NCBI RefSeq assembly: GCF_000284295.1
Contig: NC_017093.1
Coordinates: forward strand, 8,122,001 to 8,186,000
Length of the DNA stretch: 64,000 nucleotides
Source of the DNA: Actinoplanes missouriensis 431
GTDB lineage: Bacteria; Actinomycetota; Actinomycetes; Mycobacteriales; Micromonosporaceae
Direction: 5' to 3'
Below the pieces are notes generated by a model that did not search any database, was not told the origin of the DNA, and saw only the letters and a program-made list of their open reading frames with translations. Positions 1 through 64,000 of the stretch are shown one piece after another (the stretch's first letter is position 1; each line of letters begins with the position of its first letter). The translations under genes and the position numbers were made by a program.

Positions 1-1535
1 AGCCGCCGCCGCACATCGTCGGCGTAGGCGGCGACCTCCGTCGGCAGCGGGGGTCGCGGGCCGACCAGCGACATCTGCCCCAGCAGGACGTTGAGCAGCT
101 GCGGGAGCTCGTCGAGCGAGAACCGGCGCAGCCACCGACCGACCGGGGTGACCCGCGGATCGTCGCGCATTTTGAAGAGCACACCGTCGTGCTCGTTGAG
201 ATGCCTCAGTTCGCCCAGGCGAGCCTCGGCGTCGAGGTACATGCTGCGGAACTTGAAGATCCGGAATTCTCGGCCGTCACGTCCCACGCGCACTTGGCGA
301 AAGAGTACCGGTCCACGTGACGTGAGTCCCACGCAGAGCGCCACGCCCAGCAGCACCGGACCGGCAACGATCAGCAGGGCCAGTGCGCCTAAACGATCGA
401 ACACGTCCTTGACCAGGCGCGATCCGCCGTGCAGCCGGGGATGTTCGACGTGCAGCATGGGAAGTCCATCGAACGGGCGAATCGTGGTCCGCGCACCGGC
501 CACATCGACCAGGGCGCTGGCCACCACGAGATCGACCTCGTCCCGCTCCAGCTGCCAGGCGAGCCGGCGCACCGCGGTGCCGTCCAGCTCGGGGCAGCTG
601 AGCACCACCACGGTGTCCGCGTCGGCCTGCTCGACCGCGCTCGCCACCTCGTCGAACGTGCCGTAGACGGTCAGGCCGTCGACGCCGATCCCGTCGGCGT
701 CCGGGGGCAGGCAGGCGCCGACCACCTCGAGGCCGTGGTACCGCTCGCGGCGCAACTGTCGGGTGATTCCGATCACTGACAGCTCGTGTCCGACAACGAT
801 CACTCGTCGGAGGTTCTCGCCGCGGCTGCGGGCAAGATGCAGCCGCTTGCGCAGCAGGAACCGGAGCACGACGACGGCGGCGATCGCGCCCGGCAGAGCG
901 ACGAGCACGTAGGACCGGGCGAGATCCAAACTGAGCGCGTACGAGACCACGGCCGCCCCCGCGATCAATCCGACGCCGCCCCGGAGCACCCGCTGATACT
1001 CGTCGCTGCCGACGAAGAGATAGCGGCGCTCATACGCCCGGGAGACCGCGAGCACCAGCAGGAGCAGGACCGGCAGCAGCGCGGAGAAGAAGGTATAGGC
1101 ACGGTTGTACTGGGTCACCGCGTCGCCGAAGCGGACGATGAACGTCGCCACGCCGGCGGCGACCCCGGCGGTCAGGTCGGAGACGACGAGCGACCAGACG
1201 TACCTGCGCTCCCAGAGCTGACGCCGGGACATCGCGGCGTGCCGGCCGCGGTTGCGGACGAACGGCCGGCTCGCCGGGCGGGCGGCCTGGGAGCGGTTGG
1301 GGCGGTCCGACCAGTGCCGCTCGATCGCGTTGTTACGGGCCCCTCTGTTGGGGGCTCGCGCCTCGGATCCGGCGGGAGGTGGGCTGAGCGGCGCCCCCGG
1401 GACCGGGATCTTGGTGGTCGGGATCCACGGTCCCGCATTGGGTTTCTTCGGTGCGTCGGTGTCGGGAGTCTTCGGTGCCCCGGTGTCGGGATTCTCCGGC
1501 GCGACGGGCTCGGTCGACGACACGTCCTGAGACAT
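1..1535 (-). CDS. Polyprenyl glycosylphosphotransferase (sugar transferase), 3' end outside window
   Basis: Initiating enzyme of surface polysaccharide assembly: this family transfers a sugar phosphate from a nucleotide sugar to undecaprenyl phosphate at the membrane. The frame starts at an ATG at 1535 behind a G-rich ribosome site and stays open to base 1, so at least 511 residues are present and the C-terminus is cut off. A Thr/Pro-rich cytosolic tail comes first, then several hydrophobic segments (bases about 930-1230), then a nucleotide-binding-like middle. Near base 100 the frame reads FSLDELPQLLNV and MSLVGPRPPLP, the hallmark of the bacterial sugar transferase domain. Sugar and pathway cannot be told from this fragment. 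Confidence 0.9.
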   Translation of the reverse strand, partial: MSQDVSSTEPVAPENPDTGAPKTPDTDAPKKPNAGPWIPTTKIPVPGAPLSPPPAGSEARAPNRGARNNAIERHWSDRPNRSQAARPASRPFVRNRGRHAAMSRRQLWERRYVWSLVVSDLTAGVAAGVATFIVRFGDAVTQYNRAYTFFSALLPVLLLLVLAVSRAYERRYLFVGSDEYQRVLRGGVGLIAGAAVVSYALSLDLARSYVLVALPGAIAAVVVLRFLLRKRLHLARSRGENLRRVIVVGHELSVIGITRQLRRERYHGLEVVGACLPPDADGIGVDGLTVYGTFDEVASAVEQADADTVVVLSCPELDGTAVRRLAWQLERDEVDLVVASALVDVAGARTTIRPFDGLPMLHVEHPRLHGGSRLVKDVFDRLGALALLIVAGPVLLGVALCVGLTSRGPVLFRQVRVGRDGREFRIFKFRSMYLDAEARLGELRHLNEHDGVLFKMRDDPRVTPVGRWLRRFSLDELPQLLNVLLGQMSLVGPRPPLPTEVAAYADDVRRR

Positions 1536-1636
1536 CCCCCGCCGACCCCCTGTCACCCGATGCGTGCACCCGTGTGACCAACGGACGGATGGCGGAGCGC
1601 GTCACGGCATGACAAGGCGGACAAATCGCCAGGCTG

Positions 1637-2236
1637 TCAGCTTCCGTGGAACTTGTTCTGCGCCCACTCGACGCCCTCGAGAACTATCGCCTCGGTGACG
1701 TCGGCAGCTCGGTCCACCAGGAAGTCCAACTCCTTGCGCTCCGCACCGGAGAAGTCGGAGAGCACGTAGTCGGCCGGGTCCTGCCGGCCCGGCGGCCTCC
1801 CGATCCCGAAACGCACCCGCGCGTACTCCTTGGTGGCCAGCGACTTCGACATCGAGCGCAGTCCATTGTGACCACCCTCGCCGCCGCCCCGCTTGGCACG
1901 CACCTGTCCGAACGGCACATCCAGCTCATCATGCACCGCGATCACATTCGCCACGGGCACTTTGAAGAACTGCGACAACGCCACCACCGGGGCACCGGAC
2001 AGGTTCATATAGGTCAGCGGCTTCAGGAGGATCAGTTTCGGGCCACCCATGCCCAGACGGCCCTCGGCCATCTCGCCCTGTGCCCGCTTCGCCCGGCCGA
2101 ACTTGCCGCCGATCCGGGACGCCAGCAGGTCCGCGACCATGAATCCGACGTTGTGCCGGTTGCCCGCGTACTCCTTGCCGGGGTTTCCCAGGCCGACCAC
2201 CAGCCAGGGTGCCTCGTCGCTCAACTTCGCCTCCAC
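1637..2236 (-). CDS. pth: Peptidyl-tRNA hydrolase
   Basis: Cleaves the ester bond of peptidyl-tRNAs released from stalled ribosomes and recycles the tRNA. 199 residues, the usual size. Motifs are intact: GLGNPG with Asn18, RHNVGF with catalytic His28, YMNLSG with Asn78, HDELD with Asp103, and GGHNGL with Asn124. The start is GTG; the ATG a few bases upstream is out of frame. It is the last gene of the classical actinobacterial run glmU-prs-rplY-pth on the minus strand, about 70 bases after rplY, with a hairpin between the two. Confidence 0.97.
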
Positions 2237-2247
2237 CGCATATACAG

Positions 2248-2281
2248 ATCAGGGAAAGCACCCGAAGGCACTTTCCCTGAT
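2248..2281 (-). terminator. Hairpin between rplY and pth
   Basis: Perfect 11-bp inverted repeat (ATCAGGGAAAG with CTTTCCCTGAT) around a 12-nt loop, lying just before the pth start and after the rplY stop. There is no clear T-run, so it may be an attenuator or RNA-processing site and not a full terminator. Confidence 0.5.
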
Positions 2282-2309
2282 TCCTGGCTTACCGCTGCGC
2301 GCGTCAGAC

Positions 2310-2921
2310 TTACTCCGCGGCGCTCTCGCCCTCGGCCTCGGCGGCGGCCGCGTCGTCCTCGGCCTGGGTGGTGCTCTGGGCCGCGGTGATCATCGCGAGC
2401 ACCAGGTCGGCCTCGACCGCCAGCTCGGTGCCGCGGGGCAGCTTCACGTCGCCGGCGGTGATCCGCGCGCCGGCCTCGAGGCCGTCGATCGAGACCTCGA
2501 GCTCGGACGGGAGGTGCAGCGCCTCGGCGACCACCGAGACGGTGTTCGACTCGTGCACGATCAGGGTGTTCTTGGCGGCCTCGCCGACCAGGGTCACCGG
2601 GATGTCGACCTGGACCTTCTCGCCGCGCTTCACGATGAGCAGGTCGATGTGCTCGTAGGTGTCCTTGATCGGGTCACGCTGGATGGCCTTCGGCAGGGCC
2701 AGCGTCGCGGCGGCGTTGCCCGCGATGTCGATCGTGAAAATCTGGTTGAGCCCACCGTGCCGGATGGCGGCGGCGAACTCACGGGCGGGCAGCGCGATGT
2801 GCTGCGGCGCCTCGCCGTGGCCGTAGAGAACGGCTGGCACCAGGCCGGCCCGGCGCGTGCGGCGGGCACCACCCTTGCCGAACTCGGTGCGGGGCTCGGC
2901 GCTGATCTTTACCTCGGACAC
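2310..2921 (-). CDS. rplY: 50S ribosomal protein L25 / general stress protein Ctc
   Basis: Binds 5S rRNA in the large ribosomal subunit. 203 residues: the N-terminal half (SEVKISAEPRTEFGKGGARR) is the L25 5S-binding domain, followed by the beta-rich TL5/CTC-type domain and an acidic Ala/Glu-rich tail of about 20 residues, as is common in actinobacterial Ctc proteins. The start is GTG at 2921 with an AGGAG site 7 nt upstream. It lies between prs and pth; the 364-base gap to prs makes its own promoter likely. Confidence 0.96.
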   Translation of the reverse strand: MSEVKISAEPRTEFGKGGARRTRRAGLVPAVLYGHGEAPQHIALPAREFAAAIRHGGLNQIFTIDIAGNAAATLALPKAIQRDPIKDTYEHIDLLIVKRGEKVQVDIPVTLVGEAAKNTLIVHESNTVSVVAEALHLPSELEVSIDGLEAGARITAGDVKLPRGTELAVEADLVLAMITAAQSTTQAEDDAAAAEAEGESAAE

Positions 2922-3246
2922 GGGGAAACTCCTGAAACTTCTCGATGCGGGCTGCGGCTAAGTCTGCGGCTGCGGTATCCGGCAGGACATGCGGTGGTGG
3001 CCGCCGACGGCGCTAGGACCGTCGCCGGCGCTGCCGGGCGAAGGGCGCGCTGGGCACAGGCCCGGAGCACCGCGTCGATGACGGCACCTCGAGTGGACTG
3101 CGAAACCTCAGCAGACCACGAGGCACCCTCGCCGTGGCAACCGCACTAGCTTACCTGCCACGATCGCGCACTGGTCGGCGGGTCCGCCTCTGCCGGCGGC
3201 GTCTGCGTAAAAAGCACCCTGTCGCGGCAACTTGCGCCACAAGAGA
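2922..3246. other. Intergenic stretch between rplY and prs terminator
   Basis: No convincing gene. Short frames here have no ribosome site and odd composition. It presumably carries the rplY promoter, but I could not identify a convincing -35/-10 pair. Confidence 0.5.
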
Positions 3247-3271
3247 AAACGCCCGTCACAGACGGGCGTTT
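3247..3271 (-). terminator. Rho-independent terminator of prs
   Basis: Perfect 11-bp stem (AAACGCCCGTC/GACGGGCGTTT) with a 3-nt loop, 14 bases after the prs stop. On the minus strand it runs into a T-rich stretch (TTTTCTCTT). Confidence 0.9.
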
Positions 3272-3285
3272 CCCTTATCGGTGGA

Positions 3286-4266
3286 TCAGCTGAGGCCACC
3301 GAACAAAGTGGTCACCGAGCCGTCGTCGAACACCTCACGGATCGCGCGAGCCAGCAGCGGCGCGATCGACAACACAGTGATCTTGTCGAGCCGCTTCTCC
3401 GGTGAGAGCGGCAGCGTGTTCGTCACCACCAGCTCGCTGATCCGGCTGTTCTTCAGGCGCTCGGTCGCCGGGTCGGAGAGCAGCGCGTGGGTGGACGCCA
3501 CGATCACGTCGGCCGCGCCCTCCTCGAAGAGGATGTCCGCCGCCTTGGTGATCGTGCCGCCGGTGTCGATCATGTCGTCGACGATCAGGCAGACCCGGCC
3601 CTCGACCTCGCCGACCACGCGGTTCGCCACCACCTGGTTCGGCTTCAGCGGGTCACGGGTCTTGTGGATGAAGGCCAGCGGGCAGCCACCCAGCCGGTCG
3701 GTCCACCGCTCGGCGACCCGCACCCGGCCGGAGTCCGGCGCCACCACGGTCATCGGGCGGCCGGCGAACTTCTTCTGCACGTAGTCGGCCAGGATGTCCA
3801 TCGCGAACAGGTGGTCCACCGGGCCGTCGAAGAAGCCCTGGATCTGCGCGGTGTGCAGGTCGACCGTGAGGATCCGGTTCGCGCCGGCGGTCTTCAGCAG
3901 GTCCGCCACCAGACGGGCGGAGATCGGCTCCCGGCCGCGGTGCTTCTTGTCCTGCCGCGAGTACGGGTAGAACGGCAGGACCACGGTGATCCGCTTCGCC
4001 GACCCGCGCTTCAGCGCGTCGATCATGATCAGGGTCTCCATGACCCACCGGTTCACGCCCTCGGTGACCGACTGGACCACGAAGGCGTCGGACCCGCGAA
4101 CCGAATCCTTGAACCGGACGAAGATCTCACCATTGGCGAACTCGTACGAGTCCGAGGGCGTCGGCGCGACGCCGAGCACCTGTCCGATCTCCTCCGCCAG
4201 TTCCGGGAATCCCCGGCCGGAGAAGAGCATCAAACTCTTACGGTTCTCGGCGACGATGCTGCCCAT
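3286..4266 (-). CDS. prs: Ribose-phosphate pyrophosphokinase (PRPP synthase)
   Basis: Makes 5-phosphoribosyl-1-pyrophosphate from ribose 5-phosphate and ATP, feeding nucleotide, His and Trp synthesis. 326 residues from ATG 4266. The frame can be extended 26 residues upstream, but family members begin at MGSIVAENRKSLMLFSGRG and a GGGAG site precedes this ATG. The PRPP-binding loop (CLIVDDMIDTGGT), the flexible loop (YSRQDKKHRGREPISA) and the DLHTAQIQGFFDGP segment are all intact. It follows glmU at a distance of 111 bases, as in most Actinobacteria. Confidence 0.97.
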   Translation of the reverse strand: MGSIVAENRKSLMLFSGRGFPELAEEIGQVLGVAPTPSDSYEFANGEIFVRFKDSVRGSDAFVVQSVTEGVNRWVMETLIMIDALKRGSAKRITVVLPFYPYSRQDKKHRGREPISARLVADLLKTAGANRILTVDLHTAQIQGFFDGPVDHLFAMDILADYVQKKFAGRPMTVVAPDSGRVRVAERWTDRLGGCPLAFIHKTRDPLKPNQVVANRVVGEVEGRVCLIVDDMIDTGGTITKAADILFEEGAADVIVASTHALLSDPATERLKNSRISELVVTNTLPLSPEKRLDKITVLSIAPLLARAIREVFDDGSVTTLFGGLS

Positions 4267-4377
4267 CGGCTCGCTGCTCCCGTTGATTAGGGGGTGGGTT
4301 CGCAGTGAAGTATCCCTTGCGAGAACGTAACCGCCACGTTTCACGGCCGCCGGGTGGGATGGCTCACCCCCGCTGGA

Positions 4378-5820
4378 TCAGTCCTGCTCAGGGGTGATAT
4401 CCGCAGCCCGTGCCGCGGCTTTCGCGGACACCGTCCCGGGACGGCGGCGCTCGGTCCAGCCTTCCACGTTGCGCTGCTGCGCGCGGGTCACACCGAGGTC
4501 ACCGGCCGGAACGTCCTTGGCGATCGCGCTGCCTGCCGCCACGTACGCCCCCGGGCCGATCGTCACCGGCGCGATGAGGACCGTGTCCGAGCCGACGAAC
4601 GCGGCCTCGCCGACCGTGGTCCGGCTCTTCCGGACCCCGTCGTAGTTCGCGAAGATCGTACCGGCGCCGATGTTCGCGCTCGCGCCGATCGAGGCGTCAC
4701 CGACATAGGACAGGTGCGGCACCTTCGCGCCCTCGCCGAGCTGGGCGTTCTTGGTCTCGACGAAACCGCCGACCTTGGACTTGCGCGCCAGCCTGGTGCC
4801 CGGCCGCAGGTACGAGTACGGCCCCACGGTCGCCGCCGGCCCGATCTCCGCGCCGATCGCGTGCGTCCGCAGCACCGTGGCGCCCTCGGCGACCACCGTG
4901 TCCACCAGCGTGGTGTCCGGGCCGATCACCGCGCCGGTCGCCACCGACGAGGTGCCCGAGATCTGCGAGTTCTGGTCGACCACGGCGTCCGGCTCGAGGG
5001 TGGCGGTCACGTCGATCCAGGTGGTCGCCGGGTCCAGCAGCAGCACGCCGGACCGCATCCAGGCGTCGTTCACCCGATCGCGCATCAGCACCCGCAGCCG
5101 GGAGAGCTCGGCACGGTCGTTGCAGCCGAGCGTCTCGTACGCGAACTCGGCGATCTCGACCGCGACCGGGTGCCCCTGGCCGGCCAGGATCCCGAAGACG
5201 TCCGTGAGGTACTCCTCGCCCTGCGCGTTGTCGGTCGACAACTTGCTCAGCGCCTCGCGCAGCAGCACCGCGTCGAACGCGTAGATCCCGGAGTTGATCT
5301 CCCGGATCCGCCGCTGCTCGTCGGTGGCGTCCTTCTGCTCGACGATCCGTTCCAGGTTGCCCTCCGCGTCCCGGACCAGCCGCCCGAGACCTGTCGGGTC
5401 GGCGACCTCGGCGCCCAGCACGGTCGCCGCCGCGCCGGCCCGCTCATGGGTGGCGAGCAGCGCCTCGACCGTCTCCGGGCGCAGCAGCGGCACGTCGCCG
5501 CTGAGCACCACGACGGTGCCGGTCAGCTCGGGCGCCGCATCCAGGGCGATGCGCACGGCGTGGCCGGTGCCGTTCTGCTCGGCCTGCAGCACCGGGGTGG
5601 CCTCCGGCGCGGCCTCGGCGAGGAAGGCGCCGACCTGGTCGGCCTTGTGCCCGACGACGACGAGGGTGCGGTCGGTCCGGATCGCCGACGCGACGGCCAG
5701 GACGTGCCCCAGCAGGGTGCGCCCGAGCAGCGGCTGAAGAACCTTGGGCGTCGCGGACTTCATCCGCTTCCCCTCACCAGCGGCGAGGACGACAACGGTA
5801 CGGCTGGGGGCCTGGCTCAC
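4378..5820 (-). CDS. glmU: Bifunctional UDP-N-acetylglucosamine pyrophosphorylase / glucosamine-1-phosphate N-acetyltransferase
   Basis: Catalyses the last two steps to UDP-GlcNAc, the precursor of peptidoglycan. 480 residues from GTG 5820, chosen because a GGAG ribosome site lies 6 nt before it; an ATG 12 bases further upstream has no such site. The N-terminal nucleotidyltransferase domain shows LAAGEGKRMKSATPKVLQPL. The C-terminal half is a left-handed beta-helix with hexapeptide repeats, including GPYSYLRPGTRL, GNAQLGEG-like turns and NYDGVRKSRT. It heads the glmU-prs pair, with tRNA-Gln upstream. Confidence 0.96.
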   Translation of the reverse strand: MSQAPSRTVVVLAAGEGKRMKSATPKVLQPLLGRTLLGHVLAVASAIRTDRTLVVVGHKADQVGAFLAEAAPEATPVLQAEQNGTGHAVRIALDAAPELTGTVVVLSGDVPLLRPETVEALLATHERAGAAATVLGAEVADPTGLGRLVRDAEGNLERIVEQKDATDEQRRIREINSGIYAFDAVLLREALSKLSTDNAQGEEYLTDVFGILAGQGHPVAVEIAEFAYETLGCNDRAELSRLRVLMRDRVNDAWMRSGVLLLDPATTWIDVTATLEPDAVVDQNSQISGTSSVATGAVIGPDTTLVDTVVAEGATVLRTHAIGAEIGPAATVGPYSYLRPGTRLARKSKVGGFVETKNAQLGEGAKVPHLSYVGDASIGASANIGAGTIFANYDGVRKSRTTVGEAAFVGSDTVLIAPVTIGPGAYVAAGSAIAKDVPAGDLGVTRAQQRNVEGWTERRRPGTVSAKAAARAADITPEQD

Positions 5821-5901
5821 GCGGGACTCCATCGATTGCAGCGGCATCTTGCCGGGGCGACAATTCCACCCCACAGCCCTCGGGCTTTACCACAGGAATT
5901 G

Positions 5902-5973
5902 CTCGGCCGCCAGGACTCGAACCCGGAATACTTGGACCAAAACCAAGGGTGTTGCCAATTACACCACGGCCGA
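5902..5973 (-). tRNA. tRNA-Gln (anticodon TTG)
   Basis: 72-nt cloverleaf on the minus strand: acceptor TCGGCCG/CGGCCGA with discriminator G, an anticodon stem CTTGG/CCAAG around loop TTTTGGT (anticodon TTG), and T-arm GGTTCGAGTCC. No CCA is encoded. Confidence 0.97.
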
Positions 5974-5990
5974 ATAGTGCTGGAGACAGC

Positions 5991-6872
5991 CTAGCGTCCC
6001 CCGCCTTGCCCGGCGAAAGCGGACGAAGTCTCGTGGACGACGGCCCGCATCACGCCCTCCGTCCGCCAATAGAGCAGGCGTGACCGGGGCGCCTCGATGA
6101 TCAGACAGCCGTGATAGTCGTCGCCGACGTTGGCCCTGCGGGTCAGGGGAACATGCTTCTTGATCGTCGGACGGCGGAACTGATCGCGGGGAAGACCCAG
6201 TTGAGCCGCCCACCAGTCCGCCGCCTCGTCGGCATCGGCGGTCTCATGGATGCTCAGGCGGTACTTCAAGTCGGCGACGCCGTATCCGCCCAGCTGAAGA
6301 AAGCGCAGGAAGAGGCCGCACAGACCGGGGTCGCTGTTGATGAATGTCAGCCGGTCCTCGCGCGCCCACGGTTTCGATTTCCTGCCCTCGCACCAGTAGG
6401 CCACGGCTCCCATGAGCAGCACGTCCCGATCCGACAGGGCATCGACATCACGCGCCGCCAGATCCCACACCTCGGCCTGGCGCCGATCCCGCTCCGCCCG
6501 GAACTCGTCCCACCGCGCCTCGGAATGCCTCTTCGCCAGCTCGCGTTTCGCGGTGGCTCGGGCGCTGTCCGGATCGAGCGGGATGTGCCCCACCCAGGCG
6601 AATGCCGTCGACTTGGCGACACCCAACCGTGTCGCGATGTCGTTGAGTGACCAGCCATCCGTCCGGAGCCGGGTCGCCTCACCCCGAAGGTGATCTTTCG
6701 CGTGGGGACGCGCCGGCGGCTCGACACCGCGTAACCAGTCCGTCAGGGTCGCGTTGCTGACGCCGAACATTCTCCTCAGCTGCGTGCGTGACAGCCCCGG
6801 ATCGGTCCGGAGCCGGCGCGCCTCGTCACGCATGCTGGTCTCGGACCTACCTGCTTCGCGCCCAGTAGTCAT
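5991..6872 (-). CDS. Double-HTH protein with a LAGLIDADG-like endonuclease-type domain
   Basis: Function not established. From ATG 6872 (no good ribosome site, so the start is uncertain) it has 293 residues. Two homeodomain-like helix-turn-helix units follow each other at about 14-50 and 63-97 and look like a duplication: both carry the pattern EA.RLRTD...GV...T...W. A linker rich in Arg/Glu follows. Residues 151-195 read LLMGAVAYWCEG, then FINSDPGLCGLFLRFL, a pattern I associate with actinobacterial and phage proteins having a LAGLIDADG-like fold. The gene ends 17 bases before tRNA-Gln on the same strand and is divergent from a TetR gene. Site-specific nuclease or DNA-binding regulator are both possible. 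Confidence 0.6.
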   Translation of the reverse strand: MTTGREAGRSETSMRDEARRLRTDPGLSRTQLRRMFGVSNATLTDWLRGVEPPARPHAKDHLRGEATRLRTDGWSLNDIATRLGVAKSTAFAWVGHIPLDPDSARATAKRELAKRHSEARWDEFRAERDRRQAEVWDLAARDVDALSDRDVLLMGAVAYWCEGRKSKPWAREDRLTFINSDPGLCGLFLRFLQLGGYGVADLKYRLSIHETADADEAADWWAAQLGLPRDQFRRPTIKKHVPLTRRANVGDDYHGCLIIEAPRSRLLYWRTEGVMRAVVHETSSAFAGQGGGR

Positions 6873-6920
6873 AGCGCAATGGTCCGCCGCTGCGATGTTC
6901 ACCTTCAAGGCCCCGCGCAT

Positions 6921-6940
6921 GCCATTCCTGTCAGGATGGC
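6921..6940. promoter_or_regulatory. Possible TetR autoregulatory operator
   Basis: Imperfect palindrome GCCATTCCTG / TCAGGATGGC with a one-base asymmetry, ending 3 bases before the TetR GTG start and overlapping its ribosome site. The location suits autorepression; no experimental basis. Confidence 0.3.
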
Positions 6941-6943
6941 TGG

Positions 6944-7591
6944 GTGAAAGATCAGACGGAAAGCGCCGACCGCCCACCGCGAATCCGGATGCCGGCCGCT
7001 CAGCGCCGTGAGCAGCTGATCGCGATAGGACGGCAGCTCTTCGCCGAGCGGGGCTTCGACGCGACGAGCGTCGAGGAGGTGGCGTCCCGGGCGAAGGTGT
7101 CGAAGCCGGTCGTCTACGAGCACTTCGGCGGCAAGGAGGGCCTGTACGCGGTGGTCGTCGACCGTGAGGTGCGGACGCTGCTCGACCGGATCGCCGCGGC
7201 GCTGACCGCCGGACATCCCCGGGAGCTGCTGGAACAGGCGGCGCTCGCGCTGCTCGACTACATCGACGACGAGCCGCACGGGTTTCGGGTGCTGGTTCGC
7301 GAGTCGCCGGTGCTCTCCGCCGCGGGCAACTTCTCCAGCGTCATGAACGACATCGCGCACCAGGTGGAGCACATCCTCGGCGCCGAGTTCAAGAGCCGGG
7401 GCATCGACCCGAAGTTCGCCGAGCTCTACTCACAGGCGCTGGTCGGGATGGTGGCGCTGGTCGGCCAGTGGTGGCGGGAGGCGCAGCGGCCGAAGAAGGA
7501 GATGGTCGCCGCGCACCTGGTCAACCTGGCCTGGAACGGCCTGTCCCACCTGGAGACCAAGCCGGGCCTGCTGACCCGCAAGATGCGGTGA
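6944..7591 (+). CDS. TetR family transcriptional regulator
   Basis: 215 residues from GTG 6944. The N-terminal TetR HTH spans residues about 18-64 (RREQLIAIGRQLFAERGFDA, then VEEVASRAKVSKPVVYEHFGGKEGLY), with the family's typical YEHFG.KE.L motif. The C-terminal helical domain should bind a ligand or dimerise; its ligand is not predictable. Divergent from the HTH/endonuclease-like gene and convergent with the DUF4383 gene, so the regulated target is not obvious; autoregulation is likely for the family. The stop codon sits in the loop of a strong hairpin. Confidence 0.93.
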   Translation: MKDQTESADRPPRIRMPAAQRREQLIAIGRQLFAERGFDATSVEEVASRAKVSKPVVYEHFGGKEGLYAVVVDREVRTLLDRIAAALTAGHPRELLEQAALALLDYIDDEPHGFRVLVRESPVLSAAGNFSSVMNDIAHQVEHILGAEFKSRGIDPKFAELYSQALVGMVALVGQWWREAQRPKKEMVAAHLVNLAWNGLSHLETKPGLLTRKMR

Positions 7592-7605
7592 CCGCATCTT
7601 GCGGG
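7575..7605. terminator. Bidirectional terminator with the TetR stop codon as its loop
   Basis: Perfect 14-bp stem (CCCGCAAGATGCGG with its complement) around the triplet TGA, which is the stop codon of the TetR gene. It serves the convergent TetR and DUF4383 genes; the DUF4383 stop lies 14 bases beyond. Confidence 0.8.
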
Positions 7606-7618
7606 GTCAACGAGACGA

Positions 7619-8083
7619 TCAGGCGGTGCGTCCCTCGCGGACCTGGCGCGGCGCGCCGGCCTGCGACTCCGGGACGACCTTGCTGTACAGGCTGACCGTG
7701 ATCAGCAGCAGCCCGGCCAGGTAGGTCACGATCACCGTGGACATGCTGTAACCGAAGAAGTTGGCGTCGGTGCGGATGGTGGCCAGCGCGTAACTGCCGA
7801 TCACCAGCAGCGCCCAGCCGAGGTACTTGTCGACCGCGACGTCGAGGTTCTTGCCGATCGCCGTGCCGGCGAGCACGAGGCCGCCGACCACGATGTGAAT
7901 GATCGACGAGAGCATGTTGGTCTCCTGGCCGAGGACCCGGATGCCCGTCTCGTTCGCGAACGGCTCCCCGGCGGTCTGGATCGCGCCCAGGACGCCGAAG
8001 ACCACGAGGTAGGCGCCGACGAGGAAGCCAACGATCCGGTAGATCGGCCGCAGGGGATGGTTGACCGGAATGTGCGAGGCCAT
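7619..8083 (-). CDS. DUF4383 domain membrane protein
   Basis: 154 residues with four predicted membrane segments (about 15-35, 60-78, 88-105, 113-132) and a short basic C-terminus. The opening HPLRPIYRIVGFLVGAYLVVFG and the repeated-looking topology match the DUF4383 family of Actinobacteria, whose function is unknown. The ATG start is well placed. Convergent with the TetR gene and transcribed away from the ABC-F gene end. Confidence 0.85.
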   Translation of the reverse strand: MASHIPVNHPLRPIYRIVGFLVGAYLVVFGVLGAIQTAGEPFANETGIRVLGQETNMLSSIIHIVVGGLVLAGTAIGKNLDVAVDKYLGWALLVIGSYALATIRTDANFFGYSMSTVIVTYLAGLLLITVSLYSKVVPESQAGAPRQVREGRTA

Positions 8084-8165
8084 GCTGTCCGTCCGTCTCC
8101 AAGGTCAGGTGTAGTCGTACCGATTCTCGCGTATCGGCCGCAAGGGCGCAGGCACACCCCCCGGA

Positions 8166-9962
<1,797 letters not shown>

Positions 9963-9969
9963 GATGCGT

Positions 9970-10917
9970 CTAGATTACCCGCGCTCCGGGCTGCGGCCCG
10001 CGCGCGGTGACCGCCTCCCGGCACACCCCCGCCGCGTTCAGCCCGGCCGCGACCTGCTGGGCGTGCCCGGCGTCGGCGGCGAGGAAGACACACGTCGGCC
10101 CGGAACCGGAGACGATGCCCGCGATCGCGCCCGCCTCGTGACCGGCTTTCAGCACGTCGGCGAGCTGCGGGCGGAGCGACAGGGCGGCGGCCTGCAGGTC
10201 GTTGCCGAGCGCGGCGCCGAGCACCTCCGGGTCGCGCTGGCGCAGTGCGGCCATCAGTTGGTCCGGACCGCTGAGCGGGGCCGGCGGCCAGGAGCCGTCG
10301 CGCAGGGAGTCGAGCTCACGGTAGACCGCCGGGGTGGAGAGGCCGCCGTCGGCGATCGCGACCACCCAGTGCCACGCGGTGGGCCGGGCCAGGATCGGGC
10401 TGACCGCCTCGCCGTGGCCGGTGCCGAGCGCGGTGCCGCCGTGCAGCAGGAACGGCACGTCCGACCCGAGCTGCGCGCCGACCTCGGCGAGCTCGTCCCG
10501 GGACATGCCCAGGCCCCAGAGCACGTCACACGCGATGAGCGCGGCGGCCGCGTCGGCGCTCCCACCGGCCAGGCCACCGGCGAGCGGGATCGACTTGCGC
10601 AGGTGCAGCCGGGCGAAGGCCGGGACCCGCGCCCGCGCGGCGAGCGCCCGGGCGGCCCGGATGATCAGGTTGCTCTCGTCCAGCGCGAGCTCGCCGGTCC
10701 CGACGCCCTCCATGGTCAGCGTCAGCGTGTCGCCCCGCCGCGCGGTGAGCTCGTCGAAGAGCCCGATCGCGTGATAGACGGTGTTCAGCTCGTGATAGCC
10801 GTCCGGGCGCAGCGGCCCCACACCGAGATGGAGATTGATCTTGGCCGGCACCCGCACCCGCACGGGTCCGGGATGCGGACGCGGCCCCTCGTCGTCCGGT
10901 CCCCACGCCTCGGTCAC
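9970..10917 (-). CDS. ispE: 4-diphosphocytidyl-2-C-methyl-D-erythritol kinase
   Basis: GHMP kinase of the MEP isoprenoid pathway; phosphorylates the 2-OH of CDP-methylerythritol. 315 residues. The substrate-binding start VRVPAKINLHLGVGPLRPDGYHEL and the ATP-binding glycine-rich segment IPLAGGLAGGSADAAA are both present, as is the C-terminal IVSGSGPTCVF motif. The GTG start overlaps the stop of the Uma2-like gene (GTGA), so translation is coupled. rsmA followed by ispE is the standard actinobacterial order; here a small gene lies between. Confidence 0.96.
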   Translation of the reverse strand: MTEAWGPDDEGPRPHPGPVRVRVPAKINLHLGVGPLRPDGYHELNTVYHAIGLFDELTARRGDTLTLTMEGVGTGELALDESNLIIRAARALAARARVPAFARLHLRKSIPLAGGLAGGSADAAAALIACDVLWGLGMSRDELAEVGAQLGSDVPFLLHGGTALGTGHGEAVSPILARPTAWHWVVAIADGGLSTPAVYRELDSLRDGSWPPAPLSGPDQLMAALRQRDPEVLGAALGNDLQAAALSLRPQLADVLKAGHEAGAIAGIVSGSGPTCVFLAADAGHAQQVAAGLNAAGVCREAVTARGPQPGARVI

Positions 10918-11282
10918 GGAGTGATGTCCCGGATCGGCAGCCGGATCTCGAACGGCGCGCTCAACACCAACTCCTCATCCGCGTCGGCGACCAATTCGCA
11001 GGCTCCGCTCACCAGGTCGTCGGCGTAGCCCGCGGCGACTCCCGCCTCGGTGCCCGGCCGGAACTCCTCCGGAGCGTTCTGCCGCAGCCACCACCACACC
11101 TGATCGGCGATGTCGTCGTGGTCGAGCGAGGGATCGGGGACCTCGATCAGGACTCCGTCGTCGAGCTCGACGCGGGGGGCGTCATCGGGGAATTTCAGCA
11201 CGTCCTCGATGGTGAAGTCTCGCCGTCTCTGCCGGACGGGGCCGGGCGACCACATGACCTGACCTGCCGGTTCGGCTGTCAT
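10914..11282 (-). CDS. Shortened Uma2-family protein
   Basis: 122 residues. The N-terminal half ([26 protein letters not shown] followed by [15 protein letters not shown]) resembles Uma2 proteins, which have a PD-(D/E)XK-like restriction endonuclease fold. The middle part that normally carries the RIPDVVV-type catalytic core is missing, and the frame goes directly to a C-terminal [13 protein letters not shown] strand typical of the family's end. It overlaps rsmA by ATGA on one side and ispE by GTGA on the other. Probably a catalytically dead remnant kept in frame for coupling; a small independent function is possible. Confidence 0.7.
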
Positions 11283-12160
11283 GAGTCCACCTCCATCTCA
11301 GTCGACGGGCTGAGCTTACCGCCGGGCGCCGACACTTTCGCCGCCGCCGCGATCGCGGCGAACTGCTCCACCGTGAGCGACTCACCGCGGGCCTGCGGGC
11401 TGATTCCCGCCGTCCGGAGCACCTGCTCGGCCCGGTCCGCTCCGCCCGCCCAGCCGGCGAGCGCGGCCCGCAGCGTCTTGCGGCGCTGGGCGAACGCCGC
11501 GTCGATCACCGCGAAGACGTCCGTGCGGGTGGCGCCGGCCGGCGGCTCGCGGCGGGTGAACGCGACAAGCCCGGAATCCACGTTGGGCACCGGCCAGAAC
11601 ACCGCGGGCGGCACCTTGCCCGCCGATTTCGCCTCGGCGTACCAGGCGAGCTTCACGGACGGGACCCCGTACACCTTCGAGCCGGGCCCGGCGACCAGGC
11701 GGTCGGCGACCTCCTTCTGCACCATGACCAGGCCGCCGCGCAGGGTGGGCAGCTCAGCGAGCAGGTGCAGGACGACCGGGACGGCCACGTTGTAGGGCAG
11801 GTTCGCGACGAGCATGGTCGGGGCCGGGTCGAACCAGTCGCCGGTCACCCGCAGCGCGTCGGCCGGGTGAACGGTGAGGTGCGTCGCCCGTACCGTCTCC
11901 GGCAGTGCCGCCGCCAGGGTCGGGTCGATCTCCACGGCGTGCACGTGCCGCACCGCGCCGACCAGGCCCAGCGTCAGCGACCCGAGGCCGGGGCCGACCT
12001 CCAGGGCGACGTCGTCGGGGCGCAGGGCGGCCGCCGCCACGATCCGCCGGATGGTGTTCGGATCGTGCAGGAAGTTCTGGCCGAGCTTCTTGGTCGGCGC
12101 GACGCCGAGGCGTGCGGCGAGTTCCCGGATCTCCGCCGGGCCGAGAAGGGTGTCAGCCAT
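11279..12160 (-). CDS. rsmA: 16S rRNA (adenine(1518)-N(6)/adenine(1519)-N(6))-dimethyltransferase
   Basis: KsgA: dimethylates two adenines near the 3' end of 16S rRNA in late small-subunit assembly. 293 residues from ATG 12160; this start is supported by a TAGGCT box 7 nt upstream (leaderless) and by family length. Motifs: [18 protein letters not shown], the AdoMet loop [11 protein letters not shown], acidic EIDPTLA, and catalytic [10 protein letters not shown]. First gene of the rsmA-Uma2-ispE-ABC-F operon, divergent from a small hypothetical gene. Confidence 0.96.
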
Positions 12161-12167
12161 GCCCCAG

Positions 12168-12173
12168 AGCCTA
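12168..12173 (-). promoter_or_regulatory. rsmA: -10 box of rsmA (leaderless)
   Basis: TAGGCT on the minus strand, separated by 7 nt from ATG 12160, placing the transcription start at or next to the start codon. No good -35 seen. Confidence 0.5.
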
Positions 12174-12206
12174 GAGCGCTGGACATGACCAGCTAGTAAT
12201 GAGGTC

Positions 12207-12629
12207 ATGACCGAGCTGCTGACGCTGCGCGGCGTCGTCGAGGCCCCGCCGGATCAGGTCGCTGCCGTGCTCCTCGACGTGCGGCCCGGTGGACGGTCGC
12301 CGTTCGCCACCGAGGGCTCGATCGAGGAGTCGGACGGCGACGAGTTCGTGGTGGTCCGCGACGGCAGCCGGATCACCGTGACGGTCGACCGGGCGGCCCG
12401 CTCGGTCACCCAGCAGGGCGAATGGTGGTACCGGGGAGTCACCGCCGTGGAGCCCGACCCGCGCGGCGCCCAGGTGGTCCACCGGATCTACAACGTCGCG
12501 CCGGGTCACGGCTGGGCGGTGCGGATGATCTCGCGAGGCCCGCTGCGTGCGGCGCCCGCCGCCTTCGCCACCCACCTGGAGCAGCTGAGCCGGGCACTGG
12601 GCGCCGTCGCCTGGGTCGAGGACGACTAG
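12207..12629 (+). CDS. Hypothetical protein, possible SRPBCC/START-like fold
   Basis: 140 residues, ATG 12207 with GAGG close upstream. Alternating hydrophobic strands, a start [22 protein letters not shown] typical of polyketide-cyclase/SRPBCC-type proteins (strand then helix), and a C-terminal helix ([17 protein letters not shown]) suggest the helix-grip fold, but no catalytic signature can be named. No signal peptide or membrane segment. Divergent from rsmA and convergent with tatD; a hairpin lies over the shared 3' end. Confidence 0.75.
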
Positions 12630-12631
12630 AC

Positions 12632-12650
12632 GGGCCTGTCGATCAGGCCC
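12632..12650. terminator. Hairpin between convergent 12207 gene and tatD
   Basis: GGGCCTG-TCGAT-CAGGCCC, 7-bp stem overlapping the TatD stop codon; serves the convergent pair. Short and without T-run, so moderate confidence. Confidence 0.45.
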
Positions 12651-13563
12651 AGCCTCCGAACACCCGGTCCCCGGTCGCGGAGATCGTCGCGCAGAGCTCG
12701 TCGGCGTCCACTCCCTGGGCCGCCGCCAGCGCCCGCACGGTGATCGGGATCAGGTAGGACGCGTTCGGCCGCCCCCGGTACGGCACCGGGGTGAGATAGG
12801 GCGCGTCGGTCTCCACCATCATCTGCTCCGGCGGGGTGATGGCGGCCGCCTCCCGCAGGTTGCCGGCGCTCGCGAAGGTGACCGTCCCGGCGAAGCTCAG
12901 GTAATACCCGCGGCGCACGCATTCGGCGGCGAACGTCGCGTCACCGGAGAAGCAGTGCAGGACGACGGTGTCCGGCGCGCCCTCGGAGTCGAGGATCCGC
13001 AGCACGTCGTCGTGCGCGTCCCGGTCGTGGATGATCAGCGCCTTGCCGTGCCGCTTCGCGATCGCGATGTGCGCCCGGAAGCTCTCCTCCTGCGCGACCC
13101 GGCCCTCGTCACCGGTGCGGAACGTGTCCATCCCGGTCTCCCCGATGCCCCGCACCCGCGGCCGGCCGGCCAGCGCCTCGATCTCGCGCAGCGCCTCGTC
13201 CAGATCGGACAGCCGGGGCGCCTCGTTCGGGTGGAGCGCGACGGCGGCGAGCACCGACGGGTATTTCTCGGCAGCTTCGGCGCTCCAGCGGGACGAGTCG
13301 ACGTCGACGCCCACCTGCACGAGCCGGTCCACCCCGCTCTTCGCGGCGGCGGCGATCAGCGCCTCCACCGGGTCACCGCCGGAGCCGTCCGGCACGCCCG
13401 CCTCCTGCACGGTCAGGTCGAGGTGGGTGTGGCTGTCGAAGACCGGGATCGCGAGCGGCTCGGGCGCCGGCGGGAACTCGCCGGCCCGGCGGGCGGCTTT
13501 CGCCCGGCGCGACTCGGAGGGCGACGAGGACGACGGCGAAGAGGCAGAAGACATGTGAGACAT
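12643..13563 (-). CDS. TatD family metal-dependent DNase/hydrolase
   Basis: Amidohydrolase-fold metalloenzyme; TatD relatives are 3'-5' exonucleases active in DNA repair and, for some, in tRNA or D-aminoacyl quality control. 306 residues: a Ser/Arg-rich N-terminal extension of about 40 residues, then metal ligands FDSHTHLD (HxH), GIGETGMD, LIIHDRD, VLHCFSG and METDAPYL. The last part NASYLIPITVRALA is typical. In Actinobacteria tatD commonly lies near metG and rsmA, as here. Start uncertain: two ATGs 9 bases apart, neither with a clear ribosome site. Confidence 0.92.
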   Translation of the reverse strand: MSHMSSASSPSSSSPSESRRAKAARRAGEFPPAPEPLAIPVFDSHTHLDLTVQEAGVPDGSGGDPVEALIAAAAKSGVDRLVQVGVDVDSSRWSAEAAEKYPSVLAAVALHPNEAPRLSDLDEALREIEALAGRPRVRGIGETGMDTFRTGDEGRVAQEESFRAHIAIAKRHGKALIIHDRDAHDDVLRILDSEGAPDTVVLHCFSGDATFAAECVRRGYYLSFAGTVTFASAGNLREAAAITPPEQMMVETDAPYLTPVPYRGRPNASYLIPITVRALAAAQGVDADELCATISATGDRVFGGWA

Positions 13564-13633
13564 TGTGCACGTCGCATTTTCCGGTAACCGTTAGTTCATC
13601 CGATATCCACCGTAGTCACTTAGGTTGCGCCGC

Positions 13634-14668
13634 GTGACCGTGACCGGTGAGGACAGTGAGCTGGGCACCGACCCGCTCGACCCACCCCTGATGGCACCGC
13701 TGCGCCGTGACCTGACCTGGCCGCAGGTTCAGCTCCGCAGCCAGTCGGTGTCGTACCGGGACGATCCGGAACTGCGCCGGATCCGGGCCACCGCGGCGAT
13801 CCGGCGCGGCACCCGGATGACGAAGGTCCTCTCCGCGGCACAGGTCGCCGGTCATCTCGGCGGCTGGCTGCCGTACGGCTTCTGCTACCGCTCCTGCGAC
13901 CTGGAACACCTGCGCGACCCCGCCGAGCTGGCGCTGCTCCGCACCGACGGCTCGGTCGACTCGGAGGTCACGTTCGCCCTGCGCTGGCGGGCCACCGACC
14001 CGATCGACTACGAGGTTCCGGCGTCTCCGGCGCAGCCCGGCCTGGCCGCCCTGCCAGCGCACTCCCGGGTCGGCGCGATGGTGCTCGGCACCGGTTTCTC
14101 GCCGAGCACCGACGACCTGATCCCGGAGTACGTGACGGCCGGTTTCGCGGACCTGCCGATCCCGGCGAACGCGCAACTGCTGGCGTACGTGCCGGGGGGT
14201 GACGAGGTGGTTCTCTACACCTATCAGCCCGAGCAGCACGGGTGGCTGCGGCTGGCCGGGCCGCGCTGGCGAGGGCTGCTCGGGGAGATCCCCGGCGCCA
14301 GCCCGGACCGGGAGTACGTGCCGTGCACCGCGTCCGCCTCGGCCCGGTTGGTCGGCCGGATCGACGACAAGGAGTACGAGGCGGTCGCCGACCCGCCGGG
14401 CGAGTTCCGGGTACGGGCACTCACCCGCGCGGCCCGTTATCCGGTGCAGACCCTGAGCCGGCGTGCCGAGCAGGCGCTGTGGCGGGGCGTGCCGGCCTGG
14501 GTGCTGCAGCGCGACGAGACGTGGGCCCGGCTGCGGCTGCTCCGGCCGGAGGGCGAGGCGGTCAACCTGACCGGGGCCCGCTGTTACGAGCGCGGCGTCT
14601 ACGAGGCCTGGGCGCCGGTGGACGAGCTGGCCGACCACCACATCGCGGACATCGCCTACCAGCTGTAG
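13634..14668 (+). CDS. Conserved hypothetical protein
   Basis: 344 residues from GTG 13634 (TTG 13625 and GTG 13640 are alternatives; no ribosome site decides). Mostly beta-strand-like sequence, acidic, with no signal peptide, no membrane segment and no motif I recognise. Codon usage is strongly G/C at third positions, so it is a real gene. Divergent from tatD and convergent with the PKD-like secreted protein, with a strong terminator between. Confidence 0.7.
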   Translation: MTVTGEDSELGTDPLDPPLMAPLRRDLTWPQVQLRSQSVSYRDDPELRRIRATAAIRRGTRMTKVLSAAQVAGHLGGWLPYGFCYRSCDLEHLRDPAELALLRTDGSVDSEVTFALRWRATDPIDYEVPASPAQPGLAALPAHSRVGAMVLGTGFSPSTDDLIPEYVTAGFADLPIPANAQLLAYVPGGDEVVLYTYQPEQHGWLRLAGPRWRGLLGEIPGASPDREYVPCTASASARLVGRIDDKEYEAVADPPGEFRVRALTRAARYPVQTLSRRAEQALWRGVPAWVLQRDETWARLRLLRPEGEAVNLTGARCYERGVYEAWAPVDELADHHIADIAYQL

Positions 14669-14670
14669 AA

Positions 14671-14700
14671 AAAGGGGGCCGGCGGAAGCCGGCCCCCTTT
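14671..14700. terminator. Strong bidirectional terminator
   Basis: Perfect 13-bp stem AAAGGGGGCCGGC / GCCGGCCCCCTTT around GGAA, starting 2 bases after the stop of the 13634 gene. The A-run on one side and T-run on the other allow termination in both directions for the convergent pair. Confidence 0.95.
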
Positions 14701-14714
14701 CTCATGGTCAACGC

Positions 14715-15914
14715 CTACTTGCGGGTCAGCTTCGCCTCACGGTAGGTGTCCTTGTAGTTGTTGGCGTAGTCGTACACCCAGGGCAGGACCACGATCTTGC
14801 CCTTGGTGACGCCGGCCGGCACCTTGAGCGACCACTTGCCCTTGGACACCTTCGCCACGTTCTTGCCGTTGGCGCAGTGCTTCAGCAGCTGCGCCTCGGT
14901 GGTGTAGCGCTTCCACTTCTTCTTCGGGGTCAGGCAGTAGTACTTGCCCGAGGTGGTGATGCGGACGACCGTGACACCCACGAAGCGGACGCCGGAGCCC
15001 TTGTCACTGACCGTGCCCTTGACGGTCTTCCAGGAGCTGATCCGGTTGGCGTTCTTCGGCTTGGTGACCGTCACCTTCGGCTTCCAGCCGTCCTTGAGGA
15101 CGTTGGTGGTGCCGACGTTGATCCAGCTGGTCGCGCCGTACTTGTTGAACAGCTGGACCTTCAGCGTGACCTTGCCGCTGATCTTGCTGCTGGTGTTCTT
15201 GCGGTACAGGATCGAGCCGCGCAGCGTCTGGTTCTTGCCGGACAGGTCGTCGACCCAGCCGTCGCCCCAGTTGAGCTTGATCTTCGTGGTTCCGGCCGGG
15301 ATGCTGTTCAGCTTCACGTAGAACGGCACACCCTGGTAGACCGTGTACCGGCTGAGCGAGTACTTGCCGGGGACCGTCACGCCGACCGTCTTGGCGGCCG
15401 TGGTGAAGCTGTTCCCGCTGCGGTCGGTCAGCGTCTCGGTGACGTTGAACCGGCCGGCCCGGGTGTACTGCTTGGTGTAGCCGGTCGCGCCGGCGGCCAG
15501 CGTCGTGGTCGTGCCGTCACCCCAGCTGATCTTGCGGGTGATGCTGGTGTCCGCGTCGACGTCGTCGCCGTACTCGTTGGCGTTCTGGCTGAAGACGACC
15601 TTCTGGCCGATCCAGAGCGCGCCGGTGTTGAGCCGGAACGAGCCCGAGGGCTTCACGGTGTCCGGCGTGGTGGTCGGCGGAGTGGCCGGCTCGGTGGTGG
15701 TCACGACCGGGGCCGGCTCGGTCGCCGCCGACTGGCCCTCCACAGTGGTGACGGCCGTGGTGTCGGGCCCCTCGGCCGGGGCGGTACGGGAGGAGGTGCT
15801 GTCCCCGCTGCCGGCCGGAGCCGCCATGACCGGGGACGCGTAGATGGAACCGCCGGCGACGAGGGCGCCGCTGACGATGGCAGTGATCAGAGGGCGTGAA
15901 AGACGTGGTTTCAC
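14715..15914 (-). CDS. Secreted PKD-like beta-domain protein
   Basis: 399 residues with an N-terminal Sec signal peptide (basic MKPRLSRP, hydrophobic stretch to about 27, cleavage near VMA-APAG). A Thr/Pro-rich linker (40-95) looks like a cell-wall spanning or O-glycosylated stretch. The remainder is two PKD-like beta-sandwich units, each with a conserved WGDG motif (ISWGDGTTTTL and LNWGDGWVDDL), followed by a Lys-rich domain with two Cys. No sortase signal. It probably acts in the envelope or in the medium; the binding target is unknown. Upstream is a 200-base AT-richer promoter region. Confidence 0.8.
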   Translation of the reverse strand: MKPRLSRPLITAIVSGALVAGGSIYASPVMAAPAGSGDSTSSRTAPAEGPDTTAVTTVEGQSAATEPAPVVTTTEPATPPTTTPDTVKPSGSFRLNTGALWIGQKVVFSQNANEYGDDVDADTSITRKISWGDGTTTTLAAGATGYTKQYTRAGRFNVTETLTDRSGNSFTTAAKTVGVTVPGKYSLSRYTVYQGVPFYVKLNSIPAGTTKIKLNWGDGWVDDLSGKNQTLRGSILYRKNTSSKISGKVTLKVQLFNKYGATSWINVGTTNVLKDGWKPKVTVTKPKNANRISSWKTVKGTVSDKGSGVRFVGVTVVRITTSGKYYCLTPKKKWKRYTTEAQLLKHCANGKNVAKVSKGKWSLKVPAGVTKGKIVVLPWVYDYANNYKDTYREAKLTRK

Positions 15915-16073
15915 AGGGGTGCTCCTTCGAGGAATCGATCCACACGAAGGCGGGCACCCGATCAGTCCCTCAGCGCCGAGACGCTGCCGTACCGATGAAA
16001 CGCTCCTGTCCCCCCGTGGACGACGTTACGGTACCGGAACATCGAAACTTTGATCAATGCCAAATTGACGAAA

Positions 16074-16101
16074 CCCGCCGGTGTCACAGGACACCGGCGG
16101 G
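16074..16101 (-). terminator. Terminator of metG
   Basis: Perfect 12-bp stem CCCGCCGGTGTC / GACACCGGCGGG around ACAG, 31 bases after the metG stop, followed on the minus strand by TTTCGTCAATTTGG. Confidence 0.85.
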
Positions 16102-16132
16102 CATTGTGGAGATTTCGACCGTCAGAAATTCC

Positions 16133-17935
16133 TCAGGAGCCTTCGCCGAGGCGGGCCAGTTCCTCGTCGACGACCGACGGCTCGAGCTTGCGGAAGACCG
16201 GCTTCGGCGCGGCGAGCGGGGTGCCCGCCACCAGCGGCCGCGACTCCCAGCGAGCGCCCGTCGTGTAATCACCCATCAGCACCGGGTAGGCCGGGCCGCC
16301 GTCCAGGTCGTCGACCTCGACGATCTCGGGCATCGGCGCATGCACGCCGGTGCCGCCGAGCAGCTCGAAGACCTTCTGCGCGGAGTGCGGCAGGAACGGC
16401 GTGAGCAGCGTGTTCGCGTCGCTCACCACCTGCAGCGCGACGTGCAGGACGGTGCCCTGACGCTCCTTCTGCGACTCGTCCTTGAGCTTCCACGGCGCCT
16501 GCTCGGACAGGTACTTGTTCGCCTCGGCGACCACCCGCATCGCCTCGCCGATCGCCGCCTTCTGCCGGTGCTTGCCGATCAGCTCGCCGACCGTGGCGAA
16601 CCCGTTGCGGGCGACCTCCAGCAGCGCGAGGTCCTCCGGCGTCAGATCGACGGCCGGTGGAATGGCGCCGAAGTTCTTCGCCGCCATCGAGATCGACCGG
16701 TTGACCAGGTTGCCCCAGCCGGCGACCAGCTCGTCGTTGTTGCGCCGGACGAACTCGGCCCAGGTGAAGTCGGTGTCGTTCGACTCCGGACCGGCGGCCG
16801 CGATGAAGTACCGCAGCGCGTCGGCGTCGTAGCGCTCCAGGAAGTCCCGCACGTAGATGACGACCCGGCGCGACGAGGAGAACTTCTTGCCCTCCATCGT
16901 CAGGTACTCACTGGAGACCACCTCGGTCGGCAGGTTCAGCTTGCCGAGGTCGCCCGGCTGGCCGCCCTTGTCGCCCTCGCCGGAGTAACCGAGCAGCAGC
17001 GCCGGCCAGATCACCGAGTGGAAGACGATGTTGTCCTTGCCCATGAAGTAGTAGGCCGAGGCGTCCTTGCCCTCGCCGTCCGCCGACCACCACTTGCGCC
17101 AGGCCTCCGGGTCGCCGGTGCGCCGGGCCCACTCGATCGAGGCCGACAGGTAACCGATGACCGCGTCGAACCAGACGTAGATGCGCTTGTCGTTGCGGTC
17201 CCGCCAGCCGTCGAGCGGGATCGGCACGCCCCACTCCAGGTCCCGGGTGATCGCCCGGGGCTGCAGGTCGTCGAGCAGGTTGCGGGAGAACTTCAGGACG
17301 TTGGGCCGCCAGTTCTCCCGGCGGTCCAGCCAGCCGCCGATCGCCTCGGCGAACGCCGGCAGGTCCAGGAAGAAGTGCTCGGTCTCGACGAACTGCGGGG
17401 TCTCCCCGTTGATCCGCGAGCGCGGGTTGATCAGCTGCTCCGGGTCGAGCTGGTTGCCGCAGTTGTCGCACTGGTCGCCACGGGCGCTGTCGTAACCGCA
17501 GATCGGGCAGGTGCCCTCGATGTAGCGGTCGGGCAGGGTGCGGCCGGTGGACGGCGAGATCGCGCCGAGCGTGGTGCGGGCGACGATGTACCCGTTCGCG
17601 AACAGCCCCTCGAACAGGTCCTGCACCACGGCGTAGTGGTTGCGCGTGGTGGTCCGGGTGAACAGGTCGTAGGAGAGGCCGAGCCCGTGCAGGTCCTCCA
17701 CGATCACCCGGTTGTAGCGGTCGGCGAGCTCACGCGGGGTGACCCCGTCGGCGTCGGCCTGCACCTGGATCGGGGTGCCGTGCTCGTCGGTGCCGGAGAC
17801 CATGAGCACGTCGTGGCCGGCCATGCGCATGTACCGGCTGAAGACGTCGGACGGCACCCCGAAGCCGGAAACATGACCGATGTGGCGCGGGCCGTTGGCG
17901 TATGGCCAGGCAACCGCGGCGAGAACGTGACTCAT
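16133..17935 (-). CDS. metG: Methionyl-tRNA synthetase
   Basis: Charges tRNA-Met for initiation and elongation. 600 residues from ATG 17935; the frame continues 11 residues upstream, but family members start at [15 protein letters not shown] and a -10 box lies 9 bases before this ATG. HIGH-type motif RHIGHVSG; zinc-binding [17 protein letters not shown]; the KMSKS equivalent is KKFSSSR, the Actinobacteria-typical form. The C-terminal anticodon-binding helical domain is complete; no tRNA-binding OB extension. Divergent from the 18069 membrane protein. Confidence 0.96.
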
Positions 17936-17944
17936 GACGTACAA

Positions 17945-17950
17945 GCGTAG
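17945..17950 (-). promoter_or_regulatory. metG: -10 box of metG (leaderless), inside a small palindrome
   Basis: TACGCT on the minus strand ends 9 nt before the metG ATG. It is overlapped by the inverted repeat CAAGCG-N7-CGCTTG, a possible operator. Confidence 0.4.
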
Positions 17951-18068
17951 TGACCGCTTGCGCCGCACCGCGAACGCATTGCCGCACGACGGACGGCCGC
18001 GCCCGATTTGTCACGACACGCCCTATAGATGACGTGATCTAGGCCGGTCCCGGGCGTTCAATGATCCA

Positions 18069-18884
18069 GTGACCGGAGACGCGCCGCAGCCCGAGGAGCC
18101 ACCGCAGCGAGAACTGACCACCGGCGAGCTCGTGATCATCGAACCGGAAGCCCGGGGCGCTGCTCCGGACGTACCGGATGAACTCGAAGATCAACCACCC
18201 ACCGACCGCAACCGGCCCACCGTGGTGATCGATCCGCACCGGCCGCTCCCCGACGTGGCGGTCTCGCCGGAGGTCGAGGCGCGGCTGGAGCGGATGGAGA
18301 ACTCACCGTTCTGGATGACCGAAACGGAACGCGCGCAAGCGGAACCCGCGACGCCCGTTCACCACCCCGGCCGCCGCCGTCGCCAGCCCGCGCACCGCCC
18401 CCTCGGCCCGCTCACCGCGCTCGTCACGCTGAGCCTGCTGGCGGCGTTCTTCGGATGGGTCAGCGCGGAGCCGTTCTGGCTCGCGGCCGGGCACGGCAAA
18501 GACGGATACGCGACCACCGCGCAGTGCCACGGCGACGGCCTCACTCAACGCTGCGCCGGCCGATTCAGCACAGCGGACGGCAGCTTCACCGCCCCCTGGG
18601 TCACCCTGCTCGGCATCACCGGCGAAAGCCGCGAACCCGGCGCGATCACCCCGGCCCGGATGGTCAGCCCGAGCAGCGACCAGGCCTACGCCGGACCCGC
18701 CGGAACCCTCATGCACCTCCGCTGGGTCCTCGGCTTCCTCCTCGTGCTGACCTGTGGTTACGGCATCGCGCAGAGCACCGGCGCCCACCGCCTCGAGACC
18801 GGCATGCGCCGCCGCCGAGCCGTCCTCCTCAGCTTCGCCGCCCCCATCCTGCTCCAGCTGGGATTCCTGGCGGCGGCGTTCTAG
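18069..18884 (+). CDS. Hypothetical membrane protein with three membrane segments
   Basis: 271 residues from GTG 18069. A 115-residue acidic/Pro-rich cytosolic N-terminus is followed by one membrane segment (about 116-135), an extracytoplasmic loop with two Cys (QCHGDGLTQRCAG) that could form a disulfide, then two more membrane segments (218-235 and 250-271) flanking a basic MRRRR turn. No known family recognised. Divergent from metG; its 3' end faces rsmI across the structured repeat. Confidence 0.75.
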   Translation: MTGDAPQPEEPPQRELTTGELVIIEPEARGAAPDVPDELEDQPPTDRNRPTVVIDPHRPLPDVAVSPEVEARLERMENSPFWMTETERAQAEPATPVHHPGRRRRQPAHRPLGPLTALVTLSLLAAFFGWVSAEPFWLAAGHGKDGYATTAQCHGDGLTQRCAGRFSTADGSFTAPWVTLLGITGESREPGAITPARMVSPSSDQAYAGPAGTLMHLRWVLGFLLVLTCGYGIAQSTGAHRLETGMRRRRAVLLSFAAPILLQLGFLAAAF

Positions 18885-19019
18885 ATTGCGGTACGCCCTA
18901 CCGCAGTCCCACCCCATCCGGGCGACTGACGCCCCTTCCGCCGGCGCTTCCCGCCGCCGGCACCGGCGTCCCCTCCAAGCCGTAATTCCCGGCAACCGTC
19001 CAATCACAGGGCGACCCGC

Positions 19020-19140
19020 AAAACGCCGCCGGTGAGGAGGCACCTGATTTCTCGACGCCCGCGGGTTTTGCGGGTGGCGGGAAATCAGGTGCCTCCTCAC
19101 CGGGTATAAGGCGTTTTGCCTGCTGAGCGAAGTGAAGCCA
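19020..19140. repeat. Structured palindromic element, copy 1
   Basis: Outer stem AAAACGCC/GGCGTTTT, a conserved unpaired GTATAA bulge, a perfect 23-bp middle stem (19029-19051 with 19081-19103), and an inner GCCCGC/GCGGGT hairpin. A tail GAGCGAAGTGAAGCCA runs up to the rsmI stop codon. It fills the gap between the convergent 18069 and rsmI genes. A second copy at 58984-59085 keeps the layout while its stem sequences differ in compensating pairs. Probably a REP-like element used as a bidirectional terminator. Confidence 0.85.
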
Positions 19141-19995
19141 TCAAGCCCTGTGCACGATGTTGTAGACGTCCCGCTTCTTCATGCCGAACTCGGTCGCCAC
19201 CGCTTGAATGGCGTCCCGGCGTGACTCGCCGGCCGCCTCCCGCTCGGCGACCGCCGCCCGCAGCTCCTCGTCGTCCGGAACCACCGCCGCGACGACCGGC
19301 GCGCCACCCACCACCAGCGTGATCTCGCCACGCGGCTCGCCCGCGGCAGCCCACTCGGCCAGCTCGGCGAGGGTCCCCCGACGGACCTCCTCGTACGTCT
19401 TGGTCAGCTCCCGGCAGACCGCCGCCGGCCGGTCCGCGCCGAAGACCCCCGCCAGGTCCGCCAGCGCGCTCACGATCCGGTGCGGCGCCTCGAAGAAGAC
19501 CAGGGTGCGCGGCTCGGCGGCGAGCTCACGCAGCCGGGACCGGCGGCCCGAGCCGGTCCGCGGCAGGAAGCCCTCGAAGGCGAACCTGTCGCTGGGCAGC
19601 CCGGAGAGCGCGAGCGCGGTGGTCACGGCGCTCGGGCCGGGCGCGGCGGTGACCGGATAGCCGGCGTCGAGCGCGGCCCGGACCAGCCGGTAACCGGGAT
19701 CCGACACGCTCGGCATGCCACCGTCGGTGACGACGGCGACCACCGCGCCGCCGGCCAGCGCCTCGACGAGTTCCGGCGTACGCCGCTCGTCGTTGCCCTC
19801 GAAGTACGACACGATCCGCCCGCTCACCGTGACGCCGAGATCGCGGGCGAGCCGGTTCAGGCGCCGCGTGTCCTCCGCCGCGATCACATCCGCCGAGGCC
19901 AGGACCTCGCGCAACCGGGTGGAGGCGTCGCCGATGTTGCCCAGAGGCGCGCCGGCCAGCACTACCCGCCCGGGTCCGTTCTCATGTCCCGCCAT
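19141..19995 (-). CDS. rsmI: 16S rRNA (cytidine(1402)-2'-O)-methyltransferase
   Basis: RsmI methylates the ribose of C1402 in the ribosomal P site. 284 residues, ATG 19995. Tetrapyrrole-methylase fold with LAGAPLGNIGDAS, DVIAAEDTRR, the SYFEGNDERR loop, VTDGGMPSVSDPGYRLV and AAPGPSAVTTALALSGLP; a C-terminal RsmI HTH-like tail (SRRDAIQAVATEFGMKKRDVYNIV) is present. Divergent from the protein O-mannosyltransferase gene, an arrangement common in Actinobacteria. Confidence 0.96.
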   Translation of the reverse strand: MAGHENGPGRVVLAGAPLGNIGDASTRLREVLASADVIAAEDTRRLNRLARDLGVTVSGRIVSYFEGNDERRTPELVEALAGGAVVAVVTDGGMPSVSDPGYRLVRAALDAGYPVTAAPGPSAVTTALALSGLPSDRFAFEGFLPRTGSGRRSRLRELAAEPRTLVFFEAPHRIVSALADLAGVFGADRPAAVCRELTKTYEEVRRGTLAELAEWAAAGEPRGEITLVVGGAPVVAAVVPDDEELRAAVAEREAAGESRRDAIQAVATEFGMKKRDVYNIVHRA

Positions 19996-20058
19996 CCGAA
20001 AAGTCCATCACATGACAGGACGCGGCGACGGCGGGCATCACTTCTCAGGCGTGGGGCC

Positions 20059-20064
20059 TACGAT
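20059..20064 (+). promoter_or_regulatory. -10 box of pmt (leaderless)
   Basis: TACGAT, 6 nt before GTG 20071, so transcription should begin at the start codon. Confidence 0.5.
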
Positions 20065-20070
20065 CGCGGG

Positions 20071-21654
20071 GTGACGACGGCGGCCACTGCTGAGAATGAC
20101 CTCACCCCCGCGGACTCGCCCGCCGAGGCGGAGCCGTCCTCCGGCGTGCGCGCGGTCCCGGAGATCGTCCGGCGGCGCCTGTCGACGCTGGACCAGCGCT
20201 TCAACCCGTACTCCTGGATCGTCACCGCGGTCATCGTGACGATCGCGGCGATCCTGCGGTTCGCCGGGTTGAGCCGCCCCAAGGGTTACATCTTCGACGA
20301 GGTGTACTACCCGACGGACGCCTGGGACATGCTGCAGCACGGCGTGGAGTGGGACGAGAAGACGAACGGTCCCGCCTATGTGGTGCACCCGCCGCTCGGC
20401 AAGTGGCTCATCGCGTTCGGCGAGCATTTCTTCGGCAACACCGAGCTGGGCTGGCGGGTCTCCGCCGCGGTCGCCGGCACGCTGATGATCCTGGTCCTGA
20501 TCCGGGTCGCCTACCGTCTGTTCCACTCGATCGTGCTGGCCGGCACGGCGGGCCTGCTGATGACGCTGGACGGCTTCCAGCTGGTGCTCTCCCGCACGTC
20601 GCTGCTCGACATCTTCCTCGGCCTGTTCATCCTGCTCACCTTCGCCTGCATGGTGCTGGACCGGGACCATTACCGGCGCAGCTGGCAGCGCGCGCTGGAC
20701 AAGGGGTACGACACGTCGGCCACCCCGACGCTCCCGCGGATCGTGCCGTGGTGGCTGCTCGTCGCCGGCGCGACGTTCGGCATGGCCTGCGGCGTCAAGT
20801 GGAGCGCGCTCTTCTTCGCCCCGTTCTTCGCCGGCCTGGTGATCGTCTGGCGGGTGCAGGCGCGCCGCTCGGCCGGCGTGCAGGGTCCGATCATCGCCGG
20901 GATCCTCGGCGACCTGGGCTGGCTGGTGCTCAGCTTCGGCATCACGTTCCTGGTCTACCTGGCGACCTGGACCGGCTGGTTCGTGACCGACACCGGCTAC
21001 TTCCGGCACTACCGGGAGGCGAACGGGATGAGCGAGCCGCCGATCCTGGGCGCGCTGCTCAACCTCGCGCACTATCACTCCGAGGCGTACAACTTCCACA
21101 GCGGCCTGACCGAGAAGCACACCTACCAGTCGTGGCCGTGGCAGTGGCTGCTGCTGGGCCGGCCGGTCGCGTTCTACTGGAACGGCAACGGCAGCTGCGG
21201 CGCCTCGAACTGCGCGGCCGAGATCCTGCTGCTCGGCACGCCGATCCTCTGGTGGTCGTTCCTGCCGGCGCTGGGCGCGCTGGTCTGGTTCGGCATCGCC
21301 CGGCGCGACTGGCGGGCCTACGCCATCTTCACCGGCGCGGCGGGCGGCCTGCTGCCGTGGTTCTACTTCGCGGTCGCCGACGGCCGGACGATGTTCTCGT
21401 TCTACGCCATGCCGGCGCTGCCGTTCCTCATCCTGGCCGTCGTCTACGTGCTCGGCGCGATCATGACACCACCGGGCGGGATCGTGGCCGGCCCGGGCCG
21501 CTCCGACCGGCAACTCATCGGCACGGTCGTCCTCACCACGTTCGTGGTGCTGGTGGCGCTCTGCTTCGCCTACTTCTACCCGATCTTCGTGGGCACGCTG
21601 ATGCCGTACGACGACTGGTCGGTGCGCATGTGGCTCGGGAGCCGCTGGATCTGA
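20071..21654 (+). CDS. pmt: Dolichyl-phosphate-mannose-protein mannosyltransferase (Pmt)
   Basis: Transfers mannose from polyprenyl-phosphate-mannose to Ser/Thr of secreted proteins during Sec export (GT39, GT-C fold). 527 residues from GTG 20071; the open frame runs far upstream, but homology begins near MTTAATAENDLTPADS. About ten membrane segments. The catalytic acidic loop FDEVYYPTDAWDM follows the first segment, and HPPLGKWLIAFGE and YNFHSGLTEKHTYQSWPWQW are typical GT39 sequences. Only bacterial-type C-terminus, no MIR domain. Possible substrate in this window: Thr/Pro-rich secreted proteins such as the PKD-like one. Confidence 0.95.
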   Translation: MTTAATAENDLTPADSPAEAEPSSGVRAVPEIVRRRLSTLDQRFNPYSWIVTAVIVTIAAILRFAGLSRPKGYIFDEVYYPTDAWDMLQHGVEWDEKTNGPAYVVHPPLGKWLIAFGEHFFGNTELGWRVSAAVAGTLMILVLIRVAYRLFHSIVLAGTAGLLMTLDGFQLVLSRTSLLDIFLGLFILLTFACMVLDRDHYRRSWQRALDKGYDTSATPTLPRIVPWWLLVAGATFGMACGVKWSALFFAPFFAGLVIVWRVQARRSAGVQGPIIAGILGDLGWLVLSFGITFLVYLATWTGWFVTDTGYFRHYREANGMSEPPILGALLNLAHYHSEAYNFHSGLTEKHTYQSWPWQWLLLGRPVAFYWNGNGSCGASNCAAEILLLGTPILWWSFLPALGALVWFGIARRDWRAYAIFTGAAGGLLPWFYFAVADGRTMFSFYAMPALPFLILAVVYVLGAIMTPPGGIVAGPGRSDRQLIGTVVLTTFVVLVALCFAYFYPIFVGTLMPYDDWSVRMWLGSRWI

Positions 21655-21780
21655 GGCCCAGCCGGTACCGGTCGCTCGACGCCGGCCCGGCTTCCTCAAC
21701 CGCCGCCAGCATCGCCATGTCGCGCGGCGAGTGAGAGCCCGGAGCAATCTGCACGAACGAATGGCCTCGTCTCGGGGTTC

Positions 21781-22831
21781 GTGCTGAAGCTCGCACGCCA
21801 GTCCGCCACGCTGACGCAGGAGCGACTCGCTGAGGAACTCGGCGTCGACGTCACCACCGTCCAGGGATGGGAATCCGGCCGCCGTCCCCTCGCGGCGATG
21901 GGCGCAGGCGACTTTCTGAAGCTGTGCGGCCGACTTTCCAGACTGGGTGCGCCTGCGGCGACAGGACGCCATCTCCGTGAGTCGATCGAGGCTGACCAGG
22001 TTCTCACGACCGGCGTCGTCGCCGGCGAGTCCTGGGTAGAGCCGGACAGCCACCCGCTCGCCGCCAGCGTTCACCGCTGGACGATCACCAATCTCATTTT
22101 GTGGCCGATCCTCGGACGAATTCCCAGGCACTTGCATGAGTTTGTCCCTCAAGTCCCCCGGCGTGGCCCCACGCCAACTCAACCCACCCTGAGCGCCGAA
22201 GAACGAACCCGCTTCCTCAACCACCTGCCTGACCATCGCCGAACGCGCACAGCGGTCCGACGAGGCGCTACTGCGCCGACAGGCCGTCTACCTCCTCGGC
22301 TTCGACGGACGACAAGAGGTGGTCGACTGGCTCCGCACGGAGTGGAACCGCGCGGGACGCCACAGGCCCGGAGAGCAGAACATCGCGGAACTCCTGGAGG
22401 CCCGCTCAGCATCAGTAGCCCTGGCGGTCGCCGGAGACAGCACACACCTCTACGACTTCGTCGAGCACATGACGAACCAGGCTGAAGAGGTAGCGAACCT
22501 CAACTACTGGGCCTACTGGATCGGCGAACTCAGCGACGACAAGACCAACGACGACTTCATGCTGACCGCCGACACCCGCTCATGGGCTGGTAGCCGACTA
22601 CTTCGGCACCTCATGGAACGTCTCGACCCGGCTTCACCGCAGCGGCCTTTGAACATCTGTACCCTTCATGCGCTCATAGCTTCGCGACCAGAGCTCCTCA
22701 ACGGACGACCAGCAGTTCGCACGTCGCTCACCGAAGTGCTCGATAAGCTCGCTGCCACCGCTGATCTGAGCCGCTCCGAGCGAGACCGGATCGCCGGCCT
22801 CCAATACGCGAATCGCATCGCCGAACGGTAG
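21781..22831 (+). pseudogene. XRE family regulator, interrupted by a frameshift
   Basis: The N-terminal part (from GTG 21781) has a clear XRE HTH: LARQSATLTQERLAEELGVD, VTTVQGWESGRRPL, then GAPAATGRHLRESIEAD and PDSHPLAASVHRW. At about 22221-22235 the reading frame must shift by +1: after NHL the sequence continues in the next frame as LTIAERAQRSDEALLRRQAV and YLLGFDGRQEVVDWLRTEW, running to the stop at 22831. Read across the shift, the product has about 349 residues and resembles actinobacterial XRE regulators that lie beside an HD hydrolase gene, as here. One extra C in CTGCCTG explains the break. True mutation, sequencing error and programmed shift are all possible. Confidence 0.75.
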
Positions 22832-22842
22832 GAAGGACCACA

Positions 22843-23403
22843 GTGCCAGAGGACGCCGCAGCCATCGCCGCATTCGGGTACGAGCTGGGCTTACTCAAAC
22901 GCGTCCGCCGCGCCGGCTGGTGGCACGCCGGGGTTCGCGACCCCGAGTCGGTAGCCGAGCACACCATGCGGACCGCACAGCTGGCAGCCCTGATCGCGGC
23001 CGAGGAAGGCGCCGACCCGGCTCGCGCCGCCTTCCTCGCGCTCTGGCACGACACGCAGGAGACCCGGACCGGCGACCTTCCGCACACCGCCGCCGCGTAC
23101 GTGTCGAAGCCTGACCCCCGCCAGATCACCGCCGACCAGACGAACGCCCTCCCTCAGCGATCCCGCGAGACGGTTCGCGCCGCAGTCGACGAGTACGAGG
23201 CCCGTCAGACGCTGGAGGCGCTCTGCGCCAGAGACGCCGACAAGCTGGAGATGCTGCTCCAGGCCATCGAGTACCGCGACACCGGCGTCCGCAGAGTCGA
23301 CGGCTGGATCGAGTCCGCCCGCAAGGACCTCAAGACCGAGACGAGCAGACGGATCGCTGAGGCCGCCATGTCCGTGTCCCCTCTGGCGTGGCGCGATAGA
23401 TAG
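22843..23403 (+). CDS. HD domain phosphohydrolase (YfbR/HDDC2-like)
   Basis: 186 residues from GTG 22843, with AGGAAGG 7 nt upstream. Metal-binding HD signature: H in VAEHTMRTAQLA, paired HD in ALWHDTQETRTGD, and D in ARDADKLEMLLQA. This matches the 5'-deoxynucleotidase-like HD branch, which removes phosphate from nucleoside monophosphates; the substrate here is not proven. It lies 11 bases after the broken XRE gene, so the two form a unit. Composition is somewhat lower in G+C than flanking genes, compatible with horizontal acquisition. Confidence 0.85.
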   Translation: MPEDAAAIAAFGYELGLLKRVRRAGWWHAGVRDPESVAEHTMRTAQLAALIAAEEGADPARAAFLALWHDTQETRTGDLPHTAAAYVSKPDPRQITADQTNALPQRSRETVRAAVDEYEARQTLEALCARDADKLEMLLQAIEYRDTGVRRVDGWIESARKDLKTETSRRIAEAAMSVSPLAWRDR

Positions 23404-23980
23404 AGCCCTGAGTCCCGACATGCTGCAGGCGCCAGACGCTGTGCTCAGCGGTCTGCTGCCAGACCGACCCGTTGGGCCGGCTCAACACAGCGCTTCGCCG
23501 CAGGCCCTAAACGCGACGGTTGTCAAGGCGGGCCGGGTCCCTGGGCGCCGCTCGGCGGGTCGGGCCGGAAATAGGGCGCGCCCCGATCGCCTGCCACGGG
23601 GGAAGCGGGCGATAGGGGCGCGCAAGATGGAGCTTAACCAGGTCGGATGCCTGGCACAACGGTGGCTCGACAAGATTGCCGTGTCGCAACCACCTTCCCG
23701 GGAATTCGGACATTAGGCTCTTACTACACTTAACGGGTTCTATCGATTCGTGAAGAATGCTCGATTAATGCGTCAGGAATACGACAGCAAATTGGGTCCC
23801 GAATCGACGTAACGTCTTTGGCCCTCGCGCCTCACCGCTGCTCAGCGAAACGCGCTTCGAGAACGCCCACACCGGTCACCACCGGTCAAACCCTCAGGCT
23901 CATCATTTCGTCCCATTTCAGGGGATCAGTCGGTCGTCCCCCTTGTGAGTGATCTGTGCCAAGATCGCGATAAATGTTCT
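23404..23980. other. 577-base non-coding region, lower GC, with hairpins
   Basis: No credible gene. It holds a long GC hairpin (23576-23623), an 8-bp inverted repeat TCGATTCG/CGAATCGA (23743-23750 and 23800-23807), and a tandem CACCGGTCA pair near 23875. The second half is notably AT-rich for this genome. It could hold a small RNA or long regulatory leader, but I cannot name one. Confidence 0.5.
23576..23623 (+). terminator. Long GC-rich hairpin downstream of the HD gene
   Basis: 16-bp stem with one mismatch (GCGCGCCCCGATCGCC against GGCGATAGGGGCGCGC), 17-nt loop. Lies 170 bases after the HD hydrolase gene; terminator or structured RNA. Confidence 0.5.
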
Positions 23981-23986
23981 TAAGCT
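23981..23986 (+). promoter_or_regulatory. -10 box of the deacetylase/GT2 operon (leaderless)
   Basis: TAAGCT, 7 nt before GTG 23994. Confidence 0.45.
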
Positions 23987-23993
23987 TCGCCGC

Positions 23994-24602
23994 GTGACTT
24001 CGCAGGAGCCAAGAACTTCGCAATCCGCCGATCAAGACGCCCCCGACACGGAAATCATCGCCGTGTCCGCGCCCGCCCCGGTGTTCGTCGACACCACCGG
24101 GCGACGCAGCCGGCTGCTTCGGCGCCTCGCGCTCGCCTTCGGTGTCCTCGTCGTCGCCTACGGGGGGTTGCTCAGCGTCAGCCTGGCCGGTGGACCGGTC
24201 AGTTCCAGCGCGGTACTACCGCTGCCCGGCCTGGACGACGAACAGGACGCCACGGGCGCCGCCACGCCGCAGCCGCGCCCCAGCCCGACCCCCCAGCCCA
24301 GCGCCGCGGCCGGTCCGCGGTACACGGTGGAGGCGCTGCAACGGCGTACCGGTGACGCGCCGCGCCGATCCCCGGCGCCGAGCTCGTCCCAGCCGTCCGC
24401 CACACCATCGGCGTCGGCCACCTCGAAGCCGGCCGCCACCCGGACCGCGGCGCCGGCCACCACCCGGATCACGGAGTCGACGGGCAAGCCGCAGCCCAGC
24501 AAGTCGTCGCCGGCGCCGATCGTCGAGTCCAGCAGCCCGCCGGCGCCCGGCCCGATCGTCCCGCCGGCGCCGCCCGGCACCGGGGACGGGGCCACACCAT
24601 GA
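23994..24602 (+). CDS. Single-span membrane protein with Pro/Ser/Thr-rich exterior
   Basis: 202 residues from GTG 23994. A short cytosolic N-terminus ends in RRSRLLRR, followed by one membrane segment (about 48-70, LALAFGVLVVAYGGLLSVSLA) and a 130-residue low-complexity exterior rich in Pro, Ser, Ala and Thr, a likely target for O-mannosylation. No enzymatic motif. The stop overlaps the next start (ATGA), so it is translationally coupled to the deacetylase/GT2 gene and may be its accessory subunit or wall anchor. Confidence 0.75.
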   Translation: MTSQEPRTSQSADQDAPDTEIIAVSAPAPVFVDTTGRRSRLLRRLALAFGVLVVAYGGLLSVSLAGGPVSSSAVLPLPGLDDEQDATGAATPQPRPSPTPQPSAAAGPRYTVEALQRRTGDAPRRSPAPSSSQPSATPSASATSKPAATRTAAPATTRITESTGKPQPSKSSPAPIVESSSPPAPGPIVPPAPPGTGDGATP

Positions 24603-27046
24603 CCGCCCCGCACACCCCCCGGCGGTCCCGGCTGCGAGGCCGCAGCCGGCGCCGCATCCTGCCGCGCCCCCGCGTCATGCTCGGCACCCTGCTGATCGGC
24701 TTCTTCGTGGCCGTGCTCGTCGTGCAGGCCTACATCAACGCCGAGTTCACCAACGACCATGTGCAGACCGAGGTCGGCGACCAGGCCGGGGTGCCGCCGG
24801 CGATCCGCGGCGGCGGGCCGATCATCAACACCACCGGCGGCCAGGAAAGCACCACCCGCCTGCCGGACCGCACGATCGCGCTCACCTTCGACGACGGGCC
24901 GGATCCCACGTGGACCCCGAAGATCCTCAAGGTGCTGCGTGACAACGACGCGCACGGCACATTCTTCGTGGTCGGCTCGCAGGTGGCCCGCCACCCCGAG
25001 CTGACCGAGCAGATCGTGGCCGGCGGCAACGAACTGGGCCTGCACACGTTCACCCACCCGAACATGCAGCGGCTCGCACCCTGGCGGCGTGAGCTGGAAC
25101 TGTCCCAGAACCAGGTGGCGATCGCCCGGGCCACCGGAGTGCGGACCAACCTGGCCCGATTCCCGTACTCCTCGAAGAACGCCGCGATCGACGACGTGAA
25201 CTGGAAGATCGTCAAGGAGGCGGGCCGGCAGGGCTACCTCGTCGTGGTCAACGACCTGGACAGCGAGGACTGGCAGCGGCCGGGCGTCGAGCGGATCATC
25301 GCGAACGCCACGCCGGCCGGCGAGAGCTCGGCGGTCGTGCTGTTCCACGACGCCGGCGGTGAGCGGTCGCAGACCGTGCAGGCCCTGGCCGAGTTCATCC
25401 CGCGGATGAAGGCCCGCGGCTACCGGTTCACCACCGTCACCGAGGGCCTGAACCTGAGCATCGCCGAGCAGGCCGCGAGCGCCGGCCGGGACCGGGCCGA
25501 GAGCACCGAGGCGATCGCCGCGCTGCCGCTCAACCCGGACGCGCCCCCGCACGACGAGCTGCGCGGTCTGGCTCTGATCTGGACGGTACGGTTCGCCGAC
25601 GGCCTGGTCCTGGTGATCGCCACGTTGTTCGTGGTGGTCGGGGCGCTGACCATCGGCCGTACCCTCCTGTTGCTCGTGCTCGCCAGCCGGCACGCCCGGC
25701 AGCGCCGCAAGCCGGACTGGCGCTGGGGTCCCCCGGTGACCGAGCCGGTCTCGGTGATCGTCCCGGCATACAACGAGAAGGAGGGCATCGAGGCCGCCGT
25801 CCGCTCGCTCGCCACCGGCGACTACCCGGAGATCGAGGTGGTGGTCGTCGACGACGGCTCCACCGACGGCACGGCCGACCTGGTGGAACGCATGGGGCTG
25901 CCGAACGTCCGGGTGGTCCGGGTCCCGAACGGCGGCAAGCCCAACGCCCTGAACACCGGCGTGGCGCTGGCCCGGCACGACCTGATCGTCACGGTCGACG
26001 GCGACACGATCTTCGAGGACGACTCGATCCGCCGGCTCGTGCAGCCGTTCGCCGACCGCACGGTGGGTGCGGTCGCCGGCAACGTGAAGGTCGGCAACCG
26101 GGCCAGCATGGTCGCGCTCTGGCAGCACATCGAGTACGTGATCGGCTTCAACCTGGACCGCCGGCTCTACGAGACGATGAACTGCATGCCGACCGTGCCG
26201 GGCGCGATCGGCGCGTTCCGCCGGGAGGCGCTCGCCCAGGTCGGCGGCGTGAGCGACGAGACGCTGGCCGAGGACACCGACGTCACGATGGCGCTCTGCC
26301 GGGCCGGCTGGCGGGTCGTCTACGAGGAGAACGCCCGCGCCTGGACCGAGGCGCCGACCACCCTGGAACAGCTCTACCGGCAGCGGTACCGGTGGAGTTA
26401 CGGGACCATGCAGGCGATGTGGAAGCACCGCCGGTCGATCCTCGAGTCCGGCGCGTCCGGCCGGTTCGGGCGGGTCGGCCTGCCGTTCCTGGCGCTCTTC
26501 GGGGTGGCCCTGCCGATGCTCGCCCCGGTCGTCGACATCATGCTCGTCTACGGCCTGGTCTTCTGGGAGCTCAGCGAGACCCTCGTCGCCTGGCTCGGCA
26601 TGCTCTCGCTGCAGATGTTCACGGCCGCGGTGGCGTTCCGTTTCGACCGCGAGTCGTACAAGCCGCTGCTCCGGCTGCCGTTGCAGCAGTTCGCGTACCG
26701 GCAATTGATGTACCTGGTTCTGCTGCAGTCCGCGACCACCGCGCTGACCGGCGGCCGGCTGCGCTGGCACAAGCTGGACCGGGCCGGGCTGGTGGCGCGC
26801 ACGACGCCCGCCGCCGAGCCGATCGGACCGGGCGGGCCGGTCGCTCCCACGGTGGACAGCTGGCCCCCGGTTTCACCGGATTTCACCCCGGCTCCGCGTA
26901 CGCCCACCGGTCGTGCCGTGGCGCCCCCGGCCGTCCCGGTGCAACCCGCGCACTATGACAACTTCCGGGATGACAACTTCCCCGATGAGCTTCCGTCCGC
27001 CGGCTCGCCCCCGGCAGGAGGCTCCGGCCCGGTTCGCGCCGGGTGA
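24599..27046 (+). CDS. Bifunctional polysaccharide deacetylase / family 2 glycosyltransferase
   Basis: 815 residues combining two activities of a PNAG-like or chitin-like exopolysaccharide system. After an N-terminal membrane anchor (27-45) comes a NodB carbohydrate esterase 4 domain: TFDDGPDP (96-103) and metal-binding HTFTH (149-153), placed outside the cell. A membrane segment (about 340-365) leads to a GT2 domain with SVIVPAYNEKEGIEAAV, VVVDDGSTDGT, TVDGDT, AEDTDVTM and RQRYRWSYG (acid-base and QxxRW-type residues). Further membrane segments and a Pro-rich tail follow. Synthase and deacetylase in one chain suggest made-and-modified glycan at the same site. Family known in Actinobacteria; product unknown. 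Confidence 0.92.
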   Translation: MTAPHTPRRSRLRGRSRRRILPRPRVMLGTLLIGFFVAVLVVQAYINAEFTNDHVQTEVGDQAGVPPAIRGGGPIINTTGGQESTTRLPDRTIALTFDDGPDPTWTPKILKVLRDNDAHGTFFVVGSQVARHPELTEQIVAGGNELGLHTFTHPNMQRLAPWRRELELSQNQVAIARATGVRTNLARFPYSSKNAAIDDVNWKIVKEAGRQGYLVVVNDLDSEDWQRPGVERIIANATPAGESSAVVLFHDAGGERSQTVQALAEFIPRMKARGYRFTTVTEGLNLSIAEQAASAGRDRAESTEAIAALPLNPDAPPHDELRGLALIWTVRFADGLVLVIATLFVVVGALTIGRTLLLLVLASRHARQRRKPDWRWGPPVTEPVSVIVPAYNEKEGIEAAVRSLATGDYPEIEVVVVDDGSTDGTADLVERMGLPNVRVVRVPNGGKPNALNTGVALARHDLIVTVDGDTIFEDDSIRRLVQPFADRTVGAVAGNVKVGNRASMVALWQHIEYVIGFNLDRRLYETMNCMPTVPGAIGAFRREALAQVGGVSDETLAEDTDVTMALCRAGWRVVYEENARAWTEAPTTLEQLYRQRYRWSYGTMQAMWKHRRSILESGASGRFGRVGLPFLALFGVALPMLAPVVDIMLVYGLVFWELSETLVAWLGMLSLQMFTAAVAFRFDRESYKPLLRLPLQQFAYRQLMYLVLLQSATTALTGGRLRWHKLDRAGLVARTTPAAEPIGPGGPVAPTVDSWPPVSPDFTPAPRTPTGRAVAPPAVPVQPAHYDNFRDDNFPDELPSAGSPPAGGSGPVRAG

Positions 27047-27049
27047 GCG

Positions 27050-27098
27050 CACCGGCCCGCGCCCGGCCGATCTGCAGCCGGGCGGGCGCGGGCCGGTG
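27050..27098. terminator. Bidirectional terminator, deacetylase/GT2 and GAF genes
   Basis: Perfect 16-bp stem CACCGGCCCGCGCCCG / CGGGCGCGGGCCGGTG with 17-nt loop, filling the 61-base gap between the two convergent stops. Confidence 0.8.
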
Positions 27099-27107
27099 GG
27101 TGCGCCC

Positions 27108-28352
27108 TCAGGCGATCGCCAGGTCCCGGATCAGCTCGGTCGGGGACAGCTCCGCATAGGGGAAGACCACGTGCAGGGAGGTACCGTCGCCGGGCCGGTC
27201 GGAGAGCGCCACCGTGGCGTGGTGGGCGTCCAGGATCCGCTTCGCCACGGCCAGCCCGCGGTCCGGTCCGGGCACGTCGGCCGGGTTGGCGATGGCGCCG
27301 TAGTACAGATGCGGGAACAGGTCGGGTCGCATCCCGTCAGGCAGGTCCATGTCGTCGAGCCGTACCGTCGGGCCTGATTCCATCTCCGTGCCCACCCGCA
27401 CCCGGCCGCCCTCCGGCGTGTACTTCACCGCCGCGAAGAGCAGGTGCGTCAGCACCTGCTCGAGCCGGACCGGGTCCGCGATGATCGGCAGCGACGGGCC
27501 GCCGGCCTGGTTCAGGATCCAGATGTGCTTGCTGGCCGCGATCGGGCGGACCGCCTCCACCGCGCGCTGGGTCACCCGGGTCAGGTCGCACTGCCGCATG
27601 TGCAGGCTGTCCCCGCCCAGACCGGCGTCGGCCATCGAGGTGAGGTGGTCGAGCAGCTCACGGAACCCGCGCACGTGCGCGGCCGTGGCCCGGCCCACCA
27701 GGTCGGCCATCTCCGCGTCGTGGAACCCGGTGTCGCCGAGCTGATCCAGGTACGCCGCCATCAGTCGCAGCGACGACCGCAGTTCCCCGCCGACCAGTCC
27801 GGCCAGGTCGTCCTTGCGGCGCTCCAGCTCCTGCAGGCGGGCCGTCGTGTTGGCGAGCGCGAAGGCGTACCGCCGCAACTCCAGCTGGGCGGTGACCTGC
27901 CGGGCCAGCGCGCGCATGGCCTGCTGCTGCTCGTTGTCCAGCCGGCGCGGCACGGTGTCCAGCACGCAGAGGGTGCCGAGGGCGAACCCGTCGGTCGTCA
28001 TCAGCGGCGCGCCGGCGTAGAACCGCACCCCGTCCTCCGCCGTCACCGACGGGTTGTCCGCGAACCGGGCGTCCTCCCGGGCGTCCGGCACGACGAGCAG
28101 ATCCCGGCCCAGGATGGCGTGGGCGCAGAACGACAGGTCCCGCGCGGTCTGTACCAGCTCGGAACCGGTGCTGGCCTTGGCCCACTGCCGGTCCGCGTCG
28201 ACCAGGCTGACCATGGCGACCGGGACTTCGCAGACACCCGCGGCGAGCGCGACGATGTCGTCGAAGTCCTTCTCCGGCGGGCTGTCGAGGATGTCGAGCG
28301 AGTAGAGCGCGGCCAACCGCTCGATCTCGTTGTCGGGCAGTGGAGCTTTCAT
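27108..28352 (-). CDS. GAF domain protein with degenerate histidine-kinase core
   Basis: 414 residues from ATG 28352 with a perfect GGAGGTGA site 4 nt upstream. GAF domain about 25-157 (VPVAMVSLVDADRQW, SFCAHAI, YAGAPLMTTDGFALGTLCVL). A coiled helix follows, then a kinase-like region in which the phospho-acceptor His of the H-box is absent (GGELRSSL at 188-195, where SHELRTPL is usual), and the N-box lacks its Asn (LLFAAVKYTPEGG). The DxGxG loop is not recognisable. It is therefore probably a signal-binding scaffold and not an active kinase. No adjacent response regulator. Confidence 0.8.
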   Translation of the reverse strand: MKAPLPDNEIERLAALYSLDILDSPPEKDFDDIVALAAGVCEVPVAMVSLVDADRQWAKASTGSELVQTARDLSFCAHAILGRDLLVVPDAREDARFADNPSVTAEDGVRFYAGAPLMTTDGFALGTLCVLDTVPRRLDNEQQQAMRALARQVTAQLELRRYAFALANTTARLQELERRKDDLAGLVGGELRSSLRLMAAYLDQLGDTGFHDAEMADLVGRATAAHVRGFRELLDHLTSMADAGLGGDSLHMRQCDLTRVTQRAVEAVRPIAASKHIWILNQAGGPSLPIIADPVRLEQVLTHLLFAAVKYTPEGGRVRVGTEMESGPTVRLDDMDLPDGMRPDLFPHLYYGAIANPADVPGPDRGLAVAKRILDAHHATVALSDRPGDGTSLHVVFPYAELSPTELIRDLAIA

Positions 28353-28374
28353 GGCGTCACCTCCGGGACTTGCT

Positions 28375-28435
28375 CCAGAGATACCACCCATAAGTAGCAA
28401 ATTTCATGTTTTGCACTATCTCTGGTGTTACCCGG
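28375..28435. promoter_or_regulatory. Inverted repeat in the divergent GAF/DUF2199 promoter region
   Basis: CCAGAGATA (28375-28383) and TATCTCTGG (28427-28435), a perfect 9-bp inverted repeat enclosing an AT-rich 43-base stretch just upstream of the GAF gene. Candidate operator for a regulator acting through a loop or on two half sites. Confidence 0.35.
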
Positions 28436-28490
28436 GTGTTCTCCGGTGTGACGTGCCACCGGTCACCGCGAAGATCTATTCGGCCGGTCG

Positions 28491-28496
28491 TATGCT
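28491..28496 (+). promoter_or_regulatory. -10 box of DUF2199 gene (leaderless)
   Basis: TATGCT, 8 nt before GTG 28505. Confidence 0.5.
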
Positions 28497-28504
28497 TCGG
28501 CGCT

Positions 28505-29014
28505 GTGAGCACCGAGCAGTTCGTCTGCGGCACGTGCGGAGCCAAGCACGACGGCCCGCCGCTCAGCTTCGCCGCCCCGGCCCCGGACGTCTGGCAGCCG
28601 GAGATGGCCGGCCAGGACGGCTGCCTGCTCGACGCCGACCTCTGCGTGATCGGCGGCGAGCAGTTCTTCGTCCGCGGCCTGATCGAGCTGCCGGTGTGGG
28701 ACATCGGTGACGTGTTCACGTACAGCATGTGGGTGTCCCTGAGCCGGGCCAACTTCACCCGGGCGGTGGACATCTGGGAGCAGGAGGGCCGGGAGAGCGA
28801 ACCGCCGTACTTCGGCTGGCTTTCCAATGCCATAGCGGGGTACGAACCGTCGACGCTCAACCTGAAGACGAACGTGCACACCCGGCCGGTGGGGCAGCCG
28901 CCCTACATCGAGCTGGAGCCGACCGGCCACCCCTTGGCGATGGAACAGGTGGCCGGCATAACGATGGCCCAGGTCCAGCAGATAGCCGCCTTCCACCTTC
29001 ACCGCCTCGACTAG
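28505..29014 (+). CDS. DUF2199 domain protein
   Basis: 169 residues from GTG 28505. Starts with a zinc-ribbon-like pair (FVCGTCGAKHDG), continues with the family's CVIGGEQFFVRGLIELPVWDIGDVFTYSMWVSLS and ends HPLAMEQVAGITMAQVQQI. DUF2199 proteins are widespread small cytosolic proteins without assigned function. The leaderless -10 box supports this start. Divergent from the GAF gene, convergent with the CU044_5270 gene. Confidence 0.88.
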   Translation: MSTEQFVCGTCGAKHDGPPLSFAAPAPDVWQPEMAGQDGCLLDADLCVIGGEQFFVRGLIELPVWDIGDVFTYSMWVSLSRANFTRAVDIWEQEGRESEPPYFGWLSNAIAGYEPSTLNLKTNVHTRPVGQPPYIELEPTGHPLAMEQVAGITMAQVQQIAAFHLHRLD

Positions 29015-29044
29015 GGCGCGGCCCCACTCGGGGGGAGGGTGTGC

Positions 29045-30100
29045 TCAGTTCGGTTGCGAGGTGCGCCCGGCGGTGACGAAAAGGTCGTAGCCGATCACCG
29101 CGGGAACCTTCACGTCCAGCTTGCCGGCCGTGGTCCGGAGTTCCTTCTCGTAACCGAGCAGCTCACCGGTGCGGGGGTCGACGACGAGCGTGTAGTGGGT
29201 GGGCAGGCCGCTGAAGTCGGACATCAGCACGAACGCCTCGCCCGCACGGCCCATCCGGTCCACCACGGCGCCCTCGTGCGTCAGCCCGGGAAGGGTGGCG
29301 AGGATCCGCAGGACACCGGCCCGTAGCGCCGGGTCGAGCACCCGCTCGCGGGCCAGGTCGGTGACGGCCACGATGGTCTCGGCCGGGCCGTTCTCGCGGG
29401 GGTGCGCGATCGCCAGCCAGTCCGCCAGCTTCGCCGGATCGGCCGGAGGCGCGTCCTTCCACATCGCCGGGAACTGGCCGGCGCCGAACGACTCGGTCCG
29501 CGCCTTGTCGCCGTCACCGTAGGACCCGTCGTCCTCCCACGCCTCACGATGCTCGGCCGACGGGAAGTACGGCTCGCCGGTGCCCACGACGACCTTGCCG
29601 GAACCGTCGTCGCCGCGCCAGGACTCCGTCCGCGCCGGCACGACGGCCGAGACGACCCGCTCGTCGTCGATCCGGGTCCAGAGGCTCCAGCTCTCGGTGA
29701 CGAGGTGCTGGTAGGGGCCCGTCGCGGCCGGCAGTCTCCCGGCGCGGCCGGCGATCTCCCGCAGCACGTCACCGGCCGGCCGCGCGTCGCTGGTCGCGGT
29801 GATCACCAGCGGGGCCGGGGTGGCCTCGTAGGCCAGGGTGGGCGAACCGCCGAGAGCCAGCGTTGCCACCACCGCGCCCGCCACGACAGCGGCGGTGCCC
29901 GAACCCCAGGCCAGCCGACGCCCGGTCGGGCGAGGCTGGGCCGGGCGAGACCCGTGAGGTTTCGCGTCGTGGTGTGCCGTCGCCAGGATGCGCCGCAGAT
30001 CGTCCTGCCGGGCCTCCTCCGGCACCGCCGATCGGTGGCCGGCAGCCGGGTCGAGCGGCTTGAGCATGTCGCGCACTTCGGTCGCCATACGGGTCAGCAT
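29045..30100 (-). CDS. CU044_5270 family membrane protein, likely anti-sigma partner
   Basis: 351 residues, ATG 30100 with AAGGAG 5 nt upstream. A cytosolic N-terminus of about 60 residues (may bind the sigma factor) is followed by one membrane segment (66-85) and a large extracytoplasmic domain with LPTHYTLVVDPRTGELLGYE near the end, typical of the CU044_5270 family. It follows the ECF sigma gene by 10 bases. Family members routinely sit beside ECF sigma genes, so an anti-sigma or sensor role is inferred; no ZAS zinc motif is visible. Confidence 0.85.
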   Translation of the reverse strand: MLTRMATEVRDMLKPLDPAAGHRSAVPEEARQDDLRRILATAHHDAKPHGSRPAQPRPTGRRLAWGSGTAAVVAGAVVATLALGGSPTLAYEATPAPLVITATSDARPAGDVLREIAGRAGRLPAATGPYQHLVTESWSLWTRIDDERVVSAVVPARTESWRGDDGSGKVVVGTGEPYFPSAEHREAWEDDGSYGDGDKARTESFGAGQFPAMWKDAPPADPAKLADWLAIAHPRENGPAETIVAVTDLARERVLDPALRAGVLRILATLPGLTHEGAVVDRMGRAGEAFVLMSDFSGLPTHYTLVVDPRTGELLGYEKELRTTAGKLDVKVPAVIGYDLFVTAGRTSQPN

Positions 30101-30110
30101 GAGAGCTCCT

Positions 30111-30635
30111 TCAGTTCAGGCCGGGGTGCACGCGCAGCGCGGTGGGCGGGACGGCCGGAGCCATCTCACGGCGCAGCCGCCGCCTGGCTCGGTGCAGCCG
30201 CATGGCGAACGTGGCGAAGGAGCATTGGGCCGCCGTGGCCGCATCCCGCAGTGACAGCTGCTCCCACGCGATCAGCCGGAGGGTCTCGCGGTCGGTCTCC
30301 GGCAGGCGGTCGAACGCCGCCGCGAGGGCGGCACGCGACGCCACGTCGTCGGCGTGATCGGCCGACTCGTCGTCCACGTGCACCGCGACCTTCTGCTCGA
30401 GCTGCCGCCGCCGCTGAGCGCCGCGCAACTCGTTCGCCAGGACCCGGCGGGCGACGCCGTAGATCCACGGCAGGGCCGGCTCCGGCACCTCACCGATGCG
30501 GCGCCAGATCACCAGGAAGACATCGGCGACGACATCCCGGGCGACGACGTCGGCGGCGCGGCGCACCACGTATCGCTCGACGTCGGCGTAGTGGTGCTCG
30601 TAGAGGACCGTGAAGCGTTCCTCGTCAGTCGTCAT
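30111..30635 (-). CDS. ECF RNA polymerase sigma factor
   Basis: 174 residues, ATG 30635 with AGGAGG 6 nt upstream. Sigma region 2 (FTVLYEHHYADVERYVVRR, VVADVFLVIWRRIGEVPEPALPWIYGVARRVLANELR) and region 4 (RLPETDRETLRLIAWEQLSL, DAATAAQCSFATFAMRLHRAR) are complete; no extra C-terminal domain. It should direct transcription of its own operon in response to an envelope signal read by the CU044_5270 partner. No own-type promoter could be recognised upstream. Confidence 0.93.
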   Translation of the reverse strand: MTTDEERFTVLYEHHYADVERYVVRRAADVVARDVVADVFLVIWRRIGEVPEPALPWIYGVARRVLANELRGAQRRRQLEQKVAVHVDDESADHADDVASRAALAAAFDRLPETDRETLRLIAWEQLSLRDAATAAQCSFATFAMRLHRARRRLRREMAPAVPPTALRVHPGLN

Positions 30636-31008
30636 GCGAACCTCCTGCCCTCCATGTGTCCGGCGGGCACCGGGACTTCACCGCCGATCGCCAGGTGACC
30701 ACATTGATGACATAGGTCCGATTCACGATCCGTACGACCTGACGGTCCCCGAACACCATTCCCGCAGGACCGCACCAGCCTGATCTCACGTCGAGCCCGG
30801 CCGGAGTCGCAGCGGCCATTTCGGGAGCGGAGTCCTGCGACAGAACCGCAAGAGGCAAGAACGCTCGGCAGGCATGTCGGCCACCGCCGCAGCCGGCTGG
30901 CTCTGCCTCTACGAGCAGGAGGACGGCGGATCATCCTTGGCGATGTCCCGGACACCGGCGGCCGCACTGATCCTGCCCTGAGCCGTGCCGGAACTCGACC
31001 CAACGACA
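30636..31008. other. Intergenic region upstream of the sigma factor operon
   Basis: No gene supported. The part nearest the sigma gene (30690-30760) is AT-richer and presumably contains its promoter. A 35-codon frame at 30874 has no ribosome site and is not called. Confidence 0.5.
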
Positions 31009-31034
31009 AACGGCCGGCGTTTCCGCCGGCCGTT
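31009..31034 (-). terminator. Terminator of tRNA-Ala
   Basis: Perfect 11-bp stem AACGGCCGGCG / CGCCGGCCGTT with TTTC loop, 12 bases beyond the tRNA 3' end on the minus strand, followed by TTGTCGTTGGG. Confidence 0.85.
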
Positions 31035-31045
31035 GTGTGTATGGG

Positions 31046-31119
31046 TGGAGCTGAGGGGATTTGAACCCCTGACCCCCTCGATGCGAACGAGGTGCGCTAC
31101 CAGTCTGCGCCACAGCCCC
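31046..31119 (-). tRNA. tRNA-Ala (anticodon CGC)
   Basis: 74-nt cloverleaf on the minus strand: acceptor GGGGCTG/CAGCTCC with one G-U pair and discriminator A, anticodon stem CCTCG/CGAGG around TTCGCAT (anticodon CGC), T-arm AGGGGTTCAAATCCCCT. CCA not encoded. Confidence 0.96.
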
Positions 31120-31655
31120 TTGGCTTCGCGGTGATGCCTCACCGTGGAACCGCAGAAAGACTAACAGGATGTCCGCCGCCCCCGCGAACCGCCCCTCCCC
31201 TCGCCGCTGACCAGGGGACACGTCAAGCCGCCTCGGAGCGTCACCGGCGGCACCCGTTCGCGTGGCCGGAGCCGCCGGCCCGACACTGCGAACCAGCTGG
31301 TCCAGCTGGTCCAGCTGGTCCAGCTGGTCCGGCTGGCTGTCAGCGTTGTCCGGGCACACCGCTGACAGCACTGATAACCAGCTCGTCTCGCCCGGCTGGT
31401 CAACAGTGCTGCCGACCGCCCGGTTTGTCCGCACCGAGCGCCAGCCGGCATCGACGTTTCCAGCGGTTTGCGTGCGCCTACCGCCTCAGGTGGGCGGGGC
31501 ATGGGTGGGTGAGGGCCTGTGGGCGCCCGGGACTGCTCAGGGCTTGACCCGGCACCTGTCGCCGTAGCGGGCGCAACGGCCTTGACCCCCGCGCGGGGTC
31601 GCCGGGAACAGCCGGGGACGGGGTCGGCCGCCGGAGGGCGGCCGAACGCCCGTAC
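31120..31655. other. Palindrome-rich non-coding region
   Basis: No gene supported; overlapping frames on both strands have repeats and no ribosome sites. It contains a 9-bp tandem array (31293-31335), a perfect hairpin CTGTCAGCG/CGCTGACAG (31337-31345 with 31360-31368), and an overlapping imperfect 17-bp hairpin (31366-31382 with 31395-31411). The last 100 bases before 31655 are GC-rich with short inverted repeats and may terminate glpR. Confidence 0.55.
31293..31335. repeat. Tandem 9-bp repeat CCAGCTGGT
   Basis: Four consecutive near-perfect CCAGCTGGT units plus a variant CCGGCTGG. Each unit contains the palindrome CCAGCTGG, so the array can fold in many registers. Confidence 0.85.
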
Positions 31656-32402
31656 CTATGAAATGTGCCTTCCGCCGGCCTCGTAAGCGCGCCCTCGCAG
31701 GCCCCCTCGCCGGCGGCAGGAGACCGAGCCCCCGTTGGCGGCCACCGGGAGGTCGGAGGGCTCCCGGTCGAGGCCCATCGCGGCGCGGCGGACGGCTTCG
31801 CGCTGGGCGGCCAGGCGGCGCTGGGCCTCGCGCCTCGCCGCTGCCCGGCGTGCCTGTTCGCGGCGGACCTCGGCCTGGCGCGCGGCGAGCCAGGCGGCCT
31901 CGCGGGCCTGGATGCGGCGACGGCGGCGGTCGGCGATAGCGCGGTTGCGCAGGTGCACCAGGTAGAGGGCGAGGAGGCTGCCGGTGACCGCGAAGCTGAT
32001 CCAGAAGCCGGGGCCGACGGCGAGCACGCCGACCAGCTCTATCGCGTTGAGCAGCACCAGGGCGGCGAAGACCCGGCGGCGGCGGACCACCGCTGGGGTG
32101 CCGCGGCGCTGGGGTGCGCGGCGGGGGGAGCGCCTGCCGGTGACCAGGCGCAGGCGGCGTTCCGGAGGGGCGGCGGGATCACCCGTCGGGGCGGGTACCG
32201 TAACCGTCACCTGGCGTGCCGGGTTGATCGGTCGGCGTCCGGGCACGGTGCGACGACGGCGGTGGCGTTGCAGCACCCGCGCCGTCGACGACGCCCGCTC
32301 CGCGGCGAGTCGCTCGGTGGCGTCGTACCGGCGTACCAGCGCCGGAGCGAGGGCGAGCAGACCGGCCGCGGCGAGGACGGCGAGGAGCACCGAGGTCGGC
32401 AC
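31656..32402 (-). CDS. glpR: Gephyrin-like molybdotransferase receptor GlpR / divisome protein SepX
   Basis: Membrane partner of Glp in the cell-division machinery of Actinobacteria (GlpR in Corynebacterium, SepX in Streptomyces). 248 residues from GTG 32402, chosen because GGGGGAG lies 5 nt upstream; a GTG 6 bases earlier is too close. An N-terminal membrane segment (about 2-20) is followed by RRYDATERLAAERASSTARV, a basic low-complexity linker, two membrane segments (110-155) and a long Arg/Ala/Gln coiled coil. Gene order galU-glp-GNAT-glpR supports the call; sequence similarity is weak, as is normal for this family. Confidence 0.8.
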   Translation of the reverse strand: MPTSVLLAVLAAAGLLALAPALVRRYDATERLAAERASSTARVLQRHRRRRTVPGRRPINPARQVTVTVPAPTGDPAAPPERRLRLVTGRRSPRRAPQRRGTPAVVRRRRVFAALVLLNAIELVGVLAVGPGFWISFAVTGSLLALYLVHLRNRAIADRRRRRIQAREAAWLAARQAEVRREQARRAAARREAQRRLAAQREAVRRAAMGLDREPSDLPVAANGGSVSCRRRGGLRGRAYEAGGRHIS

Positions 32403-32568
32403 CCTCACTCCCCCATCCAGCGACTAAAACCATCCAGCGACAAAAACATCCAGCGACTACAAACTGGAACGCAGAAGACACGCCCGAAAGAGACGCGCCG
32501 TTTGCGAGGTTACGGGCGGTAGCCGTGATATTTCGCGCGCCGCGCCGACAACAGTGACGACGCCAAGA

Positions 32569-33204
32569 TCATTTACTGGCGCGGACGCGCTTCCAGCGGG
32601 ACAGCAGACCGCCCTCGGCGGCCACCTCTTCGCTGGTCATGGCGTATCCGAGGTGGTCGCGCCAGCCGCCGTCGATGTGCATGTAGCGCTGGTGGTACGC
32701 CTCCTCGCGGAAACCCAGCTTCTCCACGACACGACGGCTCGGCCCGTTCTCCGGGCGGATGTTGATCTCGATGCGGTGCAGGCCGCCGGGCCCGAACGCG
32801 TGATCCACGGCGAGCGCCAGCGCGGTCGGTATCACGCCCCGGCCGGCCACCCGGTAGTCCACCCAGTAACCCGCGTACGCCGAGGCGAACGCCCGCCGGA
32901 CGATGTTGCCCAGGTTCACATGGCCGACCAGCCGCTCCCGCCCGTTGTCGACCAGGCAGACCGCGAACGGCATGCTGTCGCCGCGCCGGGCGGCCCGTTT
33001 CATGTCGCGGTAGACGTAACCGAACGCGCGGGGCGAGTTCATCTCGGACCACGGGCCGGGCGGCGCCGACTCCCAGGGGGCGAGCCACGCCTGGTTGGCG
33101 ATCCGCACCTCGGACCAGGCCCGGGCGTCACCACGCTTGTACGGCCGCAGCAGCACCGGACCATCCGCCAGGACGGCTGGCCATCCGGGGGTGGCCCCGA
33201 GCAT
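32569..33204 (-). CDS. GNAT N-acetyltransferase, RimJ/RimL type
   Basis: 211 residues, ATG directly following the glp stop (TGA-ATG), so co-translated. GNAT fold: VLLRPYKRGDARAWSEVR at the start, acetyl-CoA loop YRVAGRGVIPTALALAVDHAF (variant of QxxGxG/A), and INIRPENGPSRRVVEKLGFREEA, typical of RimJ-type enzymes that acetylate protein N-termini or small molecules. The same acetyltransferase lies between glp and glpR in many Actinobacteria; whether it modifies a divisome protein is unknown. Confidence 0.92.
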   Translation of the reverse strand: MLGATPGWPAVLADGPVLLRPYKRGDARAWSEVRIANQAWLAPWESAPPGPWSEMNSPRAFGYVYRDMKRAARRGDSMPFAVCLVDNGRERLVGHVNLGNIVRRAFASAYAGYWVDYRVAGRGVIPTALALAVDHAFGPGGLHRIEINIRPENGPSRRVVEKLGFREEAYHQRYMHIDGGWRDHLGYAMTSEEVAAEGGLLSRWKRVRASK

Positions 33205-34518
33205 TCATCGCCTCCGGTCGAGCAGCAGCACGTCCACGGTCGAACCCGCCGCCGCCGTGGTGACCCTTTCCCCGAGAACGAGCAGACCGTTCGCCTCGGA
33301 CAAACCGGAGAGAGTGTACGGCCCACCGGCGAGTGGCTGCACCGTGTAACCGCCGCCGCGTCGTTCCGCGACGTGCGCCGGGCGGAACTCGCGCAGCCCA
33401 CCGGGCGAGGAGACGGTCTCCAGCAGATGGGCCTTGACGCTGGTCCGGAACACCGGCTCGGCCCCGGCCAGCAGCTGGATCACCGGCCAGGCCAGGACTT
33501 CGAAGCCGATCAGCGCCGCGCCCGGCTCACCCGGCAGACACACCACCGGGACCTCCTCGCCGCCGACCGTGCCGAACCCCAGCGCGGTGCCCGGGCAGAG
33601 CGCCACGTCGGTGAACTCGACCGAGCCGCGGCCGGTGCCGGGCCGGGACAGCACGCGGCGCAGCATGTCGCCGGGCCCGGTGCCGGTCCCGCCGGTCGTG
33701 ATGATCAGGTCGGCCCGCAACGTCTGGTCCTCCAGCAGGCCACGCAGGCCTTCCGGATCGTCGTCACAAATGCCTATTCGGTACGCGAGAGCGCCGGCCT
33801 CCACCGCGGCAGCGGTCAGCGCGTGCGAGTTCGCGTCCACCACCTGCCCGGGCTGGCTGGGCCGGCCCACGTCGACCAGTTCGTCGCCGGTCGCCACCAC
33901 GACGACCCGCGGACTGGGCCGCACCAGCACGTGACCGATGCCGGAGGCGGCGAACGTGGCCACCATCGGGGGTGACACGTACGTCCCGGCGCGCGCGAGC
34001 ACCTGGCCGACCGCGATCTCTTCGCCGGCCCGCCGGACGCCGGAGCCCCGTTTCGGCGCGTGCAGGATCTCCACGGCCGCCATGCCCTGGTCGGTCCAGT
34101 GCACCGGCACGACCACGTCGGCGCCGATCGGCAGCGGCGCCCCGGCCGCCACCGAGAAGCAGGTGCCGGGAGTGAGCCGGACCGGCCGCCAGCTGGCGGC
34201 GCCCAGGTCGCCGACGACGTTGAGCCGTACCGTGCGGGCGTTGTTGTCGAACTTGGGCAGCGAGGACGGGTGCGACCCGATGCGCCCGGCGCCGGCCAGG
34301 TCCTCCCATCGGGCCGCGTACCCGTCGATCGCGGCCTGGTCGAACGCCGGGAACGGGTGCGGCGCGATCACGTCGGCCGCCAGCACGTTCCCGTGCGCCT
34401 GGGTGAGGTCGAGGTCGAGCGGAGGCAGCGCCCGCAACCTGCGCAGCACGCTGCCCAGGTATTCGGCGAGAGGCATCAGCTCGTTGGCGGCCGCCTCGGC
34501 ATCGGCCGTGGCGGTCAT
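33205..34518 (-). CDS. glp: Gephyrin-like molybdotransferase Glp (MoeA family), divisome-associated
   Basis: 437 residues, MoeA/gephyrin E fold. Domain order: N-terminal dimerisation region with FDQAAIDGYA, the MPT-binding-like domain with VVVVATGDELV and TTGGTGTGPGDM, LPGEPGAALIGFEVL, and a C-terminal beta domain. MoeA inserts molybdate into molybdopterin, but in corynebacteria the paralogue next to galU and glpR (Glp) binds FtsZ and the receptor GlpR. The gene order here points to that paralogue. Start overlaps galU (ATGA). Confidence 0.88.
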   Translation of the reverse strand: MTATADAEAAANELMPLAEYLGSVLRRLRALPPLDLDLTQAHGNVLAADVIAPHPFPAFDQAAIDGYAARWEDLAGAGRIGSHPSSLPKFDNNARTVRLNVVGDLGAASWRPVRLTPGTCFSVAAGAPLPIGADVVVPVHWTDQGMAAVEILHAPKRGSGVRRAGEEIAVGQVLARAGTYVSPPMVATFAASGIGHVLVRPSPRVVVVATGDELVDVGRPSQPGQVVDANSHALTAAAVEAGALAYRIGICDDDPEGLRGLLEDQTLRADLIITTGGTGTGPGDMLRRVLSRPGTGRGSVEFTDVALCPGTALGFGTVGGEEVPVVCLPGEPGAALIGFEVLAWPVIQLLAGAEPVFRTSVKAHLLETVSSPGGLREFRPAHVAERRGGGYTVQPLAGGPYTLSGLSEANGLLVLGERVTTAAAGSTVDVLLLDRRR

Positions 34519-35426
34519 CCCTTCTGACCACCGACGAAGTCGGTCAGCCAGGCCCGGAACTCCTCCCCGAGGTCGGGGCGCTGGACGGCCAGCTGCACGA
34601 CCGCCTGCAGGTATCCGAGCGGCATGCCGGTGTCGTACCGGTGGCCGCGGTAGACGATGCCGTGCACCGGGGTGCCTTCGGCGAGCAGCGTCGCCATCGC
34701 GTCGGTCAGCTGGATCTCGCCGCCGGCGCCGGGCTTGGTGTCCGCGATCGTCTCGAAGATCTTGCCGGGGAGGACGTAGCGGCCGAGGACGGCGAGGTTG
34801 CTCGGCGACTCCTCCGGCTTGGGCTTCTCGACCAGACCGGTGATCCGGACGATGTCCTCTTCGTCGGACTTCTCCACTGAGGCGATGCCGTAGCGGGAGG
34901 TCTCCGAGGGGTCGACCTCCATCAGCGCGAGCACGATGCCGCCGGTCTCCGCCTGCAGATCGAGCATCTGCGGCAGGAGGGGGCGGGACTCCTCCACGAA
35001 CTCGTCGCCCAGCAGCACCGCGAACGCGTTGTCCGGGCCGACGTGCGAGGCGGCGGTGCCGACCGCGTGGCCGAGGCCGAGCGGCTCACCCTGGCGGACC
35101 GTGTAGATGTCGGCGAGCTCGCTGGTCCGGCGGACCGCTTCGAGCCGGGCGGTGTCACCCTTGTCGGCGAGCCGCTGCTCCACATCCGGGCGGCGATCGA
35201 AGTGGTCCACCATCGAGGTCTTGCCCCGGCCGGTGACGAGCAGGACGTCGGTGATGCCGGCCGCGGCCGCCTCTTCGACGATGTACTGCAGCACGGGGCG
35301 GTCCACCACCGGCAGCAGTTCCTTCGGCACGGCCTTGGTGGCCGGCAGGAACCGGGTGGCGAGTCCTGCCGCCGGAATCACTGCCTTCACCGCGCGCCGG
35401 CCTGTTCCCTGCGCGTTCGTCGTCAT
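34515..35426 (-). CDS. galU: UTP-glucose-1-phosphate uridylyltransferase
   Basis: Makes UDP-glucose for surface polysaccharide and trehalose synthesis. 303 residues. Nucleotidyltransferase motif VIPAAGLATRFLPATKAVPKE, PVVDRPVLQYIVEEA, GLGHAVGTA, VLLGDEFV, LVEKPKPEE and GGEIQLTDAMATL are all intact. ATG 35426 with GAAGG upstream. First gene of the galU-glp-GNAT-glpR operon and separated by 47 bases from the GGDEF gene on the same strand. Confidence 0.96.
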   Translation of the reverse strand: MTTNAQGTGRRAVKAVIPAAGLATRFLPATKAVPKELLPVVDRPVLQYIVEEAAAAGITDVLLVTGRGKTSMVDHFDRRPDVEQRLADKGDTARLEAVRRTSELADIYTVRQGEPLGLGHAVGTAASHVGPDNAFAVLLGDEFVEESRPLLPQMLDLQAETGGIVLALMEVDPSETSRYGIASVEKSDEEDIVRITGLVEKPKPEESPSNLAVLGRYVLPGKIFETIADTKPGAGGEIQLTDAMATLLAEGTPVHGIVYRGHRYDTGMPLGYLQAVVQLAVQRPDLGEEFRAWLTDFVGGQKG

Positions 35427-35473
35427 TGCGTCACCGCACCTTCGCTGGATCGTGCCCGGATATGCCGCGAAGA

Positions 35474-37465
35474 CTATCGGCCACGGACTTGCCGCGGCGG
35501 TTGTGGCCCTCCGGTCGTGGCCGCTGCGGGATCGAACGATCCCCGTTCGGCCAGTCGGTACGTATCTCTACCCGAGTTCTTCGCCGCGTAAAGCGCAACG
35601 TCCGCGGCGTCGAGGACCTCCTGTGCGGTGTTCCCATGTTCCGGGAAGACCGCGATGCCGATCGAGACACTGATCGAGATGCGGTCGTCGAGATCAGGAC
35701 GGCGTGGGTCGATCGGCACGGGCCAGTCGCGAACGGCCGCGCCGAGCCGTTCGGCCACGATCACTCCACCGTACGCGTCGGTCTCCGGCAGCAGTACCAC
35801 GAACTCCTCACCACCCTGGCGGAACGCCACATCCACCTCGCGCAGCCCGATCCGGATGCGCCGGGCGAATTCGCCGAGCACCAGGTCACCGGCGGTGTGC
35901 CCGTACGTGTCGTTCACCTCCTTGAAGTGATCGAGGTCGAGCACCAGGACGGTCAGCATCCGGCCGAACCGGCTCGCCCGCTCCACCTCGCGCCGCAGCA
36001 CCTCGCGCAGGTAACGGTAGTTCCACAGTCCGGTGAGCGGGTCGGTCAGCGACAGCCGCTGCGCCTCCTCGTGCACCCGCACGTTGTTCACCGCCACCCC
36101 GGCCTGCCCCGCGAAGGTGCGCAGGGTCCGCAGATCGGTGTCCTCGAAGGCCGGGCTGCCGAGCCGGTCGTAGAGCGCCAGCACCCCGAGCGTTCCGGGT
36201 CCCGGCTCGCCCTCGGCGTCCGGGTTCGGCGGCGCGCAGATCGGCACGGCGAGATACGACTCACATGCCGGCTCGTCGTCGCTCGTCGCGCCCGTCCCCT
36301 GCAGCGGCGCGCCGGTCGACGCCACCGTGCCCAGCACTCCGCGTCCGGCGACCAGCCGGCGCTGCGCCAGCTCGGCGGCGGGCAGGTCCCACTCACCTGT
36401 CAGCCCGGCGCCACACCGCACCGCCAGCCGCCCGTCCGGCTCGGCGAGCAGGATCAGACCGGCCCGGGCGCCGGTCGCGGTCATCGCGGTCCGCAGGATC
36501 ACCGGGAGGATCCGGTCCAGGTCGTGGGTGCTGGACAGGGTGTCGCCGAGGATCGCCAGGTGCCGCCGGAGCTGGTCCCGGCTCGCGGTCAGCGCCTGTA
36601 CGTAGGACTGCAGCTCCCGGGTCATCCGGTTGAACGTGCCGGCCAGCCGGCCCAGCTCGTCCGGTCGCGGGATCGGCACCCGGGTGTCCAGGTCGCCGTT
36701 GGCCACCCGGTCCGCGGCCCAGGCCAGGTCACCGAGCGGCCGGGTGGTGGACCGGGCCAGCCAGCGAGCGGCGAGCATCGCCGCCAGGGCGGTCACCAGC
36801 ACGATCAGGAGCAGGATCGCGTACCGCACGGTGGGGTCGGCGGCCGGCACGGTCAGGATCAGCGGCAGCGGCTGGCCGGGCTCGGCGGTCAGTCCACGGA
36901 CGCCCGCGCCGCTGCCGGCTGCGGGCGCGCCCAGGGTCACCGCCACGCCGCCCACCGCGCCGATGCGGGCCAGCAGGGCGCCGTCCACGCGCTGTGCGGC
37001 CATCACGGTCACCTCGGGGGTCGTGCCCGCCTGCGGCGTCGTGGCGAGCGCGGCGAGCGCGGTGACGGCGCCGGGTGCCGGCTCGGCGCAGTTCTGCCAG
37101 CCGATCGGGCGACCGCCCTTCTCGAGCATCTCCTCGCGGCTGGCCCCGCGCGGGCGGGAGGATTCCGGCTGCTGATCAGGACCGGTCATGCGGATCGCCG
37201 TCGCCAGGCCCCGGGCGATCAGCTGATCGGCGACGGCGGAACGCTCGGTAGCCGGAACCACCGCCACCGCGTCCGCAGCCGCCTGAAGTTGGCGACAGAC
37301 AGCACTCACGGCGGCACCCACGGTGATAGCGGCGTGGTCGAGGCGCTCGGCCGTCCGTTCGCGGCTCACGGCACCGACGGTGAGGGCGACGAAGATGGAC
37401 CCGAGCAAGACCGGACCGAGCACGACCACCAGGAACGCGCTGGTTAGCCGGCCACGAAGTGTCAC
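35474..37465 (-). CDS. Membrane-bound GGDEF diguanylate cyclase with HAMP and GAF domains
   Basis: 663 residues from GTG 37465, which has GGGAGGAAGT directly upstream; the open frame extends far beyond but without support. Two membrane segments (about 8-28 and 235-260) enclose an extracytoplasmic sensor region of about 200 residues. Then HAMP (265-315), a GAF domain (about 340-490), and a C-terminal GGDEF domain with FRQGGEEFVVLLPETD. RxxD lies five residues before GGEEF (REVD), so the product-inhibition I-site is present. No EAL domain. It should synthesise c-di-GMP, which in Actinobacteria controls development. Divergent from 5-FCL. Confidence 0.93.
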   Translation of the reverse strand: MTLRGRLTSAFLVVVLGPVLLGSIFVALTVGAVSRERTAERLDHAAITVGAAVSAVCRQLQAAADAVAVVPATERSAVADQLIARGLATAIRMTGPDQQPESSRPRGASREEMLEKGGRPIGWQNCAEPAPGAVTALAALATTPQAGTTPEVTVMAAQRVDGALLARIGAVGGVAVTLGAPAAGSGAGVRGLTAEPGQPLPLILTVPAADPTVRYAILLLIVLVTALAAMLAARWLARSTTRPLGDLAWAADRVANGDLDTRVPIPRPDELGRLAGTFNRMTRELQSYVQALTASRDQLRRHLAILGDTLSSTHDLDRILPVILRTAMTATGARAGLILLAEPDGRLAVRCGAGLTGEWDLPAAELAQRRLVAGRGVLGTVASTGAPLQGTGATSDDEPACESYLAVPICAPPNPDAEGEPGPGTLGVLALYDRLGSPAFEDTDLRTLRTFAGQAGVAVNNVRVHEEAQRLSLTDPLTGLWNYRYLREVLRREVERASRFGRMLTVLVLDLDHFKEVNDTYGHTAGDLVLGEFARRIRIGLREVDVAFRQGGEEFVVLLPETDAYGGVIVAERLGAAVRDWPVPIDPRRPDLDDRISISVSIGIAVFPEHGNTAQEVLDAADVALYAAKNSGRDTYRLAERGSFDPAAATTGGPQPPRQVRGR

Positions 37466-37547
37466 ACTTCCTCCCGGGAGTGGCCCTCTTTTCCAGCGAT
37501 GCTGACATAGTGTGCACCGTTTGCCGCTTTTCAAAAGGGGGTGTTGC

Positions 37548-38159
37548 ATGTCGGATTTAGCCGGTGACGCGGAAAAATCACCACAAAACAAGATCGCTCT
37601 GCGCGCGCGGCTGCTCACGGCGCGTCGATCACTTTCGGACGCAGAGCTCGCTTCGTCAGCCGCCAAGATCCACAGCAACACCCTTTCCCTGGTACGGGAT
37701 CTCGCCCCGTCAACCATCGCCGCCTACTCCCCGGTCGGCACCGAGCCCGGCGGTCCCGGCCTGCCCGGACTGGTCGCCGCGGCGCTGCCACCCGGCGGCC
37801 GGCTCCTGCTGCCGGTGCTGCTGCCCGACAACGATCTCGACTGGGCCCGGTTCGACGGATCGCTCGACTCAGGGCCGCGCGGCCTCCGGGAGCCGGGCGG
37901 CCCACGGCTCGGTGCCGGCGCGATCCGGGAGGCGGACCTGGTCCTGGTGCCGGCGCTCGCGGTCGGGCCGGGTGGCGTGCGGATGGGGCGCGGCGGCGGT
38001 TCCTACGATCGCGTCCTGGCCCGGCTCGGCGATCCCGGCCCGTTCACCGTGGCTCTCCTGCACGACGGCGAGCTCGTTGACGAGGTGCCCGCGGAGCCGC
38101 ACGATCGAGCCGTCCGGGGTGTGATCACGCCCACTGGCGGCCTTGTGACGTTCTCCTGA
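37548..38159 (+). CDS. 5-formyltetrahydrofolate cyclo-ligase
   Basis: ATP-dependent conversion of 5-formyl-THF to 5,10-methenyl-THF in one-carbon metabolism. 203 residues from ATG 37548 with GGGGGTG 5 nt upstream. KIALRARLLTARRSLS, VPALAVGPGGVRMGRGGGSYDR (ATP/Mg loop) are diagnostic. The 5-FCL/FmdB/SAF gene order near galU is common in Actinobacteria. Confidence 0.93.
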   Translation: MSDLAGDAEKSPQNKIALRARLLTARRSLSDAELASSAAKIHSNTLSLVRDLAPSTIAAYSPVGTEPGGPGLPGLVAAALPPGGRLLLPVLLPDNDLDWARFDGSLDSGPRGLREPGGPRLGAGAIREADLVLVPALAVGPGGVRMGRGGGSYDRVLARLGDPGPFTVALLHDGELVDEVPAEPHDRAVRGVITPTGGLVTFS

Positions 38160-38190
38160 CTCCCCTCAGGCGGGGGCCGGAGTGGACGAA

Positions 38191-38196
38191 TTGACC
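38191..38196 (+). promoter_or_regulatory. -35 box upstream of the FmdB gene
   Basis: TTGACC; the -10 expected 17-18 nt downstream falls on the start of the CIRCE palindrome, so HrcA binding would cover the promoter. Confidence 0.4.
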
Positions 38197-38211
38197 TCCG
38201 ATGCCGCAACA

Positions 38212-38238
38212 TTGGCACTCGGAGTTGGCGAGTGCCAA
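38212..38238. promoter_or_regulatory. CIRCE operator (HrcA binding site)
   Basis: Perfect inverted repeat TTGGCACTC-N9-GAGTGCCAA, matching the CIRCE consensus TTAGCACTC-N9-GAGTGCTAA with one symmetrical change common in high-GC Actinobacteria. It ends 23 bases before the FmdB gene start. CIRCE is bound by the heat-shock repressor HrcA, normally before groES/groEL. Confidence 0.85.
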
Positions 38239-38261
38239 CAGCCGAAGGATCCGGAGGAGCC

Positions 38262-38591
38262 GTGCCTACCTACCAGTACGCCTGCACCGAGTGCGGTGAG
38301 CAGCTCGAAGCCGTGCAGTCCTTCTCAGACCCGGCGCTGACCGAGTGCCCGAACTGCCAGGGCAAGCTGCGCAAGGTGTTCAACTCCGTCGGCGTCGTCT
38401 TCAAGGGCTCCGGGTTCTACCGCACCGACTCCCGCTCCGGAAACGTGAGCGCGGAGAAGTCCGGCGCGGCGGCGTCCTCGTCGTCGACGTCCAGCGACTC
38501 GTCGTCGAGCTCGGCCGGCACGAGCAGCAGCACCCCGGCCGCGGCGTCGTCGAAGCCCGCCTCGACACCCGCCGCCAGCACGGCTTCCTGA
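38262..38591 (+). CDS. FmdB family zinc-ribbon protein
   Basis: 109 residues from GTG 38262, with GGAGGA immediately upstream. Zinc ribbon with CTECG and CPNCQ (residues about 8-37), the FNSVGVVFKGSGFYRTDSR segment of the FmdB family, then a Ser/Ala-rich unstructured tail. FmdB-type proteins are putative regulators named after an operon-linked protein of formamidase/acetamidase; their biochemical role is unknown. A CIRCE operator precedes this gene, suggesting heat-shock control, and a terminator follows. Confidence 0.9.
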   Translation: MPTYQYACTECGEQLEAVQSFSDPALTECPNCQGKLRKVFNSVGVVFKGSGFYRTDSRSGNVSAEKSGAAASSSSTSSDSSSSSAGTSSSTPAAASSKPASTPAASTAS

Positions 38592-38609
38592 GCCGCCGCG
38601 CGCATCATC

Positions 38610-38646
38610 GAGAACGCCGAGCCGTCCCCGACGGCCCGGCGTTCTC
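38610..38646 (+). terminator. Terminator of the FmdB gene
   Basis: Stem of 10 bp plus 5 bp separated by one mismatch (GAGAACGCCG / CGGCGTTCTC outer part), loop CCCCG, 18 bases after the stop. Confidence 0.75.
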
Positions 38647-38851
38647 GTGTCTGCGGGCCGCGTGTTCTTCATCGCTCCGGGCTGCCTGTTTCTCATTGCT
38701 CCGGGCTGTCTAGCACGATCGGCCGGCTCCCCGCTGATCGTCCACATCCCCAGGTTGTCCACAGGCCCCGCCACGACCGCGCCCCGGCCGCCCTAGCGTG
38801 CACTCCCGATCGACCCCCGCCGGCGGGTCGGGCGAACTCAGGGAGGCCCGG

Positions 38852-39340
38852 ATGACGGCCCGCAAAGCCTTCACCCGCCGCAACCGTCGCCGGGAACGCC
38901 TGGACCCGGTCCGCTGGCGCCGCCCGCAGCGCGGCGCCCTGGCCCGGCTCGTCCTCGCGGCGGCGTTGCTGATCACGTCCGCGGCAGTGCTCTGGTACCA
39001 GCCCACGGCCCGCGCTCCGGACCCCGCCGATCCGGCCGCGCCCACGCCGTCCGCTCAGGAGAGTGCCGCGAGTCCCGGCATCCCGGCCGGCAAGGTCGGC
39101 GTTCCGGTACGCCTGGCCGACCCCACCGCCCTCACGCTGGTCCGCCCCGGGCAGCGGGTCGATCTGTTGCGCACCGGTGACCGCAGCACGCTCGTGGCGA
39201 GCGCCGCCCTGGTCCTGGAGGTGACCGGCGCGGACGACCCGGCGACCGGCGGCCTGCTGCTGGCGCTCGACCCCGGCGAGGCAGACAGCGCGCTGGCCGG
39301 CGCGGGCGATGGTTTCGCCATCGTGATCCGCCCGGGCTGA
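38852..39340 (+). CDS. SAF domain membrane protein (CpaB/RcpC-like)
   Basis: 162 residues from ATG 38852 with GGAGG 5 nt upstream. Basic N-terminus, one membrane segment (about 33-52), then an extracytoplasmic SAF-type beta domain with VRLADPTALTLVRPGQRVDLL and a short C-terminal strand. Related to the CpaB/RcpC proteins of Flp pili, but Actinobacteria carry this single gene beside FmdB without a pilus cluster. Function unknown. Confidence 0.85.
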   Translation: MTARKAFTRRNRRRERLDPVRWRRPQRGALARLVLAAALLITSAAVLWYQPTARAPDPADPAAPTPSAQESAASPGIPAGKVGVPVRLADPTALTLVRPGQRVDLLRTGDRSTLVASAALVLEVTGADDPATGGLLLALDPGEADSALAGAGDGFAIVIRPG

Positions 39341-39351
39341 CGGTCGCCGTT

Positions 39352-39440
39352 GCGCCCGGCGTGACCGTGGTCCTTCCGCGCCCGGCGTGACCGTGGTCCA
39401 TCCGTGCCCGGCGTGACCGTGGTCGTTGCGCCCGGCTGAC
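39352..39440. repeat. 26-bp tandem repeat array
   Basis: Units beginning GCGCCCGGCGTGACCGTGGT at 39352, 39378 and 39404 (two nearly identical, third slightly changed) plus a degenerate fourth at 39428. Lies between the SAF gene stop and the stop of the 39462 gene; no coding evidence. Confidence 0.85.
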
Positions 39441-39461
39441 CACCGTGGTGATCCGCCCGGG

Positions 39462-39641
39462 TCAGCCCCAGTGCGGCGGCCGGTCCTCGTAGAGCCGGTC
39501 GTCGTTGGAGTAGCTGCGCTCGCCCCAGCCCCGCTCCGTGTCGTCGCGGGTCTGATCGGGAAGCACGGCGGCCTCCTCGGACTCGAAGTCCACCTCACGC
39601 TCGGCGTCGCTGTCCCGCTCGGGGCCATCCAGGATGTCCAC
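39462..39641 (-). CDS. Small conserved acidic protein
   Basis: 59 residues from GTG 39641, supported by a TACCCT box 7 nt upstream (leaderless). Very acidic, with REVDFESEEAAVLPDQT and GWGERSYSNDDRLYEDRPPHW. I recognise this kind of short protein as conserved in Actinobacteria, but no function is known. Divergent from the 39706 gene. Confidence 0.75.
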   Translation of the reverse strand: MDILDGPERDSDAEREVDFESEEAAVLPDQTRDDTERGWGERSYSNDDRLYEDRPPHWG

Positions 39642-39648
39642 GTCTAAG

Positions 39649-39654
39649 AGGGTA
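39649..39654 (-). promoter_or_regulatory. -10 box of small acidic protein gene (leaderless)
   Basis: TACCCT on the minus strand, 7 nt before GTG 39641. Confidence 0.45.
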
Positions 39655-39691
39655 AGCCGACGGCGGCGAGGCCGTCTTCCCCCTCCGGCTG

Positions 39692-39697
39692 TACCGT
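39692..39697 (+). promoter_or_regulatory. -10 box of 39706 gene (leaderless)
   Basis: TACCGT, 8 nt before GTG 39706. Together with the divergent box this makes a compact back-to-back leaderless promoter pair. Confidence 0.45.
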
Positions 39698-39705
39698 CGG
39701 TGAAC

Positions 39706-40035
39706 GTGACATCTCCCACCAGTGACCCGGAAGACGCGTACTGGCAGCGCCCCGATCCGGCCGCCGAGTCGCTCGGCCGCCCGGAGCGGGACGCGCCGCC
39801 CGTCACCGGAGGTCCCGCCTATCCGGGGCCGCCGCGCACCGACCCGCCCGCGCCCGGCTGGCGGCCCCCGACGATCGCCCACCCGCCGCCGCCGCGCGCC
39901 ATGCCCGGTCAGGACATCGACGCGCTCGACGAGGCGGAGGGCTCCGCCCGCACGGTGACCTACGGCGTCGGACTGGTCGCCGGCGCGATCGCGATCATCG
40001 TGACCTGCCTGCTCTGCGCCCGCGTGTTCTTCTGA
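39706..40035 (+). CDS. Tail-anchored Pro-rich hypothetical protein
   Basis: 109 residues from GTG 39706 (leaderless). The first 80 residues are Pro/Asp-rich and disordered-looking (DPEDAYWQRPDPAAESLGRP); residues 85-109 form a single C-terminal membrane segment ending LCARVFF. Small tail-anchored proteins of this type are common in Actinobacteria; function unknown. Convergent with the DUF2231 gene. Confidence 0.75.
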   Translation: MTSPTSDPEDAYWQRPDPAAESLGRPERDAPPVTGGPAYPGPPRTDPPAPGWRPPTIAHPPPPRAMPGQDIDALDEAEGSARTVTYGVGLVAGAIAIIVTCLLCARVFF

Positions 40036-40098
40036 CCGGCGGTCGTGCGGACCGCCCAGCTCCGCCACGACAGGCCTCGGCGGCGCAGCCGGCCGCGC

Positions 40099-40575
40099 TC
40101 ATGCGGGGTTCCACACCGCGGTCGCGCCGGAGTCACCGGTCTCGAAGATGTAGTAACAGTTCGCAGCGGCCAGCCCGATGATCACCACGGCGAAGCCGAT
40201 CTCGACGACCCGGGGCAACCGCGCACCGGCCCGGCCCGTCATCACGACGAGGATCAGGCTGACCACGCCGAGCGCGATCGACAGCCACATGGTGATCGTC
40301 CCGTAGTTCATGTGGTCGTCCAGAATTTCAAGAATCGGTCCGGACATGCCCTGGCCGAGCAGCCGGTTGTAGAGCTCGGTGCCGGACACCTTCGCCACCA
40401 CGGCGGCGATCGGGGCGACCACGGCGAGGATCGCGACGGCCCACCCCATCTTGGCCCGCCACCGCGCGACGACGGCGTAGACGACGCTGCCGAGAGCCAG
40501 CAGCGGCACGAAGATGACGGCGGCGTGGAGCACGAGGATATGTACCGGTAAACCATTGACCTGGTCGAACACCAT
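40099..40575 (-). CDS. DUF2231 domain membrane protein
   Basis: 158 residues with four membrane segments (about 15-33, 42-60, 88-110, 122-140). The N-terminal NGLPVHILVLHAAVIFVPLLALG carries the conserved His of DUF2231, a family sometimes linked with heme or cytochrome-like membrane proteins but unassigned. Start: AGGAGGA abuts ATG 40575, so GTG 40572 may be the true start. Confidence 0.85.
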   Translation of the reverse strand: MVFDQVNGLPVHILVLHAAVIFVPLLALGSVVYAVVARWRAKMGWAVAILAVVAPIAAVVAKVSGTELYNRLLGQGMSGPILEILDDHMNYGTITMWLSIALGVVSLILVVMTGRAGARLPRVVEIGFAVVIIGLAAANCYYIFETGDSGATAVWNPA

Positions 40576-40700
40576 TCCTCCTCGATCACGGGTCGTGCGC
40601 GGGACCAAAATACGTGAAGGCGCAACAATCTCACGTCGGGGCACTCTCGCGCAGGGCCAGGACCGGACGATCGCAACCCGGCCGTGGCACTCTTGACCGC

Positions 40701-41564
40701 ATGACGGGAGACGTCGGTCTGTTCGGTCCTGACTCGGTCACCTGGAAACTGCATCAGGAGCCGATCCTGATGCTCGGCGGGCTCCGCTCGCTCTATCTTC
40801 AGGCGCTGCACCCGCGCGCCGTCGCCGGAGTCGCGCAGAACTCGGGTTATCGCGCCGACCCGTGGGGCCGCCTGGTGCGCACCTCGAACTATGTGGGGAC
40901 GGTCGTCTACGGCAGCACCGCCGAGGTGCACGCGGCGGCGGCCCGTCTGCGCCGGCTGCACTCCCGGCTCCACGCCACCGATCCGCGCACCGGCGAGCGG
41001 TTCCGGGTGGACGAGCCCGATCTGCTGCGCTGGGTGCACGTCGCCGAGGTGGAGTCGTTCCTGAGCACGGCCGTCGACGCCGGTGTGCGGCTCACGCCCG
41101 CCGAGGTCGACGGTTACTACACCGAGCAGCGGCGTGCCGCGGAACTGGTCGGTCTCGACCCCGCGACGGTGCCGGGCACCGCCGCCGAGGTGGCGGACTA
41201 CTACGCGGCGATGCGGCCCGAGCTGGGCCTCACCCGGGACAGCGCGGAGACGGCGCTGTTCCTGACCGTGCCGCCGGTGCCGTCGACGTGGGGCGGCCGG
41301 GCGCTGCGGCTCGGCCTCACCCTCGGTCCGCCCCGCTGGGCATACCTCGGGGTCGCGAGCACGGCGATCGCGCTGCTGCCGGCGTGGGCCCGTCAGATGT
41401 ACGGCGGACTGGGCTGGCCCACCACCGACCTGGCCGCCCGCCTCTCGGTGCGTGGCCTGCGCGCTCTGCTGGCCGGCGTCCTCGCCACCCTGCCCGAGCA
41501 GTACCGGGTGGCCCCCATGCGCAAAGCAGCCCTGGAACGAGCCGGCCTCCAGCCAGCCGCCTGA
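40701..41564 (+). CDS. Oxygenase MpaB family protein (DUF2236)
   Basis: 287 residues from ATG 40701. Family features: MLGGLRSLYLQALHPRAVAGVAQNSGYRADPWGRLVRTSNYV and DLLRWVHVAEVESFL, with His residues that could bind heme as in latex-clearing protein and MpaB oxygenases. Actinobacterial members are numerous and mostly uncharacterised. No signal peptide. Divergent from DUF2231; a tandem repeat array follows the stop. Confidence 0.88.
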   Translation: MTGDVGLFGPDSVTWKLHQEPILMLGGLRSLYLQALHPRAVAGVAQNSGYRADPWGRLVRTSNYVGTVVYGSTAEVHAAAARLRRLHSRLHATDPRTGERFRVDEPDLLRWVHVAEVESFLSTAVDAGVRLTPAEVDGYYTEQRRAAELVGLDPATVPGTAAEVADYYAAMRPELGLTRDSAETALFLTVPPVPSTWGGRALRLGLTLGPPRWAYLGVASTAIALLPAWARQMYGGLGWPTTDLAARLSVRGLRALLAGVLATLPEQYRVAPMRKAALERAGLQPAA

Positions 41565-41596
41565 AACCAGCGGGGCTGAAAACCAGCGGGGCTAAC

Positions 41597-41746
41597 GGCC
41601 AGCGCGCGGAGGGCCAGCGCGCGGAGGGCCAGCGCGCGGAGGGCCAGCGCGCGGAGGGCCAGCGCGCGGAGGGCCAGCGCGCGGAGGGCCAGCGCGCGGA
41701 GGGCCAGCGGGCTGAGGGTCCGCGCGCTGAGGGCCCGCCGCGTGAA
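41597..41746. repeat. 15-bp tandem repeat array (VNTR-like)
   Basis: Seven identical copies of GGCCAGCGCGCGGAG from 41597 to 41701, then three degenerate copies to 41746. Two related 17-bp AACCAGCGGGGCT blocks lie just before. As 15 is a multiple of 3, every frame stays open, but there is no start site. Between the MpaB stop and the RecB-like gene stop. Confidence 0.95.
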
Positions 41747-41767
41747 AGCAGCCCGCTCAAACGCCCG

Positions 41768-42655
41768 CTACGCGCCCAGGTGCTCCACCGCGGTCCACGG
41801 CTCCTTCCCCGCCACGCCCGCGCCGGCCGGGCACACCTTCCGGAAGTCGCACCACCCGCACAGCGACCCCGGGTTCGTCGGGAACTCCCGGTCCGGATCG
41901 GCCCCCGCGGCCACCGCTTTCTCCGCGGCCATGATGTCGGTCGCGGTCTCCTCGGCCCGCCTGACCTGCCGGGCCAGCGACTCCTCGGTGTGCTCGTGCG
42001 CCGCGACCGTCCCGGTCGGCAGGTGGTGCAGCTCGACGCGCCGGCACGGCCGCCGGAACACCCGCTCGGCGGCGAACGCGTAGAGCGCCAGCGCCAGCGA
42101 GCCCCGCGCGTCGTCGGCGTCCAGCCCGGAACGGCCGGTCTTGTAGTCGACGATCACCGCCTCGGGACCGTCGTCGGTGGTGCGCGCGTCGATCCGGTCG
42201 GCCCGGCCGTTCAGCGCCAGCACCGCGGTCTTGGTGGCGACCACCCGCTCGACACCGAGCGGTTCCTCCTCGGGATCGAGGGTGGCGACGTAGCTCTCCA
42301 GCCACTCCAGGGCACGCCGGTAGACGGCTCGTTCCTGGTCGACGTCGCGGTATCCCTCCCGTACCCACGTGGCTTTGAGAAGCGTGGGAAGCGCGCCTGG
42401 CGCGCGCCGCTCCGCCGGCAGGGCGAACCAGTTCTTCAGCGCGGTGTGCACGCTCGCGCCCATCGAGTTGTGCGCCCACGGCGGGCCCTTGGGCGGGGTG
42501 GGGCGATCGACGTAGGAATAGCGGTAGCGGCGGGGGCAGTCGGCGAAGGCCCCGAGCTTGCTCGGCGTGCAGACGAAGAGCCGCTCCGGCATGCCGGCGA
42601 ACCCGAGCTGCTCGGGGATGGCAGCGGAGCTGGTGGCGCGTGATCGGGGGGACAC
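41768..42655 (-). CDS. RecB-family PD-(D/E)XK nuclease
   Basis: 295 residues from GTG 42655. Nuclease core: GRADRID, then VIVDYKTGRSG (D-x-K pair). One Cys near the start (FADCPRRYRYSYVD) and three near the end (CGWCDFRKVCP) match the four-Cys iron-sulfur nuclease domain of AddB/Cas4-type proteins. Acts on DNA ends as an exonuclease in that family; stand-alone copies in Actinobacteria are thought to work in repair or recombination. No helicase neighbour. Confidence 0.92.
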   Translation of the reverse strand: MSPRSRATSSAAIPEQLGFAGMPERLFVCTPSKLGAFADCPRRYRYSYVDRPTPPKGPPWAHNSMGASVHTALKNWFALPAERRAPGALPTLLKATWVREGYRDVDQERAVYRRALEWLESYVATLDPEEEPLGVERVVATKTAVLALNGRADRIDARTTDDGPEAVIVDYKTGRSGLDADDARGSLALALYAFAAERVFRRPCRRVELHHLPTGTVAAHEHTEESLARQVRRAEETATDIMAAEKAVAAGADPDREFPTNPGSLCGWCDFRKVCPAGAGVAGKEPWTAVEHLGA

Positions 42656-42702
42656 ACGACAATCCTGCCAGCACCCCCCGACAGGAACCGAACGCGAAAC
42701 CC

Positions 42703-43320
42703 TCAGAACTGCCCGCTGTACCCCTTCACGAACGCGAAGACGGCATCCGCGATGAGCTGCACCGCGATCGCCGCGAGCAGCAGACCGGCGATCCGGGTGA
42801 GCACCTCGATGCCGGCCGGGCGCAGCAGCCGCACGATGATCCCGGAGAAGCGCAGCACCAGCCAGACGGTCGCCATCACGGCGAGGATCGCGGCGGCCAG
42901 GATCAGGTGCTCGTCGAGGGACTCGGCACGCTGCACGAACAGCATCGTGGCGACGATCGCGCCGGGTCCGGCGAGCAGCGGGGTGCCGATCGGGACGAGC
43001 GCGACGTTGCTGGTGCCCACCTGGTCGGCGGGTTCGTCGGTCTTGCCGGTGAGCAGCTGCAGCGCGACCAGGACCAGCAGCAGGCCACCGGCGGCCTGGA
43101 GGGCCGGCAGCTGCACGTGGAGGTAGTCCAGCAGGGTCTGGCCGGCGATCGCGAAACCCACGATCACGCCGAGGGCGAGCAGCACGGCCTGCGTGGCGGC
43201 CTTGTTGCGGGCCTTCGCCGGCATGCTGCCGGTCAGGGCGAGGAAGACCGGAACCATGCCGGGAGGATCGACGATCACCAGCAGAGTCACGAAGAACTCG
43301 CCGAACAGCTTGACATTCAC
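42703..43320 (-). CDS. MarC family integral membrane protein
   Basis: 205 residues with six membrane segments. Motifs FFVTLLVIVDPPGMVPVFLALT near the start and VPIGTPLLAGPGAIVATMLF in the middle are typical of MarC/UPF0056. Once thought to be a multidrug resistance component; actual transport role unresolved. About 50 bases downstream of the PHP gene on the same strand. Confidence 0.93.
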   Translation of the reverse strand: MNVKLFGEFFVTLLVIVDPPGMVPVFLALTGSMPAKARNKAATQAVLLALGVIVGFAIAGQTLLDYLHVQLPALQAAGGLLLVLVALQLLTGKTDEPADQVGTSNVALVPIGTPLLAGPGAIVATMLFVQRAESLDEHLILAAAILAVMATVWLVLRFSGIIVRLLRPAGIEVLTRIAGLLLAAIAVQLIADAVFAFVKGYSGQF

Positions 43321-43371
43321 CCGATCAAGTTAGGGCGCGGCGTCCTTTTCCGCAGGCGGCTGCGGCGATCG

Positions 43372-44232
43372 TCACCCCAGGACCGGTACTCCGGTGGCGG
43401 CGGAGACGATTTTCTCGTACATCTCGGGCGCGGTCCGGAACGCCCCCAGTTGGACGGTCTTGTGCGTACCGTGGAAATCCGACGACCCGGTCACCGCCAA
43501 GCCGAGCTGATCCGCGAGCTCGCGCACCTGTTCCCGCTCCGCCGGCGTGTGATCCTCGTGGTCGGCCTCCAGGCCGAACAGGCCCGCCTCGGCCAGCTCG
43601 GCGATCAGCCGGTCCGGCACCACCCGCCCGCGCACGGTCGCCCGCGGATGAGCGAAGACGGTCACGCCCCCGGCTTCCCGCACCGCACGGACAGCCTCGA
43701 AAACGTCAAGATCCGATTTGGGTACGAAGTAGCGCGCACCCAGCCACGCGGAGGCGAACGCCTCGGTGGTGGTGCCGACCAGTCCCGCCCGGATCAGCGC
43801 CTGGGCGATGTGCGGTCGTCCCACCGAGCCGCCCGCCGCGTACTCCAGCACCTCGGGCCAGGAGATCGGCACACCGTCCGCCCGGAGTTTCGCCACGATC
43901 TTCTCGGCGCGCTGCTCCCGGTCCTCGCGGAGCCGGGCCAGCTCGGCGGCGAGCAGCGGCTCGGCCGGGTCGAAGAGGTACGCCAGGAGGTGCAGCGCGA
44001 TGCCCTGACCGCCCCACGCGCGCTCGCCCCACCAGCAGGAGAGCTCGGCGCCGCGGACCAGGGCGAGGCCCTCCGGCCGGGCCGCGGCGGCAGGCACCCA
44101 GCCGCCGGTGGTGTCGTGGTCGGTGATCGCCAGGACGTCCAGCCCGGCGGCCTGCCCGGCCCGCACCAGCTCGGCCGGGGTGAGGGTGCCGTCGCTGGCC
44201 GTCGAGTGGCAGTGAAGGTCGATGCTCGTCAC
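43372..44232 (-). CDS. PHP domain metal-dependent phosphoesterase
   Basis: 286 residues from GTG 44232; the frame continues upstream inside the PH-domain gene but homology begins at IDLHCHSTASDG. Metal ligands: HCHS, ITDHDT, GAELSCWW, HPRA and SSDFHG. Resembles the YciV/RNase AM branch, which in E. coli digests 5' ends of RNAs and pAp-like dinucleotides. Only 2 nt after the PH-domain stop, so in one operon with it. Confidence 0.9.
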   Translation of the reverse strand: MTSIDLHCHSTASDGTLTPAELVRAGQAAGLDVLAITDHDTTGGWVPAAAARPEGLALVRGAELSCWWGERAWGGQGIALHLLAYLFDPAEPLLAAELARLREDREQRAEKIVAKLRADGVPISWPEVLEYAAGGSVGRPHIAQALIRAGLVGTTTEAFASAWLGARYFVPKSDLDVFEAVRAVREAGGVTVFAHPRATVRGRVVPDRLIAELAEAGLFGLEADHEDHTPAEREQVRELADQLGLAVTGSSDFHGTHKTVQLGAFRTAPEMYEKIVSAATGVPVLG

Positions 44233-44234
44233 GA

Positions 44235-45044
44235 TCAGTCGGCGTCGTCGTCCTCTTTGCCCAGCCGCGCCTCCACGGCCTGCGGCTCGTACATCTCCTC
44301 GACGACCCGCAGGTACAGCTCGTTCGGGTTGGGCAGGTGCTTGACCTCGCGCAGCGCCTGGTCCTGACCGGCCGACTCCAGCACGAACGTGCCGTAACTC
44401 AGCATCCGGCCGAGAGCGGACTGCTCGTACTTCATGTCGGTCACCCGGAGGAGGGGCATCATGGCCACCTTCCGGGTGATGATCCCGTTGACCACCATCA
44501 CGCGCTTGTTGGTGAGGATGAACCTGTCGAAGTACCAGTCGAAGACCTGCCAGGCGACCCAGCTGATCACGCCGAGCCAGACCAGCACGGCGACCGTGAC
44601 CATGCCGTCGATGTTCTGGCGAGTGAGGAAGCCGGCGAGATAACCCAGAACGAGAGTGGCGCCGGCGCCGATCGCGATCGGCGTCGTCAGATGGATCCAG
44701 TGCCGTTTCCACTCACCGCGATATCGCTCGGTGGGGAAGAGGTACCGGGCGACGAGCGTGGTGGGCTCGTCCTCCAGCGGCAGGAACCGGCGCGGGCCGC
44801 CACCCTGGTCGAGGCCTTCCAGCTCGTCCGGGGTGAAGGACGGCGGCTGGTACTCGCCGGAGTCCTCATAGATCTCCTCGGTCCGGCGCTGATCGCGTGC
44901 ATACGCGGCGTCGTCCGGATAGGGATCAGAGCGTGTGTACTCAGGACCGTCGAACGCCGGGTCGTCGAACCCGAAGTTCTCGTCGTCGTCCCGAGGGCGC
45001 CGGGCACCCTCGCCTCGCGGTTCGCGCGGCTCGCCAGGATCCAT
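44235..45044 (-). CDS. PH domain (bPH2-like) membrane protein
   Basis: 269 residues. A long acidic N-terminal region (1-85), then YLFPTERYRGEWKRHWIHL, two membrane segments (about 120-138 and 148-168) and a bacterial PH-type domain: DRFILTNKRVMVVNGIITRKVAMMPLLRVTDMKYEQSALG continuing to GTFVLESAGQDQALREVKHLPNP (positions 168-255). Such YdbS-like proteins are membrane-associated with unknown ligands. Follows a 52-residue membrane protein gene by 9 bases. Confidence 0.88.
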   Translation of the reverse strand: MDPGEPREPRGEGARRPRDDDENFGFDDPAFDGPEYTRSDPYPDDAAYARDQRRTEEIYEDSGEYQPPSFTPDELEGLDQGGGPRRFLPLEDEPTTLVARYLFPTERYRGEWKRHWIHLTTPIAIGAGATLVLGYLAGFLTRQNIDGMVTVAVLVWLGVISWVAWQVFDWYFDRFILTNKRVMVVNGIITRKVAMMPLLRVTDMKYEQSALGRMLSYGTFVLESAGQDQALREVKHLPNPNELYLRVVEEMYEPQAVEARLGKEDDDAD

Positions 45045-45053
45045 GTAGAGATG

Positions 45054-45212
45054 CTATGCGACGAGGTCGGTGAAGAAGGTGCCGAAGCCTCGTGCGATGT
45101 CGGCGATCGTGCCTCCGAGTGACTCGAAGACCGCCGCGGCGGATCTCGGGTTGAAGGCGATGAAGAAGATCAAGAATGCAATACCAAGCCAGGTGAGGAC
45201 CTTCTTGATCAT
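45054..45212 (-). CDS. Small 52-residue membrane protein
   Basis: ATG 45212 has a strong GGAGGAG site upstream; the frame runs 52 codons to TAG. Sequence begins MIKKVLTWLGIAFLIFFIAF (one membrane segment, about 5-20) and ends with an amphipathic helix (SLGGTIADIARGFGTFFTDL). It is 9 bases before the PH-domain gene, so probably a partner in the same operon. I believe similar short proteins occur in other Actinobacteria. Confidence 0.85.
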   Translation of the reverse strand: MIKKVLTWLGIAFLIFFIAFNPRSAAAVFESLGGTIADIARGFGTFFTDLVA

Positions 45213-45343
45213 GGCGGGCCTTCTCCTCCGGTGCGGGTGACGTTCAGCGCCGCGGCAGTACTGACGGTATCAGCTTCGTCGCTTCGTGTGAACAAAGTGT
45301 CTGGAAAGCCGATTGTCATCACCGCAGGTCACACCCGAGAGGG

Positions 45344-46006
45344 TTAGGCACGACCATGCAGGTATGGCGATGGCGCTCCGAACACCAGCTCGGGCGGCAC
45401 CCCCTCGGAGAGGTCGTGCAGGACGACATGCTCCGCGAGTAGATAGCCCGCGCTTGCGGGCCACGCTACCGCATAGAGCCACATTCCTTTTGCCTCACTC
45501 ACGTAGGCACTTCGATCTTCGGGTGACTTCACACACCACAGTGGAGTGGGGTGTCCGGCCGCCTTGATCTTCGCGTGTGGACCGGTGTGCGAGCCCGGGT
45601 CCGCGAGCGCCTCGGCAAGCAGGTGACCAGGGTCGAGACCGGGAATCCCGGCGAACCGGGTGCCCAGTCCGACACCCGGCTGCTCGGCCACCAGGACCAG
45701 GTCGGCCGGGCCGCCGCCGAGCGGTTCCGGGCCGCTGCACGCGAGCACCGTGGCGCGGACGCCGAACCGGTCGTCGCCCGACCAGCCGGCGCCGGTGACC
45801 ATCCACCCGGAGGGCAACGGCCAGGGGCACCAGAGCGGGATCCGCTCCGCGCTCGCGGCCGACTCCCGCAGCACCGCGCCGACGATCTCGGCGCTGATGT
45901 GCTCGGCGACGTGGAACGGGGAGACGTCGCCACAGTTGTCACACCGCCAGGCGCTGTGCATCAGGTCCGGCTTCCGAACCTGACCAGCACATCTGGGGCA
46001 ACTCAC
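45344..46006 (-). CDS. DUF6758 family zinc-ribbon protein
   Basis: 220 residues from GTG 46006 (GTG 46018 also possible; no clear ribosome site). N-terminal zinc ribbon CPRCAGQVRKPDLMHSAWRC with CDNCG, then VPLWCPWPLP-like IPLWCPWPLPSGWMVTGAGW and a C-terminal VWPASAGYLL-type region (AVAWPASAGYLLAEHVVLHDL). This is an actinobacterial family of unknown role, usually near the PH-domain and PHP genes, as here. Confidence 0.8.
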   Translation of the reverse strand: MSCPRCAGQVRKPDLMHSAWRCDNCGDVSPFHVAEHISAEIVGAVLRESAASAERIPLWCPWPLPSGWMVTGAGWSGDDRFGVRATVLACSGPEPLGGGPADLVLVAEQPGVGLGTRFAGIPGLDPGHLLAEALADPGSHTGPHAKIKAAGHPTPLWCVKSPEDRSAYVSEAKGMWLYAVAWPASAGYLLAEHVVLHDLSEGVPPELVFGAPSPYLHGRA

Positions 46007-46076
46007 TGTGACACCCACACTCCATACCGTGCGGGTCCGGCGGTCCGGCGTCAAGCGGATCGGGCCTTTTCGTCAG

Positions 46077-46205
46077 CGTGTCAGGCCGCCGGAGGAAGCC
46101 GTCCGGCCAGCAGCGGCAGCCGAGCCGGCCGGCGCGGCACACGCGTGTCAGGCCGGCGCGGCACACCCACGTCCGGGCGGCAGCACGCGCATGTCAGGCC
46201 GGCGG
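46077..46205. repeat. Imperfect direct repeats GCGTGTCAGGCCGGCG
   Basis: Three loose copies of CGTGTCAGGCCGGCGCGGCAC-like sequence (about 46078, 46143 and 46188) in the gap between the DUF6758 gene and the TrmH gene stop. Purpose unknown. Confidence 0.5.
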
Positions 46206-46826
46206 TGGCTTCGCGTGTGCCCGGATCCACGCGTGCATCGCGATCCCGCTGGCAACACCGGCGTTGATCGAGCGCGTCGACCCGTACTGTGCGATGGAGA
46301 ACATCTGGTCGCACGCCGCCCGCGCCGGGCCGGAGAGGCCCGGGCCCTCCTGGCCGAAGAGCAGCACGCACCGCCGCGGCAGGGTGGTGGTCTCCATCGG
46401 ACGTGAGCCGGGGAGGTTGTCGATGCCGACGACGGGGAGGCCGGCCTCGGCGGCCCAGGCCACGAAATCCTCGATGGCCGGGTGATGGCGGACGTGCTGA
46501 TAACGATCGGTGACCATGGCGCCGCGCCGGTTCCACCGCCGGCGGCCGACGATGTGCACCTCGGCGGCGAGGAACGCGTTGGCGTTGCGGACCACCGTGC
46601 CGATGTTGAAGTCGTGCTGCCAGTTCTCGATCGCGACGTGGAAGTCGTGCCGCCGCTCGTCCAGATCCGCGATCACGGCTTCCCGGGTCCAGTACCGGTA
46701 CCGATCCACGACGTTGCGGCGATCGCCCTGCTCGAGCAGCTCGGGATCGTAGTGCTCGCCGACCGGCCAGTCGCCGGGCCACGGGCCCACGCCGACCTCG
46801 GTCAAATGATCCTCGCCCGCCGTCAT
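46194..46826 (-). CDS. TrmH/SpoU family RNA 2'-O-methyltransferase
   Basis: 210 residues, ATG 46826 with a TAGCCT box 8 nt upstream (leaderless). SPOUT knot motifs: motif 1 NIGTVVRNANAF, motif 2 LLFGQEGPGLS, motif 3 IAQYGSTRSINAGVASGIAM. Methylates a ribose in tRNA or rRNA; the target is not predictable. No N-terminal substrate-binding domain of the TsnR/RlmB type is visible, only about 60 extra residues. Confidence 0.93.
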   Translation of the reverse strand: MTAGEDHLTEVGVGPWPGDWPVGEHYDPELLEQGDRRNVVDRYRYWTREAVIADLDERRHDFHVAIENWQHDFNIGTVVRNANAFLAAEVHIVGRRRWNRRGAMVTDRYQHVRHHPAIEDFVAWAAEAGLPVVGIDNLPGSRPMETTTLPRRCVLLFGQEGPGLSGPARAACDQMFSIAQYGSTRSINAGVASGIAMHAWIRAHAKPPPA

Positions 46827-46834
46827 GGGGCGTT

Positions 46835-46840
46835 AGGCTA
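46835..46840 (-). promoter_or_regulatory. -10 box of the TrmH gene (leaderless)
   Basis: TAGCCT on the minus strand, 8 nt before ATG 46826. Confidence 0.45.
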
Positions 46841-47002
46841 CTCATCCCGCGACGGACGTGGCCCGTCGGCTGCTCCCGCGCCGGGATGTGATCACCGGCA
46901 GGAGACGCAATGAGCGGCGGGGCCCTCCCCGGCACCCGCCGCCCACGCTCTGTTGGGAAAGAGTTTGCCTTACGGTCCGTATCTATGTGAAGGACTTTCA
47001 AC

Positions 47003-47018
47003 TGTGAGGCAGCTCACA
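47003..47018. promoter_or_regulatory. CRP/GlxR-type binding site
   Basis: TGTGAGGCAGCTCACA is a perfect match to TGTGA-N6-TCACA, the consensus of cAMP-responsive CRP and the actinobacterial GlxR/Crp proteins. It lies 177 bases upstream of the TrmH start and about 280 upstream of the thioredoxin start. Confidence 0.6.
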
Positions 47019-47166
47019 ATTAACATTCTTTCCTATTAATTTGAAGTCCCGGGCGCGCTCCCACAGCTGGTCCACAGGCAGGACAAAAGGGCCGGATCAT
47101 GGCAACCGGCGCGGACGACGCCGCCCGTTCGAGTCGGCAATCCGACACCATCCGCCTACTTTCAGT

Positions 47167-47172
47167 TACGAT
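47167..47172 (+). promoter_or_regulatory. Possible -10 box for the thioredoxin gene
   Basis: TACGAT within TTACGATAGGTTG; a weak -35 CCGACA lies 19 nt upstream. This would give a leader of about 115 nt. Confidence 0.35.
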
Positions 47173-47295
47173 AGGTTGCCCAGATCAACTCCGGCGGAGT
47201 GCCGCACGACACGTGTACCGGCGCCTCAGGCGGGAATGAGAGTTGGGTACCAGAGGTTTCACCGGACGAAAGCGATTCCCGCAGACGGAGGCATC

Positions 47296-47715
47296 ATGGC
47301 GACGGTTGCGCTCACCGCAGCGAACTTCGACGAGGTCACCGGCAAGGACGGCATCGTCCTGGTCGACTTCTGGGCCAGCTGGTGCGGGCCCTGCGTCCGC
47401 TTCGCACCGACCTACGAGCGGTCCTCGGAGAAGCACCCCGAGATCACCTTCGGCAAGGTGGACACCGAAGCCGAGCAGGCCCTGGCCGCGAAGTTCGACA
47501 TCCGCTCCATCCCGACGATCATGGCCGTCCGCGACGGCGTCGTGGTTTTCGCCCAGCCGGGCGCACTCCCCGAGTCGGCGCTGGAGAGCCTGATCGAGAA
47601 GGTCGAGCAGCTCGACATGGACGAGGTGCGGGAGCAGATCGCCGCACACCGCAAGGGCGCCCACGGCGAGTCGGCCACGGCCGAGCCCGAGGCGACGGCC
47701 GCCGGCCGCAGCTGA
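47296..47715 (+). CDS. Thioredoxin
   Basis: 139 residues, ATG 47296 with GGAGGCATC directly upstream. Redox site WCGPC with Cys30 and Cys33, preceded by VLVDFWAS; cis-Pro loop SIPTIM. The C-terminal extension of about 25 residues beyond a minimal thioredoxin is Ala/Glu-rich. Cytosolic disulfide reductant. Own terminator follows. Confidence 0.95.
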   Translation: MATVALTAANFDEVTGKDGIVLVDFWASWCGPCVRFAPTYERSSEKHPEITFGKVDTEAEQALAAKFDIRSIPTIMAVRDGVVVFAQPGALPESALESLIEKVEQLDMDEVREQIAAHRKGAHGESATAEPEATAAGRS

Positions 47716-47730
47716 CCCGGCAGGACATTC

Positions 47731-47764
47731 AAGGCCCGCGGACCGGTTCCGGTCCGCGGGCCTT
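47731..47764 (+). terminator. Terminator of the thioredoxin gene
   Basis: Perfect 14-bp stem AAGGCCCGCGGACC / GGTCCGCGGGCCTT, followed by CCTGTCTCC; 16 bases after the stop. Confidence 0.85.
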
Positions 47765-47867
47765 CCTGTCTCCTCACCGGGTACGGGTTCGGCCCGCCCC
47801 CAGGACACGTACATCCGTTCGAGAAAGGTCATGGACAGGCCGTCGAACGTGTGTTCGAATATCCGCC

Positions 47868-50015
47868 ATGCGATGGTCCCATCTGTCGGCTCCCCCCGAC
47901 GACGAGTCGCTGCTCAGCAGGGCAGTGCCGGCGGCTCCACCCCTGCCGCTGGCGCTGCCCGGCGCCACCGTCCGCACCTTCGACACTCCCGGATTCGCCG
48001 GGATGACGTTCTACGAGGTGCGGGCGAAATCGCTGATCAACCGGGTGCCCGGCCAGTCCCGGGTGCCGTTCGAGTGGACCGTCAATCCCTACCGCGGCTG
48101 TTCCCACGCCTGCACCTATTGCCTGGCCGGCGACACCCCGATCCTGCTCGCTGACGGCTCCACCCGGCCCCTCGCGGAGATCCGCCCGGGCGACGCGGTG
48201 ATGGGCACGATGGGCGCCGGGCCGCACCGGCGCTACGTGCCGACCACGGTCCTCGACCACTGGGCCACCAGCAAGCCGGCGTTCCGGGTCACCCTCTCCG
48301 ACGGGACCCGCCTGGTGTCCAGCGGCGACCACCGGTTCCTCACCGACCGCGGCTGGCGGCACGTCAGCCCCACCGAGGCGCACCTGCCCGCTCTGGCGGT
48401 CGGCGACCTGATGTTCGGGGTGGGCCGGTTCGCCGAGCCGCCCAAGGAGTCCCCCGACTACCGGACGGGTTTCCTCTGCGGCCTGGTCCGCGGTGACGCC
48501 TCCGGCGGCGGCACGGCCCGCGAGGGCGACGCCTGGGTCCGCGCCGACGGTTACCTCGACGACATCCCGCTCACCGAGGCGCTGCGCTGGCCCGAGATGC
48601 CGACCGGCGAGTGGTTCAGGGGCTTTCTGGCCGGCGCCTTCAGCGCGGTCGGGCACACCGAGCGGCTGGCCGTCGTCTTCACCAGCGACGACCCGGTCTA
48701 CCTGGGCCGCGTCGCCGAGGCCCTCTCCCACCTGGGTCTCGCCACCCGCCGGCCGGTCCACGCCGGCCGCGGCCGCTCCGGCGCCGGCGGGTCCGGCACC
48801 TCCACGTCGGGCCGCACATCGTCCGGCATCTCCACGTCGGGCCGCGCATCGTCCGGCGTGTCCAACGCCTGCCGGGGCTCGGCGGGGCTCGCCGGGGGCG
48901 GGCCGGACCGGGTGGAGACCGAGCGGCATCTCGAGGCGGCGCTGCGGTTCCGGCACATGACCGGCGCCTCCTCCGCGCCGCTGGACGCGTCCGGGGTCGG
49001 CGTGCGTGCCAATCGGCGCCTCACCGTCGTCGACATCGAGGACCTCGGCCTCACCCTGCCGCTCTTCGACATCTCCACCGGCACGGGCGACTTCATCGCC
49101 GACGGGGTGGTCAGCCACAACTGCTTCGCCCGCAACACCCACACCTATCTCGACCTCGACTCCGGTCACGACTTCGACACCCGCATCGTGGTCAAGGTGA
49201 ACGCCGGCGACCTGATCCGCCGCGAGCTGGCCGACCGGCGCTGGTCCGGGGCTCCGATCGCCATGGGTACGAATGTGGACGTCTACCAGCGCGCCGAGGG
49301 CCGTTACCGCCTGATGCCGGAGATCCTGGCCGCCCTGCGCGACCACGCCAACCCGTTCTCGATCCTCACCAAGGGCACGCTGATCCTGCGCGATCTCGAC
49401 CTGCTCCGCCAGGCCGCCGAGGTCACCCGTGTCGCCCTCTCCTACTCGGTCGGCTTCGTCGACGAGCGGGTCTGGCGCTCCGCCGAGCCCGGCACCCCCA
49501 GCCCGAGCCGCCGTCTCGACGCGATCCGCCGCCTCACCGACGCCGGCTTCTCCATCGGCGTGCTGATGGCGCCGATCCTGCCCGGCCTCACCGACACCGA
49601 GGAGTCCATCGACGAGACGGTCGCCGCCATCGCCGCCTCCGGAGCCACCAGCGTCGCGCCCCTGCCGCTGCACCTGCGCCCCGGCGCCCGCGAGTGGTAT
49701 GCGTCCTGGATCGCCCGCGAGCACCCGCACCTGCTCCCGCGGTACCGGGAGCTGTTCGGCAAGGGTTCCTACTCGCGACGCGCCTACCAGGACGAGGTGA
49801 CCGCCCGGGTCCGGATGGCCGCCCGCCGGCACGGGCTGCACCGGCCCGACACGGTCCAGGCCCGCCGCCTCACCGAGCCGTCACAGCACGACTCCGCCCA
49901 GACCCGCCCTCTCACCGAGCCGTCACAGCCCGACTCCGCCCAGGCCCGCCCCCGCCGCGGCCCCGAGCCGTCGCCGGGCGGCGGTTCCCGGGCGGACCAG
50001 TTGACGCTGCTGTAA
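47868..50015 (+). CDS. Rv2578c-type radical SAM protein, interrupted by an in-frame intein
   Basis: 715-residue precursor from ATG 47868. Residues 1-84 and 419-715 form a radical SAM protein related to SPL-type/Rv2578c proteins: NPYRGCSHACTY carries Cys78 and Cys82, and the third cluster cysteine is Cys419, the first residue after the intein (CFARNTHTYLDLD). Only splicing (residues 85-418 removed) gives the CX3CX2C motif that binds the [4Fe-4S] cluster. The spliced product would have 381 residues. Downstream motifs include IAMGTNVDVYQRAEGRYRLM, FSILTKGTLI and GVLMAPILPGLTDT. The last 60 residues are low-complexity with repeated LTEPSQxDSAQ. The enzyme's substrate is unknown. Confidence 0.93.
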   Translation: MRWSHLSAPPDDESLLSRAVPAAPPLPLALPGATVRTFDTPGFAGMTFYEVRAKSLINRVPGQSRVPFEWTVNPYRGCSHACTYCLAGDTPILLADGSTRPLAEIRPGDAVMGTMGAGPHRRYVPTTVLDHWATSKPAFRVTLSDGTRLVSSGDHRFLTDRGWRHVSPTEAHLPALAVGDLMFGVGRFAEPPKESPDYRTGFLCGLVRGDASGGGTAREGDAWVRADGYLDDIPLTEALRWPEMPTGEWFRGFLAGAFSAVGHTERLAVVFTSDDPVYLGRVAEALSHLGLATRRPVHAGRGRSGAGGSGTSTSGRTSSGISTSGRASSGVSNACRGSAGLAGGGPDRVETERHLEAALRFRHMTGASSAPLDASGVGVRANRRLTVVDIEDLGLTLPLFDISTGTGDFIADGVVSHNCFARNTHTYLDLDSGHDFDTRIVVKVNAGDLIRRELADRRWSGAPIAMGTNVDVYQRAEGRYRLMPEILAALRDHANPFSILTKGTLILRDLDLLRQAAEVTRVALSYSVGFVDERVWRSAEPGTPSPSRRLDAIRRLTDAGFSIGVLMAPILPGLTDTEESIDETVAAIAASGATSVAPLPLHLRPGAREWYASWIAREHPHLLPRYRELFGKGSYSRRAYQDEVTARVRMAARRHGLHRPDTVQARRLTEPSQHDSAQTRPLTEPSQPDSAQARPRRGPEPSPGGGSRADQLTLL
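48120..49121 (+). mobile_element. Intein with degenerate LAGLIDADG endonuclease domain
   Basis: 334 residues (precursor 85-418). Splicing blocks are complete: block A CLAGDTPILLADGS with Cys85, block B SSGDHRF with His155, block F VVDIEDLG and GDFIADG, block G VVSHN ending in His417-Asn418, +1 residue Cys419. The endonuclease region has a first LAGLIDADG-like motif FLCGLVRGDA with Asp210, but the second, FLAGAFSAVG, has Val261 where the catalytic Asp is expected. Residues about 299-344 are a Gly/Ser-rich stretch made of 10-residue repeats. Splicing is likely active, homing probably lost. Confidence 0.9.
48798..48887 (+). repeat. 30-bp tandem repeat inside the intein endonuclease region
   Basis: Three copies of a 10-codon unit, TSTSGRTSSG, ISTSGRASSG and VSNACRGSAG; the first two are nearly identical at DNA level. 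Confidence 0.85.
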
Positions 50016-50034
50016 GCGACCGGCCCGGCAGACT

Positions 50035-50069
50035 CGCCGCGCCCCGGGCGGGGGGCTCGGGGCGCGGCG
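50035..50069 (+). terminator. GC-rich hairpin after the radical SAM gene
   Basis: Perfect 11-bp stem CGCCGCGCCCC / GGGGCGCGGCG, 20 bases after the stop; no T-run. Confidence 0.6.
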
Positions 50070-50088
50070 CTCCACCCGGCGCGGTGGC

Positions 50089-50094
50089 TAGAGT
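50089..50094 (+). promoter_or_regulatory. -10 box of the CoA-binding gene (leaderless)
   Basis: TAGAGT, 6 nt before ATG 50101. Confidence 0.5.
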
Positions 50095-50100
50095 TGATGG

Positions 50101-50508
50101 ATGCGGAGCGCCCAGCAACTCCTGGCAGACGCGAACGTCATCGCCGTCGTCGGAGCTTCCCGAGAGCCTTACAAGCCGTCGCACACGGTTCCGCTGCAGA
50201 TGCTGCGGCACGGCTGGCGCATCATCCCGGTCAACCCGTTCGTCGACGAGATCTTCGGCGTCCCGACCGTGCCGACGCTGGCCGACTTGACCGAGCCGGT
50301 CGACCTGGTCACCATCTTCCGGCCGTCCCGCGACGCTGTCGAGATCGTCCGCCAGGCGGCCGCGATCAAGGCACCGGCGGTGTGGCTGCAGAGCGGCATC
50401 GCGTCCACCGAGGCGAAACGGATCGCCGAGGAGGCCGGCATGGATTACGTGCAGGACCGCTGCATGGCCGTCGAGCGAGCCGTGGCGCAGCTGACCAAGC
50501 TGCCCTGA
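50101..50508 (+). CDS. CoA-binding domain protein (YccU-like)
   Basis: 135 residues. Single Rossmann CoA-binding domain of the succinyl-CoA-synthetase alpha type: VIAVVGASREPYKPSHTVP, GWRIIPVNPFVDEIFGVPTVPTLADL, DLVTIFRPSRDAVEIV, VWLQSGIASTEA and DRCMAVE. YccU-type proteins bind CoA, but a cellular role is not firmly established. Alone between the radical SAM gene and the SDR gene. Confidence 0.92.
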   Translation: MRSAQQLLADANVIAVVGASREPYKPSHTVPLQMLRHGWRIIPVNPFVDEIFGVPTVPTLADLTEPVDLVTIFRPSRDAVEIVRQAAAIKAPAVWLQSGIASTEAKRIAEEAGMDYVQDRCMAVERAVAQLTKLP

Positions 50509-50580
50509 CCACACCCGGGGGCTCTGACCACACCCAGGGGCTCCGACCACACCCGGGGGCCTTGACCACCCGCCAGGCCT
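50506..50580. repeat. 19-bp tandem repeat array
   Basis: Units at 50506, 50525, 50544 (TGACCACACCCGGGGGCTC with 1-3 changes) and a degenerate fourth at 50563. The first unit includes the stop codon of the CoA-binding gene. Confidence 0.85.
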
Positions 50581-50685
50581 TGCGTGTGGAGTTCGGGCAC
50601 TCTCGCACCCTAACTCCACGCACAGAAGCCGCACCAGGACTGCGTGTGGGAGTCGGGTGCGGTTTGCGCCTCAACTCCGCACGCC
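50581..50685. repeat. Two related hairpins, 60 bp apart
   Basis: TGCGTGTGGAGTTCGGGCAC..AACTCCACGCA (50581-50621) and TGCGTGTGGGAGTCGGGTGC..AACTCCGCACGC (50641-50684) share sequence and fold. They fill the gap before the SDR stop at 50704 and may terminate either gene. Confidence 0.65.
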
Positions 50686-50703
50686 CAGGCGGCGGGGTGG
50701 TGG

Positions 50704-51459
50704 CTAGCGGAACTGGGCCTCTCGGACGCTGTTGCCGCCGTCCACGACCAGCATCTGGCCGGTGATGTAGGAGGCTGCCGGCGAGCAGAGGAACGCCACG
50801 GCGGCAGCCACCTCGTCCGGGGTGCCGGGACGGCCGATCGGCGTACCCAAACCCTGTTTGATCTCGGTGACCGTGGAGGCGGCGGTGTAGATCGTGCCGG
50901 GTGCCACGCAGTTCACGTTGACGCCGTCGGCGACCAGCTCCATCGCGAGGGCGCGGGTCAGGCCGACCACGCCTGCCTTCGCCGCCGCGTACGCCGCCTC
51001 GGTCGGAAGCGCGTTGACCGGGCCCGCGGTGGCGGCCAGGTTGACGATCCGGCCCCAGCCGCGTTCCGCCATGCCGCTGACGAACGCGCGGCTGCACAGG
51101 AACGCGGTGCTCAGGTTCCGATCGATTTCGGCCTTCCACTCGTCGAGCGTCAGCTGCGCGACCGGTCGCAGGACCTCCGGGCTGGTACGGCTCGCCAGCC
51201 CCGCGTTGTTCACCAGCACCTCGACGTCACCGAGCTGGTCAGCGATCGCGTCGGCGAGCGCCCCGACCTCGGACTCATCGGTCAGGTCCGCCACGAAACC
51301 GGTCACGCCGAGCTCGGTGGCCCGCTCGTGAATGCGCCGGGTGGTGGACACGATCGCGACACGGGCACCCAGGTTGCGCAGGCGACGGGCCGTCGCGTAC
51401 CCGATGCCGTCCGGGCTTCCGGCGCCGGTGACCAGCGCGACCTTCCCGTCCAGGCGCAT
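50704..51459 (-). CDS. Short-chain dehydrogenase/reductase
   Basis: 251 residues from ATG 51459 ([18 protein letters not shown]); in-frame ATGs further upstream give a charged extension without support. NAD(P)-binding [14 protein letters not shown] (one residue longer than the usual TGxxxGxG), VLVNNAG, catalytic YAAAK and the PGTIYTA segment are present. At the usual catalytic Ser position the chain has Ala/Thr (VNLAATAG), which is unusual. Substrate unknown; no pathway neighbours. Confidence 0.9.
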
Positions 51460-51751
51460 GGTGACCGGGGCTTCGCCGGTCTCTTCGATCTCCGCTTCCA
51501 CGATTTCCATCATGTCCGGTTCGGCGGTCCGTTCGGGGTCGGATCCGGGAGCGCCGGAACGGGGTGGACGGCCATCTGCGGGGCGGGTGGCGTCACGCCG
51601 GGACGGACTGCCCCCGGCGGAACGAGCGTCGAAGACCATGCGGCGATCCTGCCCGCTCCCGCAAGCCGGGGCAAACATTACGTCACCGTGGCGTACGAGG
51701 GGACCGTCCCGGACCTGGCACCGCTGACACTTTTCCGACAGCCCTCGACGG

Positions 51752-52426
51752 TCAGCCGCCGGATCCGGGCGCGCTCGGCCGACTCCTGGTCAGGGGCGTG
51801 ACCGGGCCTTCCTCGACGAGGACGAGCGGGGCCGCGACGCCGTACCGGGCGGGCAGCAGGCGACGAGCCTGATCAATATCCGGTGTGCCGATTTCCACGC
51901 CGGCGCCGTCGTGGCGACTGCCGACAGTGACGATGCGCACTCCCTGCCCCTCCCAGTAGTGGAGGTCGGCGATGATCCGGTCGTTCCAGCCGGTGAGTTC
52001 GGCGACGGCGTGCGCGGAGTCCCGGACCACGATGCAACTGTCCTCGGCGCTGCGCCGGACGAAGTCGTCGAAACCGGCGGACGGTACCCGGTAGACGACG
52101 GCCCGCACCCGCTTCTGGTCGATCTCGATGCCCGAGTAGCGCTGCGGGAAGCGTTCCCGGCCGCCGCTGTCGATGCGTTCCATGGCGGCGGCGAGCCGGG
52201 GCGGGGTGAACGGCGTCCGGACGTTCCCCGCCACGACGGTGTGCCGCGGCGACCGGGCGAACGCGCACCCGGCGGTGTTCCAGCCGCCGAGCGGGCCGGT
52301 GCGGTCCGGCCGGTCCGCGCGGCCGATACCGCCCAGCCCGTCGAGGGCGTCGAACGCGCCGCAGCCGGGCGCGGTCAGGACCAGGGCCGCGGCGATGAGC
52401 AGCCCGGCGATCCGATCGCGACGCAT
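51752..52426 (-). CDS. Lipoprotein of unknown function
   Basis: 224 residues from ATG 52426, with GAGGGGG upstream. Lipoprotein signal: [22 protein letters not shown], lipobox LTAPGC with the Cys as the lipidated residue. The mature part is a mixed alpha/beta domain with two Cys ([18 protein letters not shown]) and no recognised motif. Exported and membrane-anchored. Located after the EamA gene on the same strand, separated by 141 bases. Confidence 0.8.
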
Positions 52427-52567
52427 CGCACCCCCTCGGCATCCGGCCCGCCCCGATTGCTGGACAACGAGCGGCACGGGGCTCTTGGTGACGGCTTGAA
52501 CCCGTACCCAATCGGAATTTTGGGCTTGAGGACGTGCTTTATCACCGAATAGCCGCTAAAGGGATGG

Positions 52568-53530
52568 TCAGGATGGCGCCGGGGTCGACCGGCCGGCACG
52601 CGCGGCGCCGAGAATGACCACCGCCACGCCGGCCAGCAGCAGCGCCAGACCCGGCAGCGAATGCGTGCTCGGCTGCTGGCCCAGCCACCACCAGGCGATC
52701 AGGGCCGCACCCGGCACCTCCAGCAGGATCAGCACGCTCACCGCGGTTGCCGACGTGTGCTGCAGGGCGTAGTTGAACATCGAATGCCCGAGCAGCTGCG
52801 CGCCCACCACCAGCGCCAGGATCGCGGCCCAGGTCCCGGTGTCGTAGCCCCTGAGATCCACTCCGGCCACCAGGCAGACCACCAGCAGGATCGCCGCGCA
52901 CGTGCCATAACAGATCCAGGTGTACGTGGTGGTGCTCAACGCCGACCGGGCCCGCTCGCCCAGCGCGGTGTAGACGGACGCCGCCATCGCGCCCAGCAGC
53001 GCGAGCACGTCGGCCAGCACCGCCTGACCGGAAACGCCCAGGTCTGCGCCGGTCGCCCAGGCCGCGCCGGAGACCGCGAGCCCGATGCCGAGCCAGCCGG
53101 CCGCGGACGGTCGCCGCCCCTGCGCGGCCGCGATCAGGCCCTGCCAGACCGGCTGGGTGGCGACGAGCGCGGTGGCCGTGGCGACCGAGCCCAGCTGGAC
53201 GGCCGGCATCCAGGTCGCGAAGTGGACGGCGAGGGCGACTCCGGCGAGCACGCAGAAGAGGCCGTCACGCCGTCGGGCGCCGCGAACGATCGCGGACACC
53301 TCGGCCCGCCGGGACGTCAGCGCGACGGGCGTGAGGACCACCGTCGCGAGCGCGTTGCGCCAGAACGCGATGGCTATCGCGGGGGCCGCGGCGAACGCGA
53401 TCAGCGGCCCCGACGAGGAGACCGCCAGGATCGCCACGACCAGCGCCAGAACGGTGGTGGGCGGCGGGATCGGCACCCCATGGGTACGGATCGCCGGAGC
53501 GTCGTCTTGACGCGGTGAGCGCATATTCAT
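52568..53530 (-). CDS. EamA/DMT family transporter
   Basis: 320 residues with ten membrane segments in two EamA repeats (first ending near AAGWLGIGLAVSG, second LPGLALLLAGVAVVILG). Motifs GPLIAFAAAPAIAIAFWRN and LIAWWWLGQQPS are typical of the drug/metabolite exporter superfamily. Substrate unknown. Divergent from a HAD-family gene. Confidence 0.92.
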   Translation of the reverse strand: MNMRSPRQDDAPAIRTHGVPIPPPTTVLALVVAILAVSSSGPLIAFAAAPAIAIAFWRNALATVVLTPVALTSRRAEVSAIVRGARRRDGLFCVLAGVALAVHFATWMPAVQLGSVATATALVATQPVWQGLIAAAQGRRPSAAGWLGIGLAVSGAAWATGADLGVSGQAVLADVLALLGAMAASVYTALGERARSALSTTTYTWICYGTCAAILLVVCLVAGVDLRGYDTGTWAAILALVVGAQLLGHSMFNYALQHTSATAVSVLILLEVPGAALIAWWWLGQQPSTHSLPGLALLLAGVAVVILGAARAGRSTPAPS

Positions 53531-53581
53531 CCCCGGCCGTCGCTTCTTGCAGAGACGTAGTGCGCAAGTTGCACATTCCTA

Positions 53582-53610
53582 TTGGCGGACAGTGACGGAG
53601 TGGCTACAGT
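53582..53610 (+). promoter_or_regulatory. Sigma-70-type promoter of the HAD gene
   Basis: -35 TTGGCG (53582-53587) and -10 TACAGT (53605-53610) with 17-nt spacing; start expected near 53617, leader about 48 nt with a good ribosome site. Confidence 0.6.
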
Positions 53611-53664
53611 CACCGACGGTTCTTCAGCCGTTTTCTTTCCTCGATGACCGGGAGGCCGATTTAC

Positions 53665-54366
53665 ATGTCCGCGTACCGTGCGGTCGTGTTCGACTTCTTC
53701 GGCACCTTGACCCGTTCTGTCCAGCGCGGACCCCAGCACGCTGACATCGCCCGGTCGCTCGGTGCCGACCCGGAGGCCGTCACCGGCGTCCTCAACCGCA
53801 CCTTCCGGGCCCGCGCCTGCGGACGCTACGGCTCGGCGGAGGCCACGCTCCGCTGGGTGATCGAACAGGCCGGTGGCCGGCCACGCCCCGGCGCCATCCG
53901 CGCCGCCATGCCGGCCCGGATCGACGCGCTGCGCGCCGACACCCAGCTCCGATCGGATGCGGTCAGCGCGCTCACCGCCATCCGCGGCCGAGGCGTACGC
54001 ACCGCGGTGATCAGCGACTGCACCCACGAACTACCCGCCTTCCTGCCCGGCCTCCCGGTGGCGCCGCTGTTGGATGCTCAGATCTACTCGGTCGAGCTCG
54101 GCGTCTGCAAACCGGACCCGGAGATCTACCTGGCCGCCTGTGATCGGTTGGGCGTGGCGCCGTCCGACTGCCTCTACGTCGGCGACGGCGGCAGCCACGA
54201 ACTCACCGGCGCCGCGGCCGTCGGCATGACACCGGTCCGGCTGGCCGCGCCCGACCTGGCGAGCCACCTGGTCTTCGACGCCGACACCAACTTCGCCGGC
54301 CGGACCGTGCGCTCCCTCACCGACGTGCTCGCCCTGCTGCGGCACACCCCGGCGATGGCCGTCTGA
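53665..54366 (+). CDS. HAD family hydrolase
   Basis: 233 residues from ATG 53665, with GGGAGG 9 nt upstream. HAD motif I VVFDFFGTLT (nucleophile Asp; second Asp replaced by Phe, as in several small-molecule phosphatases), motif II VISDCTHE, motif III with KPDPEIY, and motif IV YVGDGGSHEL. Helical cap of C1 type. Phosphatase activity likely; substrate unknown. Followed at 12 bases by the 54379 gene. Confidence 0.92.
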   Translation: MSAYRAVVFDFFGTLTRSVQRGPQHADIARSLGADPEAVTGVLNRTFRARACGRYGSAEATLRWVIEQAGGRPRPGAIRAAMPARIDALRADTQLRSDAVSALTAIRGRGVRTAVISDCTHELPAFLPGLPVAPLLDAQIYSVELGVCKPDPEIYLAACDRLGVAPSDCLYVGDGGSHELTGAAAVGMTPVRLAAPDLASHLVFDADTNFAGRTVRSLTDVLALLRHTPAMAV

Positions 54367-54378
54367 CAGGATGGCGAA

Positions 54379-54873
54379 GTGACCACTGGCGTGCTCGACG
54401 AGGCGATCAAGAAAGCGGCGATCGCCTGGATCTCGGTGGGCGACGGCCCGGCATACGCCCTGTGGTGCATGCCCGCCGAGAGCTCGATCGTCGTCGTCAG
54501 CGGCCCGGGCGAGCAGTTCGCCCCCGGGCTCGCCGAGGCGCAGCAGGCGACGGTCCGGCTCCGCGGCGACCACGGCGGCCTGATCGTGGCCACCGACGCC
54601 ACCGTGACCAGGCTGACGCCGGGCAGCGACGAGTGGAACGAGATCGCACCCGCGCTGGCCGCCAAACGCCTCAACGCTTCCGGTTCGGCGGATGAGCTGG
54701 TCGCGCGGTGGGCAAAGACAAACTGCGTTCTGGTACGGGTGACGCCCGTCCCCGAGAGCGCGGTGACCGGGCCCGGGTTGCCCGCGGAGGCGGGGGCGGA
54801 GCCGCCACGGGAGACGCCGGCGCGAGTGGAGACGAAACGCCCGTTCCGCCTCCACCGGGTCCGCAAACGCTGA
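54379..54873 (+). CDS. Hypothetical protein, possible flavin-split-barrel-like
   Basis: 164 residues from GTG 54379, with AGGATGG upstream. Pattern of hydrophobic strands around ALWCMPAESSIVVVSGP and IVATDATVTRLTPGSDEWNEI suggests a small beta-rich domain like those in pyridoxamine-oxidase-type proteins, but the assignment is weak. The C-terminal 40 residues are Pro/Arg-rich. In an operon with the HAD gene. Confidence 0.7.
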   Translation: MTTGVLDEAIKKAAIAWISVGDGPAYALWCMPAESSIVVVSGPGEQFAPGLAEAQQATVRLRGDHGGLIVATDATVTRLTPGSDEWNEIAPALAAKRLNASGSADELVARWAKTNCVLVRVTPVPESAVTGPGLPAEAGAEPPRETPARVETKRPFRLHRVRKR

Positions 54874-54928
54874 CCCGTCAGCCACACCGCTCCGCGCCGG
54901 GGTGGGGTGCGGGCGGCTGTGGGAAGAG

Positions 54929-55831
54929 TCAGCCGACGAAGGGCGGGACGGCTATCTCGCCTCTGGCGATCGGGACCACGTGACCCGTCACCGTTGCTGA
55001 GGTGGCTGTTCCGCCGGTCGCCGTCACCGTGCACTCCAGCAGGGACGGGCGCCTGATCTCGTGGCCCTGGTGGACCCGGTAGGACGACGTCCCCTCGCCC
55101 GGGAGCCAACCCGTCGCCACCAGCCACACCCCGAGCCCCAGGGCCGCCGAGCCCGTTGCCGGGTCCTCCCAGACCGCTTCGCCCGGCACGAACACCCGGG
55201 CGTGCGCCTCCGCCACGGAAGCCGGCGACGACGGCTCCGGCGACGACGGCTGCGACCAGGAGAAGACGGTCAGCCCGGTCACCCCGTGCGTCCCGGCCAC
55301 CATCGGGTTCAGGGCTGCCCGGGCGAGCGCTTCCCGGCGTACCGGAAGGAATGTCCATGGCAGGCCGCACCCGGCGGAACGTGGGGCAGCGGGCGCAAGG
55401 TCCGCGGCCGAAAGGCCGACGGCCTCCAGCAGGGGCGCCGGTTCGAGTGGATCGCCGAGGGTGGGCGTGCCGCCGGTGAGCGTCGCCGAGCCGGCCGCGG
55501 TCACCGAGACCGGCAGCAGGCCGGCGCCGCACTCCTGGACCACGTCGCCGGGCGGGAAGTCGCCGCGGCGCATCAGGGTGACCGCAGCGCCTACGCTCGG
55601 ATGACCGGCGAAAGGCAGCTCGGTCTCGGTGGTGAAGATGCGCACTCGGTAGGTTGCGCCGGGCGCTGCCGGGGGAAGTACGAAAACCGTCTCCGCCAGG
55701 TTGAACTCGCGTGCGAGCGTGAGCATCTGGTCGGGGGCAAGGCCCTCGGCGCCGTGGACCACCGCGAGCGGATTGCCGGCGTAGGGCCGGTCGGTGAACA
55801 CGTCGACGATCTCGTACGCCACGGTGGACAT
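54929..55831 (-). CDS. PhzF family isomerase
   Basis: 300 residues, ATG 55831. Diaminopimelate-epimerase fold: IVDVFTDRPYAGNPLAVVHGAEGL, catalytic Glu in FNLAETVFVLPP, LPFAGHPSVGAAVTL, and DPATGSAALGLG. PhzF makes a phenazine precursor in Pseudomonas, but most PhzF-like proteins act elsewhere and no phenazine genes are visible here. Divergent from the MgtE-like gene. Confidence 0.93.
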   Translation of the reverse strand: MSTVAYEIVDVFTDRPYAGNPLAVVHGAEGLAPDQMLTLAREFNLAETVFVLPPAAPGATYRVRIFTTETELPFAGHPSVGAAVTLMRRGDFPPGDVVQECGAGLLPVSVTAAGSATLTGGTPTLGDPLEPAPLLEAVGLSAADLAPAAPRSAGCGLPWTFLPVRREALARAALNPMVAGTHGVTGLTVFSWSQPSSPEPSSPASVAEAHARVFVPGEAVWEDPATGSAALGLGVWLVATGWLPGEGTSSYRVHQGHEIRRPSLLECTVTATGGTATSATVTGHVVPIARGEIAVPPFVG

Positions 55832-55846
55832 GTCCGGAACCTATCC

Positions 55847-55852
55847 TAATCT
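55847..55852 (+). promoter_or_regulatory. -10 box of the MgtE-like gene (leaderless)
   Basis: TAATCT, 6 nt before GTG 55859. Confidence 0.45.
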
Positions 55853-55858
55853 GAGGGC

Positions 55859-57139
55859 GTGACCATGGGGACGAGGGTTTATCTGGCTCGCCTCGCCGGT
55901 TTGCCGGTGTTCGACCCCAACGGCGATCGGGTCGGCCGGGTACGTGACGCGGTCGTCCGGCTGCGCACCACGAACCGGCCGCCGCAGATCGTCGGGCTGG
56001 TCGCCGAGATGGCGCTGCGCCGCCGCATCTTCCTGCCGATCGGGCGGGTCACCAGCATGGATGCCGAGTCGGTCGTGCTCAGCACCGGCACCTTGAACCT
56101 GCGCCGGTTCGAGAAGCGGCCGAACGAGCTGCTGGCGCTCGAGGACCTGCTGGACCGGCGGATCACGGTGGTTCCCGAGCACGGCGAGGGCCCGGACCAC
56201 ACCGGGATCGTGGTGGACATCGCCATGGAGCTGAACCGGAACACCGAATGGCTGGTCACCCGGGTGGCGGTGCGCGAGCACACCGGCCGGCTGGCCCGGC
56301 GCGGGCACGTCTACCAGGCGGACTACGAGCGGGTGCGTGGCCTGGTCGGCCCGGCCGACATGCAGGGCACCTCGAACCTGCTGGCGCTGCTGGAACAGAT
56401 GCGCCCGGCCGACATGGCGAACGCCCTGCAGGACCTGCCGGACGCGCGGCGCAACGAGGTGGCGGCCGCGCTGAGCGACCGCAAGCTGGCCGACGTGCTG
56501 GAGGAGCTGCCGGAGCACGACCAGGTGGAGATCCTGGCCCGGCTGGACCGGGAACGCGCCGCCGACGTGCTGGAGCGGATGGACCCGGACGACGCCGCTG
56601 ACCTGCTCGCCGAGCTGCCGAAAGCGGAGCAGATGGTGCTGCTCGACCTGATGGAGCCGGAGGAGGCGGCGCCGGTCCGGCAGCTGATGAACTACCGCCC
56701 CGGCACCGCGGGCAGCGTGATGACCTCGGAGCCGGTGATCCTCACCCCGGACACCACGGTCGCCGAGGCCCTGGCCCGGATCCGGATGCCCGAGCTGCAC
56801 CCGGTCGTCGCCGCGCAGGTCTTCGTCGCGCGGGCGCCGAGCGCCACGCCGACCGGCAAGTACCTCGGGATGGTGCACTTCCAGCGGCTACTCCGGGAGC
56901 CGCCCGCCTCGATCGTGGGCGGACTGGTGGACAGCGGCATCGACCCACTGCGCACCGACACGGGGCTGACCGAGATCACCCGGCGGATGGCGACGTACGA
57001 CCTGATCGCCATGCCGGTGGTCGACTCGGCGCACCGGCTGCTCGGGGCGGTCACGGTCGACGACGTGCTGGACCATTCGCTGCCCCGGGACTGGCGTGAT
57101 CGCGACGCCCACGACGACGACGAGCAGGTGGAAGCATGA
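55859..57139 (+). CDS. MgtE N-domain/CBS cytosolic protein with PRC-barrel-like N-terminus
   Basis: 426 residues. N-terminal 150 residues contain two PRC-barrel-like units (GLPVFDPNGDRVGRVRDAVV, GIVVDIAMELNRNTEWLVTRV). Then an MgtE N-domain of repeated helices (about 190-275, LADVLEELPEHDQVEILARL and DDAADLLAELP), and a CBS pair (GSVMTSEPVILTPDTTVAEA to GAVTVDDVLDHSL). The membrane channel of true MgtE is absent, so this is a cytosolic Mg2+/nucleotide sensor-type protein. Actinobacterial counterparts sit beside DUF1003, as here, suggesting a joint membrane function. Confidence 0.9.
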   Translation: MTMGTRVYLARLAGLPVFDPNGDRVGRVRDAVVRLRTTNRPPQIVGLVAEMALRRRIFLPIGRVTSMDAESVVLSTGTLNLRRFEKRPNELLALEDLLDRRITVVPEHGEGPDHTGIVVDIAMELNRNTEWLVTRVAVREHTGRLARRGHVYQADYERVRGLVGPADMQGTSNLLALLEQMRPADMANALQDLPDARRNEVAAALSDRKLADVLEELPEHDQVEILARLDRERAADVLERMDPDDAADLLAELPKAEQMVLLDLMEPEEAAPVRQLMNYRPGTAGSVMTSEPVILTPDTTVAEALARIRMPELHPVVAAQVFVARAPSATPTGKYLGMVHFQRLLREPPASIVGGLVDSGIDPLRTDTGLTEITRRMATYDLIAMPVVDSAHRLLGAVTVDDVLDHSLPRDWRDRDAHDDDEQVEA

Positions 57140-57216
57140 GCGAGCTTGCGAGCGAATCATCGGGCTCAGTGTTGAACTCATGCCGGCGTCGGAGCGAAGC
57201 GGAGACGACGGCATGA
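57136..57216 (+). CDS. Mini-ORF 1 of the 77-bp repeat
   Basis: 26 codons starting with ATG that overlaps the MgtE-like stop (ATGA) and ending in a TGA that overlaps the next ATG. Peptide begins MSELASESSGSVLNSC. Probably serves to pass ribosomes along to DUF1003; no evidence that the peptide itself matters. Confidence 0.45.
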   Translation: MSELASESSGSVLNSCRRRSEAETTA

Positions 57217-57289
57217 GCGAGCTTGCGAGCGAATCATCGGGCTCAGTGTTGAACTCATGCCGGCGTCGGAGCGAAGCGGAGACGATGGC
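57136..57289 (+). repeat. Two tandem 77-bp repeats joining the MgtE-like and DUF1003 genes
   Basis: Two copies (57136-57212, 57213-57289) differing at one base. Each begins ATGAGCGAG, and the third ATGAGCGAG is the start of the DUF1003 gene. Each unit holds the short motifs GCGAGCTTGCGAGCGAATCA and GGAGCGAAGCGGAG, the latter shared with the tails of the palindromic elements at 19 and 59 kb. Confidence 0.95.
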
Positions 57290-57293
57290 ATGA
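57213..57293 (+). CDS. Mini-ORF 2 of the 77-bp repeat
   Basis: Near-identical to mini-ORF 1 (one residue changed near the end). Its stop overlaps the DUF1003 start by ATGA, completing an unbroken chain from the MgtE-like gene. Confidence 0.45.
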   Translation: MSELASESSGSVLNSCRRRSEAETMA

Positions 57294-57814
57294 GCGAGTC
57301 GCGTCGGGATCGGCTGGATCAGCCACGGGAGCCGGGCCGGGTACAGCTGCCGAAATTCGACCCGGAGGCGTTCGGCCGCTGGTCGGAGGGGATCGCCCGG
57401 TACATGGGCACGGCGAAGTTCATCGTCTACATGACGGTGGTGATCGCCGCCTGGTTCGCCTGGAACACGCTCGCTCCGGAACGTCTGCGCTTCGACCCGT
57501 ACACCTTCACGTTCCTGACCTTGATCTTGTCTTTGCAGGCGTCCTATGCGGCGCCGCTGATCCTCCTGGCGCAGAACCGGCAATCCGACCGTGATCGCCT
57601 GTCGATGGAGGAGGATCGGCGCCGGGCCGCGATGCAGAAGGCCGACACGGAATACCTCACCCGGGAGATCGCCGCGCTGCGGATCGCGCTCGGCGACGTC
57701 GCCACCAGGGATTTCCTCCGCAACGAGCTGAGCCGCCTCGCCGACGAACTGGACGAAGCGGCACTGCGGCGGGAGAAGCGGGCCCGAGCCGAGTGGGACG
57801 AGGAGCGGCCCTGA
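57290..57814 (+). CDS. DUF1003 membrane protein
   Basis: 174 residues from ATG 57290. Two membrane segments (about 45-62 and 75-95) in the DUF1003 pattern WSEGIARYMGTAKFIVYMTVVIAAW, then FTFLTLILSLQASYAAPLILLAQNRQSDRDR; the C-terminal 70 residues are a charged coiled coil. Function unknown. Coupled to the MgtE-like gene through the two mini-ORFs. Confidence 0.92.
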   Translation: MSESRRDRLDQPREPGRVQLPKFDPEAFGRWSEGIARYMGTAKFIVYMTVVIAAWFAWNTLAPERLRFDPYTFTFLTLILSLQASYAAPLILLAQNRQSDRDRLSMEEDRRRAAMQKADTEYLTREIAALRIALGDVATRDFLRNELSRLADELDEAALRREKRARAEWDEERP

Positions 57815-57823
57815 GGCTCGACG

Positions 57824-57829
57824 TAGCAT
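57824..57829 (+). promoter_or_regulatory. -10 box of mrp (leaderless)
   Basis: TAGCAT, 7 nt before ATG 57837. It overlaps the ATG at 57828, arguing against that upstream start. Confidence 0.5.
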
Positions 57830-57836
57830 GGCAAAC

Positions 57837-58985
57837 ATGTCCGCACCTGCATCGACGCTCGAGGACGCCATTCAGGCCGCATTGGCGACCGTTGACGACC
57901 CCGAGATCCGCCGCCCGATCACCGACCTCGGCATGGTTTCCGGTTTCACCGTCAGCGATGGCCTCGTCAAGGTCGATCTGCTGCTCACCGTCGCCGGCTG
58001 CCCCCTGCGGGACAAGCTGACCACCGACATCACCGCCGCCCTCACCGCGATCCCGAGCATCGACCGGGTTGAGATCAACTTCGGGGTGATGAACGAGGAA
58101 CAGCGCAAGGCGCTGCAGACCACGCTGCGCGGTGGTGGCGAATCCGCGGAACCGGTCATTCCGTTCGCTCAGCCCGGCTCCCGCACGAGGGTGTACGCGG
58201 TGGCCAGCGGCAAGGGTGGCGTCGGCAAGTCGAGCGTGACCGTGAACCTGGCGGCGGCGCTCGCCAAGCGGGGCCTCTCGGTCGGCGTGGTCGACGCGGA
58301 CATCTACGGCCACTCGGTGCCGCGGATGCTCGGCGTGGAGAACAAGCCCACCCGCGTCGAGGAAATGATCATGCCGCCGCAGTCGCACGGCGTGAAGGTG
58401 ATCTCCATCGGCATGTTCACGGCCGGCAACGCCGCCGTGGTGTGGCGCGGCCCGATGCTGCACCGCGCGCTGCAGCAGTTCCTCGCCGACGTCTACTGGG
58501 GCGACCTGGACGTGCTGCTGCTCGACCTGCCGCCGGGCACCGGTGACGTGGCGATCTCGCTGGCCCAGCTCCTGCCGAACGCGGAGATCCTGGTCGTCAC
58601 CACCCCGCAGACCGCCGCCGCCGAGGTGGCCGAGCGGGCCGGCGCGATCGCGCTGCAGACCCACCAGCGCCTGGTCGGCGTCGTGGAGAACATGTCCTGG
58701 CTGGAGCTGCCGGACTCCTCACGCATGGAGGTCTTCGGCGCGGGCGGCGGCGCGACCGTCGCCGAGTCGCTCACCAAGACCGTCGGCGCGCGGGTGCCGC
58801 TGCTGGGTCAGATCCCGCTGGACACCCGGGTCCGTGAGGCCGGCGACGCCGGCACCCCGATCGTGCTCGCCGAGCCCGAGGCGCCGGCCGCGAAGGCCCT
58901 GGACGCCGTCGCCGACAAGCTCGCCGTCCGCCGCGAGTCCCTGGTCGGCAAGCCCTTGGGCCTCTCGGTCACCACGAAGCGCTAG
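57837..58985 (+). CDS. mrp: Mrp/NBP35-type ATP-binding protein (iron-sulfur carrier)
   Basis: P-loop ATPase that carries Fe-S clusters to apoproteins. 382 residues from ATG 57837; an ATG 9 bases upstream is disfavoured because it overlaps the -10 box. N-terminal MIP18/DUF59 domain (EDAIQAALATVDDPEIRRPI, TVAGCPLRDKL), then deviant Walker A GKGGVGKSS, DADIYGHSVPRMLG, DLPPGTGD and VVENMSW. No C-terminal CXXC is visible in this form. Lies between DUF1003 and tatB, as in other Actinobacteria. Confidence 0.95.
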   Translation: MSAPASTLEDAIQAALATVDDPEIRRPITDLGMVSGFTVSDGLVKVDLLLTVAGCPLRDKLTTDITAALTAIPSIDRVEINFGVMNEEQRKALQTTLRGGGESAEPVIPFAQPGSRTRVYAVASGKGGVGKSSVTVNLAAALAKRGLSVGVVDADIYGHSVPRMLGVENKPTRVEEMIMPPQSHGVKVISIGMFTAGNAAVVWRGPMLHRALQQFLADVYWGDLDVLLLDLPPGTGDVAISLAQLLPNAEILVVTTPQTAAAEVAERAGAIALQTHQRLVGVVENMSWLELPDSSRMEVFGAGGGATVAESLTKTVGARVPLLGQIPLDTRVREAGDAGTPIVLAEPEAPAAKALDAVADKLAVRRESLVGKPLGLSVTTKR

Positions 58986-59110
58986 CGATCGCCGCCGGTG
59001 AGAAGCCACGTGATTTCCCGACGCCCGCGGGGTTTGCGGGTGGCGGGAAATCGCCTGGCTTCTCACCGGGTATAAGGCGATCGCTCGCGGAGCGAAGCGG
59101 AGCCAGCCGG
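58984..59110. repeat. Structured palindromic element, copy 2
   Basis: Same layout as copy 1: outer stem AGCGATCGCC/GGCGATCGCT (includes the mrp stop), conserved unpaired GTATAA, middle stem CCGGTGAGAAGCCA/TGGCTTCTCACCGG with an imperfect inner part, inner GCCCGC/GCGGGT hairpin, and tail GAGCGAAGCGGAGCCA just before the tatB stop. Between convergent mrp and tatB. Confidence 0.85.
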
Positions 59111-59530
59111 CTACGTGGCATCCAGGTCGTAACGCTGCGCCGGTCGGGGAGTCTCGGCCGGCGCAGTGCTTTTCGCCGGGGCCGCGCTCTTGATGTCGGC
59201 TGCGGCTGCCACGTCGCTCAGCTCCGTCTTGACGCCGTTCAGGTCCTGCTTCACGTCGTCGAAGAGCGTCTGCAGCGGCTTGCGCAGCGACGCCTCCTCG
59301 TCCTCGCTGAGGATGTGCTTGCGGATGAACGCCTTCGGGTGCAGGTCCTCCAGCTGGATGTCGGTGCCGAGCTCACGACTCAGGTCCGACGTCGCGTTCT
59401 GCGCCATCGACCGCAGGCCACGCACCATCCGCAGCCCGTCGCCGATCACCTTGGGCAGTCGCTCCCCGAAGATCAGAAGCGCCAGCATCAGCAGCGCGCC
59501 GATCTCCCACCAGTTCAGATTCTCGAACAC
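59111..59530 (-). CDS. tatB: Sec-independent protein translocase protein TatB
   Basis: Subunit of the twin-arginine translocase that binds Tat substrates with TatC. 139 residues from GTG 59530, ribosome site GGAG upstream. N-terminal membrane segment (about 8-22) with NWWEIGALLMLALLIFGERLPKVIGD, amphipathic helix and long Glu/Lys/Ala C-terminus. Located beside htrA, the standard actinobacterial position. Confidence 0.94.
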   Translation of the reverse strand: MFENLNWWEIGALLMLALLIFGERLPKVIGDGLRMVRGLRSMAQNATSDLSRELGTDIQLEDLHPKAFIRKHILSEDEEASLRKPLQTLFDDVKQDLNGVKTELSDVAAAADIKSAAPAKSTAPAETPRPAQRYDLDAT

Positions 59531-59602
59531 AGCTCCGGCCTCCCAGGCGTCCCGGCCCAAGCCTACGCACGCACGCTGTGAGTTGGCAGTCCGCCCGTGA
59601 CG

Positions 59603-60856
59603 TCAGTTGGTGTCTGCGGCGAGGGTCACCGAGGCCGACGCGGACTTGGTGCCCCGGCGGTACTCCACCGGGACCGTCGCGCCGGGAGCGTACTTCCGGA
59701 CCAGGGCGATCAGGTCGGTGCCGTCCTCCAGCACGTGACCGTCGATCTTGGTGAGCACGTCGCCGCTCTTCAGACCCGCCGACGCGGCCGGGCCGGCCGG
59801 CTCGACACTGCGCAGCCGGGCGCCGCCCGCGGTCTCCCCGGTCACCACTTCGGCGCCGATCACCGTACGCCGGGCCTTGCCGGTGTCGATGATGTCCTGC
59901 GCCACGCGTTTCGCCTGGTTGATCGGGATGGCGAAGGCGAGGCCGATGTTGCCGGCCTCGGTGTCGGTGCCGCCGACCGAGCGGATCACCGAGTTCACCC
60001 CGATCACCTGGCCGGCCGCGTTGACCAGCGGGCCGCCGGAGTTGCCCTGGTTCACCGCGGCGTCGGTCTGGATCGCCGCGTAGTAGCGCGTGGCGCCGCC
60101 CGCCTCGCCGGCCTCGATCGGCCGGTCCAGCGCGCTCACGATGCCCGAGGTGACCGTGTTGACCAGAGCCAGCGGGGAGCCGAAGGCGAGCACCGGGTCG
60201 CCGACGGCGATCGCGTCGGAGTCGCCGAGGGCCACCGGGGCGAGTCCGGACTTTGCGACTTTGATCACTGCGATGTCCGATTCCGGATCGCGGCCGACCA
60301 CCTCGGCCGAGGCCGTGGAGCCGTCGCTGAAGGCGACCGACATGGTGTCGTTCGCGCCCTCCACCACGTGGTCGTTGGTGATCACGTAGCCGTCCTCGGA
60401 GACCACGAAACCGGACCCGATCGCGCCTGTGACGCGGACCGTCACGACGCTCGGCAGCACCCGCTCGGCCACGCCGGCGAGCGTCTCCGGCGCCCGCTGC
60501 ATCGACTCGGGCACCGGCTGCGCGGTCGCGCCGATCTGTGTGCCGCCGTTCGTCGCATAGCCGCCGCGGACCGCGAAGACGAAGCCGAGCGTGCCGCCGA
60601 GACCACCCGCCAACAGGGCGGTGACCAGGCAGATCGCGAGAATCGGACCGAGACCGCGGCGTGGCGCGTCGGGGTCCGGAACGACCTCGGGCTGCGGGAC
60701 CTCGCCGGTCGGCGCCGTGCCGATGTGGACCGCCGCGGGCGCGTAGGGGTCGCGCCACGGGTCGGCCGGAGCATCGGACCACCACGGCGAGGCGGGATCG
60801 GGTGCCCCCGGGGCGGCAGGCCCCGATGGCCGGCGCCAGTTCCAGCCGTCGGTCAC
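59603..60856 (-). CDS. htrA: HtrA-like membrane-anchored serine protease with PDZ domain
   Basis: Envelope quality-control protease. 417 residues from GTG 60856 with GGAGG 7 nt upstream. Pro/Asp-rich cytosolic tail (1-66), one membrane segment (about 70-95), trypsin-like domain with His163 (TNDHVV), Asp194 (ESDIAVI) and Ser273 (GNSGGPL), then a PDZ domain (about 320-412, AASAGLKSGDVLTKIDGH). In Mycobacterium htrA is controlled with sigE/rseA; those genes are absent from this neighbourhood. 72 bases upstream of tatB on the same strand. Confidence 0.95.
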   Translation of the reverse strand: MTDGWNWRRPSGPAAPGAPDPASPWWSDAPADPWRDPYAPAAVHIGTAPTGEVPQPEVVPDPDAPRRGLGPILAICLVTALLAGGLGGTLGFVFAVRGGYATNGGTQIGATAQPVPESMQRAPETLAGVAERVLPSVVTVRVTGAIGSGFVVSEDGYVITNDHVVEGANDTMSVAFSDGSTASAEVVGRDPESDIAVIKVAKSGLAPVALGDSDAIAVGDPVLAFGSPLALVNTVTSGIVSALDRPIEAGEAGGATRYYAAIQTDAAVNQGNSGGPLVNAAGQVIGVNSVIRSVGGTDTEAGNIGLAFAIPINQAKRVAQDIIDTGKARRTVIGAEVVTGETAGGARLRSVEPAGPAASAGLKSGDVLTKIDGHVLEDGTDLIALVRKYAPGATVPVEYRRGTKSASASVTLAADTN

Positions 60857-61032
60857 GTCGGTGCCTCCACTCTCAGTCCGCCGGCGCAGCACTCCCAGGA
60901 TGACACGGAAACGCCGGGTACCACCTTGCCACCGAACGCCCACCTGTCGCGCTGCCGAGCGCCATGGGCGGTTTATCCATCGACGGCGCGGTGCATCACC
61001 CCTGATGCTCGCTCTAGTCTCTTATCCGATGT

Positions 61033-61049
61033 GCGTGGCCGGGCCACGC
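61033..61049 (+). other. Leader hairpin upstream of the O-methyltransferase gene
   Basis: GCGTGGC-CGG-GCCACGC, a perfect 7-bp stem 11 bases before the TTG candidate start. Confidence 0.4.
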
Positions 61050-61698
61050 GTGTCACCACTTGCCCGTCCGGAGGTTCGTCATCATCGGTCCCGCCCGTTC
61101 ATTCGGTCAGCCGGCGCCGCAATCAACGCCGTTCGCCGAGACATACGCCACCGAGGACCCGGTCCAGCAGACCGCGCGCGCCCTGGCCCACGAGCTCGGA
61201 CTGCCGTGCGTCTCGCCCGGCGCGGGGTCCGTGCTGCGCCTCCTGGCTGCCGCGGGCAGCGCCAAGGCGGTCGTCGAGATCGGCACGGGTACGGGGGTGA
61301 GCGGCGTCTGGCTCCTGCGAGGGATGCGTCCCGACGGGGTCCTGACCACCATCGACGTGGAGCACGAACACCAGCGGATCGCCCGGCGGGTCTTCCAGGA
61401 GGCCGGCTTCGCGCCGTCCCGCACCCGGATCATCAGCGGGCGCGCGCTGGACGTGCTGCCCCGGCTCGCCGACGGCGCCTACGACCTGATCTTCGTGGAC
61501 GCCGACACGACCGAGTTCGCCGCCTGCACCGAGGCCGCGCTGCGGCTGCTGCGGCCGGGCGGGGTGCTGATCGTCAACGGCGCCCACGCGAACGGCCGGA
61601 TCAGCGACCCGGCCGCCCGTGACGTCGACACCCTGACGATCCGCGAGACGGTGAAGGCGATCCGGGAGTCCGAGGATTGGATCCCGGCCGTGATCCCG

Positions 61699-63132
<1,434 letters not shown>

Positions 63133-63162
63133 GGGAGGATGACCTTTCCGTAAGACGTGGAA

Positions 63163-63198
63163 AGCCCGCCGGTACGGGCGGTACCGTACCGGCGGGCT
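63163..63198 (-). terminator. Terminator of the DUF3117 gene
   Basis: Perfect 15-bp stem AGCCCGCCGGTACGG / CCGTACCGGCGGGCT with 6-nt loop, followed on the minus strand by TTTCCACG. Lies 11 bases after the DUF3117 stop. Confidence 0.9.
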
Positions 63199-63209
63199 CG
63201 CGTGAAACG

Positions 63210-63377
63210 TCAGCCGGCGATCGACTTCAACGCGTCACCCAGCGCGTTGGCCTCGTCCGGAGTCATCTCAACGACGAGACGGCCACCACCTTCCAGCGGG
63301 ACGCGCATGACGATGCCACGACCCTCTTTGGTGACCTCCAGCGGACCATCGCCCGTCCGCGGCTTCATCGCCGCCAT
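63210..63377 (-). CDS. DUF3117 small protein
   Basis: 55 residues from ATG 63377 with GGGGAG 6 nt upstream; the longer open frame upstream is not supported. MAAMKPRTGDGPLEVTKEGR and RVPLEGGGRLVVEMTPDEA are the near-invariant sequence of DUF3117 (Rv1211 family), found in most Actinobacteria. Rv1211 has been reported as a calmodulin-like protein in Mycobacterium, though the role is not settled. Own terminator downstream. Confidence 0.95.
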   Translation of the reverse strand: MAAMKPRTGDGPLEVTKEGRGIVMRVPLEGGGRLVVEMTPDEANALGDALKSIAG

Positions 63378-63602
63378 CTTGTCTCCCCTCAGACCTACGT
63401 CAGGGTCGGTGGGTTGCCCCACAGCCAGTTGCTCCTGGAATGCCAGCAGCCACGTCACGTGCTCAGCCCCACGCGACGCGGTGCTCGTTTCCGATCGGCG
63501 GCCCGCTCAGGCCGTTTCACGTGTTCACGCGTTGCGGCCCACCGTGCCGATCAAACATTTTCCCTGATGAACACCGGCGAACCCAAACCCAGCCCAGGCG
63601 GA

Positions 63603-63641
63603 TGTGACAGCGTCTAGCATATCGTCTTTTGGGCTGTCACA
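63603..63641. promoter_or_regulatory. Inverted repeat upstream of the PaaX gene
   Basis: TGTGACAGC (63603-63611) and GCTGTCACA (63633-63641), perfect 9-bp inverted repeat with 21-base spacing, enclosing a possible -10 TAGCAT (63615-63620). Ends 10 bases before the PaaX ATG; candidate autoregulatory operator. Confidence 0.5.
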
Positions 63642-63651
63642 ATGTGCGGTC

Positions 63652-64000
63652 ATGCAGGCGCGGTCCGCACTCTTCGACCTGTACGGCGATTACCTGCGCG
63701 CCCGTGGCTCCCGGGCCCCGGTCGCGGCCCTCGTGCGGCTGCTCGCTCCGCTCGACATCGCGGCCCCAGCGGTCCGTACAGCAGTGTCGCGAATGGTGCG
63801 ACAAGGCTGGCTTCATCCGCTGCGTCTCGCGTCCGGACCGGGTTATCTGCTCACTCCGAAGGCGGCGCGGCGGCTCGACGACGCGGCCAGCCGGGTGTAC
63901 CGAACCGGTCGCGGCGGCTGGGACGGGCGGTTCGACATGATTCTCCTGCACGATCCGCCGCTGGCCCGCCGGGACGCGGCCCGGCTCTCCTATCTGGGCT
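63652..64000 (+). CDS. PaaX family transcriptional regulator, 3' end outside window
   Basis: At least 116 residues from ATG 63652; cut by the window end. N-terminal winged-helix pattern of PaaX: ARSALFDLYGDYLRARGS, VRTAVSRMVRQGWLHPL, GYLLTPKAARRLDDA, then YRTGRGGWDGRFDMILL. PaaX represses phenylacetate catabolism genes in E. coli and responds to phenylacetyl-CoA; many actinobacterial relatives control other aromatic pathways. The target is not visible here. Confidence 0.88.
   Translation, partial: MQARSALFDLYGDYLRARGSRAPVAALVRLLAPLDIAAPAVRTAVSRMVRQGWLHPLRLASGPGYLLTPKAARRLDDAASRVYRTGRGGWDGRFDMILLHDPPLARRDAARLSYLG

Follow-up and report, generated by a model that had tools for sequence, protein, structure and literature searches.

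Why does a radical SAM gene of Actinoplanes missouriensis 431 carry an intein inside the motif that holds the iron-sulfur cluster of the enzyme, and does this placement make splicing respond to oxidation or to metals, or is it the site at which a mobile element landed and then stayed? The gene lies in the window, that is, the whole stretch of 64,000 nucleotides that we analysed. Our analysis suggests, with a probability of roughly 0.85, that the insert is a class 1 intein between cluster ligands 2 and 3, that it is a former homing element inherited vertically in the Actinoplanes clade, and that its splicing is probably constitutive. The question reaches beyond this locus. The one natural redox trap described in detail for an intein, that of MoaA from Pyrococcus abyssi, may be a curiosity or may illustrate a rule; repeated invasion of radical SAM enzymes at the same ligand would provide a set of natural precursors with a cysteine at -3 beside Cys1, on which one could ask whether redox-controlled splicing is an adaptation or came with the site by chance.

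Anatomy of the split cluster motif

The original prediction had placed an intein across the cluster motif of a radical SAM enzyme, and its boundaries proved correct to the base (Table 1). The N-extein ends in NPYRGC78SHAC82TY84 and the C-extein opens with C419FARNTH; the sequence likewise supports the predicted roles of Cys85, which stands in the place of the third ligand, and of Cys419, which is the true third ligand as well as residue +1. All residues that define a class 1 intein are present (Cys1, the block B histidine, the block F aspartate, the His-Asn end and Cys at +1), and the columns C1, H71, D317, H333 and N334 are invariant across 69 aligned inteins. The A. missouriensis intein also has the Hint fold, with pLDDT below 50 in its residues 226-256. 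An AlphaFold model of the whole precursor, made from 38 close sequences, reached a mean pLDDT of 45.5 and was discarded. Thirty genomes were fetched, of which 20 yielded a full gene, three with a mini-intein and 17 with no insert at all; the 17 empty alleles read CxxxCxYC[FY]AR at the insertion site, showing an in-frame insertion that homologues lack at the same point.

Table 1. Features of the precursor gene and its immediate surroundings, in window coordinates.
Feature	Position	Strand	Basis
Thioredoxin-like gene (WCGPC), just upstream of the precursor gene	47041-47715		
Long GC-rich inverted repeat between the thioredoxin-like and radical SAM genes	about 47735-47764		
Precursor gene, Rv2578c-family radical SAM protein with intein, 715 aa	47868..50015	+	ORF/frame, NF038136, NF038135, PF04055
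N-extein, 84 aa, ending Cys82-Thr-Tyr	47868..48119	+	sequence
Codons of Cys78 and Cys82, ligands 1 and 2 of CxxxCxxC; Cys82 is residue -3	48099..48113	+	sequence
Intein, 334 aa (Cys85 to Asn418), class 1: Cys1, His71, Asp317, His333-Asn334	48120..49121	+	sequence, NF038136, alignment, Hint fold
Cys85, intein Cys1, at the third-ligand position of the precursor motif	48120..48122	+	sequence
Block B histidine (intein His71); Ser replaces the usual Thr three residues earlier	48330..48332	+	sequence, alignment
LAGLIDADG motif 1 remnant GFLCGLVRGD, acid retained	48468..48497	+	sequence, clade comparison
LAGLIDADG motif 2 remnant GFLAGAFSAVG, acid gone	48621..48653	+	sequence, clade comparison
30-bp repeat (2.2 copies), low-complexity linker of the endonuclease remnant	48791..48857	+	repeat scan
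Block F aspartate through block G His-Asn (intein Asp317 to Asn334)	49068..49121	+	sequence, alignment
Cys419, residue +1 of the splice site and, once spliced, the enzyme's third cluster ligand	49122..49124	+	sequence; empty alleles
C-extein, 297 aa, remainder of the radical SAM domain	49122..50012	+	sequence, NF038136, PF04055
42-bp tandem repeat in the C-extein tail	49856-49953	+	repeat scan

The precursor type is already known. It had been suspected that inteins of this family might be catalogued, and they are: against the full frame, NF038136 (intein-containing Rv2578c family radical SAM protein) scores 871.6 bits with a cut-off of 700, and the model describes the same whole precursor, with nothing different in kind, while we saw nothing in it about the state of the endonuclease, redox behaviour or distribution. 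NF038135 scores 515.9 bits against the full frame (cut-off 430), and PF04055 finds the radical SAM domain in the precursor with 46.2 bits (cut-off 29.5), the CxxxCxxC motif comprising Cys78, Cys82 and Cys419 after splicing. On the intein alone, Pfam Intein_splicing (18.9 bits, cut-off 35.8) and TIGR01445 (24.0 bits, cut-off 24.5) both remain below threshold. The nearest database protein is from Actinoplanes missouriensis, bears the NF038136 name and is 97% identical over the intein. The A. missouriensis genome (8,773,466 bases, one contig) holds a single full copy, a second match being weak at 21.9 bits. What is new, as far as the literature searched shows, is the evolutionary state of the intein in Actinoplanes versus Micromonospora and the recurrence of its site across radical SAM-type hosts.

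Distribution, endonuclease state and descent

Insertion points were compared across related genomes, as had been proposed along with the original prediction. With the precursor as query against genome_contigs we obtained 188 relatives and kept the best 80, all of which have CxxxCxYC at the site; the far junction lies in the same frame in 79 of these 80, the exception, L075, being frameshifted. Since a search with the whole precursor is biased toward occupied alleles, a sample of 300 genomes of the family Micromonosporaceae is fairer, and in it 160 genomes pass the cut-off of the intein-containing model. Within the genus Actinoplanes, 66 of 67 genomes give a match of E 2.6e-254 or better, and the remaining one (G248) has a decayed copy, L154, that lacks the second cluster cysteine, the last Asn of the intein and the +1 Cys. 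Enzyme and intein have degenerated together in this copy. No clean empty allele was seen among the 67 genomes, and the mosaic of presence and absence among close relatives that marks homing is not found in Actinoplanes. Group g4 (106 genomes) is presumably Micromonospora, since one of its exteins has the same sequence as the extein of M. marina (L083, L063). In 38 of these genomes the match reaches E-257 or better; 58 lie between E-132 and E-142, the range expected of a gene without the intein; and 10 show little or nothing. All eight g4 genomes fetched from the E-132 to E-142 range proved empty, and none of nine fetched low-scoring g4 genomes had a match over the cut-off. A related intein was found at E 1e-12 or better in 40 of 396 sampled Actinomycetota.

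Counting the LAGLIDADG acids by motif in 115 Rv2578c-family inteins, we found 36 with both acids and 74 with one or both missing or with a broken motif; the remaining 5 are mini-inteins. All 49 rows of the Actinoplanes clade, a single starred group on the extein tree, belong to the broken kind: the motif 2 acid is kept in 0 of 49 and the motif 1 acid in 48 of 49, and A. missouriensis, with GFLAGAFSAVG, lacks the pair of acids of an active homing intein. All 49 inteins of the clade also have a conserved cysteine (intein residue 120) inside motif 1. On the tree, which was built from 132 exteins by a quick method, leaves 41 of its 127 inner branches open and includes some long ones, intein presence and absence require 16 changes; the 17 empty alleles are scattered over it, several of them adjoining occupied alleles with both acids. 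The mini-inteins (L144, L148, L149, L305 and L306) occupy the same site with 148-154 aa and no endonuclease domain, and these five rows need 3 changes, in three places.

Does the intein travel, or does it descend with its host gene? The correlation of intein with extein distances was dropped as proof of vertical descent, as it is high in every group, Micromonospora included (r 0.78 and 0.90), and since it does not separate the groups we relied on the comparison of dS alone. In the Actinoplanes clade the median dS is 0.41-0.55 for the intein versus 0.43-0.49 for the exteins, while in nine both-acid Micromonospora the intein has 0.77-0.96 versus 0.33-0.45 for the exteins, a roughly twofold excess, as would be expected of a travelling insert. 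In the Actinoplanes clade the splicing blocks and the enzyme are under similar constraint (dN/dS 0.19-0.20 versus 0.21-0.22). The endonuclease part is less constrained (0.376), but the constraint that it still shows, and the motif 1 acid that is so widely kept, would not be explained by an endonuclease that is wholly dead.

Taken with the loss of the motif 2 acid throughout the clade and with the near-complete occupancy of the genus, the matching dS values lead us to think that homing looks finished in the Actinoplanes lineage, where the intein is fixed and apparently non-homing. One could hold instead that the A. missouriensis intein is still a mobile homing element, given that its endonuclease remnant is folded and somewhat constrained, that motif 1 keeps its acid, and that some relatives have both acids and a mosaic distribution; we consider this very improbable, however, since the second acid and any empty allele are both missing and the synonymous changes of intein and extein keep pace. 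It is hardly credible, too, that the insert is a splicing-dead remnant in a pseudogene. The decay of the G248 copy in both enzyme motif and splice junction shows that such a fate occurs, but in A. missouriensis no splicing residue and no ligand is missing, and purifying selection acts on the splicing blocks. In the history that we prefer, the intein would have arrived as a homing element, one catalytic acid of the endonuclease would have been lost in the ancestor of the Actinoplanes clade, and descent would have been vertical ever since. In the group taken to be Micromonospora the intein is a mosaic (38 of 106 genomes) and mobile-looking. The two genera offer a clean comparison, with the same intein at the same site, homing no longer in one and apparently still homing in the other, and intein-free alleles as controls.

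A further trace may be left in the codons around the site. As a measure we took the A/T-ending codons in the 14 codons round it, in excess over the number predicted from how these amino acids are encoded in the rest of the gene. This excess is 2.03 in both-acid rows (above 1.5 in 22 of 36), 2.10 in empty alleles (8 of 17) and 1.45 in mini-inteins (3 of 5); it is -0.40 in rows with broken motifs, of which 8 of 74 nevertheless exceed 1.5, and the means at seven other points along the gene range from -0.93 to +0.28. The difference between full and broken rows has p 1.5e-6, or 1.4e-4 without the Actinoplanes clade, values that are not strict probabilities because the rows are related. We read the excess as a putative footprint of homing, by co-conversion, or as synonymous escape from the endonuclease. 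Four empty g4 alleles (L131, L133, L135 and L136) have their codons just 3' of the site synonymously recoded (GCGAGAAAT..., with the rare AGA), and three others (L132, L134 and L142) have the usual codons there; the recoded alleles may be either homing-resistant targets or scars of earlier homing.

Predicted splicing beside a cluster ligand

Class 1 inteins splice by attack of Cys1, transfer to the +1 Cys, cyclisation of Asn and sealing of the exteins. Applied to this precursor, Cys85 would attack the bond between Tyr84 and Cys85 and take over the carbonyl of Tyr84, Cys419 would take over the thioester and with it the chain, and Asn418 would cyclise, leaving Cys82-Thr-Tyr-Cys419 sealed. Cys419, thus freed, would become the third cluster ligand, and only then would the set of Cys78, Cys82 and Cys419 be complete. 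It is reasonable to infer, in line with what had been predicted, that the unspliced enzyme has no proper cluster. Since the enzyme is whole only when the insert splices out, an intein that splices is retained, and in a reducing cytoplasm splicing would probably be constitutive.

It had further been proposed that the unspliced form might bind a cluster or a metal wrongly. Here the precursor motif formed by Cys78, Cys82 and Cys85 would hold metal or cluster and block Cys1, with splicing reporting iron, zinc or copper. The three cysteines do have the spacing of the motif, and zinc has been described on the splicing cysteine of a mycobacterial class 3 DnaB intein. For Cys85 to act in splicing, however, it must occupy the active site of the Hint fold, and the A. 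missouriensis sequence shows no metal-specific feature that another class 1 intein would lack in this position. Our search for direct evidence of a misbound cluster or metal in the precursor found none, and we regard such sensing as quite unlikely.

For oxidation the precedent is better, and the closest one put to the test is the P. abyssi MoaA intein. The redox trap of the P. abyssi MoaA intein was reportedly the subject of Callahan et al. 2011; MoaA we take to be a radical SAM enzyme, and its -3 Cys presumably the second cluster cysteine. The mycobacterial SufB intein is another with stress-sensitive splicing. In the MoaA intein, according to two reviews, a disulfide between Cys-3 and Cys1 blocks the first splicing step until it is reduced (PMC10663303, PMC3922620). 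The likeness lies in the cysteine at -3 beside Cys1, here Cys82-Thr-Tyr-Cys85, and in an oxygen-labile host; the A. missouriensis case differs in being bacterial, in its host enzyme, and in being known from sequence alone. In the redox-trapped DnaE intein of structure 3nzm the Cys-3 is engineered (PMC3922620), and the A. missouriensis intein has an inserted endonuclease remnant that sets it apart from 3nzm (DnaE), 4o1r (Npu DnaB) and 2imz (Mtu RecA). The mycobacterial DnaB intein resembles ours in that the splicing cysteine is the sensitive group under stress (PMC6195587, PMC7360933); DnaBi1 is of class 3 with its disulfide inside the intein, whereas here the partner would be a cluster ligand in the extein. 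The non-subscription literature that was searched yielded nothing on an intein combined with CxxxCxxC.

The site itself imposes Cys82, at -3, beside Cys1 (Cys85), so that oxidation can probably link the two in a disulfide; by analogy with MoaA the odds are slightly in favour of this bond pausing splicing in vitro. Would it then serve as a physiological switch, with the disulfide keeping an oxygen-sensitive enzyme inert until reduction releases it, and the intein kept for that reason? The geometry shared with the MoaA trap (PMC10663303, PMC3922620) is what such a switch would need, and the intein has persisted in Actinoplanes after losing its motif 2 acid, and elsewhere as mini-inteins in several places on the tree. 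The conservation of Cys-3 and Cys+1, however, is no evidence for regulation, since both are cluster ligands that the enzyme must keep and that the empty alleles keep as well. Long retention after the loss of the acid, mini-inteins included, fits a useful switch and equally a trap, in which the insert could leave only by a clean deletion or a replacement, either of them a rare event; where clean loss seldom happens, persistence is expected likewise. The gene just upstream could be named in favour of a switch, as it encodes a thioredoxin-like protein. Among loci with at least 900 bases upstream, however, the thioredoxin motif occurs at 59 of 111 occupied and 5 of 17 empty ones, and since it is found at both it is not specific to the intein; as the intein's partner, the neighbour was accordingly set aside. 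The inverted repeat between the two genes does not appear in the output of the terminator scan, and the promoter and terminator scan found nothing. Altogether we hold a physiological switch to be doubtful, and redox sensitivity is most likely a by-product of the site, with splicing constitutive as described above.

Recurrence of the insertion site

Is the third cluster cysteine a place where inteins land repeatedly? A pattern of CxxxCxxC followed by an intein start, which presupposes the site, gave 42 stretches with Cys at -3 and -7 in viral_contigs, among which we recognised by eye 15 radical SAM-like genes whose intein occupies precisely this point, besides one terminase-like gene (L123). 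Control patterns shifted to Cys -2/-6 and Cys -4/-8 gave 13 and 25 stretches, with intein-start look-alikes in about 2 of 13 (L161, L164) and 3 of 25 (L180, L184 and L189, one sequence); this control, judged by eye without Pfam, is a weak one. When ten of the pattern ORFs were run against Pfam, PF04055 was over its cut-off in seven (L090, L097, L104, L105, L116, L125 and L129). Of the other three, L094 is truncated and L123 is the terminase-like gene; L113 gives no PF04055 match, but between its C-extein and the C-exteins of L198 (the L107 gene) and L202 (the L105 gene) the identity is 44-45%.

Two further searches do not presuppose the site. In the first, with the intein alignment (A2), we kept 80 of 95 viral loci (L198-L277), and 55 of these carry the intein in one terminase-like protein, ending HN/TRW (the slash marks the junction). 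The other 25 loci amount to 23 distinct ones: 12 have the intein at CxxxCxx/C, two, in DUF5131 proteins, at Cx6Cxx/C, and nine elsewhere, in hosts that include a glycosyl transferase, an epimerase, a helicase, a polymerase, a methylase-like protein, a portal protein and two unclear ones. DUF5131 and DUF1848 are, we assume, radical SAM-like families. In the second, the intein of the phage homologue L104 alone was compared with 5.8 billion proteins, and 118 of the best 120 of 2834 matches had it at CxxxCxx/C and the other two lacked the N-terminal part. Much of this recurrence is common descent, since 113 of the 117 longer C-exteins among these best matches fall into one similarity cluster.

The share not due to common descent shows in the C-exteins of 15 viral hosts and two Rv2578c hosts, which form seven groups with no blastp match between groups at 1e-4: L097, L198, L200, L201 and L202 with the Rv2578c pair; L116, L125 and L205; L203 and L208; and L090, L129, L209 and L213 singly. 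The inteins of five of the seven host groups match the A. missouriensis intein or its relatives, and those of L090, L129 and L097 have no match to the A. missouriensis intein; L097 is a related host with a different intein, of 131 aa, at the same point. Within the data searched, the third cluster cysteine of radical SAM-type proteins thus appears with high probability to be a standing landing site for inteins. One might go further and suppose that every intein landing there gains a Cys-3/Cys1 pair, and with it an oxidation-triggered brake on an oxygen-sensitive enzyme, and that lineages in which homing has ceased (Actinoplanes and those with mini-inteins) keep the insert because the brake is useful, an idea that we can put forward only tentatively and think rather unlikely to hold.

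Two viral-contig proteins deserve mention in their own right. A protein of 1149 aa (L214:1622-5068) has two Hint-like regions, at about residues 225 and 809, and perhaps contains two inteins. At L120:1496-4765 (-), a second radical SAM-intein copy on the same contig is fused, in frame, to the end of an unrelated repeat-like protein, an arrangement that may be an artefact of the contig.
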